A DNA stretch of 64,000 nt, from NCBI GenBank assembly GCA_029959195.1, contig CP114120.1, positions 434,001 to 498,000 on the forward strand. Direction: 5' to 3'. Under the pieces are notes generated by a model that saw nothing but the letters and a program-made list of their open reading frames with translations, was not told the origin of the DNA and did not search any database. The position numbers and the translations under genes are program-made. The DNA is from Dictyophora rubrovolvata. Its lineage: Eukaryota; Basidiomycota; Agaricomycetes; Phallales; Phallaceae. This document shows, piece after piece, positions 1 through 64,000 of this stretch (within the stretch, counting starts at the first letter, position 1; each line of letters begins with the position of its first letter).

Positions 1-607
1 ACGACCGATGAGTCGTTTGGCGTCGAAAACTGTGTTTTCTGGGTTGGAGTGGAAGGCATTTTTAGCAGAATCTCCGATGCTAATGAGAGAGAGAGAGGCA
101 GAGAGGTGTTAGGGTTTTGGATGGGTGCAAGGCGATAAGATTAAAGCCACGTACAGACGTTCGTCATCCGTGAAACTGACCCAGGATGGGGTGATACGGT
201 GACCTTGATCGTTGGCTATGATTTCAACTCTTCCATTACGTTGTACACTAAGAACGTTGTTAGCAACTCGTTGTTGTTTTCGGTGATGATGCTTACCCGA
301 CACAAGAGTACCTGCCATCAAGGTTTAAATGATGATACACATATAGCGTCAAGAATAAACAGCAAAAGCAAGCTTACGTTGTTCCCAAATCTACTCGAGA
401 GTTAGAAATTTTTGCAATCCAAAAAACAGAGAGCATCCACGTACCTATACCAATAACAGACCCATACTCGGACTTTTTCTCCGACTCAGCGTTGATAACC
501 AGAGGACACAATGCAAAGACGAATATAAAAGTGAAAAAGTAAAGAGAAAATGAGCTCATTAATGAACGTTGTTGTTGTTTGTTGGGAGCAGACCGTCTGC
601 TGGCCAT
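1..607 (-). CDS. kar2: ER-lumenal HSP70 chaperone (BiP/Kar2), 5' part only
   Basis: The gene runs off the left edge, so only the N-terminal part is present. The start at 607 has a strong context (CCACCATGGCC). It is followed by a hydrophobic signal segment ending near VINA and then the HSP70 ATPase start GSVIGIDLGTTYSC. Five exons read cleanly: 445-607, 378-390 (13 nt), 297-311 (15 nt), 155-247 and 1-79. Joined, they give [19 protein letters not shown] and then [20 protein letters not shown], the classical BiP N-terminus. BiP is the ATP-driven folding chaperone of the ER lumen and a main target of the unfolded protein response. The signal peptide separates it from cytosolic HSP70. The very short second and third exons are unusual but frame-consistent. 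The identification is very secure; the C-terminal retention signal lies outside the window. Confidence 0.95.
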
Positions 608-673
608 GGTGGAATGCTGAGGAATTTTTTGAGGTTTCCTTCCGCTGGCTTGTTGACTTTTAAAAAAAAACAC

Positions 674-749
674 TGACACGTCATTAAATTCGTTGTGTGA
701 CGGGTGTGACGGGTGCTGTCACAGTTTTAACCACGTGTGATACACGTCA
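674..749 (-). promoter_or_regulatory. Paired TGACGTGT motifs upstream of the BiP gene
   Basis: On the minus strand TGACGTGT occurs at 674-683 (within TGACGTGTCA) and again at 742-749, about 70 and 140 bp upstream of the BiP start. A CACGTG palindrome sits at 732-737. ACGTG cores bound by bZIP factors such as Hac1/XBP1 are known unfolded-protein-response elements. Their role here is inferred from position and core only. Confidence 0.4.
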
Positions 750-914
750 GCGAGTCGACTTCGTTGGCAAAAAATGGGTCCACATGCGCGATGTTTCGTG
801 AATGTTTCTCAAGCGTGTTCGACAGCACATCAAGTGGATTCTGAGTGGAGATAATTGTTCACACGCTGGGGCAGCCAATTATTTGGAGGTTGTGGCAAGT
901 GTTGCTAAAGAAAC

Positions 915-1108
915 CGTCTGCGAGAGTGGGCAGATGACAAGGACGACAACATTCCTGGAGCGACCAATTTGGGTGATGTTTTATCTTCTGTCTTTTTCAA
1001 GAATCAGAAAGACGAGGACGTTGATGATGTTGCCCAGTTGGCTGCGAGGAAGAGCCTTGTTTTATTAATACTTGTTCCAAAGGTAGATACACGTCAGTTA
1101 TTCTCAGA
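915..1108 (+). pseudogene. Peroxiredoxin fragment, truncated duplicate
   Basis: This stretch matches the 3' part of exon 2, the splice donor and the start of the intron of the complete peroxiredoxin gene at 22380-23627, read in the opposite orientation. Shared blocks include GACAAGGACGA, the reading LGDVL..VFFKN..KDEDVD and AAR/KKSLVL. The copy has lost about 12 bases (the KPI codons), gained small insertions and has no redox cysteines. Around 1110 it jumps directly to sequence that lies upstream of the HNH gene in the other copy, so some 720 bp have been deleted. No functional product is expected. Confidence 0.75.
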
Positions 1109-2718
1109 CTTTCTGTTGTATTCGTGGAAGTAAATCGTAATAATTCATTTCGTATACCATGTTTTGGTCCAGTCCAACGTTCTTACGTGGTTGAAACGAA
1201 ATTCCATTCGGATTTGTAGTTGGATTATGAAACGGAGCAGCTTGCGCTCTGTCTATTTGGATTTAAATTCACTGATAAAGTCGACCCCCAGACTTCCTCA
1301 CTTCAAATTTGAGATGGAAGGTAATTCTACATTTTTTTTCTTTTTTGAAGAGAACGGCCTGCGCCGAGCGAAGAATTAGACTTTGAATTTTTACGCGACG
1401 TCACGCGTCGGTTCATCCATCTTGAGCCGTAACCGCATCCGTCCCAAGCAATTTGACTTCAGCGCCTGGATGCCCAAAGCCAAAGGAACTAAGCTTCCTA
1501 GAAACGTTCATGCAAGACTTAAAGAGTGTGCCGTCAGTGCTTATTCAATATGTCTGGAGTACGAAGCAGAGCTTGAAGAAGAGGAGAAGGCCGGTAAAGA
1601 CGTCGAACGAAATCTGATATATTGTCGCATCATAGGCTATCTCTTTCATCACTATCCGACTGACAAAGCTTTAAGCACATTTGTCAGTGAAGTGTTGTCA
1701 TGTAAGGATCGCGAAATGTTTTTAGTACTAGGGCGGATGTACTTTGATTATTTTGCGAGAGCACGTAAGTTATGACTCCTTTGATGTCTTACCCATGATA
1801 TATATGATCTTGTCATCATAGTCAAACCTGATCAAAAATCGTCGTCTACGCTATCCAGTCATCCGTCTCCCCCTTCCTTTGACAACCTCGCCGACATGAT
1901 CAAAGAATCAATGGAAGAGGCTCCTCAAAGTCATGCTTCCGCAAAAAGAAAGGTACTCCGATATCTACTGGTCATTATTTTTCTTATGATAACTCGAGGC
2001 CCTCGTTCGGGATGGATTTCGATGCGTCGTCACGGGCCGATATGATCTCCCGTCGGTGCGACTGTCCCCAGAGTTGAAGCAGAAAGCTAGGGATGCGTTT
2101 GCAGCAAACACACAGTGCGCCCACATCTTAGATGAGTTGACCAATGCCGACATCAAATCTAGTTCTAGCAAGGTATTGGTCACCTTTCTCTGCTTTTTTT
2201 TTTTCATCTTAGCGTCAATGATTTTAGGAGGACTATGCATCCAACGCTTGGGCTATCACGAAGCGTTTTGGTTATGAAAGCCTTCCAGATGATCTGAATG
2301 GTCCTCTAGTTCACAGATTAGAAAATGTCATGACATTGTGCTATGATGTACATGTTAACTTCGATCAGTTACTCTTATGGTTCGTTAAAACGGTATGTTT
2401 ATTTATCGTTTTCCCTTTACACATTATATACCCCTCATTTAGTCCAAACCCCACACCTACAAACTGAAAGCGGCGGACACTATTATACTTTCCGGACTTC
2501 CAGAGTACGTGACTTTCACAACACCTGACGAAGATAAATTACCACTCCCGTCACCAACTTACTTGAAACTGCATGCGACATGTTGCGAAGTTGCACGCTT
2601 ATCGGGCGCTGCAGAGTATGTGGAGAAGTTTTATAGGGATATGGAAGATACTCAGGTTCTGGCCCATGATGGCTCTACTGCGAAACTTTTGGAAGAAGCA
2701 CTGTTACGCGCTTCTTCG
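915..2718 (+). repeat. Left arm of a ~20-kb-spaced inverted duplication
   Basis: The arm carries the peroxiredoxin fragment and the HNH-family gene. It matches, in reverse orientation, 20757-23170. Identity is patchy: near-perfect including an intron between about 1480 and 1770, visibly lower on both sides. The match stops within the HNH C-terminus near 2718. Confidence 0.85.
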
Positions 2719-2787
2719 CGACCTCGCCTTTTTCAAACGGACACCACATCAACTTTACACAACTTGTTCGAGTTTAAATTTCCCTGA
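1383..2787 (+). CDS. Agaricomycete HNH-nuclease-family protein, left copy (5' end damaged)
   Basis: Six exons can be joined: 1383-1593, 1636-1764, 1822-1952, 1999-2172, 2228-2392 and 2443-2787. They give a segment with GYLFHHYPTDKALS and MYFDYFARA. An HNH_2-like core follows, RDGFRCVVTGRYD then QCAHILDELTN, and then RFGYESLPDDLNG, HRLENVMTL and YVTFTTPDEDKLPLPSPTYL. In this family RD..RC.(V/I)TG and C.HI form the metal-binding beta-beta-alpha core; the substrate is unknown. Damage: where the right copy reads HPSRV, this one has TGA (CGA to TGA near 1423), so the upstream exon cannot be joined in frame. The start at 1383 is the first ATG of the surviving frame. The C-terminus after the ASSR codons diverges from the right copy and ends in unrelated residues. 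It may be a young pseudogene or a shortened gene. Confidence 0.55.
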
Positions 2788-3066
2788 GCTGGCCGAGGAA
2801 GATTTCATTGAACGAATCTTCATCCGAACAAGTTTTGCACTACTCGGCGACGACGCTTCTCTAACTACACTGTACAGTGCATTATTAAACCCCGTCCTTA
2901 AGGCCTTCTCAACACTCGACATTATTAGAGTACGTTTAATCATTTTTATTTATCACTTTCTCTTAATTGCTGATTGTTACTTCAGCTGAATATCTTATTT
3001 GTAAATATCATGCATATGTATAGACCTGACACAGTCATCATTGATGCCTCTCACTTTGAGCCCTGA
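2715..3066 (+). other. Unidentified coding-like fragment fused to the HNH copy
   Basis: From the point where the HNH copies diverge, a second frame stays open and reads FPELAEEDFIERIF, then LLGDDASLTTLYSALLNP, then FSTLDIIR. It crosses a good 57-bp intron (2932-2987) into NILFVNIMHMYRPDTVII and a stop at 3064-3066. The family was not recognised. It may be the 3' end of another gene cut by the duplication breakpoint. Confidence 0.3.
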
Positions 3067-6000
3067 GTTCACCGGTCCGTACTCTCCATTTTTTTTACTA
3101 ACATGTGCCATCATCACCAACTGCAGCTTAGCTCTGGTTCTTGCCTAGGCCGTTCTTCCTCCCTGATACTTTCTTTGGCCTGTCCACTCTCACCAAAGCC
3201 AAAGCCAAGACGGCCCGGAAGCCGAAAATCAGATATTTACGTGCCCGCAACACGTTATCTCCAATTCAGTTTGAGATCAAAAAAAAAAAGCAGTGAATTT
3301 ACGATCAAGATGATATCCGATATGTGATTATTTGGGCTTGAGAGTTGGCTGAGCAGGTTGCGCACGAGGACTCGGGCTCAGAGGGCTGCTTCGACACTAC
3401 GGTGGCATCAAAAATTAGCATCGCTTTGAATCGCTTTGAGACCTCAATATTCAATGATCAGTGTTTACTTAAACGATGTTGAACGTTGACTAACGGTCAC
3501 TGCATTCCTCCGATATTTAGCAGAAACAGGGGGGGGGGGGGGGCGCAAAAAATGTGGTGGCACATGAAATTATATCAACAGGCGATATACATATGTAGTC
3601 CGAGTCACTCACTGCTTCGGACTGGTAGTCTTCAAGGACGTGGTATTTCGCGGAAAAGAATATTATAACTGGCCAAAAAAAGCCTACCAATTAAAAAGAT
3701 GTGAATACGCAAATTTGCCACGTATTTACCTTTCAATGCTAGCTTTCGGCTACATTTCTACCATGAGGCAATTGTTAACAAAGCGCAGGAAAGCCATTAC
3801 GCCGAATGGTCAAAGGATGGCACTGCAGTTCCCCTTTCCCCTTTGACACAATGCAAGCTATACAAAGCTCAACACTAAATGAATTGCAAGCCACCCGACA
3901 GATTAGGTTAAGGTGTGTATGCTATTTCAGGTTTAAGTTTAATCTTTACATAAGGTTACGGTTCGTTTAGGATTGGTAAATGAGCCATCATTGGGTGCGC
4001 ATACATTTAGGTAGTCGAAATTGGAAATCGGACGACACTCAATGGATGACCGGGACCCACTGACAAAGCGTTTAAACTATACTGAAAGATAAGTATAGGT
4101 ATGGTCAGCTGTTTCAGTATTTGTCATAAAACGTTCGAGACCTCGACTATTTAGTAGTTATGGTTATCTCTGGCAGTGTATCTGCACTGATGTTACATCA
4201 TGTACTGGCCGTAGGAATGCACTGAGGTGACGCCAGTATGACTATTACATGCACATGTCCTGACTACTCTCGAACGATTGGAGTGAACAAGCTATTTTTG
4301 CACTGTAAGCGCCACTTAACTTCTTGTATATATGTGAATCTGGAATGATTTGCGCCGTTAACTCAAGTCCGACTTGCGCGAGGATCGTTACCGTCGCTAG
4401 CTTTCCGGGCGGTGTTGATTACGAAAAAAAATAAACTTGCTCGTCTTCTTTCAAAGCGTTCCGCTGTGTAAAAAACCCGGAGAATATCAAATAGCCAGCT
4501 CCGCTTGAGACTATTTAAAAACTTTACATAAAGATAGACTGCGAAGTCTGCCAGTGCTTCCTTGACAACTTGCTAGAGCGGTGAGATCTGCATCATACGG
4601 CATATGTATACAAAAGCACTTAGCTTTGGACGTTTCGTGAGATATATCTGGGAATTTGCGAGAATTAGTCAGGTGTCAATCTTCTATGCGAATATAATAG
4701 TTCAGCCAGCTTGAACAGCCCAGATTTTATCTACTAGTTGGCGCCGCAAGGGGTGTCAGCTCAAATTTTATATAACTAAACCATAAGCGCATTTTTCCAT
4801 GACTAGTTGGGCGGTTTCAGCCCAGCCTCCAGGTTCTGCAGTTTTAGTATGAACTCGACCCAATGGAGCAATATTCCAGGCTGACATATCACGGATCCGT
4901 AAGCCCTCATTCAAATTTTACGAAGAACTCAACTAATTTGAAACGAAGTTTTAATCCAACAAAGCGCCCTGAGTTTTGATTTTTACACATTCTTCAATTA
5001 GTCGTAGGTATCAGAACCTGTTGAAGTTGATATTGAAGTGGTGATAAAGCTCACAGTAAATAAGATCAACGAAACCAAAAGTAATTTTATCTGTTATCAT
5101 ATCTTTTAGTCGTAATGATCGTCTGCGTACGCGTACCAGTGGAGGCCGTTAATTACTTGATGTATGTGGGGGATACTACACAAATATACATTTCAAGATA
5201 GGTTCAAGGTTGAACCGAACTGAAACCTGAGATGAGACTCGATCGTAAGTTCACGCTCTCTATGTGATCAAGGAAAATCAACAAAATTTCAAATTAACCC
5301 GGTTCAAATGGATCAGATAATCATGCGGAGCCTGACAGGCCCGTCGGAGCTCGAGATCATGTACTCACCAGTGCCTGGCGAAAATATTTCCCTTCTAAGA
5401 TGGAGGCAACAATCATCTGAAACCGTGATTTTTGAAAGCAACCGACGCTTCAAATAGGGGGTGTTGGGCACGAATTTTCTTATGGAAGCATATGCGCATA
5501 ACTTGAACGGAAACACTGAATTGCCGAGGATAAAAACATGTGCACTAGCGGCGGCCACTCATTTTGAAGAAGTTCAGAACGACTTGACAAGTTTCAATGG
5601 TAAGGAACCAACTTGATGTTGACACGAGCCGGATTGATCAGTTGGATCTTCTAATATGACTGTCAGGGGTGCAGGTACCCAAAGGGAAATCTAATGCTGG
5701 TTTGATCATCTTTATGCCACATTATATTCATCGGCGTGAATTAGACGCCCACGATGTCGGAATTTGATTATATGTGTGTAATTCAAAATTTTAAATCGAC
5801 ATTTGGGCGGGACGCGGGACGTTTCAAGGCATGTCGATGTCCCCGGCGAGTTTTCGCCAAGTCTGATTCAGAGCTTGAAACATTTGATCATATTCATGAT
5901 ATGTGCACGACGTGGAGTCGTTAAACGGTACGTGTTTATGTACTCTGCATGTATGCCGGTGTCTCCGATGGTGTCAAATTTAAAAGTAACTGCCAGTGCC

Positions 6001-6177
6001 CAATATTAGCCGAGCTAAACCACATTAGCCCAAGACTACTATTCAATTAATGGACTCACATCCAGTATAAATTTGGTATCCCCAGTCAAAATAAATCAGA
6101 ATTACAACGTGATGGTACAATAATTTCAAATTACATCAAATATTATGAAAGTGTATGTTGTGTAGTAAGTCAAATCA
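3067..6177. other. About 3.1 kb without a recognisable gene
   Basis: Only short frames interrupted by stops are present, with no splice-linked coding pattern that I could follow. A run of 15 G lies at 3529-3543. No terminal repeats or transposase motifs were seen. Confidence 0.6.
3529..3543 (+). repeat. Poly-G tract (15 nt)
   Basis: Fifteen consecutive G residues, rare in AT-leaning intergenic fungal DNA and prone to sequencing-length error. Confidence 0.9.
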
Positions 6178-7370
6178 TCATGCCGCAGGGGTGACGCGTT
6201 TAGGTAAAAGATCGACACACTTCTTGTCGTAAATCTCTTTATGCTGTGCTCCGAAAAATCGTTGACTCTCGAAACTCCATTCGTAGTTCGCTGTCACCCA
6301 TGTCGCGAGGCCCAAGAGATAGTTTCTCAGGTCAACATGACCGGGGTCCTTGTCAGATTGACTTCCCCATAGGAAATCAAGCAAGAGAACAAAGTGCCGC
6401 GAACGGGATCGGTACCAATCTCCAACGAAGTCCATCGCTTCTTGGACCGAATATCCTCGTTCGGCCATTAAGACTATGACTATGTTGTGTATATCCCCTC
6501 GGGCTTGTTCGACATTAAAAGAGACTACGTCCTGAAAATAAAAATAAAATAAGTAAATATTTCAAAAACAACTGGGATATGATGGCTTACATTTGCTACG
6601 GCTATAAGATCAATCGCTATGGTTTCTAGTTGCTCGACTAAAGGGGACTCGAGATATATTGGGGGGATTTCCAAAGGAAGCAAAATTAGATCGAAAGAGG
6701 GCTTAATTGCACCGGTTCTTCTTCGAAGTTTGAGATAGTCCTCCAATGATGTTCGAATGGAAAGTGTATCGCGTTCTTCGGCCTCTTGAACCATGGCATT
6801 CATGTAGGCTTTGTAACTGTTGACAAATCGGTCAAGGCAGGTTTGACTTGCGTTCCTTGATATATTAACTCCGAAACTAGGAGAAGCAATTTTATTCAGG
6901 CACCTGGCATTGGCACGAGGCAATTAAACAAAGAGGGGGCAGCTGACCTTCTGTGTAAAGCCCCGACGGGATGTTCCCCTTCAGGTCGTGATTTCCCAGG
7001 ATGTCTATCCAAACTCGATTTGGATAAAATAGCAGTTTGGAAGATTTACTCACAGTAAGCCATCGAGGGCGATATCAGCTAGCTCACGAGCGTCATGAGG
7101 GTTCAAAGGATCGCTAAGATCGTCCATGGCGAACAATAAATTCATGAGATCGCACGCAAGTCTGAAGTGTTCTCGCGAGTGATTGGGGTAAGCTAGAGCA
7201 CCCAATGTCCCGGCTTCGATACGACGAAAAGCCATTTGACGAGCAGCGCTGAAAAGGTTGAAAGAGGCAATCCAGGTGAAGCTTTCAGCAGCAACTGCTT
7301 CGTGATAGGGATTAACTTCACGAGGGAATGGCCATGTTTTGTGAAGATCAGGGAGTTGAAAACTTGTCAT
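6178..7370 (-). CDS. Class I sesquiterpene synthase
   Basis: Four exons, 7054-7370, 6948-7004, 6591-6903 and 6178-6531, join in frame to 346 residues, the normal size for fungal sesquiterpene synthases. The first metal motif is DDLSD near residue 88, in the context LLFAMDDLSD. The second (NSE triad) is NDVVSFNVEQARGD near residue 230, split by the last intron after the Asn codon. Both bind the Mg-diphosphate of farnesyl diphosphate in the cytosol. Near the C-terminus the usual Arg-Tyr pair reads SQRFFG, with Phe for Tyr. No signal peptide or membrane segment is seen, as expected. It belongs to the agaricomycete Cop/Omp-type family; the product cannot be told from sequence. A P450, cupin and MFS transporter follow within 12 kb, suggesting a terpenoid cluster. 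Confidence 0.93.
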
Positions 7371-8630
7371 TGATTTGCGTCGGGTGTGGGCTGGTACTCT
7401 GAAGGGAGCTGGTATTTATACCTTCTCAAACGTTATGGTAGGTGCCCAATTTACCTAAAAAAGCAGATGAGTCAATTCGGATAGTTGATTTTTATTTGAA
7501 AAATTATTTTATCGAACCCCCTTGTTTTTCTGACTCGTGCACTTGCGTGCAAATTGGAGCACAGATTTCACGATGGGTTATCAAATTGGGCAGCGTGCCG
7601 CCGCTGCGGCCGATATCTTCAACCTATTTATTTTTGAAGTTGAAAAAGAAAAGCTCCCTGCGTGGCCACTGTTAGTCTCGGGCTAAACCAAAGCTTATGT
7701 CCTTCAGTCACTTAACTCTAATTTTTTTTAGAGAAAATAACTATATATCTTGACAAGATTGACAAGGATTTGGCTTAGTACAGGGGACAATGAGGTGATC
7801 AAATTCGGTATAAATGTATTCAGTGCGCGGTGCCAGTGCCATTCGGAAAGAGTGAACGTGAGAAAGGGTGGGTTTAAATTTAATAGTCGTGGAGAATCGA
7901 AATCAGAAAAGGTGCAACGTGCATTGCATCCAACACTGCCACAATAAAAGAATAAAGAGGACGAGAAACGGTCCTCTATCGTCCGGAGAAAAGCTGCACA
8001 CGGTTTGAACGCAGCGCCGGGTACTTGGTTAACGGCGCGGGTTTCGTGATATGCGCAGCTTAGCGGAGAAAACGTGACAGTGTGACCGTGGGAACTGTTC
8101 TTCCTCCACCGGTCTCTCCAACGGCGCTCTCCTTCGTCCGTTCGATTCAGGAGTCTGCCTTGATCATTTCTTTAGTGTTGATGTCAGAGAATACAAAGTG
8201 AATTGCTCTCGGAAAAGTATGTCCAACACGCTCTCTAACGACCAGCAGGTGCTTATTATTATAATATTATAAATCATAGACTTCATAGTGATAGATCAAA
8301 TGGGCGTCATTGACTCACTCGAACTTAGTTGCTAAACAGCCGTTGATATTGATTTTCCATCAAATCGAGTTATATAAGATGTTTTGATACACGGGATCAC
8401 GATCGGATTTCGTCGTAGAGTACAATTGGCACTGCCCCACGGACTAATTTGAAATTGATCCTGTTCCGTCCTTGTCACGGTTTTGAATGGAAAAGACATA
8501 ACATGTGGAGGTATCAAGCGCTCTCATAAAGCTACTATTGCCTTTTTTTCTCATAACTAACCACGTTTATTTCTTCTCTCCCCCACCCTAGCTGTTAGTT
8601 CCAGCTAGTGCCACGGCTAGAGCGCAAGTG
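7371..8630. other. Divergent intergenic region between terpene synthase and DUF6534 gene
   Basis: No gene was recognised. It separates two genes transcribed away from each other and so should hold both promoters. A short frame at 7750-7947 has no recognisable content. Confidence 0.5.
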
Positions 8631-10094
8631 ATGGATCCTAATGTAACGACGACACCTCTTCCCGATGCTCTTCCGACAATTCCCCCTAACATCGCTCAAA
8701 TGTGAGTTGGCTTCTCTCTTTGATCAAATCGAATCTTGGACTCATCTCATCTGCTTTCCAGTGCGGCTCCATTGCTGTTCGGTATACTGATTTCATGGGT
8801 CTTTTATGGCATGCTAGTTGTCCAAATTTGTGAGTCCTACAATGTTTTTCTTCACTTCATTGCTCAACGTACTGATGATTGACAACAGATATTTATTATC
8901 TATTCTTTTCGGATGGCAAAGTCACCCAGATTCTAGGTGTGTTTAGCTATTTTCGATACCATCAAGGGCATCGTCGACTAACTCTTTTTGAAGTGTATAC
9001 GATCTTCCTACTCGATACGTTGCAAACTTGTATGACGGGCGCGGACGCCTACTATTGGTTCTGTTCTGGCTTTGGCAATCTCAACCATCTCTCGAATGTG
9101 TACATCTCGTTTTTTGATACACCGATGCTGGGTAGTCTCATGGCACTGATTGTGCAATCTTTCTTCTGCTATCGTATATGGCTTTTGGGTAAATCTAGGA
9201 TAATACCCATAGTCCTATGGCTTGTAAGTTCGATTTTAGTTTCATGGAAGCCCTCTCACAATCACACTAGGTATGCTTAATGTCATTCGCTGCTGCCTGG
9301 GCCAGCGGTATTAGAGTAAGAAAGTTTATTCCGCAAGTCTTGTTTCATTCAGCTCATTATCAATACCAGGGTCATCTGAAAGGGAATCTCTCCGCCGCTC
9401 AAGCCCAGATTAACACCCGCATCCTTGAGGTACGTCCTCTTCAATTGACAACAACTTCCCCGTATACACATTCTAAATTTGGTAAAGCTCTGGTTAATAG
9501 GCGGCGCAGTAGTCGACACTCTTATCGCTGTCACACTAATATATTTGCTACTCAAAGCCCGCGGTACCTTCCAAGACACGAACATTGTCCTTCAACGGCT
9601 CGTTCGCCTGACTATGGAGACCAACGCCCTATCGGGTAAGCGTTCCTTGATGGCCTTTCTCTCACATGTCCAACTGTCTTACGCTATGCGCAGCCTCATT
9701 GGCTATTCTATCATTGATTCTCTACTTCGCCGCCAGAGGTACAAGTTACTTTCTTACTCCGACATATTTGTTTGGAAAGGTCTATGCGAATTCATTGCTT
9801 GTTACTTTCAATAACCGGATCTACCTCATGGGAATGCATAAGAAGATACCGTCGTCTAACGATAGTAGTAGCTCTGGCTCACGACCTCTACCCCCACGAC
9901 CCAGCGGTGTCAGTTCATTCAAAATCGAGCCATTCAATAGGGTTCGAGAATCTATGGAAATGTGCGACGTAGTAAACGTATGTCAATTTTTATTTTGTCT
10001 GGAACGTTGGCACCATAGTAACCGGTTCTTTCAGGAACGCTCAAAACTTAGGAGTCCGACCGCCATCCCACCATCCAGTGTTATTAACGTTTAG
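8631..10094 (+). CDS. DUF6534 seven-helix membrane protein
   Basis: The start MDPNVTTTPLPDALPTI is followed by hydrophobic helices, beginning APLLFGILISWVFYGMLVVQ. After several 45-60 bp introns the frame reaches TDALQT-like LLDTLQTC, DAYYWFCSGFGN and then the hallmark C-terminal block: LVRLTMETNALS spliced to ASLAILSLILYF, then GKVYANSLLVTFNNR. The RL.ETN..T and KLY.N.LL..LN.R pattern is typical of the agaricomycete DUF6534 family, predicted seven-pass membrane proteins of unknown function. A hydrophilic Ser/Pro-rich tail (SSSSGSRPLPPRPSG) follows and, after a last intron (about 9979-10034), ends PPSSVINV. It sits between the terpene synthase and the P450; such genes are very common in these genomes, so a pathway role is only a possibility. 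Confidence 0.85.
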
Positions 10095-11876
10095 TTGAAA
10101 ATCTGACACTTTGCCACATAACGATATATGATATGTAATTAATTCTGTCACGTTTTAGAGTAACCATTTGCTAGTAATTTGAAAGCAAGCATTTTAATTG
10201 GATCACATATTGTGTTACACGCGGACGCCCATTTTAAAACAAAACGGTCGTTTCGTTACCTAGAATTAACATCCACCATGCGCACCACTGCAATCGGCAC
10301 AGGATCAATAGCATTGCCAATGAATGCATTCTTACGTATTATTCAAACTGATATGATGATCCGAGCCAGAGATTTTACAAAAATTGAATTAGACAAGTGG
10401 CTTGCAGAATAGGAAAAGGATAAGGATTTTTGCAAGCGATATCATCCGGCGCCACGCGTGCGCACCACTCCGGTAGGGTCCTGCCAGTGGGCCTTTAGAA
10501 AATACACTACGCAATGCAGAAAGTGGATTAGGAGCTTTGATGGGCAAATGTTGAGTAAAGGTTTGAGCCTATTATGCTTTGATTGCCATTGGTTGTCGCT
10601 GACATGCTTCTTAAATGGGGAATTTATTTAATATTACACCACCCCGGACAGAACGGCGCTCATGCTCGGAGACGCGAAGCAGTGACAGGGTTTTAAATCA
10701 AGACAACTTTACAAAAGACCGAAACACTATTGTGATGTATTATATAGAAAAAAAAATAATGGGGCAGCATAAGTCTTTAAACTACGCATGGCATTCACAT
10801 AATATACTCAGTTGAAAAACACTGCATACGCTAATGGGACTAAAGCTATAGGTGTACAAGGACTCCGGTCATTTTTGAAATAATATCTGGATATCTGGTG
10901 TCTTATGTTATTGTAATCTTTGTTCGCTTTCCGGTGTCAATTTCCCCAGCATATAGTCGGCCAATTTTAATTCATTCATTGATACAGTTGGACAAAAGGC
11001 ACTGCCAACTGCCTTATGGTGACTCCTTCCTAATTGACTCGTTGCATATTCCGTACCTTAGCATATCACATGTGCGATTAAATTAGATACTTTTGCGGGA
11101 GTACTCTTACGAGGCTATTCTATACGTATAGTCAGCCTTTCCAGAACAAGTTGATGTACTGAAAGACTTATTTTCCCTCTTGAATGTGAGTCGACTGACT
11201 CAATCAATTGATTGGTATGAAAAAAACATGCGCTCTGTATATGAACCGACGGCGATGCTAGCCTCGTGCATTGCTGTGGCAGCAAGTTAAAAAAATACCT
11301 TCTCAACAAAGGCGGGTACACTAATGGATAGTGCATTATGGCCGATGATGAACTTTTTAAAAGGGGTAGTTCAACCTAATTATCGGTACGGAAGCGAACT
11401 TTTGAACTGTACTGGTATGGCACTGGCAATAGCAGTCTGGCACAGCTCTTCGAAAACTTCAAGATCCTAAAAAATCATTATAACTGAGAAATCTGGATAC
11501 TACTTCAATCCGAACTCTATGTAGAGCCCTGACTAAATTTGGACTAAATTGGGTAAACAAAATTCAAACGACGCCCATGAATGTACAGTTTACGTAATCA
11601 AACTAACCCTGCTGAGTCAGGCACCCCTGCTCCACCGTTCTTTCCTTTTTCTATCAGCGCTGTTCGACGAGCGAATGGTATTCAATCCGACAAAACAAAA
11701 ACTCACCGCATTTTGATATTGGAGTTTTTTGGCGAAACTGCCGAGGCGAAGCGTAAGCAGATTCGCACTCAGCCAAGTTCCGTAATTCCAGATGTGGCCA
11801 TCTCTTATGATCAGTTTAAAAAATGAGACGTGGTTGAAAATCAACTAACAAGACCGTTTTTTTCTGATTTCTCCAT
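10095..11876. other. About 1.8 kb without a recognisable gene
   Basis: Only short unrelated frames were found (for example 10179-10412, 11115-11336 and 11581-11826). None carries a motif or links to a neighbour by splicing. The right end should contain the P450 promoter. Confidence 0.5.
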
Positions 11877-14208
11877 ATGATAAACTGGGCTTCTGGTTTG
11901 ACGGGTTTAGCTTTGACCTTCGTCGTCGTGCGGGTCCTCGAAAACGTTGGGTGGCGATGGACCATTGCTTTGTGGCTGATAAATTCGTTCGCGGTTTACT
12001 GCTTTCAGACCATATACCATTGGACGTTTGTTGTGTTGAGAGACATTCCCGGACCTCCTAATTCTTCTTTTTTGCTTGGACATATGGATACCATACATCT
12101 AGACGAATGCGACTCGGTTTGGTACAAGTGGCAAAAAGCGTAAGACACTTCAAGATCTCGTTATATTTACAGAGAGATTTGATTATTACTATTATCTCTA
12201 GGCATGGTAGAGTGTACAAGATTCGAAGCGCTTTGAACGTACGCAACAAATTCTATCTATCACCTACCACTCCCACACCAAATTGAATTTTTAGGAACCC
12301 ATCTTGATTACAACGGATCCCAAGGCAATCTCGCACGTTATGAATAATGATCACTTGTTCCCACGTTCCGAAGCAACGCGCCAGGTTTTACAAACAGCCG
12401 TAAGCACATTTAACACACTGAGATTAATAAATAATAATAATCTATACGTTGTCTAGTTTCCAAATGGTGTTTTCGTATCAGAGGGTAGGCACCATCACTG
12501 AATCTGAATTGTATCGAAAATATTGATTGGTCACAGGAGAGGAGCATCGTAGACAAAGAAGGCCAGTTAGCGGTGCATTCATGTATGTCCGTGAAAACAA
12601 TTGAAGAGGTTTAGCTCGTGCTGATTGGTGACTTTATAGACCTCCTTCGGTACAAGAATTATCGGATACATTGTTTGAATTGGCTAATGGCGTTAGTCCT
12701 TTAAATTCCTAGTTCATTTAAATAGGTATTGATTATTGATTACAATTTCAGATGGCCGAAAGTTTGAAAGAGGAAATCGTCACTTCTGCAGACGAAGAAG
12801 AGTTCATAGTAGACGTTTTGAAAAGAATTCAAGTCCTGACGTACGTATTATTAATGACTCTAGGGCCTAAAGACCCAATTAATCAACTTGATCCACTAGC
12901 ACGGATGCGATTTCTCGGACAGCATTCGCTTATAGTATCCAAGACTCCGCGGGTCCCATCCCTGACCTCCTAAAACGGCTTGGTAACCTTGATGAAAGTT
13001 TGTTCACCGTCATTCTTCAACTGATTATGAACAAACTCCCATGGCTCGTCAACATTCCTAACCCGGTTACCAAAAAATGGGCAAGGCTCCGTTATGAACT
13101 CGGAAAGGTTGCGGATGATGTCTGGGAGAAAGGTGTAGTCGACAAAGGATTCCACTCAAAGCTCTTAGATGCAATTGGTGTGTCTCGTTTTTTTTTTAAT
13201 ATCCTGGTGGAGGATAAACGAATGTCTTTTGTAGGTAAAGGTGAAAGAGGCATCGCTATTTCACAAATTATGGGCGTTCTTTTTGCCGGAAGTGAAACAA
13301 CAGCCAATATTATTACGGTATTGATTCCTTTTATCAGATCTACATCAACAGATTCGCTAACGAAGACACAGGAAGCTATTCATAAATTGACGGTATACCC
13401 CGATGTCCAAAAGAAACTCCGAAAAGAATTACAAGACTTCATCGAGACAAAAGGCGGACCTATAGAACACGAAGAGTTAATCAACCCAGATGCATTGCCA
13501 TATCTTGATGCCGTGATGAAGGAGGCTCTACGCTGTTTGGCCAGTGTTCCCCAGCTTAGTCGAAAGGTGCACCAACAAATTGAAATTTCTGATATAGAAA
13601 TGATTGCTAATGTTAATTTCCCTGTGAAGGCCGGAGCTTACACGATAATTCCTTTAGAATTTCCCATCACACTGAACGGAAAGGTTGTATCTGAGATTCC
13701 GGTTGAACCTGGCCAGACGGTTCTCATGCCTGTCCGAGACGGTATCAACACCGACCCAGACATCTGGGGTCCCGATGCGAAGAAATTCGTCCCGGAACGT
13801 TGGCTAGAAGAGAAACTTCCGCCTCTCGTGGAAAAAATCAGAGTCCCTGGCCACGTATTTACCTTTGGAGATGGGTAGGGTGACATCACTCCTATCTGGG
13901 TACATTTTTTACTGACAATTAACCTTTCTATGTACATACATACATCAGACCCAAAATCTGTTTAGGACGCGCTTTTGCTTACTCGGAATTCAAGGTAAGC
14001 TCAAATGTTTTCACCTTATTATTAAATCAACTTTTTTTTGTAGATATTTGTTTCCACCCTTGTTCTCAACTTCGAATTCTCCACCCCGGTTAACCCAGAT
14101 TTGAAAACGATTGTTTTCCATCTCTCCGGGCCGACCGTTAAACCTAGAGTTAAAGGCAGAGAACGAATGCCTGCAACACTCCCTTTGGCTGTGAACATTA
14201 TCAGTTGA
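11877..14208 (+). CDS. Cytochrome P450 monooxygenase
   Basis: The N-terminus is a membrane anchor (GLALTFVVVRVLENVGW) followed by the Pro-rich hinge RDIPGPPNSSFLLGH. Later exons give the C-helix region EHRRQRRPVSGAF, DAISRTAFAY, the I-helix oxygen-activation motif LFAGSETT, the ExxR motif as KEALR, the PERW meander and the haem loop FTFGDGPKICLGRAF with its Cys ligand. The haem loop is split by an intron at 13877-13949. About a dozen small introns are needed; one probably removes the low-similarity stretch after LSRK (13567-13630). The stop is at 14206-14208. It resembles agaricomycete microsomal P450s of terpenoid pathways. The substrate is unknown, but its place between a sesquiterpene synthase and a transporter suggests oxidation of the terpene. 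Confidence 0.9.
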
Positions 14209-14492
14209 TTTTTTCAATTATTCATTAGTAGGAATAAAATATAAGAGTATTTGTCAATTGTATTATGTCTGGAATATTACGAACATTCCCATAGGCTGCC
14301 TGCCATGTATATGCCGAATCATGAGCCTAGACCTGTATAGCAATGGAAGTCTTCCTAAGCGCGATAGTGATAGTAAGCTTATAAATGCGGTCCATAGAAA
14401 CCGTATATCAATCCAATCGAACGAAGTGCCTGAATGACGCCCTTCATCAGCTTTTCGACCCAGCGATTTAACTAGTAAAGTACATAGCAGAA

Positions 14493-15327
14493 ATGACGAC
14501 CTCACCCGGATTTGAGAAACCTCTGGAACTCAAAAATTCCATTCAAAGAGTTGTTAGTGGATGTGGAGAAACAGAAAACACAATAACTAGGTCAGAGATC
14601 CCTCTTGAGGTGAGAAGCCACAGCAACTGCTCCGAGTTGTCTTCTGGAATCCATCGGTACCTTTTACTAAACAATTCCCTTGCGCATGCAATATGTATGT
14701 CAACGATCAGGAGGCCGCAGGACTTCCTGGCATCTTCAATGCTTCTATTTGGAAAACAAGCGAAGTTCCGTCAAAAGATAGCAATTCTGACATAAAGTGG
14801 GTTATGAATATATATGTATTTATATCTTTGATCTTGTGCTTAGAAATGATGTTTAGTTTCGATGGCACACAAAGAATAGGAGACAGAATTGGAGGATTCG
14901 TGTGCAGCGGAGGTACTAATTTCTTCATCCAGAATATAGCTCCTGGAGCTGAAGTCCCAGTGGTTTGATAAATTCTTTTTAAAAAAATTAATAATCGTTT
15001 TTGAGCCCTATCCTTAGCACAGAAGTAATACCATCGATCATATCATCGTCCGTAAGTCATACTTGCTCAAATTAAAGAGTAGAAAAAAAAGGTTAATTAT
15101 CTTTTATTTCTGATTGATACGCCGGTTCAGTCTCGGGTGAAATAATTAGCACCTCCCCCGAAAAGTCCGAAGATTTCCGTTTAACCGCTGGTGATGTTCT
15201 CGTGCGCAAGGCGAACAGCCATGGATGGAAAAATCCTGGTCCAGGCTGGGTTCGTTGGGCCTGTTTTATCATCGACGCCGAGCCGGTCGTGGTCAATGGG
15301 AAAACTCTTCCGGAGGGGTTCTCATAG
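14493..15327 (+). CDS. Small cupin-domain protein
   Basis: Joined exons read SIQRVVSGCGETENT, then EAAGLPGIFNASIWKTSEVP, then FDGTQRIGDRIGGFVCSGGT and FFIQNIAPGAEVPV. After an intron at about 14963-15015 comes HRSNTIDHIIV, and after a second one SGEIISTSPE..DFRLTAGDVLV, SHGWKNPGPGWVRWACFIID and PVVVNGKTLPEGFS. The pattern (RVVTGH start, HR..T.DY.IVLSGE, GD..V....H.W.N) is that of fungal single-domain cupins of about 170-190 residues. The metal-site residues in this subfamily are weakly conserved and the activity is unknown. The third exon is reached only if an acceptor inside TTTAG near 14853 is used, because an earlier AG gives a stop. Cupins like this often sit in fungal secondary-metabolite loci; here it follows the P450 by 285 bp on the same strand. 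Confidence 0.75.
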
Positions 15328-16136
15328 GTGTCATAATTCCTGTAGTAATGATCATGAATTATGATCAACGCTTGTTTTTCAAGAGGGTGGAATCTACGCA
15401 TAAATATAAAAAATAGACAAAGGTGACCCCATCATGACGTATTAGTAACTAAGGCTTCTTGAATCTTGATCGACCCGAACTCGCGAATAAAAAAAATGAA
15501 AATTTATCAAAGGTCAAGAGCTCTTGCGAGGACTAAACTCAAAGCGAGAAGACCCATTGTCGTGTTAAATTAGGATATTCTCCCAGAGGTGCTGGCCGGG
15601 AACTTCTTTCCCCAACTAAGCGTGTCAGTCCCACATGGATATGACTCTTTCTGGTCACACGCGAGGATCATCATCTAGAGATCGAGAATTATTAGGGTAA
15701 CGAGGTATCGTCGAGTATCAGTGCAAGCGTAAATGTGTCAGTGTGCCCATCTGGCATCAACGAGGGAATCAAAACGTAAATTCAGTATGTAATGATGTGC
15801 TTATGGTCACCAATGTCAAGATGTAAGCGATTTGACTAATTGGGATGATTCACGACGGGTATGATGATCTTTCTGAGACAATAAGCAAATGATGATTAGG
15901 TATGTACATATTTAGGTTTTGTGAGTGGATGGATGGTAGATCCGGATGAAACATACATAATAAAGCTAGAGCATCTAAACCTTTGATAACTTATATCAAC
16001 GTTCCTTGACTTTGTAGAAAGTGACATGTTTGAAAAACCATGTTTTACTGATTCTTCGGTAGCCATCACTGTAGTATTAATCGCAGAACATTCACAAAAA
16101 TGAATTTCGTTTCATCTCAAATACCTCGGGCTTTAC
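15328..16136. other. About 0.8 kb convergent intergenic region
   Basis: This is the space between the 3' ends of the cupin and the MFS gene. No open frame of interest or repeat was seen. Confidence 0.5.
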
Positions 16137-18957
16137 TTATAGCGCCGCTTTCCCTGCAGTCTATGAAGTAAACATGAATTATCATGAATTTTAAAAAGCA
16201 GAAGTTAAATGTAATACCTCGATGGGTAAAAACAGCGCAGATATAGCCGCTACCATGAACAAAGATGCCGATACTAGGACTGGTACTGAGCTATTTACGT
16301 TTCCGTACGTCGCAACTTGGGAATAAAGTTGAGGGGGACAATTTCGGACAAGTAAAAACAAGACTTTACTTATTGGTGCCATAAGGCCTGTGAGTCTTCC
16401 ATACCATTGGGTTAGTGAAATTCGTTGAGAACAGTCGTTGAAAACAGGGGGAACTTGTAAATACCGGTTGAAAGCAGAGCAAAGAGCATCTGCTGTCCCA
16501 CTGTCGAAAATAATTAAAAAACGAATTTTGTGGAAGGAATAAAACTCTTTACCGGTGAGGTGCCGGAAATACTTCAGGTGTGTATGCATATAGCTATGGA
16601 TTTCGGATGATCAATGATTCAATGATGTACACCAAACTCGGGGAGTACATACCACACTGTACATCTTGGAATTTCTCTCTATCTTCAGATTAAACGGGGA
16701 ATAAAAAGAACACTCTCACCGAACTTCTATAGACGAGAGGTGAGAATAATTTTCAAAGTGAAGCTCTTGACGACTTACTGAGTAAAGCTAGAAATACAAG
16801 AATAAGCCAACGTGGTGCTATCCGTTCTTGCCGTAGTGAACAAAAAGAGGAAAATTCCGGTGAAAGCAGTGGAAATAGATAGAGCAAACTTTCGTCCCCC
16901 TGGAACGATACCTTTCCTTGTCAATCCCACAAGCCAGCAGCTTACTAGAGAGCCTGGGATAGCGGAGACTTTTATGATTACATTGTTGCTAGGTTATATG
17001 TGTTGCTAGTTCGTACAGTTTAAAAGCCTTGAATGGTAAAACGCACCGATATGTTGTATTGACATTATCTCCGGACGCTACACTGTGTTGTGTGAGGTAA
17101 ATCGGCAGAAAGGCGTTGAACAGAGGATATGCAAGACCGATTAAACTAAGGTAAATAGAAATAAGGTGATACTATGCAATTTATGTAACATCCGTCCATT
17201 TACCCCCAGAGCCAAATTGTGAGACTAGTGTTAATCGCTAAACGTCGGGTAGAGAAAAGAGGCTTGACATGAGAGCTGATGGTTGTTAAATTACACGCTT
17301 GTTCATGAAAAGAACAAACAACTGACAAAGAAAAGCGTGAAAAGGATTTCGTGAGCAATTGGGTCTTTGTTACTGGGGCAGCTAATGTAGTATTGCCATC
17401 AGAAACCTCCTTCAATCTATCAGTGGTCAACGTAATCGGCTTCCCATTTTTGGCGGCAACGAATTTTAGAGTCTACAAGGTTGATTGATTTAAGCCTGAA
17501 TAGATATCATTCACCAATAGCTTACCTCGATAGCTTCTTCATCTCGGCCTTTGGCCAACAAAAACTTGGAGGATTCGCGCAAATCAAAGACGAAGAACCG
17601 ACAAATAAACATTGCAAATGTAAGTGCACCTCTAATGAAAAGCCGGTGTGAGTATACATTTCATGTTCTGATTCAAGACATTTACAATGTGAACCTGAAG
17701 AAATTGAGTATATGCGCAAAGAGGTGGGAGAAAGCTTTTGAGAAGGCCTCACATAGTGTACCTCCAGCCGCGGTTGTCTTCCGCCTTACATTGACCGGGG
17801 ACGGTAGTGTTTGGACAGGAAAAATTCGCGAGAAAGCCCCAGCCTATGAGAGAGGCGAGTAGTTGACCAAACGCCCACCATACGGAAAGTAAAGTCAGCG
17901 TCCACTGGCATAGTATTAGCATAGATTTCCTCCGGTAATATATATATATATATATATATGTGTACATTACCTGATGGCTTCGAGGTATGTGCTCAAGGTA
18001 TAAAGCGCCTGTATCATGAATGTTTAAATGTGTAATATGAAGCTCATGAGAGGAGGTTTACCGTCCACAGGTAAGCTTTGAAAAACGGCCTATAAGTTGG
18101 GAGATAAAATGATTTTTCCTGATGACAACTCACTTTCCTCCAACGCCAAAGCCCAAACAAGCCAGTAATGAGCATAGGGTAATAAAGTCCTTTGCGCCAC
18201 CTGCGGCGATGCCAAATACACCGGCCAGAAACAGGGTGATCTGCGTTCAGTGAGGCAAACGGGTTCGCAGTCAGCTAGCGAATTCTAACTTACGTTCCAT
18301 GAAAGTCGTCTGCCTATAGCATCTGACAAAACGCCCTGAAAACGCCCGGTCAATCCATTCATCACAATTGAATTAGAAGATATACTCTCACCCAAGTGGC
18401 CGCACCAACTATTAGTCCCGTGTATGTAGCCAGAGTTGCGAAAGCGATATGAGGCGGGTTCATTTCTAGTGTGATTTGTGGAAGTATGAGAGACAATCCT
18501 AAAAGTTATCAAGCAACTAGGCGAGAGTTGATAGCAAAAAAAAGGAATGCTGCCCTGCAGCCATATTTCTATCGTAAATTTGAATTTATCCTTCGGTTAG
18601 TCTATATGTTTGTTCAATCAGACCCTCCGAAACTTTACCATCCGTTGCCCAGCCAAAACCCGATACGATGAAGAGAGACACTTGGTACCGACCCCAGCCA
18701 ATTCTATTAATCACCAACGTGTTAGGAAGAGCAACACTCGAAAGAGAAACATCGACGAGCTTAACTCATTCTGTAAGCATTCGTTTACTTTCCTCCCCGC
18801 CCCTTATTTCAGCAAAACATCATTGTTCATCTATGATCTCTGATAGCTCACCGAGCTGACTCTTCAACTGATATGTCCTGTCAACACCCTCTTCCAATGG
18901 TGTTTCATCGATAATAGGTATATGGTGCGATTCCGACGCCTTACTGTCAGCGGCCAT
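16137..18957 (-). CDS. Major facilitator superfamily transporter (SV2/sugar-carboxylate-like)
   Basis: The N-terminus MAADSKASESHHIPIID is cytosolic and followed by VINRIGWGRYQVSLF and SGFGWATDG. Helices then carry the MFS signature GVLSDAIGRRLSWN, LFLAGVFGIAAGG, LGFGVGGNLPVDGALYLEHI and WWAFGQLLASLIGWGF. A central loop has LLAKGRDEEAI and FVAAKNGKP. The last exons read RLTGLMAPI and VSASLFMVAAISALFLPIE, spliced to TAGKAAL and the stop at 16137-16139. GNLPVDG and RLTGL(M/I)AP are characteristic of the fungal synaptic-vesicle-2-like MFS group in the plasma membrane. At least ten short introns interrupt it. The substrate is unknown; by position it may export a terpenoid made by the neighbouring synthase and P450. 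Confidence 0.85.
17936..17959. repeat. (TA)n microsatellite inside an MFS intron
   Basis: An uninterrupted AT dinucleotide run of about 24 nt lies within an intron of the transporter gene, likely length-variable between strains. Confidence 0.85.
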
Positions 18958-19453
18958 GTGTTTTTCCTCGTCCATGACGGTGTCGGGAGGAAGAAAAGGT
19001 GGAGAGAAGTAAATATAAGGTCACATTTGAAAATGGAATGGAAGAATGAATGGCGTTATCTTATTGAATTGAAAACAACTTGAAACTTTGCAGACTTGGC
19101 ATTACTTCACGCGCTTCAATTTCCCTTTTCAACCAATAACCGAGACTGCGTATCAAAAACCCGATACGACTGTCACTTCAGCTCGTCAAATAGTGCTTTT
19201 GCATTCCTATTTATTTACCTTGAAGAACGTTGATTTTTGAACAAATGATGAAGAGAGATATTACCCGTTTTGCTGAACGTTTCAATTCAATGAAGTGGAG
19301 AAGTGAATGACTGGCGAAACAACTGATGCGCGCGTCGTCGATACCTGTATTTGTAGCAATTAGAAAATGTGTTGAAAACTTTGACCGAATGTGCATAATA
19401 CCTGCAAAATCAACACTCTCCCGCGTGTTTAAAAAAAAAAGAGAAAAAGAAAA

Positions 19454-19514
19454 TAAATATTGCGACCCGAAGGTCGTCCACTCTGTACTAGCGTGTCATC
19501 CTTGTGCAGGGGCC

Positions 19515-19546
<32 letters not shown>

Positions 19547-19570
19547 TACGTGTGTCACTCCGAAGAGGAC
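19454..19570 (-). ncRNA. U6 spliceosomal snRNA
   Basis: On the minus strand the universally conserved U6 core is present: AATTGGAACGATACAGAGAA, then the catalytic AGATTAGCATGGCCCCTG, then GCACAAGGATGACACGC. It includes the ACAGAGA box and the AGC triad. The 5' end is placed at 19570, where GTCCTCTTCGGAGTGAC forms the 5' stem-loop closed by a UUCG loop. The 3' end is set at the first T4 run (19450-19453), a typical Pol III terminator. Between the core and the terminator lies a second hairpin, CGACC-TTCG-GGTCG, which makes the 3' tail longer than in yeast or human U6. The exact ends are inferred. Confidence 0.93.
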
Positions 19571-19689
19571 ATTCAGTTATCGTCACATCAAAGGGGCGCC
19601 ATTTGTGTAGATGCATTTGAGTGGGCATGTCGACGTGGGCCAGGCGCCCACCATCGGTACAAACGAAATGTGCCCGACGGCTATTAGAA

Positions 19690-20751
19690 AAAGAGACAGG
19701 ATTACTCAATGTATTGAAAATGCTGATGTGAATTAACCATTCCCCTCAGCCTCTCTGCCTCAGAGCAACGTAGAACATGTCACGGTAGACGAAATCGAAC
19801 CTCATTACATTAACAGCGTCAAAGCGCACTTTGACTTTAAAAGCTCTCTTTATCTTTCGGTATACTCGCTTTAATCTTCTCAAGTCGTTGCTGCTCCATG
19901 CTTCAGGAGTACTCCTCACTTCAATTGAATTAGAAAAAAAAGAAGCACTTAAGAAGAAGAATGATATAGGACAGCTATTGGCGGAAATAATAGGTGCGTC
20001 CATCGGCTGTCCTCATCACGACTCAAATATCTGATTTAAATGTGTAACTGCTGCAGATGAGAGTCTGAAGTTCAAAGGAAAAGTTTTTGTATATATATTA
20101 TGTGAGTAATATACTATAGGGAACAACTAAGTAAATACGCACCCGAAGTTCAAAGGAAACTAGTTTTTTGAACTTCAGACGTGTCGTGCGAACAGTCTAT
20201 AGGCGTGGGCGCTTGAGTCGCGCTGTACACGCAGTATAACATTGCTTCAACAAGACCTTCAGGTCCACAGTGTCTAAACCAATTTAGTATTCAAGTTTAC
20301 ACATGTACTTCCATGTCCCGATGGAAAATCAATGCAAAGTGCATTGCCAGATCACCGGTTGTTCCAAGGAGAGCTTGTGAGTCTGTCGTTTAGACTATTA
20401 TTTGGATCATTTGTCGAGACTAAGTCGAGTACACCCACTCATCTCATCTCACTGTAGTCTTTACAACATGGATGATGACGTCACAGATGTCGATGAGCAT
20501 GAACTAGTGACCGAGGCAAGAGGCCTCGTGGAATTCCGCTATTGGCTCCGGTATGTACTAAGTCCAAAACTACTATACAGGCATACAGGTTCGATGGAGG
20601 ACCATTCTCGGCATGTTCCATGTTCCACCATGCTCTAGATGCGAGTCACATGGATTGGCGTTATATGTACTAGTTATCAACGCATTGAATGACCTGCAGC
20701 ACTGACCCCAAGCAAGAGACAAACTGAGTCGTTTCCAAGTTTCAAAAATGT
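19690..20751. other. About 1 kb with no clear gene
   Basis: A short frame beginning MDDDVTDVDEHELVTEA at 20468 looks coding-like but ends quickly and was not linked to anything. The hairpin element at 20063-20180 lies here. Confidence 0.4.
20063..20180. repeat. 118-bp element with 14-bp perfect terminal inverted repeats
   Basis: The left end GTCTGAAGTTCAAA (20063-20076) is the exact reverse complement of the right end at 20167-20180. A direct repeat of GAAGTTCAAAGGAAA also occurs inside, near 20143. The interior is AT-rich with no frame. This is MITE-like or a fold-back element; target-site duplications were not evident. Confidence 0.6.
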
Positions 20752-22250
20752 TTAACTTGCAATGATGCGGGAGGAGGCGTGTAAAAGTGCTTCTTCCAAA
20801 AGCTTTGCAGCGGAACCATCATGGGCCAGAACTTGAGTATCCTCCATATCCCTGTAAAACTTTTTTACATATTCAGCAGCACCCGATAGGTGTGCAACTT
20901 GGCAACATGCCGCATGCAGTTTCAAGTAAGCGGGTGACGGAAGTGGTAATTTATCTTCGTCAGGTGTGGTGAAGGTCACATACTCCGGAAGTCCGGGCGA
21001 TGCATAAGTGCGCGCCGCTTCCAGTTTGTAGGTGTGAGGTTCAGACTAAATAAAAGGGTAAATAATGCGTAGAGAGAAAGAGATAAATGAACATACCGTT
21101 TCAACGAACCATAAGAGTAATCGATCAAACTTAACATGCACGTCATAGCACAATGTCATAACATTTTCTAATCTGAACTAGAGGACCATTCAAATCATCC
21201 GGAAGGCTTTCATAACCAAAACGCTTCGTGATAGCCCAAAGCGTTGGACGCATAATCCTCCTAAAATCATTGACGCTAAGATAAAAAAAACGAGAAAAAT
21301 GGCCAATACCTTGTTAGAACTAGATTTGACGTTGGCATTGGTCAATTCGTCCAAGATGTGGGTGCATTGCGTGTGTACCGCGAACACATCTCCGGCTTTC
21401 TGTCGCAATTCTGAAGACTGCTCCAATGACTCGTAATCATATCGGCCCGTGATGACGCATCGAGATTCATCCCGAACAAGGGCCTTGAATTGTCATCAGA
21501 AAAATAATGACTAGTACATACATGTAGGAGTACCTTTCTCTTTGCGGTAGCATGACTTTGAGGAGCTTCTTCCATAGCTGCTTTGATCATGTCGGCGAGG
21601 TTATCAAAGGAAGGGCGAGACGGATGACTAGGTGGTGTGGGCAATGATTCTTGATCACGTTTGACTATGATGACAAGGTCATATATGTATGTCATGCGTA
21701 AGACATGGATGGAGTCGTAACTTATGTGCTCTCGCAAAATAATCAAAGTACATCCGCCCTAGTACTAAAAACATTTCACGATCCTTACATGACAACACTT
21801 CACTGACAATTGTGCTTAAAGCTTTGTCAGTCGGATAGTGATGAAAGAGATAGCCTATGATGCGGCAATATGTATATCAGATTTCGTTCGACGTCTTTAC
21901 CGGCCTTCTCCTCTTCTTCAAGCTCTGCTTCGTACTCCAGACATATTGAATAAGCACTGACGGCACACTCTTTAAGTCTTGCATGAACGTTTCTAGGAAG
22001 CTTAGTTCCTTTGACTTTGGGTATCCAGGCGCTGGCTAAGACTCGAGATGGATGAACCGACGCGTCGTACTGAAAATAAATCTCGGCCGGAAGCCGTTCT
22101 TATCGGAATTCCGCCTCAAAATAAAATAAAAATAGAATCACCTTCTATTTCGAAGTTGGAGGGAGGAAGTCTGGAGGGTGGACTTTTTCAATAAATTCAA
22201 ATTCAAGCAGGTTGTACTCGACCAAGACGTGGTATACGAAATGAATTATT
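20752..22250 (-). CDS. Agaricomycete HNH-nuclease-family protein, right copy
   Basis: From 22069 the exons read YDASVHPSRVLASAWIPK, ECAVSAYSICLEYEAELEEE, GYLFHHYPTDKALS and LVLGRMYFDYFARA. Then comes the HNH_2-like core RDESRCVITGRYD (after a 50-bp intron with acceptor near 21492), QCTHILDELTN and DYASNA, then YVTFTTPDEDKLPLPSPAYL. The end RIIAS* at 20752 is intact. Conserved RD..RC.ITG and C.HI support a metal-dependent HNH fold, although the target is unknown. The C-terminal part is the full-length version that the left copy lacks. The 5' part is doubtful: a coding-like first exon (YHVLVEYNLLEFEFIEKV, around 22140-22240) has ACG where the left copy has ATG, and it meets a stop or frameshift before the intron. 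It may be a living gene with an unseen start or a pseudogene. Confidence 0.6.
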
Positions 22251-23170
22251 ACAATTTACTTCCACAATTACAACAAATGACAACAGAACAAAACAGAACG
22301 GGGCAGAACAAAGCAAACAGCAAAACGAGGGGGAAAAAAGTGTATCAATGAAACGCACCACAAGCCAAAGAAGATAAGTTTAAGCTTTTTTATTCAGATT
22401 ATTTTCTATAAATTCAAGAGCCAGCTTTGGACTATCAGGTCAAAAGAAGCGTGAGTAAAAGAATATGGAGAATCATGTAGTTAACTTGACAAACCTGTCT
22501 ACAGGCTTGACTGGAATTTTCTTCTCCACTAGTTTTCCTCCCTTCTCAAAGATGAAGTGACTTCGTTTAGTCTTGTTATTCTCTCCAGCACCTAAAGCTG
22601 TAATCAGAGTCCGCTGAGGATCCGATAACAGCGAGTACGGAAGTGATTTCTTTATTTAACGTCAGTACGTTTGTATTAGGGCACCGGACCATGCCCGACT
22701 AACCTTTGACTGCCACTTTGATTGCGCAGAAGGAGCATCAGCCGAAAGACAGCAAACGTCCACCTCGAATGGTTCGAAATCTTCGTAAATATCCCGAAAA
22801 CCACAGGCTTGTTGTGTACAACCGGCTGTTTTGAAAAGTGCAACGTATCAGGGTCCGAACATCTACAGTAAAAGGAAGAAATGGAAGGAAGGTAAAAGAC
22901 AGCCATTTTGAACATCAATTTATCGCAATATGGTTATTCCGCTTTATTTGATTACCCTTTTCTCTTTCTCCGAAGATAATTTGAAAACAGAAAGTCTGAG
23001 AAGAACTGACGTGTATCTGCCTTTGGAACAAGGAATAAAACAAGGCTCTTCTTCGCGGCCAATTGGGCAACATCAACGTCCTCGTCTTTCTCATTCTTGA
23101 GAACGACAGAAGGTAAAACATCACCCAAATTGATCGGTTTTAGTGCTCCAGGAATGTCATCGTCCTTGTC
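20757..23170 (-). repeat. Right arm of the inverted duplication
   Basis: Matches the left arm at 915-2718 in opposite orientation. It contains the complete peroxiredoxin 3' exons (22260-22980) that are missing from the left arm. Confidence 0.85.
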
Positions 23171-23627
23171 ATCTGCCAACTCGTCCTGTTCTTCTCCGTT
23201 CTCACTGGCAGCAGACGGTGGCTCTTCCTTAGGCTTAGCTTTAGGCTTAGAAAGACTATTCGATTTAACCTATTTATTCAATGTTGTATGAATAACATAA
23301 AAAAGTTTGTATCAAACCCTTTTCTCAGAAAAATCCAAGGAAAAAAAAAAGAGGCTCAAGAGGAGTATGCACCTTTTTTGCTGATCTGCTAGAGGCTTCA
23401 TCAACACTACCTCTCTTTTTCTTGTTGTCAGCATCGCCGCCATTCTCTGCATCACCCTCTGCTTCGCGTTTCTTGCTAGCAGTGACGCTGTCTGCAGCTT
23501 TCTTCGCCCGAGGCTTAGGAGCTGCTTTTTCTTCCACTGCAGGCTTGGGTTTCTCAGCAATCCGAGTGGACCTGCGTGTTGGTTCCACGGCGGTACTAGT
23601 CTCTATTGCAGGTTTCCGAGGGGCCAT
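22380..23627 (-). CDS. Nuclear-type peroxiredoxin (Dot5/BCP-PrxQ family)
   Basis: Five exons, 23373-23627, 23011-23269, 22704-22825, 22495-22649 and 22380-22431, join in frame. The N-terminal ~85 residues are basic and Ala/Lys-rich (TRRSTRIAEKPKPAVEEK), resembling a nuclear-targeting, chromatin-type tail. The catalytic domain has LGDVLPSVVL, LVLFLVPKADT, then PGCTQQACGFRDIYEDFE with peroxidatic and resolving cysteines in the C-x4-C spacing of BCP/PrxQ enzymes. It continues LPYSLLSDPQRTLI and ends LALEFIENNLNKKA. These thiol peroxidases reduce hydroperoxides using thioredoxin; yeast Dot5 is nuclear. The first intron separates the basic tail from the rest. A damaged partial duplicate lies at 915-1108 in reverse orientation. 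Identification is strong; nuclear location is inferred from the tail. Confidence 0.9.
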
Positions 23628-24186
23628 TGGGCAGAAATTCTACAGCCAATCGTATCTGGATAAATACTTCGATTCGGGAGGTGAATGAATACGGGTGAAG
23701 ACAAGATGGGATAAGACTGCAAAGGAGTGCGTCTCTCTCTGAATGAACTCGGGAATTTCCGCAACAAAACGTAATCCACGTGGGCTGAACTTCTTCGGAC
23801 CTACGACAGCGGTCCAATTTATAAACAGATTGTGTCTTGTCAAAGAAAATAGTTTATTGACAAAGACCATCGTATTATAAATTAGTTTAATGTATTTCGA
23901 GGACATATAATAACCGAAACATGTTAATGATGAAGTTGGAGGAAAAACATGGGGGGGGAGAGGGGTGTACAACTTAGAGACGTCCCGCAAGTTCTGAACG
24001 AAGTGTTCCAAATAAAGTAACGTCGATTACAACATTTTGTTTCATTACTTGAAGGGTCTTGATTTGAAATTGAAAAACCGAATCAAACTGTCATTAAGCA
24101 AACCCATCAATAATCACTCAATATTCTCTCTCTCTCTCTAAGCGTCCACGGATGATGGGGCGAGGTAAAGGGTTGACCGGATCTGT

Positions 24187-27100
24187 CTATTTGGCCACAT
24201 CCGATCCATTCGACCGTTGTCGTACCAAGTATGTTCGAGGGCCAAGTGGTCCTGGAGAAGTAGGAGATCGCAAAGGTTCCTCCGGGGCTGCAGCCGAACT
24301 GGACTTGGTATCATTCTCCTCCTCCACCATGAGATGATTATCATCAAATCCAGCATCGGATTCAACCAACTGTCGTGCGGGAGGTCGTTCCAGCTGCGCC
24401 TCCAGAAGCTGTTAAACAAATGTAATCAATCAAAAACGGCAAAAGACGACGTCATATATTTTAATATACGTACACCCTGCCGTAATTCTTCTCCAGCATA
24501 CTCACTCTCCATCTCAGCCTCGCCCAACAAAGCCTGCCCTTTCCTAAAAATCTCACCTTCTTCCTCCAACAAATAACGTGATCTAAAAAAAAAAGAGCAA
24601 AAAAAAGTATCTATTAACAAAAGGAAAGTCTCAAAAGAACAACGACGATCTTAATCTAAGATCGTCAAAACCGGTAAACATGCCTATCCACAGTGGGCGA
24701 TAGAATCGCTTCTGCACCACCTTGCTCTTGCAGCTGCCGCAGCTCCTCTTCAAGCTCAGCTCTTCTCACCCTCTCTTCCTCATCTTCCTCGTCAGAGTCC
24801 GTTATCGAAAAGCTAGAGCCCATGATAAGTTTTTGCAAGACCGGTGAGGATTCTTGAGATTCAGGAAGGGCTTTGCCCTTGCCCTTGTCCACTTTTGGAG
24901 TTGTAGGCGATGGATTATCAGCATCATCATCATCTTCATTATTATGGCCAATCGCAACCGTCGGGTCTTCAGGATGGTCACCAGAGTCACCAGGATGTCC
25001 GTTCTCGGGTCTGAGTGTGTTTGCGGAGGACGTCGAACCGGCTGAATTTCTGCGAGATAATGGCCGTGTACCTATTTTCACGCAAGAGTAGTCAATAACG
25101 ATTACCATTAATAAAAGATACAAACTGACCGAGAGCAGCCTCAGTGTCACGAATCAAAACACTCAGGTCATCATTCAAAATTAACATTTCTTCCAACTTT
25201 CTTGTATCGGGGTCAGGATCCGCCGTCATAGATTGTATGATAGCAACAAGAAGTGGTAAGACTGTTTTGGAGCGTTCCAAAGCTATGTGATTCTCGTCTT
25301 CATCTACGACTGTAGTTGGGGTGGTGGTGGTAGTGGTGGTGGAGGGAGGGGTAGGGATCGTGCTTTGCTGCTGCAAACGCACAATTCTCGAACTCGACCT
25401 GACTCCTCGTACGCGTGTTAGAACTTCTTCTAGTTGCAGTTTACACTCTACAGCTCGAACCACCACGTCGGTGTCAGCATCCGCGCCCGAGCCTGAGTCG
25501 GACTATCACAAAAAATGAGAATACAAATCCAGTAGAATAAAATGCCATGGGTTACCTTGATGCTCTTCCGCGCAGCATCATCAGCACTATGAATTGATTT
25601 CGCCAACTCACTCTCCTCAATCATACTCCAAACCCCTTTCGCCCGAGCACCAGCACCAGCAGCACCACTAGCACCATCACCAGCAGAAGCAGCCTTATCC
25701 GCATCGCCTTGCCCCCCACCAGCACCCCCACCTTTCTCATCCCCAACCAACCCAGCAGCTCTCGCAGCCTCCTCCGTATTCCTCACACAAACACTCAAAA
25801 TATCCCTACAAAACCTCGCCATCTCCTCGTTCCCAGGCTCAATATTCAAATCAAGACACCGTAACACGAAATTCTTTTTGATGCCCACGCTGAGCGCGAG
25901 AACGCCTGCGTGGTCGAGGGCTGGGTTGAGTGTTAGATCGAGGTGGAGTAAAGCTTGGGCTTCGGAGAGGAATTCGGCGAGCATTATTGCGCCGGAGGAG
26001 GTTAGGGATGTGTTGGAGAGGAAAAGGCGTTTGAGGGAGGTGTTTAGTGTTAGGGCCGTGCGGATGTGTTGGATCTTGTGTGTGAAAAGTTGGTTAGTTA
26101 GACGGTTGGGTCTGATGAGCTGGGATATCTACTTACTCCTTCGAGTGAAGGACCACAACATGGGTTCTTACTAAGATCAAGTGTTTCCAAACAACTGTTA
26201 TATTTCTAAATAAAAAAAGATAAGACATGAATTCGCTAACTTTACGAGTTACATACCAAAGATTCCGCAATCTGCGTTAACCCAACAGCATCAATCTTAT
26301 TCTCACTCAAATTAAGAATCTTAAGCGTTCTATTCCGTTTGAGAACCTGAGCGATATAAAGAGTCCCGCCCTAACCAAACATATACAAAAAATCCTTTTC
26401 TCCCAAAAGGGGGGCAACTAAAAAAACACACACCTTGATATCATTCCCTTTAAGATCCAAAGTCCTCAACGCGCCCAACCTCGGCAAATTATCCAACGCC
26501 CTGACTTTATCCAACAAAGCAGCACTAGGCTGCTGCAGCGGATCATACGCATACGCATACGAGCCTGACAGTGTCCTTGGAGTTGAAACTGAAACATGGT
26601 GGTTCGAAACACCAGATGATGCCGTTGCAGTTGCCATTCCAATCCCGCGGAGTGGTGCTGGTGGTGGGTGTCGAGTGGTTATTCCACCTTGAGCGGAGGA
26701 TGTAATGATTGGCACTGGCACTGTCGCTGTGGCTGTGGCTGTGTGGTCGACTAGTGTTGATGTTGATTCTGTTGGAGAAGGCGGTGCTTGTGCTGATGGT
26801 GCTGGTGTGGGTGTTAATGACGTTTGGGAGGCGGGTGGTTGAGCGTCTTGTTGGTGCTGTTGTTCCTCTTGCTCGCGTTGCTGCTGCTGTGATACAGGAC
26901 TTTGCACTGATGACACAGGTTTTGCACCCGCAAATGTAGGAACAGTCGGAGTCGTAGGCGTAACCGCGGGTGTAGACGCCGCAGATCCAGATCCTGGTGC
27001 AAGAGACGACCTTCCCGGACTCGCACCCGCACCCGCATTCCCAACGTTTCGTCTCGCTTTAGGTATGTAAGGTGTATATGTGGTTTGCGGTATCGTGCCG

Positions 27101-28772
27101 GCTCCTGACGAAGCTACTGTAGGATGCCGAGGCGGGGGTGCAAGATTCACAGGTCGTCTTTTCGCTGCAGCCGCATTCAAAGGAGAAGGTGAAGGAGGAA
27201 GGTTATTAATAGTTGTTATGGGAGTACTAGAGTGCTGAGATTGGGATTGGGACTGAGAAAAGAGTGACGTGGTATGTGATGATGGTAGTGTGTTATACTG
27301 ATGTTGGTGCGTGGACGTAGGTGTGGATGCTGATGCTGAGGCTGATATAGTTGATGATATAGTTGTTCCGGATGAAAATGCAGAGGAAAAACTATCGGGG
27401 TAGTCTTTTATCATTAGTGCTAGAGCTACTGCGCCAGTTGCGTTGATGCGGTTATGACGGAGAGAGATGTTGCGGAGGGATGAAGTGCGGACTGTTTGGG
27501 CTACAAGCGGAGATTTTAGTATGTTTGGTATGAGGGGAGTAAGAGAAAACACACCTAATGTCTCGAGCGATGGTTGTTTAAGTGAGCAGTCATCTAGTCT
27601 TAGAGAAAGTAAGGATGACGTTGATGATGTTGGACCATGTTCGGATTGCAAACTTGGTGTCTGGGGTGGGGATATGGTATTTGGTGAATGCGGAGGAGTT
27701 GTGCCTAGTGCTGATACGATAAATTCGATTGCTTTTTTTTCTAGTGCGTTTTGAGAGAGATCGAGGTATTGAATTGTAGTTGACTATGGATTTTAATTAA
27801 ACATATATATTTTGAGTTCATGTATTTTTTTATATCTTAGCTTACCTTGGAGATATACGCGCCTACTAGTTTGAAGGCTGGAAGTTTCATGTTCCGGTTC
27901 GAAGCTATAGAAAAAAATAAAAGGGTGTTTGTGATAAGAAGCGCGTGGAGAATGGGTTTTATTGTCTATGGGTTATGAATATTAAACTGCATACATCTCA
28001 AAAAAGCATGGGTTAAAAGTTGAACGTACCTGATGTGTTAAATCGCACTCTCGGAGAACAAGTTTACGAAGACCCCACTCTATGGATAGTATATCGGCCA
28101 AAGCATAAGCAGAATGTAGGGATAGTTGTATTCCGGAGAGATCGAGTGCACGGGGTGACGTTGTTGCTGCATGCTGTGAAAACACATCATCGAGGTCAGA
28201 ATTTCTTGTTCGGACATGATATAAAGACAACACCACGGTACCCGTAAAGCAGTAGTAACGATTGGATTGACAGTCTCCTCTCTGCCTAGACAACACTCCT
28301 TATAAAAAGTCTCCACTTTATCCATACTCCACCAGTGATCTTCCTCTTTGTTCTCTCCATTTACACTCGTCACGCTCGAACTCCGAACAATCCTGCGTCT
28401 CCTCTCGGCCTCTTTCAGCTCGATATTCCGCTTCTCCTCCTTGATATTCGGGGTATGCGGCGGGTTAGAAGACATGATCGGATAAACTGTCGACATTTGC
28501 GGGAGAATGAAATGTGCGCGTTTCAAAGGCGTGTCTCTAGCACCTGTTACGGCTCCTGCTGGAGAAGACGAGGGCGAAGGGACGGGAAGCACAACATTGG
28601 GAGAAGAGGGCAGAAGCTTTGAGAATGTGGAATAGAAGAAACTACGCGATGGTGGCGGTGGTGGTTTTTTGAGAATTGGCTTTCCCGGACGGATTATTGG
28701 GATTGCGGACGACGATGGAGACGGCGATGTCGGAGACAGAGGTGAGTTTGGCACTGGCAGAGGCGATGCCAT
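24187..28772 (-). CDS. Long LRR (RNI-like) protein, probable protein phosphatase 1 regulator
   Basis: The N-terminus (MASPLPVPNSPLSPTSPSPS) is Pro/Ser-rich and disordered. It carries KRAHFILPQMSTVYP, similar to the RVxF PP1-docking plus LP segment of PPP1R37-type proteins, though with Ala in the V position. LRRs follow across introns: ALDLSGIQLS, YLDLSQNALEKKA, NISLRHNRINATG, LDLKGNDIKGGTLY, ILNLSENKIDAVGL, ETLDLSKNPCCGP and FLSNTSLTSSGA. Between the third and fourth lies an insert of some 260 residues rich in Ser/Thr/Pro/Gln with a poly-Gln stretch (QQQQREQEEQQHQQ). C-terminally a helical region (ECKLQLEEVLTRVRG, LEEMLILNDDLSVLIRDTEA) precedes an acidic tail and SRYLLEEEGEIFRKGQALLG, ending RQRSNGSDVAK. 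About ten exons. The family is conserved in basidiomycetes; PP1 regulation is inference from the motif and architecture. Confidence 0.8.
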
Positions 28773-29190
28773 GCTTAGATGCCCTTTAAAGAACAGACAA
28801 ACACAGCTCTGACCGCCTTCCGGATATTTTCTTCCAGTTTATCTCGTTTCAGCCCGACGCTCTGCCCTAGTATCGTTCGTGCTGTAACGTATGGCGGGGC
28901 TTGAAATTTTGTGGCTCGGCATCTGGTTGCTCTCTCTCGTGCCTTTTCTTGGCCTCTGGTAAATACATAGAGAAGTGTTTACTCTCACAGAATCAAGGCA
29001 AGACCTGGTGTTCTTCTCACCACTTAAGATGTGTCTGGTGCCTTGCGATTGGAAGCTCAAATTCGGTCTGGCTTCAATACAAATCAATCACACTAATGTA
29101 TCATACTGACGATAGTTATTTTATAGATAGATTGTAGTGATTCCAGTTCATTTCATGGTCCCCGGCAGAGTCACAAACAGAAGCCTACAT

Positions 29191-30201
29191 ATGTCTCCTC
29201 TTCGGTACTATGTCTTCGACGCCTTCACAACCAGCCAATTCAAAGGCAATCCAGCAGCCGTAGTCCTCCTTCCTCAGGAATGCAAGCAAACAATCATCAT
29301 CACCGATAATCTCCTTCAGTATATAGCTTCGGAGTTTAATCTCGCAGAAACTGCGTTCGTTTCTCCCCCGCCGGGGCCTGCCGACGGTGAATCTGGTCGT
29401 CGGAAGCCCGGACATTACAGCTTGCGCTGGTTCACACCTACCACTGAATTTCCCTTATGTGGTCATGCTACATTGTCTGCTGCTGCTGCATTACTCCTTG
29501 AAGAATCACCTGCCGTGACAGAATTAGAATTGTCATTCCATACGCTTTCTGGAGTCCTCCACGCGCGACGACTTGCATCACCTGATAATGGCACTAGACT
29601 CGAACTGGAGCTTCCTGCCGGAGATGTCACGGCTCTTTCTGAAACTGAGAATGAACGTGTAACAAATGCTGTCCGTCGGGCCTTCTGTCATTCAGCATCA
29701 GTTAAAGTCGAGTTCGCAGGCACTGGTTCTGGGATATCGTTCCAGTACTACCTCCTTGTCGAAGTAGCAGGAGTTTCTTTGGAAGGCTTTCAGATTGATG
29801 CTTCGCCATTGGTAAGTTAAACTACTGCATATTTCAACACCTCGACATCTCAAGCGTTACAGAACGTACTTCGCCCTCGCTGGGAAGTCATAATCTTCAC
29901 CCAACGCCCCCAGCTTATTACCGACAACCAAGAGCCAAGCAATCCTCATTTCATTTCCCGAGTCTTTTGTCCTCTAGAAGTTATCCCTGAAGATCCGGTG
30001 ACAGGAAGTGCCCATTGCATGCTCGGACCATACTGGGCTACCCGTCTCGATCTTCGCTCGCCAGAGGTAGAATTACAGGCCATTCAAGTCAGCTCTCGCG
30101 GTGGAAATATAGGGTTAGTTTGGGACGAAAATAGAAAGATATGTCGTCTTCGTGGATCCGTCACGTTGGTTGCGAAAGGGGAGTTATATGTTACGCACTA
30201 G
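29191..30201 (+). CDS. PhzF-family isomerase/epimerase
   Basis: Two exons flank a 51-bp intron (about 29813-29863). The start MSPLRYYVFDAFTTSQFKGN matches the usual PhzF N-terminus, so 29191 is preferred over an in-frame ATG 54 bp upstream. The catalytic Glu lies in FNLAETAFV. Other family blocks are LRWFTPTTEFPLCGHATL, RVFCP..VIPEDPVTGSAH and SSRGGNIGL. The protein is about 320 residues, the normal PhzF size, with two similar halves forming diaminopimelate-epimerase-like domains. PhzF enzymes catalyse proton shifts on small acids; bacterial PhzF acts in phenazine synthesis, and the fungal substrates are mostly unknown. Nothing next to it suggests a pathway. The copy looks intact. Confidence 0.92.
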
Positions 30202-30329
30202 TAGGGGTAGAGACAGCTGCTGCACTCCACGGCGCAAGTTAGAAAGGGCAATACCATATGATTTCCTCCATTTCAGCTATAATTTCATCGCGATTTCCAG
30301 GTCATCGACGTGTTCGACGACTATCAAGT

Positions 30330-30436
30330 TGTTGGTTTATATCTCTTTCATCACTATCCGACTGGTCGAGCTCTGAGTACTACAATGAGGACCGTGAAGC
30401 GTTCTTTCAAAAAGCACTACCCTTGATGTTTTGGGT
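30330..30436 (+). pseudogene. Short third fragment of the HNH-family gene
   Basis: The sequence reads YLFHHYPTGRALST, the same block as GYLFHHYPTDKALST in the two larger copies, followed by a stretch that no longer matches well. Nucleotide identity over TATCTCTTTCATCACTATCC is exact for 20 bases. No other part of the gene is present nearby. Confidence 0.6.
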
Positions 30437-30542
30437 GAGTATTTTGTCTCGGAGGGAAGTACTCTAGAAATACTCCAGAAAGAGGAAATAAAAATGAAAA
30501 AGCGATTATGGACGGCGAGTTGGTGACCTTTTATACGATCAT

Positions 30543-30637
30543 AATTGTCATTTGAATTCATGTATCTTATAATCATCATTTATCGAAAATAATTGTCATT
30601 TAGATTCACGTATCTTATAATCATTATTTATCGAAAT
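30543..30637 (+). repeat. Two-unit tandem repeat, period 48 bp
   Basis: AATTGTCATTT..ATTCA.GTATCTTATAATCAT.ATTTATCGAAA is repeated head to tail with four differences. Confidence 0.85.
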
Positions 30638-30639
30638 CT

Positions 30640-33306
30640 TGCACGTTTATCGGTGGAGTTAAAAGGCTCGTGAGTTTCAAAATTCAGGGGGTGTTCTGCT
30701 TTATACCAGATACCAGTGCAGCGCTAAAATCGCTATGGAATATAAAAACATCACCAGTCCTTGTACCGCCAATTCCAAGGTGTATTCTTGTCTTCATCTT
30801 GAACCTCTGGGAGCGCCACTATGGTTATCATCGATGATTATCCGAATGTGATCGTGCACGAGGTAATACTCCGAGTCGTAGGCCTCCTCGAAAGTATAAC
30901 CGAGTAAGAGTACCTTCGCCAACGCCATAACAGGTCCTTGAAGGAGTCGAAATAATCGTGGGCGCAACCAATCTTGAAAATTCCTTGAGAACGGACAATA
31001 GAAGTTGCCTACAAATTGTGCCATTTACCTTGGATCGGTTTCGTTCAGACAGTATGCCACGCATGCTGATGCTCTCGACAACCCAACCACTCACGGCAAG
31101 ACAAGGTAAGCTCCACCTTATGTCCCATTTAAGGAGAATAAGCAATGACCAACTTGAAGGATAGAGGATTCACTCCAATGTCTGGCATATACCCCTCCAA
31201 CTTGAACGTGTCAATGCACGACTACTATCCCGTCGAGCAAGCTCCAGCAGCTCCTGGCTCGTTCTTTCGCTTCCTGTTCCTCACTCAACGCCCGAAATAT
31301 CGAACTGTACATTAGTATTCCAGGAGGTTCAAGTCTTAAAGTGTCCCTTGTTAGTCACGCGATGTTGATACGGGTTCGAATCGACACTGCTTCTAAGAAT
31401 ATTGTGTTCTCAATTCTCGATATTCAAGACAACATCGATTCGATGCTCCAACATTGACAAAAATACATCGCTCCTCAGGCCTTACAAACGCGCGGTCTTG
31501 CTCTTGAGGCCTGCTTCATCGCACATTCGGACATCAATGCCATTATTATGGCTAATTTTTGTTTTGCAATGTGTACATGTTTATTCCTCATGCGTGTAAG
31601 TGATCATTTGTTTCCCTTAATAAGGCTGGCGAACCGACCCGACCATTACCAAGGATTCCGAAATCAATAATCAATGTTGGGTTGGACTGTTAGACAGAAT
31701 GGATGGATTCAACACCTTGGCAAGCTTACCAAGATTAGTTCATGTCTCAGTATTGGACGCAGTGGTAAAGGGAACACGTAACCTGATCGTTTTCCCTCAA
31801 TACGTTTGTGGGTAGCCTCCGAGGACTCATTGGCATTCAACGATGGAATTGGAGTCAGGCGGAGAGACATTTCCCAAGGGACCGAAAAGCAATCGGACTT
31901 GTACGCAGAACTAAAAGAATTACAGGCCGCAGCCGCAGAAAACAGCATCAGTGACAATGCATCTATCAGCTCCAGCTCTTCGATATCGTCAGCTACCCTT
32001 CAATAAGCACCATTAATCTGCCTGAAGATTCTCCCACACGAGTCACCGACTTTGCAATCATCAAAGTTCTTGAAGATGATGATCCGCCCCCCGTCCGTAA
32101 TCCTACAAAGGCCGGAGCCGCTGAGGCGAAACGTGTCGAAGTCAAGAAATCAAGCGCTTCGCAAGCCGCTGGCTGCAGGATGAAGCGTTGATATTTCAGA
32201 TTAATCAGTTAATACGTGCAGCTACGACTGGCGCTTTGATTTGATTCAAGCCGCACTGCTGTTCGAAAAGTACGGGGATTCACTCGACTCGGTAATCGTC
32301 ATTGGAGCATGTGGCGATTATTGGAGTCATGCCATTCTTAGACCAAATAATATCGACCCCGAGCTTTTGGAAAACCTGCAGATAAACTTTGAATGTGGAT
32401 GACTATAGGCCCGCCAAGCCTTGATCTCCAGTAGTGCAATTGGACAACAGTTCATCATGGAAGAGACTTCGGAAACTATTCAAAGATATTTGCGCATAAG
32501 ACCATTTCTTTCCATCACTGTCGGGTAAAAGCTTACTGTAAATCATGTATACTTAATAAAGAAACTGATTCTCTTGTGATATTATTCAAAGTGAGAAAGT
32601 CTGGACACCGTAACCATGCTCTCAGGATCATTCAAGTCGAGTACCGTAGTCGAGGATGATGAACCGTCAAAGGATTAAAGGAAAGTAATCACCCAACTAA
32701 TAGTCGCACATATCATATTGATTGTGGCTTGACAAAAAGCGATGGTGGATTCCTTTAAATTAAGGTTTCTTCCGCACTGTGTATTTTTGTTTTCAACGGT
32801 CACCACATACCCAAAGTACAAATATCGTCTCTCAGACATTGCTCGTATCATTCAAGAGACGACATGGTGTGATCTATGATTAGAGGTAAAAGTCGACTGC
32901 AAGACCTTGGCAAGACCGTGTGACACTCGGAAGGCACGGAATGTGACTGTGACAGCGCACGTCAAGGTCTGGTCCGAACTGAAAGGCCATCAAACACCAT
33001 AGCCTAGTCTGGTGTCTCTCCAGGGCAGTCAGGTCCAGTCCACCAGAACATGACAGCGATTTGTGCCTTTCCTGTCTCAAATTGCGCCTTCTGCCTTCTC
33101 CCGAAATAGTTCCTTTTCTCCATATGTAAGATTAAAGATTGAACTTCACTTCGGCTCGTTTTGTCCTTCTCGGAGTCGGTTGGCGGGTTCGGATTTTGTC
33201 GGGTTCGAATTTTTTTAACTTACCGGGCTTGCGGGCTCGAGGCATTGTGAAAAGGGTTGACCAGCCTTTTCACTTTTCCATTCCAAACACACCAATCCCC
33301 ATCGTT
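30640..33306. other. Gene-remnant zone, 2.7 kb
   Basis: Several coding-like pieces occur without a continuous model. They are a minus-strand frame at 30794-31024 (YTFEEAYDSEYYLVHDHIR), a short plus frame at 31145-31315 (FTPMSGIYPSNLNVSMHDYY), and a plus frame around 31806-32004 ending in a Ser/Ala-rich run. Plus-strand pieces near 32010-32170 (LPEDSPTRVTDFAIIKVLED) and 32220-32400 (YDWRFDLIQAALLFEKYGDS, VIVIGACGDYWSHAILRPNN) follow, then 32407-32527 (SSSAIGQQFIMEETSETIQ). Stops and missing donors interrupt them. I recognised no family; the pieces may be an eroded gene or genes. Confidence 0.35.
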
Positions 33307-34119
33307 ATGTCCTCACGATCATATCTAACACTTTCAAACGCATCTCCGGAGATCCACAAAACAGTTCAAACTCGATTCTTGTATTTTGTTGTCGGTTCTT
33401 CTAAGCGTGCTTTTGGAAAGTCTGTCGGTGATAAGATCGAAATTGTCAAATTACTCTATGATACGTCCAGCCATACGGCTATTGTAGAATGCACAATCGT
33501 GATAGACAATGGTATGTGTGTGTGTGTGTGTTGTCCCCATAATCACTTGTATTCTAATTGATTTGTTCAGATATGGTCGATGAAAAACAGACTTTACATA
33601 CCGGGTGTGTCGCTTATTTGTTGGACATGTAAAGTATCTTTACCAAGTTGGAGTCGTCAGCTAATTATTTTGATCTGTGCCGAACAGGATTACAGCTCTA
33701 CCTTTCGTCCTTCTCAGCTCCGTCCCTGACGCTCAAACAAGCTCCAAGTTCACAATGGCGTCATTCGCACCGTCAAAAAGCCTAGACATCACATACACCA
33801 AACTCGATGTACCAATGAAAGTGCAATTTCTTATTCTATCGACAATTGAACTGACGCAATCGATAAATAGAAACTCCCAACTAAAAATTGTAGCAAACAC
33901 TATAACACACGTTAAAAACACGTTATACGTCCACGGAGAAGTAAGACCGTCCCACCATATCACACATTATCATCCCCTCGCCAAAGTCTAATAATCCTCG
34001 TGTTTTAATTAAAGGTACGGGAGATGGATAATAACCGTTTGGTGGCTTATGCGAATCATGTAAAAGCGATGCCGCGGCAACCTCCGCTTGCCGCCATTAG
34101 ATTGGGATTCAAACTATGA
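33307..34119 (+). CDS. Hotdog-fold thioesterase-like protein (4HBT/PaaI type)
   Basis: The start MSSRSYLTLSNASPEIHKTV is followed by GDKIEIVKLLYDT and IVECTIVIDN. After an intron beginning with a (GT)n run come DMVDEKQTLHTGCVAYLLDM, then ITALPFVLLSS, LKIVANTITHVKNTLYVHGE and REMDNNRLVAYANHVKAMP. The blocks LHTGCVAYLLD, LKIV and GRLVA.G.HVK match fungal ACOT13/PaaI-like acyl-CoA thioesterases; the usual HGG appears as HTG. The family hydrolyses acyl-CoA thioesters; the substrate here is unknown. A candidate intron at 33829-33878 (GTGCAA..TAG) would break the frame, and the frame is open through it, so it is probably retained as coding. About 200 residues, normal for the family. Confidence 0.7.
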
Positions 34120-35898
34120 TTGGCAGGTCAAGTTACGACGGTTTTTTTGTACTATTTAATTAAAGGTGTGTCTGCTCACTACTCACTATCGGTTATACGA
34201 TCGTTCATATTTCTACAGTAATTAGTGGACACTGGCATACGTTCTGTCCAATCGGAATCATTGTACTCTCAAAGTTTTAATAATCGCTACTGGCTACTGC
34301 AGCATGTTACTTTGCATTTGGAACCAGTGACGCAATCCCTCAGTGGTACGATTCAAATGCAAGCTGCAAGCCAAAGTTTTGTACACGAGTTGAGTATCAG
34401 GTTCATGGTTTAAATACCTTCAGCTTCCATGATCATGATCAGTGGGGAAAATCAACTTGATCTGATCGTCGCACTTGCGTAACCATGCTCTGCATGTTTG
34501 TAGAATCAATGAGCACGATCAGGAATGAATCCGAACCACTCCCTTCAAATCTCTGAATCGTTGGACCAAGTTTTGGTTAGTGATTTGGAGGTACTCTAAT
34601 CTCGACCCTCAATTGACGTTATTTAAATAAATTTCAAAAGAACTATCGAGTCTTCAACGGATTATTTTTAGTTCTAATCATAAAATGAGAGGTAGAACCG
34701 TAGAAGAGAAGATGGAACCGTGCTATTATCTAACCAATTGACTTTATCAGTTTTTGATCTCCAGAATCCAACTCGGACCGGTAAAATGATCTAGTCCACG
34801 GAAAATAGAAAAGGACGTCAGAGGATTCGCTCCAGGCCAAGTACATACAAAATACATATACTGGCACGGTATTCCCACAACGAAGAAAAATTGATGCAAC
34901 TAAATCGTTCTAAACTCATTATGCAAAACATCATGGAAAACAAATCAGCACATGAAATTCCTTTTCCCTCGTCGTTATACCCCGAATAGACAGACTTTCC
35001 GCGGTTCAAAGTGAAATGCATCTTCCGAGTTGGAAGTCTGCATTTTCACCTCAACTCAGTTGAGACATACATTTGTAGATATGCGGCATTGATCCAAATT
35101 TGTTCCGCCGTGGGGCCCAAGTACGCGGGGTACGTGATTCTGTCCCATCCTTTCTAAAAATATAGAACTATTTACCACGCTTTTTTAAAAAAAGCATATT
35201 TAATAGCGGTCAGACGGGTTGATGAGAAGGTAGCTTTAAGAAATGGAGATGTCAACTCAAGAGTGCACGGACACTTGCACGGTAGCATTTTAAACTGCAA
35301 AGTGGGGTTGGTCATTTGCAAGTTTTGATTTCGTGATGACCGCTCATTTTGATTGAATCAAATTACAAAGGTGTTGATCGATTTTTGCTTCTTCATGAGC
35401 TAGGTTAGAACCTATTTCTGGGGACTCTGGTACATTTCCCTCCGAGTCTATTCATTTGAGCATTAAGGTTTAACGTCGAGGAGGTATCCGGCGATATAAA
35501 GACACTCAAAATAAACGCTTGTCTTTGGACCTATAAAAACGTTTTTTCCTCGTCATCAATTTACTCAAAGATCTAGATCTTGAGAATTTGTCTTCATCGG
35601 GATCTTTCTCAAAATTCACGTTCCCAGCGTACGAAATCATACGTACCGTAACTGAATACGACCCACGGGAACGCAAGAACTCGAGCCAATCCCGTGCCGA
35701 AGAGACAGCGAGCTCGGCTGATATAGTAAAATATAATGCATGATTCATAGTCCGTGTTTATTTTCGTTTTGTTTGAACTATTTCGGGTATGATACTTGCT
35801 GCATAAAACTTGAAGTTGATTGAAATCATCAAGACGATCACGTCCCCGGTCCCCCTTGAAGTAACTCGCTCGCCTCCAGCTTGAAACACTCGTTAATC
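34120..35898. other. About 1.8 kb without a recognisable gene
   Basis: No splice-linked coding pattern was found. A minus frame at 35506-35748 (SVTVRMISYAGNVNFEKDP) was not recognised. Confidence 0.5.
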
Positions 35899-37518
35899 AT
35901 GTCCAGCCTTGCCGACTTTCCGCCAGATGTAATCGTTCAAATAGCTCAGTCTACATTTCCAAGCGATCTTAATCTGGGTATGTCTTCAACTCCATGCATA
36001 TACGCCTTTGAAGTTGAGCGTTACTGTGATGCAGTGTCAGCAGCAACTCTATTATATTGGGATTTGTTTCTGAGCATGAATCATGAGGTATTCCAAGAAA
36101 AACACTTTAGACTATTGCGTGTCTGACGAAAGTATCTTTTCAGATTGCCTTCATCTGGATGTAAGCCTATTAGGTCGCATTTCCTCGGGTCGTGCCCTCC
36201 AACTTGAAGTTAACATTAACCCCAGGAAACCATTCAATCTTGTCAGCGTTCTTTATGTTCTCATGCGATATTTGCCAATTATAAGCCAGACGTATGTTTT
36301 CAAAACAAAAAACTTTGTGCAGAAAAAGACTGACTCCGATTTCGTTGTTATCATTGACAGGGTAGACTTAGCCATCGTTACCGGGGTATTCAACACCACA
36401 CACAACATTTGTGGAGGACTTTTATGGTTCACTGATATATTAACTACAGTGGCGATCGCAATCACTGACATATTCTTCATTTTCCGAAGTTAGTATTGCT
36501 TATTTTCCTCTCTATCCCTAGTTGTAACAGTTTAATGCATTTGAAATTAATCTAACTCAACCAACAGTTTATGCCTTTTACGCTAGAAACAAAGCCGTTC
36601 TCATCGTACTAGGAATAGCCTATATCATCTCTACTATAATAAATCTCGTCTTTGCTTCACTGACTGGAACAGAATATCGAGCGATACCGACAACCCTCCT
36701 GGCCGAACTTTTCCCTCGGATAATCGACGAGTGTATAACTTCCTCTATTCCCAAGCTGGAGTTTGCCGTGTTGTAGGTGTTTTACTATTACTTGAATCGC
36801 GAATAAATTGACTCGCCATCAGAATTACAGAGTTAATTTTTCAGACTCTCCTGTTCGGTTTAGTTCTAGGACGATTCGTTTACCTCCAAATAGAAGCCTT
36901 AAAACTCAGAAGAGGAACCAACCAGTTGTACATTGTCTTCTTCAGAGACGGACTGTGGTCATATTTCTTCTTCTTTAGTGATTATTTTCTTTGAAATTTG
37001 GGCATGATCTTGCTGAATCACAGCTTTTTTATCATCCAGTATTCTTTCTAACCACTGCTATACTCATAAAGTTACAAGTATCACAGGCTCTCCCTTTGGA
37101 ATAGTAAGCACCTTTAATAGTCGTTTTACATGAATGTTTGAATCAGGCCACACCTAGTTATATCGTCTCATTTTTGGGGATAATTGTATGTATCTCAGTC
37201 GTAATTAAACTGTGATAACCGCTAATATACTAATTCCGAATCAAGCCTCCACGCATACTCCTAAACCTTAAAGAACTAGGAGGAACGGGATTTTCCCATA
37301 TTAGCGAAGACCAGAATACGTCCGCGGCGATTTCTTTCACTGCGTCCCCGCGACATAACAGGAACTTTCTTCAAGACGCGCAGGGTCATGATCTCCTTCA
37401 ACCCACTTACCCGATGGAAAATTTAACGCCACGCGAGGTTGTGTTGGATGTTGAGGATGGTCGCAGTTCGAAAGATATGGAGTCAGGAACGAGTTCTGAT
37501 CAACACCGAAGTTTATAG
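35899..37518 (+). CDS. DUF6533 multi-pass membrane protein
   Basis: The DUF6533 block is visible over three exons: RYCDAVSAATLLYWDLFLSM, NHE joined to IAFIWM, and KPFNLVSVLYVLMRYLPIIS. It corresponds to the family pattern lLlYD.lLTld.Ev.yiW...LYll.RYlp. Later exons give VTGVFNTTHNICGGLLWFTD, FRVYAFYARNKAVLIVLGIA, LLFGLVLGRFVYLQIEAL and a juxtamembrane PPRILLNLKELGG. A hydrophilic tail ends SSDQHRSL at 37518. These are predicted seven-helix membrane proteins of unknown function, greatly expanded in agaricomycetes. At least six introns of about 50 bp interrupt the gene. Exon joins in the middle part (36780-37250) are approximate. Confidence 0.8.
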
Positions 37519-38017
37519 TGAGCAGTCAGTATTAGTCAGTGGTAACATATGTATATATTTACTTTCCGAACATAACGGTCCCGTCAAAGGTTTTGAGGCT
37601 GCGCACAGTGGATCGGACCGTCATGCGACTTCACTTCGTTTTGTAAACTTGTGATAGCATTATTTATTACTTCATTAACATAAATAAAAGGCCTCTGTAT
37701 CGCGTTCATGAATCAGAAGGCAAAAAAAGGCAGGCGCAAATGAGTGGCACGCTCCGAATTATATAGAAGGGTGATGGCATCGAGGGGACAAGGGTAGACT
37801 AATAGCTATGACCTGAAACCAAAATCCACTACGAGTGGTCGTTGATCCAGATTCTGATAATATACAAGCCGTTTAGTTTTTTCCTGTCTGTAGAACTGTC
37901 AGACTACAACTCTCCAGATTACGAGAACATTAGTGGCGACTCGGACATCGAGATTCAAATTGGGCTAATACACATACAGGAATACAAGTTTGAAACATTA
38001 TACTTGTAAAAAAAATC

Positions 38018-39631
38018 TTACTTGTCCTCAACAACGTCAACTCTTCTTGCATTAAAAGCAGAAATAATTTCATCTTTTACGTTGGACTCCGAGGAGGACA
38101 AATTTAAATCCAAAATCTCAGCTCCCATGGACACAACCACATCAAAAAGGACATCAAATGAGATATCAGATACTAATGTCAGAATAAGCCTTTTAACCCG
38201 TAGGCCGGCCGGTATGGAGTTTAACGCTTCGGTGCCACAGGGGCAGTCGGTCAAGGCGAGAGTATGAAGATAAGGAAACACTCTTGATACATCCAAGTTC
38301 GGCAAAGTAAAAAGCTTCCATGCCTGATTCTTAATTGTTAGGTGCCGTATTTGGGGCATGCTGTAGACCAATTCGAGGACGGGAGAATAGTCTATTGGGA
38401 GCTCGAGGCCTCTGAAAATGATGGTAAATTGAGGCTTGCGCAGGTCAGATGATCCGTAATCGCTCTCAATGATAGTGGTATCTCCTTGAACTACTAAAGC
38501 TTTGCTCACTGTATCTTCGGAATCGATATAGAAATATTGATATTTTGAGAAATGGGAGAATGCCTCCGGTGGAATCACCTTGAGAATTTCGAAAGGTGTG
38601 TTGTGTCGACCAGGATGTGAGCCACGAGCAGTTGCATCCAAGTCGGGAAGGTTGAGACCGGGCCGATAAGAGATCACAAAGCATGATAATGCTCCCAGAG
38701 TTCGGATGCACGATACAAACTGCCAAATGTAGTCATAGCCTGAGGGGCCAGATGCCGATAATCTGAACCTGGTGAGATTGGGAAGACCTAGTTTGTTGGC
38801 TGTCTGCAGGCTTGTTGGTGTCATTAGGGCAAAGGCGGGTTTGATTCCATGAGCACCAAGTTCAAGAACCTCCAATAAAGGACAATTCGACAGAAAAACT
38901 AGAAGTTGAGAGATAGTAGGCGGGTTCTTTGAAACGTTCAGTGAAAAGTGTGTTAATTTGTTGTGCGGAAGGTCAAGCCATGATAGGTCCAATCCGCAAA
39001 GCTGGATGTCCCGAAGACAGGAGTTGTCTATGATATGTGTCAATGGTGACACTAACCTATTTTCAGGGATTCGGGGATTGAAATTGGACAGAACGATAGT
39101 CAAGTGTCGCAATTGAAGTGGTGGTAATTTAGAGTCCTTGATGACATGATAAAGTGAGATGAAGTTGGAGTGTGTAGCCCATACGTCCAAGGAGCATAGA
39201 CGGGACAAAATTGAATTTGCGTGAGATACGAAATACGATTTTGATGGAATTTCATCGAAATTGACAGGCACGAGTGACCTCCATAATAGTGCAAGAGGAG
39301 CATCCCGTGACCTTTTCACGAATAGATCTGTGATTGAAGGAGGTTTGCCTAGATCCACAAATGCCCATAAAGACGGCCATTGCAATGCGGATTCCCTCCA
39401 ATAATGACATACGTGTGAGATATCCAGGGCAGTTGTCTTAAAGGATGGACAGCTAACTGTCAGCGTGAAGACGATGTAAAGTATATCTGGGGCAATTTTG
39501 TTTATCGCAAGCTCGGAGTTGTAGATATTGTTCAATCGAGAGGTGATGGAAGACCTTTGTGTTTGGCGCATGCTTTGCAGAGCCCATTTCTTCGAGTTGG
39601 TAGTCCTAGTAATCACTATCAGTATTACCAA
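38018..39631 (-). CDS. F-box/LRR-like protein (single exon)
   Basis: A single 537-codon frame. Near residues 40-95 an F-box-like domain reads INKIAPDILYIVFTLTVSCP, LDISHVCHYWRESALQWPSL and W. Downstream are irregular leucine-rich segments (LPPLQLRHLTIVLSNFN, LLEVLELGAHG, IRHLTIKNQAWKLFTLPNL, VKRLILTLVS). F-box proteins recruit substrates to SCF ubiquitin ligases through Skp1; this type is one of the largest gene families in agaricomycetes. The first ATG at 39631 is followed by a second at 39571 (MRQTQRSSITSRLNNIY), which is closer to the domain and may be the true start. It is not closely related to the two other F-box genes in the window. Confidence 0.85.
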   Translation of the reverse strand: MVILIVITRTTNSKKWALQSMRQTQRSSITSRLNNIYNSELAINKIAPDILYIVFTLTVSCPSFKTTALDISHVCHYWRESALQWPSLWAFVDLGKPPSITDLFVKRSRDAPLALLWRSLVPVNFDEIPSKSYFVSHANSILSRLCSLDVWATHSNFISLYHVIKDSKLPPLQLRHLTIVLSNFNPRIPENRLVSPLTHIIDNSCLRDIQLCGLDLSWLDLPHNKLTHFSLNVSKNPPTISQLLVFLSNCPLLEVLELGAHGIKPAFALMTPTSLQTANKLGLPNLTRFRLSASGPSGYDYIWQFVSCIRTLGALSCFVISYRPGLNLPDLDATARGSHPGRHNTPFEILKVIPPEAFSHFSKYQYFYIDSEDTVSKALVVQGDTTIIESDYGSSDLRKPQFTIIFRGLELPIDYSPVLELVYSMPQIRHLTIKNQAWKLFTLPNLDVSRVFPYLHTLALTDCPCGTEALNSIPAGLRVKRLILTLVSDISFDVLFDVVVSMGAEILDLNLSSSESNVKDEIISAFNARRVDVVEDK

Positions 39632-40079
39632 CCGTGTGTGTAAAAAGTGTTTACTCTATCCCAATTTGGGGCTCGAGATATAGTATCGGTTTGTCATCCT
39701 CCTGCTGGGGCTGGGCCATGGTTTCAATGATGTTAGCATCACGTAAGCTCCTGTGGCAGTGTCCGTTCCCAGCCCCCGTTCAAGTGAGCTACTAGCTCAG
39801 TCAAAGAAAAACTTTTAAAATTATATAATCGCACTGACTATATTTGGCACCATCCAATTATTACAGACAAAAAAAGACATCTGTTTCGATTTTTCTCCCA
39901 GGTTACGAATGACAATTGAACTCGGTGACCGGTGCGGCCGGTGGATGACGAAGGGTAGTGGCAGCGCGACTCAAGGAGTCGGCGCCTATATTTCGTAGCT
40001 TAGCGCGCTTGCCTTGAACTTTATAGGTGCGCGTTGGTTAAAACAAGCTTGTTTTACCTCGACAAAATTTCGAAACTTA

Positions 40080-40500
40080 CACTACGGCTGAAGAGCTCAA
40101 TTTGGATGATTTTGGCGAATTGTGCAAAGCCTCTGAACAGGATGTTCTTTGGTCGAACGCATTTTTCAATGATCAGCTGGCTGTGGTGCCTCAAACCCGT
40201 GTTCGTGTCTTCCAGATCTACAATATCCTTCGGACGGAACACATGGCGGAGCCTCTTCACGACAAGACAATTTACTGTGCAACATCACTTAGTCCAACCG
40301 GATACACTACAATGGGTCCCTTCACTGGGGTCTTGTCAAACAGCCAATGCTTTTACTTGCAGGCCCGACTCTTCCAAAGTTTTGTAAATTCCTCTGTACC
40401 CTAGGGGATCCAGAGCTGGCTCTCGTTTTGTCCTATGAAATACAGAGTCTCTCCCCTTCTCACGCGGAAAAGTTCGTCTCCGTATACAAAGTGGCATCTT
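40080..40500 (+). pseudogene. Frameshifted coding remnant of unknown family
   Basis: One frame reads AEELNLDDFGELCKASEQD, LWSNAFFNDQLAVVPQTRV and FQIYNILRTEHMAEPLHDKT, up to about 40370. Another frame then takes over with FLCTLGDPELALVLSYEIQS and ends SHAEKFVSVYKVAS* at 40500. The two look like one protein broken by a single frameshift near 40370-40385. No family was recognised and no upstream exon was found. Confidence 0.4.
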
Positions 40501-40852
40501 GAAATCCTTCTTCTAAACTTTGCCATATTATTCTTTACGACCCTGCTGTTATCGAGGAGCTCTGAAAATGCATGTCAAGCCCCGAATGCTTTCGTTATCT
40601 CTACCCAATCGCGCGTTTATATTCGTCCAATCTGAATTGGGAGTATTGTTATAGACGGCTTTTAGTATTGATTGAGGCCGCTTTAGAGACCTCAATGGGG
40701 CATGCCGCACGGTCGCGAGGATATTTCGTTCTTTCAAACGTATCGTAAAGAATGGCTTTTGCTATAGTACTCAGTGTGTTGTCTGCATTATATTTTGAAA
40801 ATGGACCTTTCTAAAAATGAATTCGCCCTATGGGAGTTATCTAATATCTTCC

Positions 40853-40912
40853 TCGATCCTATCCGGACTATTTAAGTTTAGGCCTAAACTTAAATAGTCC
40901 GGATAGGATCGA
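40853..40912. repeat. Perfect 60-nt palindrome
   Basis: Two 30-base arms are exact reverse complements with no spacer. The centre is AGGCCT (40880-40885), and the arms run CGATCCTATCCGGACTATTT and its complement. The flanks do not continue the symmetry. Confidence 0.97.
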
Positions 40913-41599
40913 CAAACTGAATGACTTGCTTCATCAAAAGGAGGCAGTACGTGCTTATTTCAAACACACGGTATCTTACGAGATTTTTTGGTTTCAAGCT
41001 TTCGTATAGGTTATCGCATCTTTTTGACGCCGTTGAGACTACACTGATTAAAACTTTAAACCTGCCGGCCAATTGCTCGGTGGATTTAAATTCGGATAAG
41101 AAAGCTGACGATCAGCTTGGGCATGATATGGTATGATAAATAAGTAGGGGATAGATGAACCTAGACTTTGCTGTTTGGAAATCGGGCATTTCGTGATTAC
41201 TCTCCGGTTTGTACCCTTTATTATGCTGCTCTCTAGTTGGGTCGTTCAGGGGTACTGTAGGTTAGTTAGAAGATATATCTTCTTAGGGTAATGAGTCAGT
41301 CATTGCTGATTTTTCCTTGCGGGCGTGATCTCATTAATCAACCAACCGAAACGACCTTGGCAGATCTCGTGGCACGTCGGTAACATAGATACTTAGTTGT
41401 ACATTCTGTCCCGAGGTTTATTTAAAGACTTTATATTTTTCAAATAACATGTGTTTTACATATAATGGAAAAGTTATAATTTCATAAATTTAGTAGGTGA
41501 GTAATTGCGTTGCAGATTTCATTCAAAGTCTTTCCCGTGAATCCTCTTCGCTACTTAAGGTTTGATGCTAAATATCAGAAACCTTAAGATCTGTAACCG

Positions 41600-43159
41600 C
41601 TAGTCTCTATCGAACGGACGAACGGAGACCGGAATATCGCCTTCCGACTGCAATTCAGATTCAACATCAGACTGCCATGCTTCGGGGCAGTAAACCAATA
41701 TTTTGAGAGGGCAGTCGCTTTCCCCCCGTGCTTTAGAATGAACGTGAAACATGGTCGTTGGAGTCCCATAGAATGCCAGTCTATCTTCCAGGTTGACAGT
41801 TATGTGGCGTAACAAGGGACAAAGAGGTTTTACGCCATCTTGTCTTGTGGAAATTAATTCCGATAAGGACTGCAGACATGCTTCATCTTTTGGATTGGTG
41901 CAAAATACAACCTCTTGCTTGACAACCAGGGACTGGAGATTTTCCATGATAGAGAAAATTGTAGAAAATAATTTCTTGACTCGCAATGTCGCCCGCGAAA
42001 TTAATTCAAGATTCAAGTGAGTGACACTAGAAAAATCAATGGAATGGAACATCACAAGATCGCACCATTCCATTCCGGTTCGGTAAGTGTCCTGAAACCT
42101 GAACGTCAGATTATTGCCGTCGATTTGACCGAAATCCGTAGGGGCTTTTTTATCGGCCCACCGATGTCCCTCAAACAGGACGTTGAGGGTTGTGAAACGT
42201 ACTTGAGGTATAAGTTCAAGCAAGGGAGGGGAATGTTCGAACACATTACTGGCCAATGCGTGAATGTCCCACTTGACATTTGGAGGAAAAGTCAGGTATT
42301 CGTTAACGAAGTTTAATAATTCGGTTGAGTCGAGCATCTTGAGCACGAGTCTTTGCAAGTGTGGCAAATTAACAGCTTCTGTGCGCTCGGATGGGGAATT
42401 GCCATGGGCTGGCCAAGAATAGTCATAGATACCAAGCACTTCGAGAGAGGAGGAAAGTTTGAGAAGAGCGAGCACACTTTCAAGGCTCGCAGCTTCACAG
42501 AAAGTTAGGTGAAGTTCCGACAGGCGATGGAATAACGGGCAGCTCAAATCTTGATATGTGGTGTCACGAAAAACTTGATACTCTATATGTTTCAAATTAG
42601 GCGCAGATCCCAAAAACAATGTTTTCAAAAACATTGGTCGGAAGTATTGCTCGGCGCTGATATTGCTGAAGGAAAAGACTTGTAATCTCGGCGCGGGCTG
42701 CTGGAGGAATGATATGAGCTGTCGAATCGGTGCCATACGCCTGGAAGACCAGAGAAGCATGCCTGAAAGTTCAACATGCACACGCAATGACTTGAATCGA
42801 TTAATATGCGGAAAAATGAGAGAAAGCGTTTTCAACATTTTATAGTAGCGCATTTGGGCTTCCTTCATGAAAAGAAAAATGTGTAATGGGGCCGATTGGG
42901 ACCGACGAATCAACTCTTTTACCCCACTCGGTTTCATTTCTGGAATTGACAGGGTCGTCCACATCAACTGATCGGACACAAGGGCATATCTCCATGCACG
43001 ACATACATGAGATGCAGAGAAAGGAGGTGCGAGTGCTTGTACGCGCTCGAAATCTTCGCCGCGTCGGTATGACCTCGGCGTGTATGTATAGGCGTGAATG
43101 ATTATTTGTCGAAAGATGTCATATGGAAGATCATTAATTGCAGGTAATTGGGCTTCCAT
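41600..43159 (-). CDS. F-box protein, paralogue of the gene at 49403
   Basis: A single 519-codon frame. The N-terminal F-box-like domain reads INDLPYDIFRQIIIHAYTYT, then SASHVCRAWRYALVSDQLMW and ELIRRSQSAPLHIFLF. The rest is a leucine-rich solenoid-like region with irregular repeats (LFHRLSELHLTFCEAASLES, LLKLSSSLEVLGIYDYSW, LPHLQRLVLKML). The start at 43159 (MEAQLPAINDLPYD) is the only sensible one. The same ordered blocks occur in the plus-strand gene at 49403-51115, so the two are paralogues flanking the RING and desaturase genes in opposite orientation. Probable SCF substrate receptor; substrate unknown. Confidence 0.85.
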   Translation of the reverse strand: MEAQLPAINDLPYDIFRQIIIHAYTYTPRSYRRGEDFERVQALAPPFSASHVCRAWRYALVSDQLMWTTLSIPEMKPSGVKELIRRSQSAPLHIFLFMKEAQMRYYKMLKTLSLIFPHINRFKSLRVHVELSGMLLWSSRRMAPIRQLISFLQQPAPRLQVFSFSNISAEQYFRPMFLKTLFLGSAPNLKHIEYQVFRDTTYQDLSCPLFHRLSELHLTFCEAASLESVLALLKLSSSLEVLGIYDYSWPAHGNSPSERTEAVNLPHLQRLVLKMLDSTELLNFVNEYLTFPPNVKWDIHALASNVFEHSPPLLELIPQVRFTTLNVLFEGHRWADKKAPTDFGQIDGNNLTFRFQDTYRTGMEWCDLVMFHSIDFSSVTHLNLELISRATLRVKKLFSTIFSIMENLQSLVVKQEVVFCTNPKDEACLQSLSELISTRQDGVKPLCPLLRHITVNLEDRLAFYGTPTTMFHVHSKARGESDCPLKILVYCPEAWQSDVESELQSEGDIPVSVRPFDRD

Positions 43160-45800
43160 TTTTCTGAATTGGTTGGAGGGGTGGGGTGGGGTGGGGAAAA
43201 AGGCGAGTGAGAGGGCGAACTTGGCGAGGTGCGAGGGGAAAAAAGCGAGTGGGGGGAAGGGTGAGTGAGACGAAGCGTCCCACTAGTTTAAATATATATG
43301 GCAGATCAGCTTACACATTTACCCTTAAGCTTGTTGGACGGGAACCAAGGAATTGGGAGCTGGATCGAAATGGCCGAAGTCCTTGGTTGGACGAGGGTAG
43401 TCTGATAGTGCGAATGCTGGGTGTGGTGTAATCGGTCAACTTATATGGCATTGATGTTGAATGAAATTACGTGGGTCGATAGGCATGGTTTGAGGCCTTA
43501 TTAATGCGCCATCCAAACTCGAAGTATTTGATTACGACGAGTGAGTAGAAGAGATGTTTCCTCTCGCCGTCCGTCCGAAAGGGACGGGCGCAGCTGATGG
43601 ATCGCTTGACTTTAAGAGAACAAGGGAACGTGGTTGAGGTGGAAGTGGGTGGGTTAGAATCACTGAAGGGAACACATGCATCATCATCCTCCAACCACTG
43701 GCCGATGTTGGCAGTGACTAACGACTGACAATCCACAGTCTGGCGGAAATGTCAGAGACATGTAAACATTATTGCATACCTCGATAACAAATTGCTTGAA
43801 TCAAAACGTGGTTATACTACAAAACAACAAATCATAATTTGCTTTTCTGAGTCTTCTTTAAACACTATACCCGCCCTTAACCACAACTAAACGATAACAA
43901 TTTATTATCATGAAAATCTGAGGAAGAAGAGAAATTACTTGCCTTCCTGGAATTAAGGTTAGCGAAGACCAACTCTGTTGTACCATTGGGTCCTTCTCCA
44001 ACCTCCCAAACTGACGTTTCCAATTTATCTAAGAAAATATATTCATCATGCAAGCTCCGCTTGACCTATATATCGCGGCTTGATTTTCAGGAACGGTTTG
44101 AGTGAAGACATACGTAAGAGAGTTTGCGATCTTTGGCAATGGGCTTGGCTGAGGGATCGAGGACCGGCAATTACTTTGTTGAATGGTTCATTGAGCGCCT
44201 TTGCGCCTACGTGGAAAGACAATGTCTGAGAAGAGTCTTTAGTGTATTTTAAGACAGCATAGGATCATGGTACTAACAAATATCGTGTATGTTTCGCCTG
44301 ACGATGATGTTTTATTGATCAATGATAGATACCGGATTCTTTTTATTGTTGAATAACCCGCCGCGCGTGCAAGAAGACGTATGTATGGACGTACTATCTT
44401 CATAAACACCCACAACCCTTCGTTTAGGCGTCCATCCTTCGCTGCTTGTTAGAGATAACGGCTTCAAAACTTGAATGTATTGAGAACCATGATCCTTTTG
44501 ACCGTTTCAGAATTTACTTGAAAGGATAGAATGGTGAAGCTGTATAGTTACCACGCGGCTTAGGTTGAATATAGGTAATCCTTCAACTGGTTTTCCTCGA
44601 TTACCAAACATTTTCGAAGGTGTAAGTTTTTCATGTTGACGTTTGAACGGAGGGGATACGTGGGAAATGCGGCAAAGTTCTTGTCTGACCGGCGTATACT
44701 ATCGCATTAGTAGGGGTTGTTCGCAATGAATCTAACCTCATACCTAGTTCTATAGGATATTTTAGACTCGGATCTGCGAGTCATAACAATGGATAAACCG
44801 AATAGCGTATACAAAGTGCAGATCATCTTTGGTAGTAGTTCCAATTCTTTTGTGTCCAATGACAAATCACGTTTATGATTCAACTGCTGGTCATTACGAT
44901 AAAAGAATCTTGGACATACAGGGAAGGTCTTTATATTGACGTCCTACTATTTTGCCTAGGTCAAGACTCAAACGACATAGAGGAAGGTGACGAAGTTCAA
45001 GTGATCGGCACGCGTTTTCAAACCCGGCAAACACCGCGCCCTATAAGCGTTGAGCTGAGCGTCAGACTCAGTGTTCTAACTCGTTGACTTAAGTAGTAAG
45101 TACTTGTTGACTAATCTGTAATTTACATCCATTGTGGATCGTGAAAACCCATAACTATACCCCAAACTGCCGAAATGCGATACCCTGATCTATCCTACAA
45201 TTGACGTGAAGCTAGCGCGTGCGTCGTCCCCAGTCCCGAAGATGAAGACTACTTTTTGTCGCCCGTAGTTCCCTGAGAAGACTCCAGAGATCTTGATGAA
45301 CTATGGAAGAAGAATTTTCAGCCATAAGTTTCGAAAATCGGGACTCCCACAGACCTTTCTTTATAAGGACAGAGCGAGGAAACTTGAGTACAATTCAGAG
45401 AACGAGAACCTTGAGACTGTAAAGCTCAATTTACAGATGATTTTTCGATGCATTAGATCATAGTTTTATATTTAAACTTCGGGTTGTCTTTTCTGGTTCT
45501 TTGATTTTGGTTTCATAGCTTGCTTTCTGAGCTTGGCTGTTCAACTCTTGATCGGTCAACGCCGTGGATAATTCTCTCGCAAGTATCCGGATAACGATAA
45601 TGCGTATTGAACAAAACTGCCACAATGAGACTCATAAGCCATAAGGTATAAAAGAAAGGGCTACCTGATTAGGCTCTGTTACCGCTAGGGGGGTTCAGCG
45701 GGTGGGACTCCCACACTACCTACATCAGGTGTGCATAATGTATTTCTCCTCCCGTTCAGGTGTGTTTTATGTGCTGGACTAGGTCCAAATACCATAGTCC
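43160..45800. other. About 2.6 kb with no convincing gene
   Basis: A minus-strand stretch near 43930-44030, bounded by a good splice acceptor, reads KLETSVWEVGEGPNGTTELV and FANLNSRK and looks coding. I could not join it to an upstream exon or name it. A minus frame at 43467-43736 and a plus frame at 44875-45087 are also unassigned. Confidence 0.35.
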
Positions 45801-46136
45801 CTATACCTCCAAAAAAAAAGAAAAAAAAGAAAAAAAGAACAAGCGGACGTGGTGGGCGCGAAATCGACGCGTAGCTTACATGCAGCTGAATGTCCGGTAT
45901 TCACCCGACAAAGCGGGCATGCATGATCATTGATTTGAGAAACACATTGATCACAAAATATATGTCCTGGTGGAAAATTTTAATAATCGACAGTCAAATT
46001 AAATCCTAGATTAGTTGATATTTAAGAGTGCACGGTGACCCTACTCACCGCAAGGAATGGCGTAGCATTGCCTTTGTGAAGAATACTTCTCAAAGCAGAT
46101 ATCGCAAGTTGACGACGGATCAATGGTGAGTGGCAT
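45801..46136 (-). CDS. Small RING-finger (C3HC4) protein
   Basis: Exon 1 (46049-46136) encodes MPLTIDPSSTCDICFEKYSS and YAIPC. An 82-bp intron follows, and exon 2 from 45966 continues GHIFCDQCVSQINDHACPLC, giving C-x2-C, C-x-H, C-x2-C and C-x2-C in RING order. The next residues (RVNTGHSAACKLRVDFAPT) fit agaricomycete RING proteins in which the finger opens a longer protein. RING domains bind two zinc ions and usually recruit E2 enzymes for ubiquitin transfer. Here the frame runs into a pyrimidine-rich (T/C) tract read as Phe/Leu and stops at 45801, leaving only about 84 residues. A further intron may have been missed or the gene is truncated. Confidence 0.65.
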
Positions 46137-46409
46137 GAGGAGACAGTATGTGTGGACCAATAGGGGGTGTCCAGCCCAAATTCACCCACCAACGTCAAAC
46201 CCCCTTCGGCGATTCGGCATCCAGGCTGAGCTAATGACCAGCGCGCGCGTGTGACAAGATGCCGTAAAACCGTGCCGCCAATTCTTCTTATTACTATTCT
46301 TATCTTTTTTTTATTCGTTCTTTTTTTTTTCGTACGCTGTCAATCTTTTTAGGGCGAGGCTTATAAACTAAGCTGCCAACGATGTTGTCTACCCTCTGGC
46401 GCCCCAAGG

Positions 46410-48408
46410 ATGACCGACGTCGACGCTAATGATATACCTAGCTCTCCTCCCATCCATTGGTCCAACGTATTTATCCTCTTTGGATTCCATCTCGGTGCTC
46501 TATTTGGAGTGCTTTATGTTACTCCCTGGTCGGTAGTACATGCAAAAACCCTGATCTTGACATGTCTCCTATGGCTTTGCTCAGGATTTGGGTGCGTGTT
46601 TGCAGGTTTTATGTTTAGGGTTAGTCGGCTGATATTGGAGTCGTAACGTCGTGCACAACGACAGCATTACTATTGGATATCATCGTCTGTGGTCTCATAG
46701 AGCATTTTCTGCCTCACTGGGTACCCGTATCGTATTATCTATATCTGGGGCTTTAGCTTTTCAATGGTCTATCAAGGTATTCAACCTTACCGTTTCTCGG
46801 CTGCTGACATTGTGTATATACGACTTCTTTTTCAGTGGTGGTAAGCGATTTGATGGTGTAGTAGTGTATCATCGAGATAAAGCTTAGAACTTGCGAACTC
46901 ATAGGGCCATCAGACATCGACTGCATCACGTGTGTGCTTTAAGATTGACTTTTCAACTATATATGTTTAACAAGCAATTTTGATTCTTCCAGAGATTTAC
47001 TGATGATCCATTCAATGATCCGTTTGTGCCAATTCCGCTGTCAATATCGTGTATGATCGCTGAGGCTACGATGTATCCCCCTAAGATACACTTTCTCCAG
47101 AGGCCTATATTTCTCTCATATTGGCTGGTTATTCTTCGATCCAGCATACCCCAAGCTATACTCTGTCGATAAGAATGATTTAAAGCGCGATCCGGGTATG
47201 TATTCTCCAATAGACGTTATCACGACTCCACTAATTCAGCTTTGTCTTCCTATGTATCTTTAGTTGTGGAATTCCAAGATAAATACTATCGTTCGCATTC
47301 GCATTAGATGTTTTGCAAAGCGGAAAAGACTAAATAGTCATAACTTTCAGTCCCTATCGCGGTGTTCGTTGGCTTTGTGGTTCCAACGCTTATTGGTGGG
47401 CTTTGGGGTGACACGATTGGTGGATTCATTTGGGGAGGATTTGTACACAAAGTAATCAGTACGTCTCTTACGGTTACATATAGTACCAGAATGGTCCTGA
47501 AAGTAAAATATTAGTTTGGCACACAACATTTGTCGTAAACTCGTACGCCCGCTATTTTTTCACCTGTTGATGATATTTGAAATCGCGTCAGGCTCGCGCA
47601 CTGGCAAGGTCCTCAAAACTATTCCGATGAAATGTCGGCCAAAGGTAATCTTGTAAGCTGGCTTCGCAAAATGGGAGCGTTGCAGGGATTTACATAATTA
47701 CTTCGGTCGCAGCTTTTAGCAGTAATCTCTTTGGGAGAAGGGCATCACAACTTTGTAAGGAGCTTTTCTCTATTATCGCCGTACAGACTAACTAGCGGAT
47801 TGATTTTAGCACGTGAAGAGAATTTGAGTTCCCTTATATCAGTGAAATCTTATCGTTTCATAGCACGCATTTCCTTATGATTATCGCGCATCTCCTGGAA
47901 AGTTCGAATATGATCCATCTAAATGGTTGATCCTTTTATTGGCACAGATCGGGTTCATCACCAGATTAAAACGAGCTGACGATGAAGACATCAAATATGC
48001 CATGAAATACATGACAAGGAAACACAAAGCGCGGCGTTCCAACGAGACATTGCCATGGACGGGTCCTATTTTCAGCCGCGAAGAAGCGGAACAACAAATC
48101 AGGGAGTCTCCTTCGACCACGAGGTGTTTTGTTGTTATCTACGATTATCTCGTAGACGCCACTAAGTTTATGAAGGACCATGTAAGTGAAATTATGCACC
48201 ATTCGTTGACTGTTAAAGGGTTCCATCATTGTATCTCAAGCCTGGCGGGGCTGCAATCTTCCGGCCTTACTCTGTTCGAGTCAGGGAAGGAGAAATTATG
48301 TGGCAAGACGCGACGTGGGCTTTCAAGACACATAACCGACATTCTATGAATGCTCGTAGAGGAGTTCGACAGTTGGCTGTTGCTAAAATATTAGATAAGG
48401 GGAAGTAA
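46410..48408 (+). CDS. ole1: Acyl-CoA delta-9 desaturase with C-terminal cytochrome b5 domain (Ole1-like)
   Basis: His box 1 is GYHRLWSHRAF (exon 2, 46665-46776). Box 2, RHRLHH, lies in a 25-nt exon (46905-46929) followed by RFTDDPFNDP. Box 3 is HNF-H-H-AFPYDYR if a 3-nt exon CAC (47810-47812) is included. A 5-nt exon TGGTG (46836-46840) supplies the WW before box 2. Membrane helices and YFSHIGWLFFDPAYPKLYSV, GFVVPTLIGGLWGDTIGGF and LAHWQGPQNYSDEMSAKG follow the family order. The C-terminus has a cytochrome b5-like segment, DYLVDATKFMKDHPGG, with a later His in NRHSMNAR, and the stop is at 48406-48408. The ER enzyme introduces the 9,10 double bond into palmitoyl/stearoyl-CoA. Around a dozen introns are required. 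The exon after NDP (47020-47100) and the join before AVISLGEG (47640-47720) are uncertain, so some blocks may be missing. Confidence 0.85.
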
Positions 48409-49402
48409 GGAAATAGTGGCACTGCGTGATACGGTGTGGTTTTGCATTCTAGAACCGCGTCTGTGATTGATGTTGACCAAACAAAGTGATGTGAATGTTA
48501 AAGGTGGTCTCATGGTATTATAAGGGCTTTTGAGCTATGTAAAGCTTTATACAAATAAAAAGACTGCCGGGTTCTGATTAGAGTTGTGTTACACTCAATA
48601 ATTTAGGACGAGTCCTCTGTCGTAACCCCTCATGTCGCGTTGGAGTTTACGATGCGGTCACAGTACATTAGAACTTATATTACATAACGCGCTGTACATA
48701 GTATCCTGAGGCGCCGGCCAAAAGACTCCGTCTTTTGACCGAAGCTCCTCAGTGCTTCATTCAACATGTCGGTGGTGGATGCCCGGAGGGTCCAAGCGCA
48801 CGAGCTTTGGTGGAGGTGAACGGGGACGGAGAACGATTCCGAATCGGGTTCAAACTCTAAAAATCATGAATTAGCTCTCTTGCTTTCTTTATTGTTTGGT
48901 TGTAGTACCTGGAAGCCTGTTCTTAACCTTGTCATGCATTTGCTGCGCGGTCTTCCGCGAAAACTTCCCCTGGTGAAATCCCAGGATGAGATGTTTGGTG
49001 CAGATCAAAGGGCCCGTGGTTGTGAAATCCAAAATTCACCATCATAATGGTTGTCCGAAAGCCCATTGAAAAACCATCGTTATACGTGGGTGGATGGGTG
49101 GACAGTGAGCGAATTAGGGAAATTTCGTGGAGTTCGGGGGGATAGAAAAGACTTTTGAAGTCGGAGAGAATGAGAATTGTTTCGTTTTATAGACAAGGTC
49201 GGCCACGGTCATTGGCAAGTATCCGACTGCTCCACAATGTTCGTTCGAACTCCGCCTCAAGCGCTAGTGACACTGATCAAGATTCAAGGCATTTGAAATA
49301 TCTTATAATCTTTTGGTTACCCTCTGACTAACAAGGTAAGCTTGCAAGTGTCATGGACATTCAATATGCTGATGATGGCAATTAATTAGAGTACTTAGCA
49401 GA
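48409..49402. other. About 1 kb intergenic region
   Basis: No gene was recognised. A minus-strand piece near 48760-48860 reads NPIRNRSPSPFTSTKARALG and ends in a stop, without a partner exon. Confidence 0.45.
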
Positions 49403-51115
49403 ATGGAGCTGGATTCAGGGCCCGTGGCCATGCGTATTCCTTACGAGATCTTAAGAGAAATAGTGCTCTATATGTACACGTACATGCCGCAGCCCGGGGG
49501 AGTGTTCGATGAAATCGGATTCATTCCAATATCACAGAAACCACCGATACCTGCTTCCCATGTTTGTCGTTCATGGAGATATGCTCTTCTATCCGATCCT
49601 ACATTGTGGACATGCCTCTTCATTCCGAAGACGAAACCTGGTGTAATAACGGAGCTGCTTCGTCGTTCGGGATCTGCCTTATTAACCATATTCTTTGTGG
49701 TAGGAAGCTCAGAGAATGGCAAACTGGATCCCGCCGATACATCCGACACGCTTTCCTCCGTTTTTCAACAGATCCATCGATTCAAGACGCTACACATGTA
49801 TATTCACTTTGACTGTCTGTGGGACCCTCCCGAACATCTGGAAGCATCGATCAAACAAGTTTTTCCATACTTAAAACGACCTGCGCCGGAGCTGCAAACG
49901 CTATTTTCCGCAATTTATGTTGATACCAACCTCGAAAGAACAATTTCAAACGCACTTTTCTCCATGGACGCGCCAAATCTCAAGTACATATTTAATCATC
50001 AGCTTTCTTCCGACATCGGAGAATTGCATTCCCCTTCATTTCATGGCTTGTTGAAGTTGGATTTAAATATACCAAATTACGCGGACGTCGATGGCTGTCT
50101 TTTACTCAATTTCCTGGAATTATCCCCCTGCCTGCAATTCCTTCGTATTTTTACCCATTGGCCGTCATCATATATTCGTCTATTCAGCGAGGATCCCATT
50201 CCCCGCAAGGTTAATTTGCCACATATACAAAAGCTCACACTACAGGTGAACCGAACGACCGAGTTAATGGACCTGATCTTGAGTAATGTAATTTTCCCCG
50301 AAACATTCACATGGAATATCAATTCTTTACATCTGCCGGAGTTCACGCACTGGCCGCCTTTAGTTCAGCTTCTGTCTCGAGCACAGTTCACGTCTCTTTC
50401 TATTCTGTTCTCCGGCGACTCGGATACTGAAAAACAATTTGTAAAGCTGGCGTTCGAAGAAAGTCACGACTCGGAATACGCCAATAAATTCGCGAGTCTT
50501 TACGATGACATGTCTAGGGCAGCAAATCATTGGGATCCGTTAATGCAATCTATCAGTTCCATCAATATCACTCACTTGAGGCTTGTGTTCGACACCTCGT
50601 TAGAATGCATACCATTCTCAAGGCTTTTTGCTTCGCTACAGAGTCTGGAGTCCCTGAGCATCAAAGCTAGCGTCAAGGATATATATTTATCGTGCTTATC
50701 AACATTAACACCGAAAATGGAAGGACTAGCAGTCTCGAAATACAATAATACGAGTGGTACAATGACTTGCGACACGGGTTCCATGCAGGACTCCGCTCTG
50801 AATATAGTCCCTGCCAATGGCCCAGAAGACACGCAACCCTTCCCTAATCTTGAAATATCTGTATTTCCCTGTCTATTTTTACGCGAACTGTATATCGATC
50901 TGAAAGACATTCCACTGGACGAACTTCTTGCATTCGCGCTAAATACTTGTTACGACAGACGTTGTGAAGAAGGATATCCATTAAAATTCTTTGTCCAATG
51001 TCCCGAAATAATATGGGACGATGTTCAACCTATACTGCAGCTGCGAGATGTTGAACCTATACTGCCACTGCAGCTGCGAGAAGGTGGCCTCATTCATGTC
51101 GAAGTTCGACCATGA
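49403..51115 (+). CDS. F-box protein, paralogue of the gene at 41600
   Basis: A single 570-codon frame. The F-box-like N-terminus reads MRIPYEILREIVLYMYTYMP, PASHVCRSWRYALLSDPTLW and ELLRRSGSALLTIFF, aligning block by block with the minus-strand gene at 41600-43159. Leucine-rich segments follow (FHGLLKLDLNIPNYAD, LLNFLELSPCLQFLRIFTH, LPHIQKLTLQVN, LQSLESLSIKA). Near the C-terminus a short internal duplication gives LQLRDVEPILPLQLRE (51038-51086). The likely role is substrate recruitment to an SCF ubiquitin ligase. The start at 49403 is set by the first ATG ahead of the domain. Intact. Confidence 0.87.
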   Translation: MELDSGPVAMRIPYEILREIVLYMYTYMPQPGGVFDEIGFIPISQKPPIPASHVCRSWRYALLSDPTLWTCLFIPKTKPGVITELLRRSGSALLTIFFVVGSSENGKLDPADTSDTLSSVFQQIHRFKTLHMYIHFDCLWDPPEHLEASIKQVFPYLKRPAPELQTLFSAIYVDTNLERTISNALFSMDAPNLKYIFNHQLSSDIGELHSPSFHGLLKLDLNIPNYADVDGCLLLNFLELSPCLQFLRIFTHWPSSYIRLFSEDPIPRKVNLPHIQKLTLQVNRTTELMDLILSNVIFPETFTWNINSLHLPEFTHWPPLVQLLSRAQFTSLSILFSGDSDTEKQFVKLAFEESHDSEYANKFASLYDDMSRAANHWDPLMQSISSINITHLRLVFDTSLECIPFSRLFASLQSLESLSIKASVKDIYLSCLSTLTPKMEGLAVSKYNNTSGTMTCDTGSMQDSALNIVPANGPEDTQPFPNLEISVFPCLFLRELYIDLKDIPLDELLAFALNTCYDRRCEEGYPLKFFVQCPEIIWDDVQPILQLRDVEPILPLQLREGGLIHVEVRP

Positions 51116-51866
51116 TATTAAAATCGGGTCTGTCTTATCGTCTATTTTTATATCGTTAAAAATAACATACCTTTCATGTAGGTGATTCTAAATACCCTTT
51201 GAACGTTCGCACGATTATTCCACAGGACTCGGACGGGTCTATGCAAAATTGTCGTTTATGTATCATCGCCTGATGTTAAAATTAGTCTCAGTGCAGTAAA
51301 ATGATTCTGAGTCAAGTAAACGCGCTATCCAGATATACATATTGCAAGATTCTAATAAAGATGTGTGGTCTTTTATTATTGTAACTCTTTGAACTTTCAA
51401 GAATTATAGTTAATAGACTGTGTCCTCGCCATCAGTTTTGATATTTCGAGCTGGCGATGTGGCTTGGAGTCGTGTATTGTGTCAAGATATGCTCATCTAA
51501 AATGATAAATCCGATATGACTCTGACTCTTCGACCTCTCATCGTCGATGGCAAATCCGATCGTTCAGTCAATGGCAAAAAGGCGCCGGTATAGGACTTCC
51601 TTGGTTAATGCGAAAGCTATCCAAGCTGTGTGCTCCTCTTCTTCGGCAGAGACTCCTGACGCTTACAAATCAGGCCTTATTACATATGCGTCCTTACCTC
51701 ATCCGTCTTACAAAGCTCCGACAAGACTTAGAATTCCAGGTCGTTGCCTCATTGTCTACTCGCTGTGGCCAGCGTTTTCCTCGCGCGCTCCGTGCGCTTT
51801 TTTGACATAAAAAGAATCTCCACCTTTAATTTCTTGTTTTTTTTCTTATCTGTATAATTTAAAGAC
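51116..51866. other. Intergenic region, 0.75 kb
   Basis: No gene was recognised; overlapping short frames at 51547-51810 have no motif. Its right end should be the promoter of the NYN gene. Confidence 0.5.
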
Positions 51867-54069
51867 ATGGCCCACAATGATCACTCGGACACAGTTTCAG
51901 AGCCGCCTCTCTCTCCTTTCTCAAGTCGCTCTCTTTTGAGTGACGGTACTCAAACATCAGATGGCATGTGGCATTTTCCCTGTATATCCATATCTGTAAT
52001 GCTTATTTTTCACAAAGAACCTGCCGATTTGGGAGCGTTCACTTCTGTATTTCGGGTCATGAACCAGATGCAAGCACTACAAGAGCCTCCTGTCTTCCTC
52101 AACGCTCGGCCCGAATCACGCGGAGTGATATCTCTGTCCGAAAATGAATCAGATTCTAGCAGATGGTCACACCAAATCATTGATTCTTATCTCGAGCATG
52201 AACATGGAGGAGGCGGTGCAGGGGCGCACGAGTCTCCGCGTTTCCGCTCACAGGTCACTACTATCGCATCGGACGACGAGGCAGAGGATGATGATGATGA
52301 GAATAAGCAGAGAGATTCAGATTCTTCGGATACCGAGGGCACGTTTGAGAACAGACTTGATGGTGATGACGACGGTGTTGGTAATGGTGACAATGTCTCT
52401 CCACCAACTCTGGGCGCATTCGATTCGACGTTGGGTTTCCTAGCTGCCGAATCCGCAAGATTAGCTGCTGCGTTGGACGGTCGGAACCATCACGCTGCCG
52501 TATGGAGAGGCTCGGACGAACCAAAGAGACGACGTCGACGGAAACGGAAGGGGCCATCTAAGACTGCCAGTGTGCTTGACCACGACGAAGCACCGTCCGT
52601 TACGGTCGTACCAACGCCCGAGGCATCCTCGTCTTCGTCTGCCGAATCATCCTCTCCTTATAAAACCGGATTGAGTCCCCCAGATAGTGAATCGGCCTTA
52701 TCCCGGCCTCGTGACATCACGTCCCGCCGTCGACCCTCACCACATCGTTCTAGGTCTAGACCACCACAGCCACAACCACAACCACAACCACAACCACAAC
52801 CACAACCACAACCACAACCACTGCTTGTACCATCGTCTTCATCACCATCACACCGAGATTTGCACATATCATCCTCTCTTCCTAATCTTCCACGTTCACT
52901 GCCTAGTACGGTCGATTCTCGACTTGTCCGGCTTCGAATGCTCGCACAGAAATTGCGACACCATTTTCCACAGAATTCTATGTCTTTGCGACAGATACTA
53001 ATAGAAGACTTGCCGGAGAATAGTTGGATAGATCCCAGAGGTCCTGAGGTTCAACACGGGGATCCGTTAATCCATGTTTTTATCGACCAGTAAGCTATCA
53101 CATAACAACTCCCGTCATCATTAGTTAACGGAATCCTGCTTTTATAGTTCAAACATCTTAGTAGGCTTTCTCAACCATTTGAAAAGAACACGAAAGGGAA
53201 CGAAGCCGCATTTATACTTTCCCGCTCTTCTCTTAATTTTAGAACGCGGACGTGCAGTTAGTCGGCGAGTAGTAGCTGCTTCAAGTCCTCTATACCAAAG
53301 TATGGATTCAGCCAAGGAACTCGGTTATAGTGTGCACATTTACGCGCGAGTTCCCGATATATCCACGGATATACCAAACGGAATGGACAACGGCAACAAC
53401 AACACAGCACTTATCAGCCCTAACGAAACCAGTACTAGCAGTTCGTCTCTGGCACTGGGTTTAAAGAATGTTCGACCGAAGAAAATACCCCAGTCGACTA
53501 TCACAGCTTCTCCCGTTACTCCAACGACGTCGAATTCCCTTCCAAAACGGAGTATAAATGTTGACCCGGAGTATTTAATACCACCGTATCCTAATCGCGA
53601 ACGTGTGCAAGGTCATACCCGCTCCAGTTCTCATCCGACTTCTGTTTCCACTTCGACTCCAACATCCATGGGAGGGGGAAGCACTAGTGCGCTATCCTCA
53701 ACAACCAGTACATCAATTCTTCTCCCCCCACCTCGAATCCGGTACCGCGAGCAAGGCGTCGACGAGCTTCTGCAGTTAAAATTACATCAAGCTCTTCTTT
53801 CACCTGAAGCGGATCCATTACCGCCAGGTTCTACAATCGTCCTCGCTACGGGTGACGGGGCAAGTGGACAATTCAATGAAGAAGGTTTTTTAGGTGCCGT
53901 GAAGACTGCGTTGAATAAAGGGTGGAATGTGGAGTTATACGCATGGGGACGGGGGATCAGTAATGTGTGGTGGAAGGTCGCTGAGGAGGAAGGGAGTAAT
54001 AGGTTTAAGATTTGGGCTCTTGATCAGTATGCTGTGGATCTTTTGGAAGTTGTGTCGTTGGGGAATTAA
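51867..54069 (+). CDS. NYN-domain (PIN-like) protein with long disordered N-terminus
   Basis: The long first half is low-complexity: acidic (DDEAEDDDDENKQRDSDSSD), basic (RRRRRRKRKG, a likely nuclear signal), Ser-rich, and a (Pro-Gln)n run at 52764-52820. Then comes RLVRLRMLAQKLRHHFPQNS and the first NYN strand DPLIHVFIDHSNIL, split by a 61-bp intron (about 53092-53147). The nuclease fold continues FPALLLILERGRAVSRRVVA, YREQGVDELLQLKL, then IVLATGDGASGQFNEEGF, VKTALNKGWNVELYAWGR and FKIWALDQYAVDLLEVV. The conserved Asp in FID.SN and TGDG and the GVDELL segment are typical of NYN/PIN RNases (MARF1/limkain-b1-like). A Ser/Thr-rich insert of about 130 residues splits the domain. RNA cleavage is inferred. 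A stretch at 51960-52015 could be an intron but stays open in frame. Confidence 0.85.
52764..52820 (+). repeat. CCACAA hexamer array coding for (Pro-Gln)n
   Basis: About nine tandem CCACAA units encode PQPQ repeats inside the disordered region of the NYN protein. Multiples of six keep the frame, so length variation would be tolerated. Confidence 0.9.
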
Positions 54070-54663
54070 TTGGCATATGGATTTTGGCTTTGGATTTTGG
54101 ATTTTAGCTAACGGTTGGGAGGGAATGGATTTATGAGCTTATGATTTTTATCGGTGATATATCAAAAGGAAGGCTTAGGAAGGGTTGTAACTTATCGATT
54201 GCGAGGAGGGTGTTCTTATTTTATATCGATATATCCAAAGACTCGAAGTAATTTTTATTTTGTTTTTTTTCCTTCCATCGCATGTACAAATCCTGCAATT
54301 CGTTTTCGTTCAAAAAAATATGTATTGATATAGCAGTCGACATCAATGGATGCTTGCGATTACTAATGTAATCTATGTAAATTCGCTTTTAAAATATTCC
54401 GAAGCTCGTTGACCATGCATGGAGGAAGCGACAAGTCGTGAGGCACCGGAGAATCAGGTCGGAATGCACTGTCACAAAGTGGACGATTACAAGTCTACTG
54501 GAAAGGAAAGTCTCGCTCGAAAAAGAAACATTTCGAATTCATATATCTATTTAGTTCCAAGAAAGTGTAGACCGCTTCTGAGATCTTGAACTATCAATAA
54601 TAACATCAATTTTATGGATTTTGGGTATCAACCAAAGAAAACGTGCCAATTTGATGGTCGATA

Positions 54664-54927
54664 TCAACTTGAAGTCTTATTTAATTGACAAGAACCGACC
54701 TAAAGAAAGGAGTTGACAGGCTGAGTTCGGCAACTCGTGTGTAATAATAGGATGAAGATGCATACAAGAACGTTACTGCAAGTGGTACCCGTGCAGCATT
54801 CGGGGAATAATACGGAACAGAGTTGTCCGATGCAAGTAGGCGGGGGATCATTGGGTGCAAGTGCAACAGCTCCATTGACTGAGAGAATGTTGAGAGCAGT
54901 GAAGACTGTGAGTTGAGCGAATTTCAT
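54664..54927 (-). CDS. Small secreted six-cysteine protein, knottin-like spacing
   Basis: Two exons (54766-54927 and 54664-54699) with a 66-bp GT-AG intron encode 65 residues. The N-terminus MKFAQLTVFTALNILSVNGA is a typical signal peptide. The mature part has six cysteines at 32, 37, 44, 45, 50 and 58, i.e. C-x4-C-x6-CC-x4-C-x7-C. This order and spacing fit the inhibitor-cystine-knot pattern (C-C-CC-C-C), and only the second exon supplies the sixth Cys. The length and signal peptide also fit fungal small secreted cysteine-rich proteins (effector-like or hydrophobin-unrelated). No homologue was recognised. Disulfide pairing and function are inference; nothing shows that it is harmful. A longer upstream in-frame ATG at 55059 would bury the signal peptide and is not preferred. 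Confidence 0.65.
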
Positions 54928-55311
54928 CGTAGTAATGATGTGATTGAGTAAAGTTGTATACTGATGTTTTTGGCTCAAATACATTCCTTTATTTATATGT
55001 TTCGGACAATGTAGAGTAGGGAAAAGAATACCCAAAAATAAAATGATTAAGGGTTTCATGGTAACCGGCAGAGTATCCTTAAAACTTTGGGCCTTGGCGT
55101 CGATACTTCATGACCATAGTCCATTGACTCACAAATGTTTTGGGAACTTTGAACGAAATTTAAATGATTTTAAAGCCTCAAATGCATTCCATCTTACGAT
55201 ATACAACAACAACAAGAATGGTCGTCATTGTGGTAAAGTCGATTATTGATTATTAATATACAGAGAGTAAATCAGGTCATGTCTTTTACAATTTAGATGG
55301 AGAGTCACGGG

Positions 55312-55505
55312 GCCGTTTCAAGACCGTTTCGTTGTTCGTTTCGATTTCAGTGAAACGGCTGGTGAAACGGCGAAACGCAGTTGTGTTGCTGTCCGACAGC
55401 GGGGGTGTCCGAGTCCAGAGTTAGAATGGGACAAGCAAGTAGTATTTCAGAGGTAGTGTACATCCGAAATCTCGAAACTGGCAGCGAAACGACCTTGAAA
55501 CGGCC
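55312..55505. repeat. ~194-bp MITE-like element with ~40-bp terminal inverted repeats
   Basis: The left end GGCCGTTTCAAGACCGTTTC pairs with the right end, whose reverse complement is GGCCGTTTCAAGGTCGTTTC. The similarity continues through TTTCGATTTC-like sequence for about 40 bases with a few mismatches. The interior is rich in GAAACGG/CGTTTC. No frame and no clear target duplication were seen. Confidence 0.65.
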
Positions 55506-56395
55506 TACTCTGACATCCCTTATTAAATAGTTAAATTATATAATATGCATTCTTGTTCATATATGTACTTTCTGAATGACTAACTGAGCCGTTTTTTGCT
55601 GAGATTCTTGAAACTCGATGGACCTACATGGCACATGCTGTTCTATCAGTTCAACATTTACGAACAAGGTCATTACTCGCCTCTTATTACGCCACCCCGA
55701 AACCAGAAGGATCATCCTCGAGACCGTCCTAATTGTTCTTTCAATTGCTACGGAATGGTTCCTCTCTCTAGTAGCTGAACTCCCATAGTAATTTGAGACT
55801 CCTGTTGGCAATTCTGAGGACTCCGGAATGTTAGTACAGTGACTGTAGTGATTTGCTGGCACCAAAAGGCATAGTATCCGTCAAAATAAAAATTAGTGGT
55901 GGAAGTGGAAAGTCCTTGTTGATGTTTTGTTGGTGTGGGTTTTGTGGGTTTGTTTGCAATTAAGATTCGGTGGCATCGATCCGAGCGGTACAGGCTGCGC
56001 GCATGCCCCACTGTGGCGCTTTATTTTCGGAACACGGTTCGTCATGCATCATAAATGAATGACCAAAGACGTGCCTAGATTAATGAAATTTCAGGGTGAA
56101 GACGCATTGGGATTTCATGTCCAAAGGGTCCAAACTCAGAAATTCTGTTTGGAAAAGGAATATATGAGCCAATCTGTAATGGCAAATTTACTCAAATTGA
56201 TGATATCTAGCACAGAAGTGCACGACAAAAATGGGCTTAATCGGGAATGCTCACTAATTGCTCATAGCGATGATGGTATTAGGGAGAGCGGAAATGTCAC
56301 GTGTGACGCGTGACAAACATTTTTTTTCCTTTCATCGATCGTCTTCAAACATTACCGTCGAGATGGAAACCAATTGTTATTGGTATAAATTCTAA

Positions 56396-58386
56396 CTACT
56401 CGGGGCATCCGCCAGGGAAATTATACAGGATTTTATCATGATAACTGTACCACTCCTCCTGCTTCGGCAGTAGGGCCTCTACACGGTCCAGCTCCTCTTT
56501 GCGTACCCTCTCGGGCAGTTTCGCATGCACTGTATTGATGTGATTTCTAATGATCTCAATCCGGATCACCAAGGAGGTGTCGCTCGGACACAGCGAGCAT
56601 TTAACCTTGTCAAGCTCCTGTCGGGCATAGGCGAATTTCTCCTCCGTCGTCAGAAAGTGCACCGTGGATGACCCCGAAACAATGTCGCCGATTCTATGTG
56701 TGTTCTTCACGGCTTGGAACATATGCGTTGACACCAAATGCTCCAACTTGCGATCGGCCCGCCATTTGCCTGGACTCTCCCTGCGCGGATCGGCCGTGCC
56801 ATACTGCTTGTCAGCCAGCTTGCACAGTATGCAAGGTCCTTTATTGGGAAAGAATTTATTGACCCAGTTCCGACTGCGCATTGCGACCCGGCTATTGGGC
56901 GATTTCCTTTTTTCTCCTTGTTTCTGGCTGGTGGTTGGAATGAAGACTGGTTCTTTAGACCGCCGAGCGCGTTTTTTGGGCGGGGGCGAGGCAGAAGAGG
57001 AAGGACGAGCTCTCTTTAAGGTGGGACTGGTGAAATGGGGAGCGGGGTTGGAGGCTAGGGCGACCGCCGGTGGTATGCCGTCAAGGGGGGTAATTGGAGA
57101 GGAAGAGGAGGAAGTAGGCGATGAACCGGGAGAGATCATTGGGGGTACAACGGCTGTTGATATGATTAGAGGGACTCCAAATTCTGGCGCGGTACCCGAG
57201 TATAAAGGCATCGTTGGTTGACTGCATTGGACGTCTTGCTGCGATGGGTATAATGCAGGGGTTAAAGTTGTTGGTGGCAAAGCGTCGTCCGTGGGGGAGA
57301 CGGGATAGGATGTGGAGTTGAGTGTAAAAGAAGATGGTAGAGGGTGTGCCGAATCGTGTTGAAATGGGTATAAATATGAGGGGACAGCGGCGAGCGGGAA
57401 AGTTACATCGGTTGGGGGAACAAGATATGATTGAATGTATGAATGAAAAGAAGAAGGGTCATAAGAAGAATGTGGCGCGGAGGGGATGTCGGTCGTAGTA
57501 GTCTCTGACGACTGCGAAATATAGGCGATCGGTTCGAATCCTTGGGTCAAGATGTTATGTTGAGGAGGGTATAAGTACGAGTTAGAAGACTGGGTGGATT
57601 CATGATTAGAAGTGGGCAAGAAGCCCGGCTCCTCGATGGTTTGCCTCGCATCAACTCGAGAAACGTTGGAATTCAACGTTTCTGTGTCAATGCGATCTGT
57701 GTGTGAATTTGTCCGGGAGTTGGCAGACAGATGCCTTTGAAATTGACAGCGTTAACAATAAATTTGTTTGAACTATAAAAAAATCTTACGTCTGCAACCC
57801 CCAGTCCGTGCGGTACGTGGACTGATCCAAGTTCTCAACTTGCGACGTGTCGAAGTATGGCGTCGAAGGTAGTACAGTGTCTCTATTAAATATCGTCAGT
57901 GACTGTCATACAGGAAGGAATGATTGAGTGGCTTACAAGTCCAAAGGTATCGAGTACGGGCTCTGATGGTGCTGAGCTGGTTGGTTCGCACTTGAACTAG
58001 ACAAAGACTGTCAGAGGTTACGATCCCTTTCAAATATAATTGAGACTCACTTGTCGTAACCTGGGCCGTGGGATTCAACTCCGGGGAAGTAGAGTTGGCC
58101 GGAGTTCATCGATGAACTGGGGTCCGGGTCGGATGATGGAACCATACTACCCACGTTCTGAACGTGGGTGGCATATATATCTTCCGAGGTTCCATTTATG
58201 TCTGTTTCATTTCTAGATTGGTGTTTATTCAGTCATGTGTTCTATGTCGAAGACAATATTGACTCACGAAGGATGATCCGCCCAGTCTACGTGTACTGGA
58301 GTCAGACCGAACTGTAGAGAACTCGGAAGACCGAGTTCTTTGAGGAAAGTTGGGGAAAAATAGAGTTCAAAATCAGGAAAGCTCAT
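56396..58386 (-). CDS. Putative nuclear zinc-finger protein (C2H2-like, two fingers)
   Basis: Small 5' exons begin MSFPDFELYFSPTFLKELGL (start 58386) and include ATHVQNVGSMVPSSDPDPSS and DTVLPSTPYFDTSQVENLDQ. A large last exon to 56396 is Ser/Pro/Thr/Tyr-rich, like an activation region, then has a nuclear signal KRARPSSSASPPPKKRARRS. Two finger-like motifs follow: CILC...HLVSTHM, with a long spacer, and CSLC-x16-H-x4-H (CSLCPSDTSLVIRIE then RNHINTVH). The order (disordered N-terminus, NLS, C-terminal fingers) is that of fungal transcription regulators, but the fingers are not canonical. About five exons; intron positions near 57725-58270 are approximate. A target or pathway cannot be inferred. 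Confidence 0.6.
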
Positions 58387-59699
58387 GGTTGAAGTGTGAA
58401 AGCAAGAGGGGGATACGAGTGAAAGATAAGCGCGAGTATGGGGGGCCTTTTTATGTGCACGAGAGGAGCGTGAGTATTGAATGCAGGGTTAACGCACTTA
58501 CTTAGTTTGAAAGGCGTGGTTTCGCCTCGTGTTTTCGTCACGATCATTTCGACTAGGAAGAGAGAATTTCGTTCGTGTCCAGTAAGGGCTGATGATACTA
58601 AATTAAACGATGCCCGAAGCCGGGAACGTCGAGATCAACGCTCAGCTGCGCGAAAAAATCCCGGTTTCGTGTTGTTTCGAGATGTAGTGTAGGATCTACA
58701 TACATGCGACTCAGGTTGTACTTCCTTGTGCCCCTTACTTGCGCATCTCTGTCGTGCGTTCAAACCTGATGCTTTGAACACAAGCCACTGCCTCGGAAAT
58801 ACTTCGCCGCAAGGGTCGACTGGCACCTCAAACACTCAATAAATTGACAGGGACGTTAATAATCAAATCTCGACGCGTTGTAACAGGCTGTAACATCTCT
58901 TGTTTACCTCAAAGAGGAAGGTCCTCAGCGCAGGCCCGGGTGTTATATATAATATGCTGTGCGGATGGATCCCGGCCGCGAGTAGCAGGTACATACACAG
59001 TACGTCATATTGCACATTTTAATTCAGTAGGTATTACGCGTTATGCCTAGAAGAAGAAGTCTTGCTCTCTGGATTGAAAGAAATCGTGCCGTTGCGCATA
59101 TTCTTCGGGAAGGAAGGAAGGAAGGAAGGAAGGTATAGAGTGGGTTTATATTCCAGATGTAATGATGTCACTCGTGCTTAATATATCAGTCCATGGGTTA
59201 TGTATCTGTGTTTGTACCTTGTGAGAGGACTTGCGTATAGTGACTCAGAGAGATACTATATAGCCACCATCCCCCGAAGGTTTATTAGATTGGTTGATTG
59301 ATAGTACAAAAGAGAGTTTCGCAGTATTACTAATAAGGAAGTAAATGTATCGGGTGGTTGAGTCGAAATGTTTAGGCATTTTCCATCATGTCCGACCCCT
59401 AAGCATAGGCGGTTGACCCATCTTTGGCTCATACTGCCATTGATGCATGATGTTGTAAACAGTGAGATGACTGTGAATCCAAGTTCCATAATGACAAGTC
59501 ATGATGACGAATAATAGCAGCACCACAATATAACCATGGCCCTATCAACATTATTATGTTACAGCATCTTTCATAGGAAGGGCCTTAAATCCGTTTTAAA
59601 CTCTCATTTCTAGTCTTACCCTTGCTTCAAATTCTGAACCTAATGATCAAAAATTCCAAATAACGGTTGCAGTCTAACAAAACACAATCTCCCCGGGAT
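58387..59699. other. About 1.3 kb intergenic region
   Basis: No gene was recognised. A (GGAA)n microsatellite lies at 59108-59133. Short frames at 58477-58692 and 59256-59489 show no motif. Confidence 0.5.
59108..59133 (+). repeat. (GGAA)n microsatellite
   Basis: Six tandem GGAA-type units in a row. Confidence 0.9.
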
Positions 59700-60080
59700 C
59701 CCGGATAGTTGTTTTGTTTAATTGAATATAGCCACATGTCTCCGTGTGAATATCTGTTGAGTTACAGTCACACTGTGACGCAGTCACAGTGTATATAGTT
59801 ACATACGCGCACTGCGCCTATTTCCTCACTTGTGTTGAGTACACGTAGTGAGGTACGTTCCTTTTATAGTTTAGCTTTTCTTTCTATTATTAATTACTGT
59901 ACCTAGCAATATTCTTTAGGTACGCTAATATTCTATCACTCGTGTTGAGTACATGTAGTGAGCAATATTCTTTAGGTTATGGGCCCCGCATTCCAGTTAT
60001 TTTAACTGTGTAGCCCGCTAGTTAAAAAACGAAGAAAAAGCTCATACTAGACCAAACCTGACCAAACTGTGTGAAGAGTG
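59700..60080 (+). mobile_element. Probable 5' LTR/leader of the copia element
   Basis: Immediately upstream of the gag start lies a repeat-rich region. A hairpin-forming segment CTCACTTGTGTTGAGTACAC..AGTGAG (59825-59852) recurs at 59937-59962, each copy linked to AGCAATATTCTTTAGGT. A palindrome-rich cluster (GTCACACTGTGAC) lies near 59766-59793. TGGGCCCCGCATTC at about 59979 could be a primer-binding site, since it begins with the TGG that pairs with tRNA 3' CCA. LTR ends cannot be fixed because the 3' LTR is outside the window. Confidence 0.45.
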
Positions 60081-63000
60081 ATGCCATCTGATCCCCCACC
60101 CTCTCAGTCATCCTCGACTCAGCCATCTGACCCAAAAAGTGCAAAGCCATTCGAGCCTCCGAACTGGATCAATAAATATCAGCCCAAGGTGCCTCTACAA
60201 GGAGACGAAAATTGGCTGACATGGAGCATGCTGATGAAACAGCTGCTCATGCGTGCTCGTGTCTGGAAAGTTGTCCTTGGCGAAGAAACAGCACCATCAA
60301 TGCACTCACCAGACTACGAAAATTGGGAACTCAAAGACGGCTATGCAAGAATAGCCATCACCCACAATGTTGACGAGAAGCTCATCCTAATACTTGAAGA
60401 CATGACTGCACATGAGATGTGGACCCACCTACGAAGGCAGTACCAGCAAGTCGGAACGGGTTCCATCATGATGTGGTTTCGAAAGCTCAATCGAATCGCA
60501 GACGCGTCTACAGATATTACCAAGCATGTAGAAGAGTTCAAAACAACATTGAGATACCTTGTCAATGCTGGTGTCAAATATCCCGAGCACATCCAAGCCA
60601 CGATCCTTTTATCAACTCTCCCAGATAGTGGTGCCGGCCCCGAGTCCTGGATGGGATTTATGTCCACCATGCGAGTGGATGAATCCACAAAGCTGTCTAC
60701 AGTAATAGCAGCAATCCTCGAAGAAGCTCGAATCCGCAAAGCGAAGGACCCATCTGAGGCGAACGAGAATGCCATGGCTGCTCGAGAACGTCTAGCCAAA
60801 AGCAGCGGCAAGAAGTTCTGCCGAAACTGCAACAAGGAAGGCTACGACACTTCAAGCTGCTGGGCGAAAGGCGGTGCTAAGGAAGGTCAGGGTCCGAAGC
60901 GAAAGCGCAAGAAAAAGAAGAAGGAAGATGCAAAAGCTGCAGAAGAGTCCGGCAGTGATAGTGATGAGAATACGAACCTGATCCAAGAGTCTTGCTTTGT
61001 ATCCACAACTTCTGTCAATAAATTCCCTGTTACTGCTTCGCATTGCACGTGTGAACTGCCGAAGAATCAATTCGAGAAAGTGTTTAATACCCTTCAAACT
61101 CGCACGATCATCGATTCAGGATCAACCACCCATATCGACAATGACCGTCATAATTTTGATAAGATATCTCCCTCCTCCTCAAGCCGCATCAATGGCATTG
61201 GAGGAAATGGCATCAAAATTGTTGGCCGAGGAAAATCAAATCGACAAATCAAACTGCCAAATGGCAAACCTGCAAAGCTTAAACTGAAGAACACCTGCTA
61301 TGTCCCCAGCATGTCATTAGGATTAGTATCCGTATCACGAATGGATGAAGCTGGTTGCTACACCCTGTTTGGGCAAGATAAGGCTGTATCATTCAAAGCA
61401 AACGACGGTGGGAAGCTTATGCAGAATATCCTGAAGAAGGAAGATGTTCAGTTCACTGCAAGCAAAAGATCCGATAGATTATATCACCTTGATGAAGCTG
61501 TAGACTCTGAAATTGCGAACGTTGCTGAAATATCAAAACTCGAGCAACTGCATCGGAGACTTGGTCACTTGAACTACAACCATGTCAAGAAGATCGCTAA
61601 CAAGGAGATGCTTACCGGTATCAAGCTCAGCAAGAACGATTTAATGAGCATGCCACCCATTTGTCCCTGCTGTGCAGTTGGCAAGATCACGCGCGCAACA
61701 CACCCTCGATCGACGAAACATGCCGACGAGTATCTTGGTCGTGTTTTCTCGGACTTGTGGGGGCCAGCCCCTGTTCAAACCTCGAAGGGAAGCCGATACA
61801 TGGTTACCTTCACCGATGACCATACACGTTATGTGTGGGTCTACTTCCTGAGACGTAAGAATGAGGTCTTCAAGGCTTTTATCGACTGGAAGCAGAAGGC
61901 TGAGAATCTGTCTGGGAAGACCCTAAAAATTTTTCATTCAGATAACGGGACTGAATTCATAAGCAAAATGTGGACCAACTACTTTTTGAAGCATGGCATT
62001 GCATTCAAATCTTCAGCCCCATATACACCTGAGCAAAATGGCACTGCAGAACGACTGAACCGAACCATAATTGAAAGGGTCAGAACAGTTCTGTATGATG
62101 CTAAGTTGCCGCTTTCACTTTGGGCAGAAGTAGCTGCCTACGTTGCTTACACGAAGAACCGAAACTACACTCAATCCTTAAGCCAATTCAAGACCCCGGT
62201 CGAGATGGTCTCTGGTCTGAAACCCGAAATTTCACGTTTGCATCGATTTGGTTGTGTAGCATATGTGTTAGATGAAAACCCTCATCGAACCAAGCTCCAG
62301 CCAAAAGGAAAGGCCGGAATATTTGTTGGATATTCGACAACGCAGAAGGCTTGGAGAATCTATGATCCTGAAACTCGCAAGATCATAACATTGACAAATG
62401 TTATCTTTGATGACAACACCTGTTGGAAAGAACGGTTGGCTGCTGAGGGGGAGTATAGGTATGAAGATTTAAAAATCGACTTACAAGACGACACCAGCAG
62501 CGAACCACTTGAACAGGAAGACCTGTCCGACGATGATCTACCTCATAGATCAACTCCTACCCCTGACGCTCGTGTCATTCCCAATGTCCACAACATTCCC
62601 GCTGATCTTGACGTCCATGATGTTCCTGACATCGACATCCCTGTACCCGATCCTGTACCTCAGGATATTCCGAATCTGCATAGAGCACAACGTCAACGTC
62701 ATGCCGATGTAGATAGAGGGAATATCTTACCAGAAGGATCACAGCGTCGCGCGAAGCAACATGCCAAGGATGTTATTCGCACGGCCACCCGGAACTTGGG
62801 CAGAACCTCTGCAAAACAATATGAGGCCATGCCCGAGGCTCCTCCCAATCCTCCTATAGATCCTCCTGCTGCTGACGAGCAAGATGTCCCAGATCTCGCT
62901 AATGATGTAGAAGAGCCTGACAGAGACGAACCCAATGGCCCTGGTCTCGACCATGCGAACCTTGCATTGCAAGTCATCCCACGAACGTATTCTGAAGCAA

Positions 63001-64000
63001 TGAAGTCTGCAAATCAGTCAGAATGGCTCAGCGCAATGGAAGACGAAATCAGTTCAGTCCAATCTCTTGGTACTTACAAGTTGGTACCACCTCCTGAAGG
63101 TCGTGAGGTTATTGGATTGAAATGGGTCTTCAACATCAAGAACGACAATGAAGGGCATTTACTCAAATATAAGGCCCGCATCGTCACACTTGGATACCGT
63201 CAGAAGCCTGGTGTTGACTTCAGTGACACCTTCGCCCCTGTTGCCAAGATCGAGTCCATTCGCCTACTCTGTGCAATGGCTGCATCCCTCGACTTCGAGA
63301 TCCATGTTGTCGATGTCAACTCTGCGTTCCTGAACAGCGAACTCCCGAAAGACCAGACCGTGTTCATAAAGCAACCTGAAGGCTTTGTGGTTAGCGGAAA
63401 GGAAGAGTGGGCATGGGAACTGCGAAAGGCACTCTACGGACTTAAACAAGCCGGTCGTCTGTGGTATTTCAAGCTTCATTCCATCCTGACGACAATGGGC
63501 TTCACGTCCTGCAAGTCCGACCCCTGCATATTCTTCCGATATTCGTCCAACGCGAAAACGATGATCTCTGCACATGTCGACAATCTCGCACTCTACTGCT
63601 CCACAGTGGCAGAGACAAAGCGTGTCAAGGAACAGCTCTGCGAGCATGTCAAGATCAAGGACCTTGGTGAAATTTCAAAGTTCCTAGGCATGGAGGTCAG
63701 ACGCGACCGAAAACAACGAACAATAACATTCACCCACCGTACATACATCAGAAAGATCCTGCACGAATACGGAATGGAAAACTGCCACCCGGTATCAACG
63801 CCGTTGGAGACAGGACTGCACCTCAGCTTCGCAGATTGTCCATCTGCGAACGATGCTACATCTGACGATCACAAGATGCCGTACCAGAACGCAGTAGGCG
63901 CACTGAACTATTGCGTGGTCATGACTCGTCCCGACATTTCATTTGCGGTACAGCGAGTCTCCCAGTTCTGCAAAAATCCTGGAGAGAAGCACTGGAAAGC
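60081..64000 (+). mobile_element. Ty1/copia retrotransposon gag-pol polyprotein, 3' end outside window
   Basis: One frame is open from 60081 to the window end (over 1,300 codons). Order: Gag (ENWLTWSMLMKQLLMRA, MWFRKLNRIADASTDITKHV); a zinc knuckle CRNCNKEGYDTSSC; aspartic protease TIIDSGSTTHI; and integrase with H-x-H-x-C-C (LHRRLGHLNYNHV, PPICPCC). The catalytic DDE blocks are FSDLWGP, HSDNGTEF and PEQNGTAERLNRTI. A linker then leads to reverse transcriptase (KWVFNIKND, VDVNSAFLN, LYGLKQAGRLWY) and the start of the connection/RNase H (GALNYCVVMTRPDISFAVQ). Integrase before RT is the copia order. Two key residues are changed: the knuckle has Tyr for His, and the RT YxDD box reads HVDN. The copy is therefore probably defective for reverse transcription although it has no stop codons. 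Confidence 0.93.

Follow-up and report, generated by a model that had tools for sequence, protein, structure and literature searches.

Can a histidine that binds metal in the active site of a desaturase be encoded by an exon of its own, only three bases long? The question is raised by a gene in the 64,000-nucleotide stretch analyzed here (the window), which covers positions 434001 to 498000 of contig C4 in the 28.2-Mb genome of Dictyophora rubrovolvata. An initial annotation had proposed that the bases CAC form an exon between two short introns, and re-reading of the sequence returned exactly the same bases and coordinates. Between 47740 and 47875, on the forward strand, the upstream exon ends in TTT and is followed by intron 11 (47755 to 47809; GTAAGG...TTTTAG, 55 nt), by CAC as exon 12 (47810 to 47812), by intron 12 (47813 to 47863; GTGAAG...TCATAG, 51 nt), and then by CAC GCA TTT CCT. 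Both introns are of the GT-AG type and in phase 0. Intron 11 contains CTAAC, a branch-like sequence whose last A is followed by 18 nt of intron, and the 5′ splice site of intron 12 is weak. We use the term microexon for exons of about 30 nt or less with an intron on each side; at 3 nt, with AG before it and GT after it, exon 12 is such a microexon in the DNA. It is very probably real and spliced into the mRNA, because two sister genes of the same genome share the arrangement.

The gene extends from 46410 to 48408 on the forward strand and was modeled with 14 exons and 13 introns, giving a stop-free frame of 405 codons. Exon 1 (46410 to 46591) begins with an ATG start codon that was chosen by inspection. 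The homology model and a spliced aligner both supported exon 2 (46665 to 46776, 112 nt), which encodes the first His box, YHRLWSHR; exon 4 (46905 to 46929, 25 nt), which encodes the second, RHRLHH; exons 5 (46993 to 47021, 29 nt), 7 (47264 to 47290, 27 nt), 8 (47351 to 47458, 108 nt), 9 (47515 to 47542, 28 nt), and 10 (47592 to 47652, 61 nt); exon 11 (47713 to 47754, 42 nt), which ends with GGG CAT CAC AAC TTT; and exon 13 (47864 to 48181, 318 nt). Exon 14 (48241 to 48408) encodes the remainder of a cytochrome b5 domain, whose HPGG motif is split by the last intron, and ends with the stop codon TAA. For exon 6 (47086 to 47195, 110 nt), we retained the acceptor cctaag, preceding ATACAC, which gives the length found in the paralogues, is also chosen by the spliced aligner, and raises the FA_desaturase Pfam score from 48.4 to 59 bits. 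The acceptor ctccag, with which five residues seemed to be missing in that region, was rejected, as was an 8-nt microexon, GCTACGAT, at the same place, whose second intron would be only 28 nt. Exon 3 (46836 to 46840), outside the original finding, is a second microexon, the five bases TGGTG, which contribute the pair of Trp residues just ahead of His box II; it is backed by the paralogues, by spliced alignment, and by shuffles. Downstream of the gene lies a long open frame (49376 to 51115), with a weak F-box-like match between 49415 and 51112 (19.5 bits, below the Pfam cut-off of 24.3).

The predicted product is a fungal acyl-CoA desaturase of the Ole1/SCD (delta-9) type with a cytochrome b5 domain at its C terminus. 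A first model of 400 residues was used to search the PDB and the genome, and the Pfam comparison was repeated with the 405-residue model, which exceeds the cut-offs for both PF00487 (FA_desaturase; 59 versus 29.7 bits) and PF00173 (Cyt-b5; 26.5 versus 23.7 bits, over profile positions 4 to 43 of 74 only). Two distinct PDB sequences were matched at an E value of 0.001 or less, the acyl-CoA desaturases 4ymk (1.1e-50) and 4zyo (5.4e-49), which we take to be mouse and human SCD1. The motifs HxxxxH, HxxHH, and HxxHH plus NxxxH are all present and aligned with those of 4ymk and 4zyo, using the 400-residue model, and of Ole1, a fourth paralogue that this genome carries on contig C9. The third box, HNFHH, was aligned with HNYHH of both structures, in agreement with the earlier proposal that the small exon completes a desaturase box; exon 12 provides the first His of its HH pair. 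Beyond HPGG, the alignment shows that the window protein and its two C1 paralogues (see below) are each unlike Ole1. As only the first part of the b5 profile was matched as well, haem binding may differ.

The importance of this histidine can be gauged from SCD1, in which His298, His301, and His302 are among the active-site residues (PMC8533217). Those three positions fit the spacing of HNYHH. Nine His ligands are reported for the two irons; among nine His-to-Leu substitutions, His265Leu alone gave a protein of sufficient stability to be studied, and this protein had no activity (PMC10359943). A product that skips exon 12 would remain in frame, lack one iron ligand, and probably be inactive. 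That skipping inactivates the enzyme is strongly suggested rather than demonstrated, since no protein lacking one member of the HH pair is described in that work.

We enumerated the splice combinations between 47740 and 47900, with one or two introns of at least 35 nt, GT or GC donors, and AG acceptors. Only 1 of the 63 combinations, the one with the CAC exon, yielded HNxHHxFP, and removal of a single 109-nt intron (47755 to 47863) produced HNFHAFP. The claim that the box reads HNFHH with the exon and HNFHAFP without it was thus borne out.

Comparison of intron positions in related desaturase genes, which the initial annotation had put forward as a check, lent it further support. The genome search detected two tandem genes on contig C1 (P1 and P2), Ole1 on C9 (L028), and two more places on C4 outside the window (L029 and L030); the conservation analysis was carried out within this one genome and comprised the window gene and these five loci. 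Further PF00487 matches are present on C5, C3, C9 (at 1069 kb), and C11. P1 and P2, whose models were assembled by homology, have the same 14-exon structure as the window gene, and the lengths of exons 2 to 12 are identical in all three (112-5-25-29-110-27-108-28-61-42-3). Both share the two introns around the 3-nt exon, which reads CAT in P1 and CAC in P2, preceded by AG and followed by GT, so that both proteins read HNF-H-HAFPYDF. The 3-nt His exon is therefore found in three of three apparently complete genes of this exon structure, and the TGGTG exon is also common to P1 and P2. In Ole1, the box HNFHHQFP is free of introns, and the corresponding codon lies inside a long exon.

The three genes are diverged. 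The window protein is 57.1% identical to P1 (228/399 residues), 55.6% to P2 (224/403), and 37.8% to Ole1 (145/384), and P1 and P2 are 71.1% identical (297/418). Synonymous sites have reached saturation among the three genes (pS of 0.76 to 0.84), where pN values are 0.16 to 0.30. The introns flanking the 3-nt exon are 51 to 58 nt long in the three genes. In five of six comparisons between genes, these introns were no more alike than shuffled sequences at about the 10% level (102, 23, 100, 47, and 178 of 200 shuffles reached the observed score), the exception being intron 12 of P1 and P2, whose likeness was reached by only 2 of 200. As the flanking introns have lost most of their similarity, the AG-His codon-GT arrangement was retained while its surroundings changed. 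Duplication of one intron was also considered as the origin of the pair. The similarity between introns 11 and 12 does not exceed that of shuffled sequences in the window gene (score reached by 106/200) or P1 (138/200); P2 shows a weak likeness, with a score reached by 10 of 200 shuffles.

The boundaries of P1 intron 8 and P2 intron 10 were set by homology. The former (L027, minus strand, donor 5492) is a GC-AG intron if the homologous position is taken. The donor of the latter (L027, minus strand, 1473) is GA instead of GT, which represents either a rare GA-AG intron, a recent donor loss, or an assembly error. Because of this donor, P2 may not be a fully functional witness.

The exon was then sought with a purpose-written spliced protein-to-DNA aligner, which freely chooses GT-AG introns of 40 to 200 nt, at intron penalties of 4, 7, 10, and 13. 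The query was the C9 Ole1 protein, whose box is uninterrupted by an intron. Both the 3-nt and the 5-nt exons were returned in all three genes at all four penalties. In the window gene, the first 13 introns found at penalty 7 were those of the gene model, followed by a spurious fourteenth at the far end; internal exon lengths were unchanged at the other penalties, with a spurious intron at 4 and none at 10 and 13. The match to Ole1 ends or strays within exon 14. When other family members served as queries (penalty 10), four of four runs recovered the 3-nt exon, and the P1 query reproduced all 13 intron lengths of the window gene model. In the reverse control, the aligner found no microexon when the window protein was run against the Ole1 locus. 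It errs at non-GT donors, proposing a 7-nt exon in P1 by the GC donor and shifted exons in P2 by the GA donor. Forcing it to skip the 3-nt exon lowered the score by 7 points (penalty 7), 4 points (penalty 10), and 1 point (penalty 13), equally in all three genes, and left a gap opposite the His. This gain per gene is small because the scoring scheme dictates it; the weight of the aligner evidence is in the agreement of three genes and in the shuffles rather than in any single-gene score.

Chance was evaluated with composition shuffles of the segment between exons 11 and 13, with 6 bases kept at each end. The pattern AG-CAY-GT with both introns of at least 40 nt arose in 2, 2, and 1 of 1,000 shuffles for the window gene, P1, and P2, respectively, and any AG-NNN-GT in 83, 60, and 58. 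The aligner found HNF-H-H in 0, 2, and 1 of 300 shuffles in the same order. For the 5-nt exon, 200 shuffles of each gene gave no instance. Given that the three genes are related, these results are not independent draws. The 3-nt His exon is more than a chance occurrence.

Together, these data make it highly likely that the 3-nt exon is normally included, in a duplicate of the Ole1/SCD type that is rich in introns. Another reading sees in the window gene a duplicate in decay, with the microexon a relic of no consequence, which is compatible with the exon still being spliced. Two decayed partial copies, L029 and L030, lie on the same contig at about 512 and 540 kb, suggesting that the lineage of the window gene is prone to loss, and the window gene is the most diverged of the three (57.1% and 55.6% identity, against 71.1% for the C1 pair). 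The decayed copies are 71 to 76% identical to the window gene in the stretches that overlap it, and blastn returned no match of either across its microexon region. For both, the similarity extends past the stop codon, to about 48580 to 48590, and L030 has an additional match of 68.7% to 48909 to 49066. Summed over three segments, the window gene and L029 differ at 49 of 337 first and second codon positions, 34 of 168 third positions, and 123 of 558 non-coding positions, counts that are plain sums without a significance test. The lower divergence at positions 1 and 2 suggests past constraint on the window gene. The segments are uneven, with 10 of 51 differences at position 2 in one and, in another, 9 of 42 at position 1 versus 5 of 41 at position 3, so that two of the three show no clear codon-position constraint. 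Set against decay, the frame remains open over 405 codons without a stop and the His boxes are intact, and we regard the relic reading as unlikely.

A regulated cassette appears improbable too. Here CAC would be included for an active enzyme and left out under some conditions, giving an in-frame HNFHA product and turning the desaturase off. The initial annotation had raised such an on/off splicing switch, for which we found no support: constant inclusion suffices to account for conservation of the His codon. The length and phase of the exon mean that skipping would leave the frame intact in each of the three genes, yet a lone His codon that is always included would be constrained in the same way. 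A faint hint comes from the donor that follows the exon in the window gene, which scores 2.9 bits against the other sites of the three-gene family, where the median is 6.3 and only 3 of 38 other donors are lower; in P1 and P2, however, it is nearer average (4.9 and 6.7 bits). Another faint hint is that very small exons are in general skippable (PMC4674806), and a fungal precedent exists in the glucose-dependent, 20-nt microexon switch of Trichoderma Xlr2 (PMC11121469). Skipping would nevertheless require removal of a single intron of 109, 117, or 116 nt in the window gene, P1, and P2, respectively, outside the range of the 39 introns modeled in these genes (49 to 78 nt, median of 60).

A variant that we consider slightly less plausible still is a conserved control of dose, in which a regulated fraction of the transcripts skips the exon or splices it late, yielding a desaturase that lacks the ligand and keeps its b5 domain. 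If it were true, membrane unsaturation would be tuned by splicing. Finally, that CAC is no exon at all but part of one complex 109-nt intron, single or a stwintron, with HNFHAFP in a desaturase-like protein devoid of the ligand, is very improbable, for although its donor and acceptor are usable and in frame, AG-His-GT was kept in three genes with saturated synonymous sites, its sole change being synonymous (CAT/CAC), chance yields it in only 1 to 2 per 1,000 pattern shuffles and 0 to 2 per 300 aligner runs, and the length exceeds the modeled intron range.

How might an exon of three bases normally be included? On the established view, the splicing of genes whose introns are short pairs both ends of the intron, which makes exon size less limiting. 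The codon for the first His of the HH pair would be all that separates two distinct short introns, both in phase 0, and each could be recognized as a unit, by intron definition. Exon length would then matter little. Since three bases leave no room for splicing factors at both ends at once, the introns would have to be removed one after the other; the first removal would join CAC to an exon of normal length, leaving an ordinary short intron. Sequential removal predicts an intermediate with a single intron. Against easy inclusion stands the weak 5′ splice site after the microexon of the window gene, and in potato invertase, shortening an exon from 9 nt to 1 nt led to its skipping in 33% of the transcripts (PMC4674806).

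If included as proposed, a 3-nt exon carries a catalytic metal ligand and has outlasted the duplications behind three genes. Gene finders that drop such exons would render the desaturase apparently dead (HNFHA) or, by loss of the 5-nt exon, frameshifted; skipping of that exon would likewise shift the frame. The three genes would also offer compact natural test cases for the splicing of an exon too short to be recognized and for a possible fixed order of intron removal.

The exon had been described as close to the minimum size known for exons. Three nucleotides is indeed tiny, but exons of a single nucleotide are documented, including one in Fusarium, and the exon of the window gene joins a known class. 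The open-access literature searched yielded no description of a desaturase microexon, and the "3-bp exon 2" of Ganoderma gpd (PMC8379801) was set aside because the same paper shows those 3 bp to belong to a longer exon. In Ole1 of the same genome, the domain order and the HNFHH box are as in the window gene, whereas His boxes II and III are intron-free. Exons of 3 bp are described in Drosophila hth and, as cited in the same source, in Drosophila troponin T and rodent NCAM (PMC7392893). Like exon 12, they comprise one frame-neutral codon, but those of hth and NCAM undergo alternative splicing, the former is situated between domains, and none is described in that account as a catalytic ligand. 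The 1-nt exons of Arabidopsis APC11 (PMC4674806) and plant VPS55 (PMC8831610) are similarly too small to be recognized as a unit and are conserved, and that of Arabidopsis APC11 is constitutive; they differ in being from plants, 1 nt long, frame-essential, and experimentally tested.

Among fungi, the P450 genes of Phanerochaete combine short introns with microexons, some in conserved motifs, though in another enzyme family and with a shortest exon of 6 bp in that report (PMC1184071); an 8-nt exon of CYP5141A1 is cited in PMC12940212. The same article describes the nearest parallel, the 1-nt exon of Fusarium CYP621A, documented by RNA reads in two species. As here, an ultra-small fungal exon lies inside a conserved enzyme motif, its omission leaves an over-long apparent intron, an intronless relative serves as a ruler, and the exon is conserved in relatives (20 CYP621A orthologues). 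The CYP621A exon completes a Gly codon, is essential for the frame, and is confirmed by RNA, whereas exon 12, read from DNA, supplies a complete in-frame codon that specifies a metal ligand. What appears to be new is a constitutive-looking, one-codon metal-ligand exon, held through gene duplication together with an exon of 5 nt.
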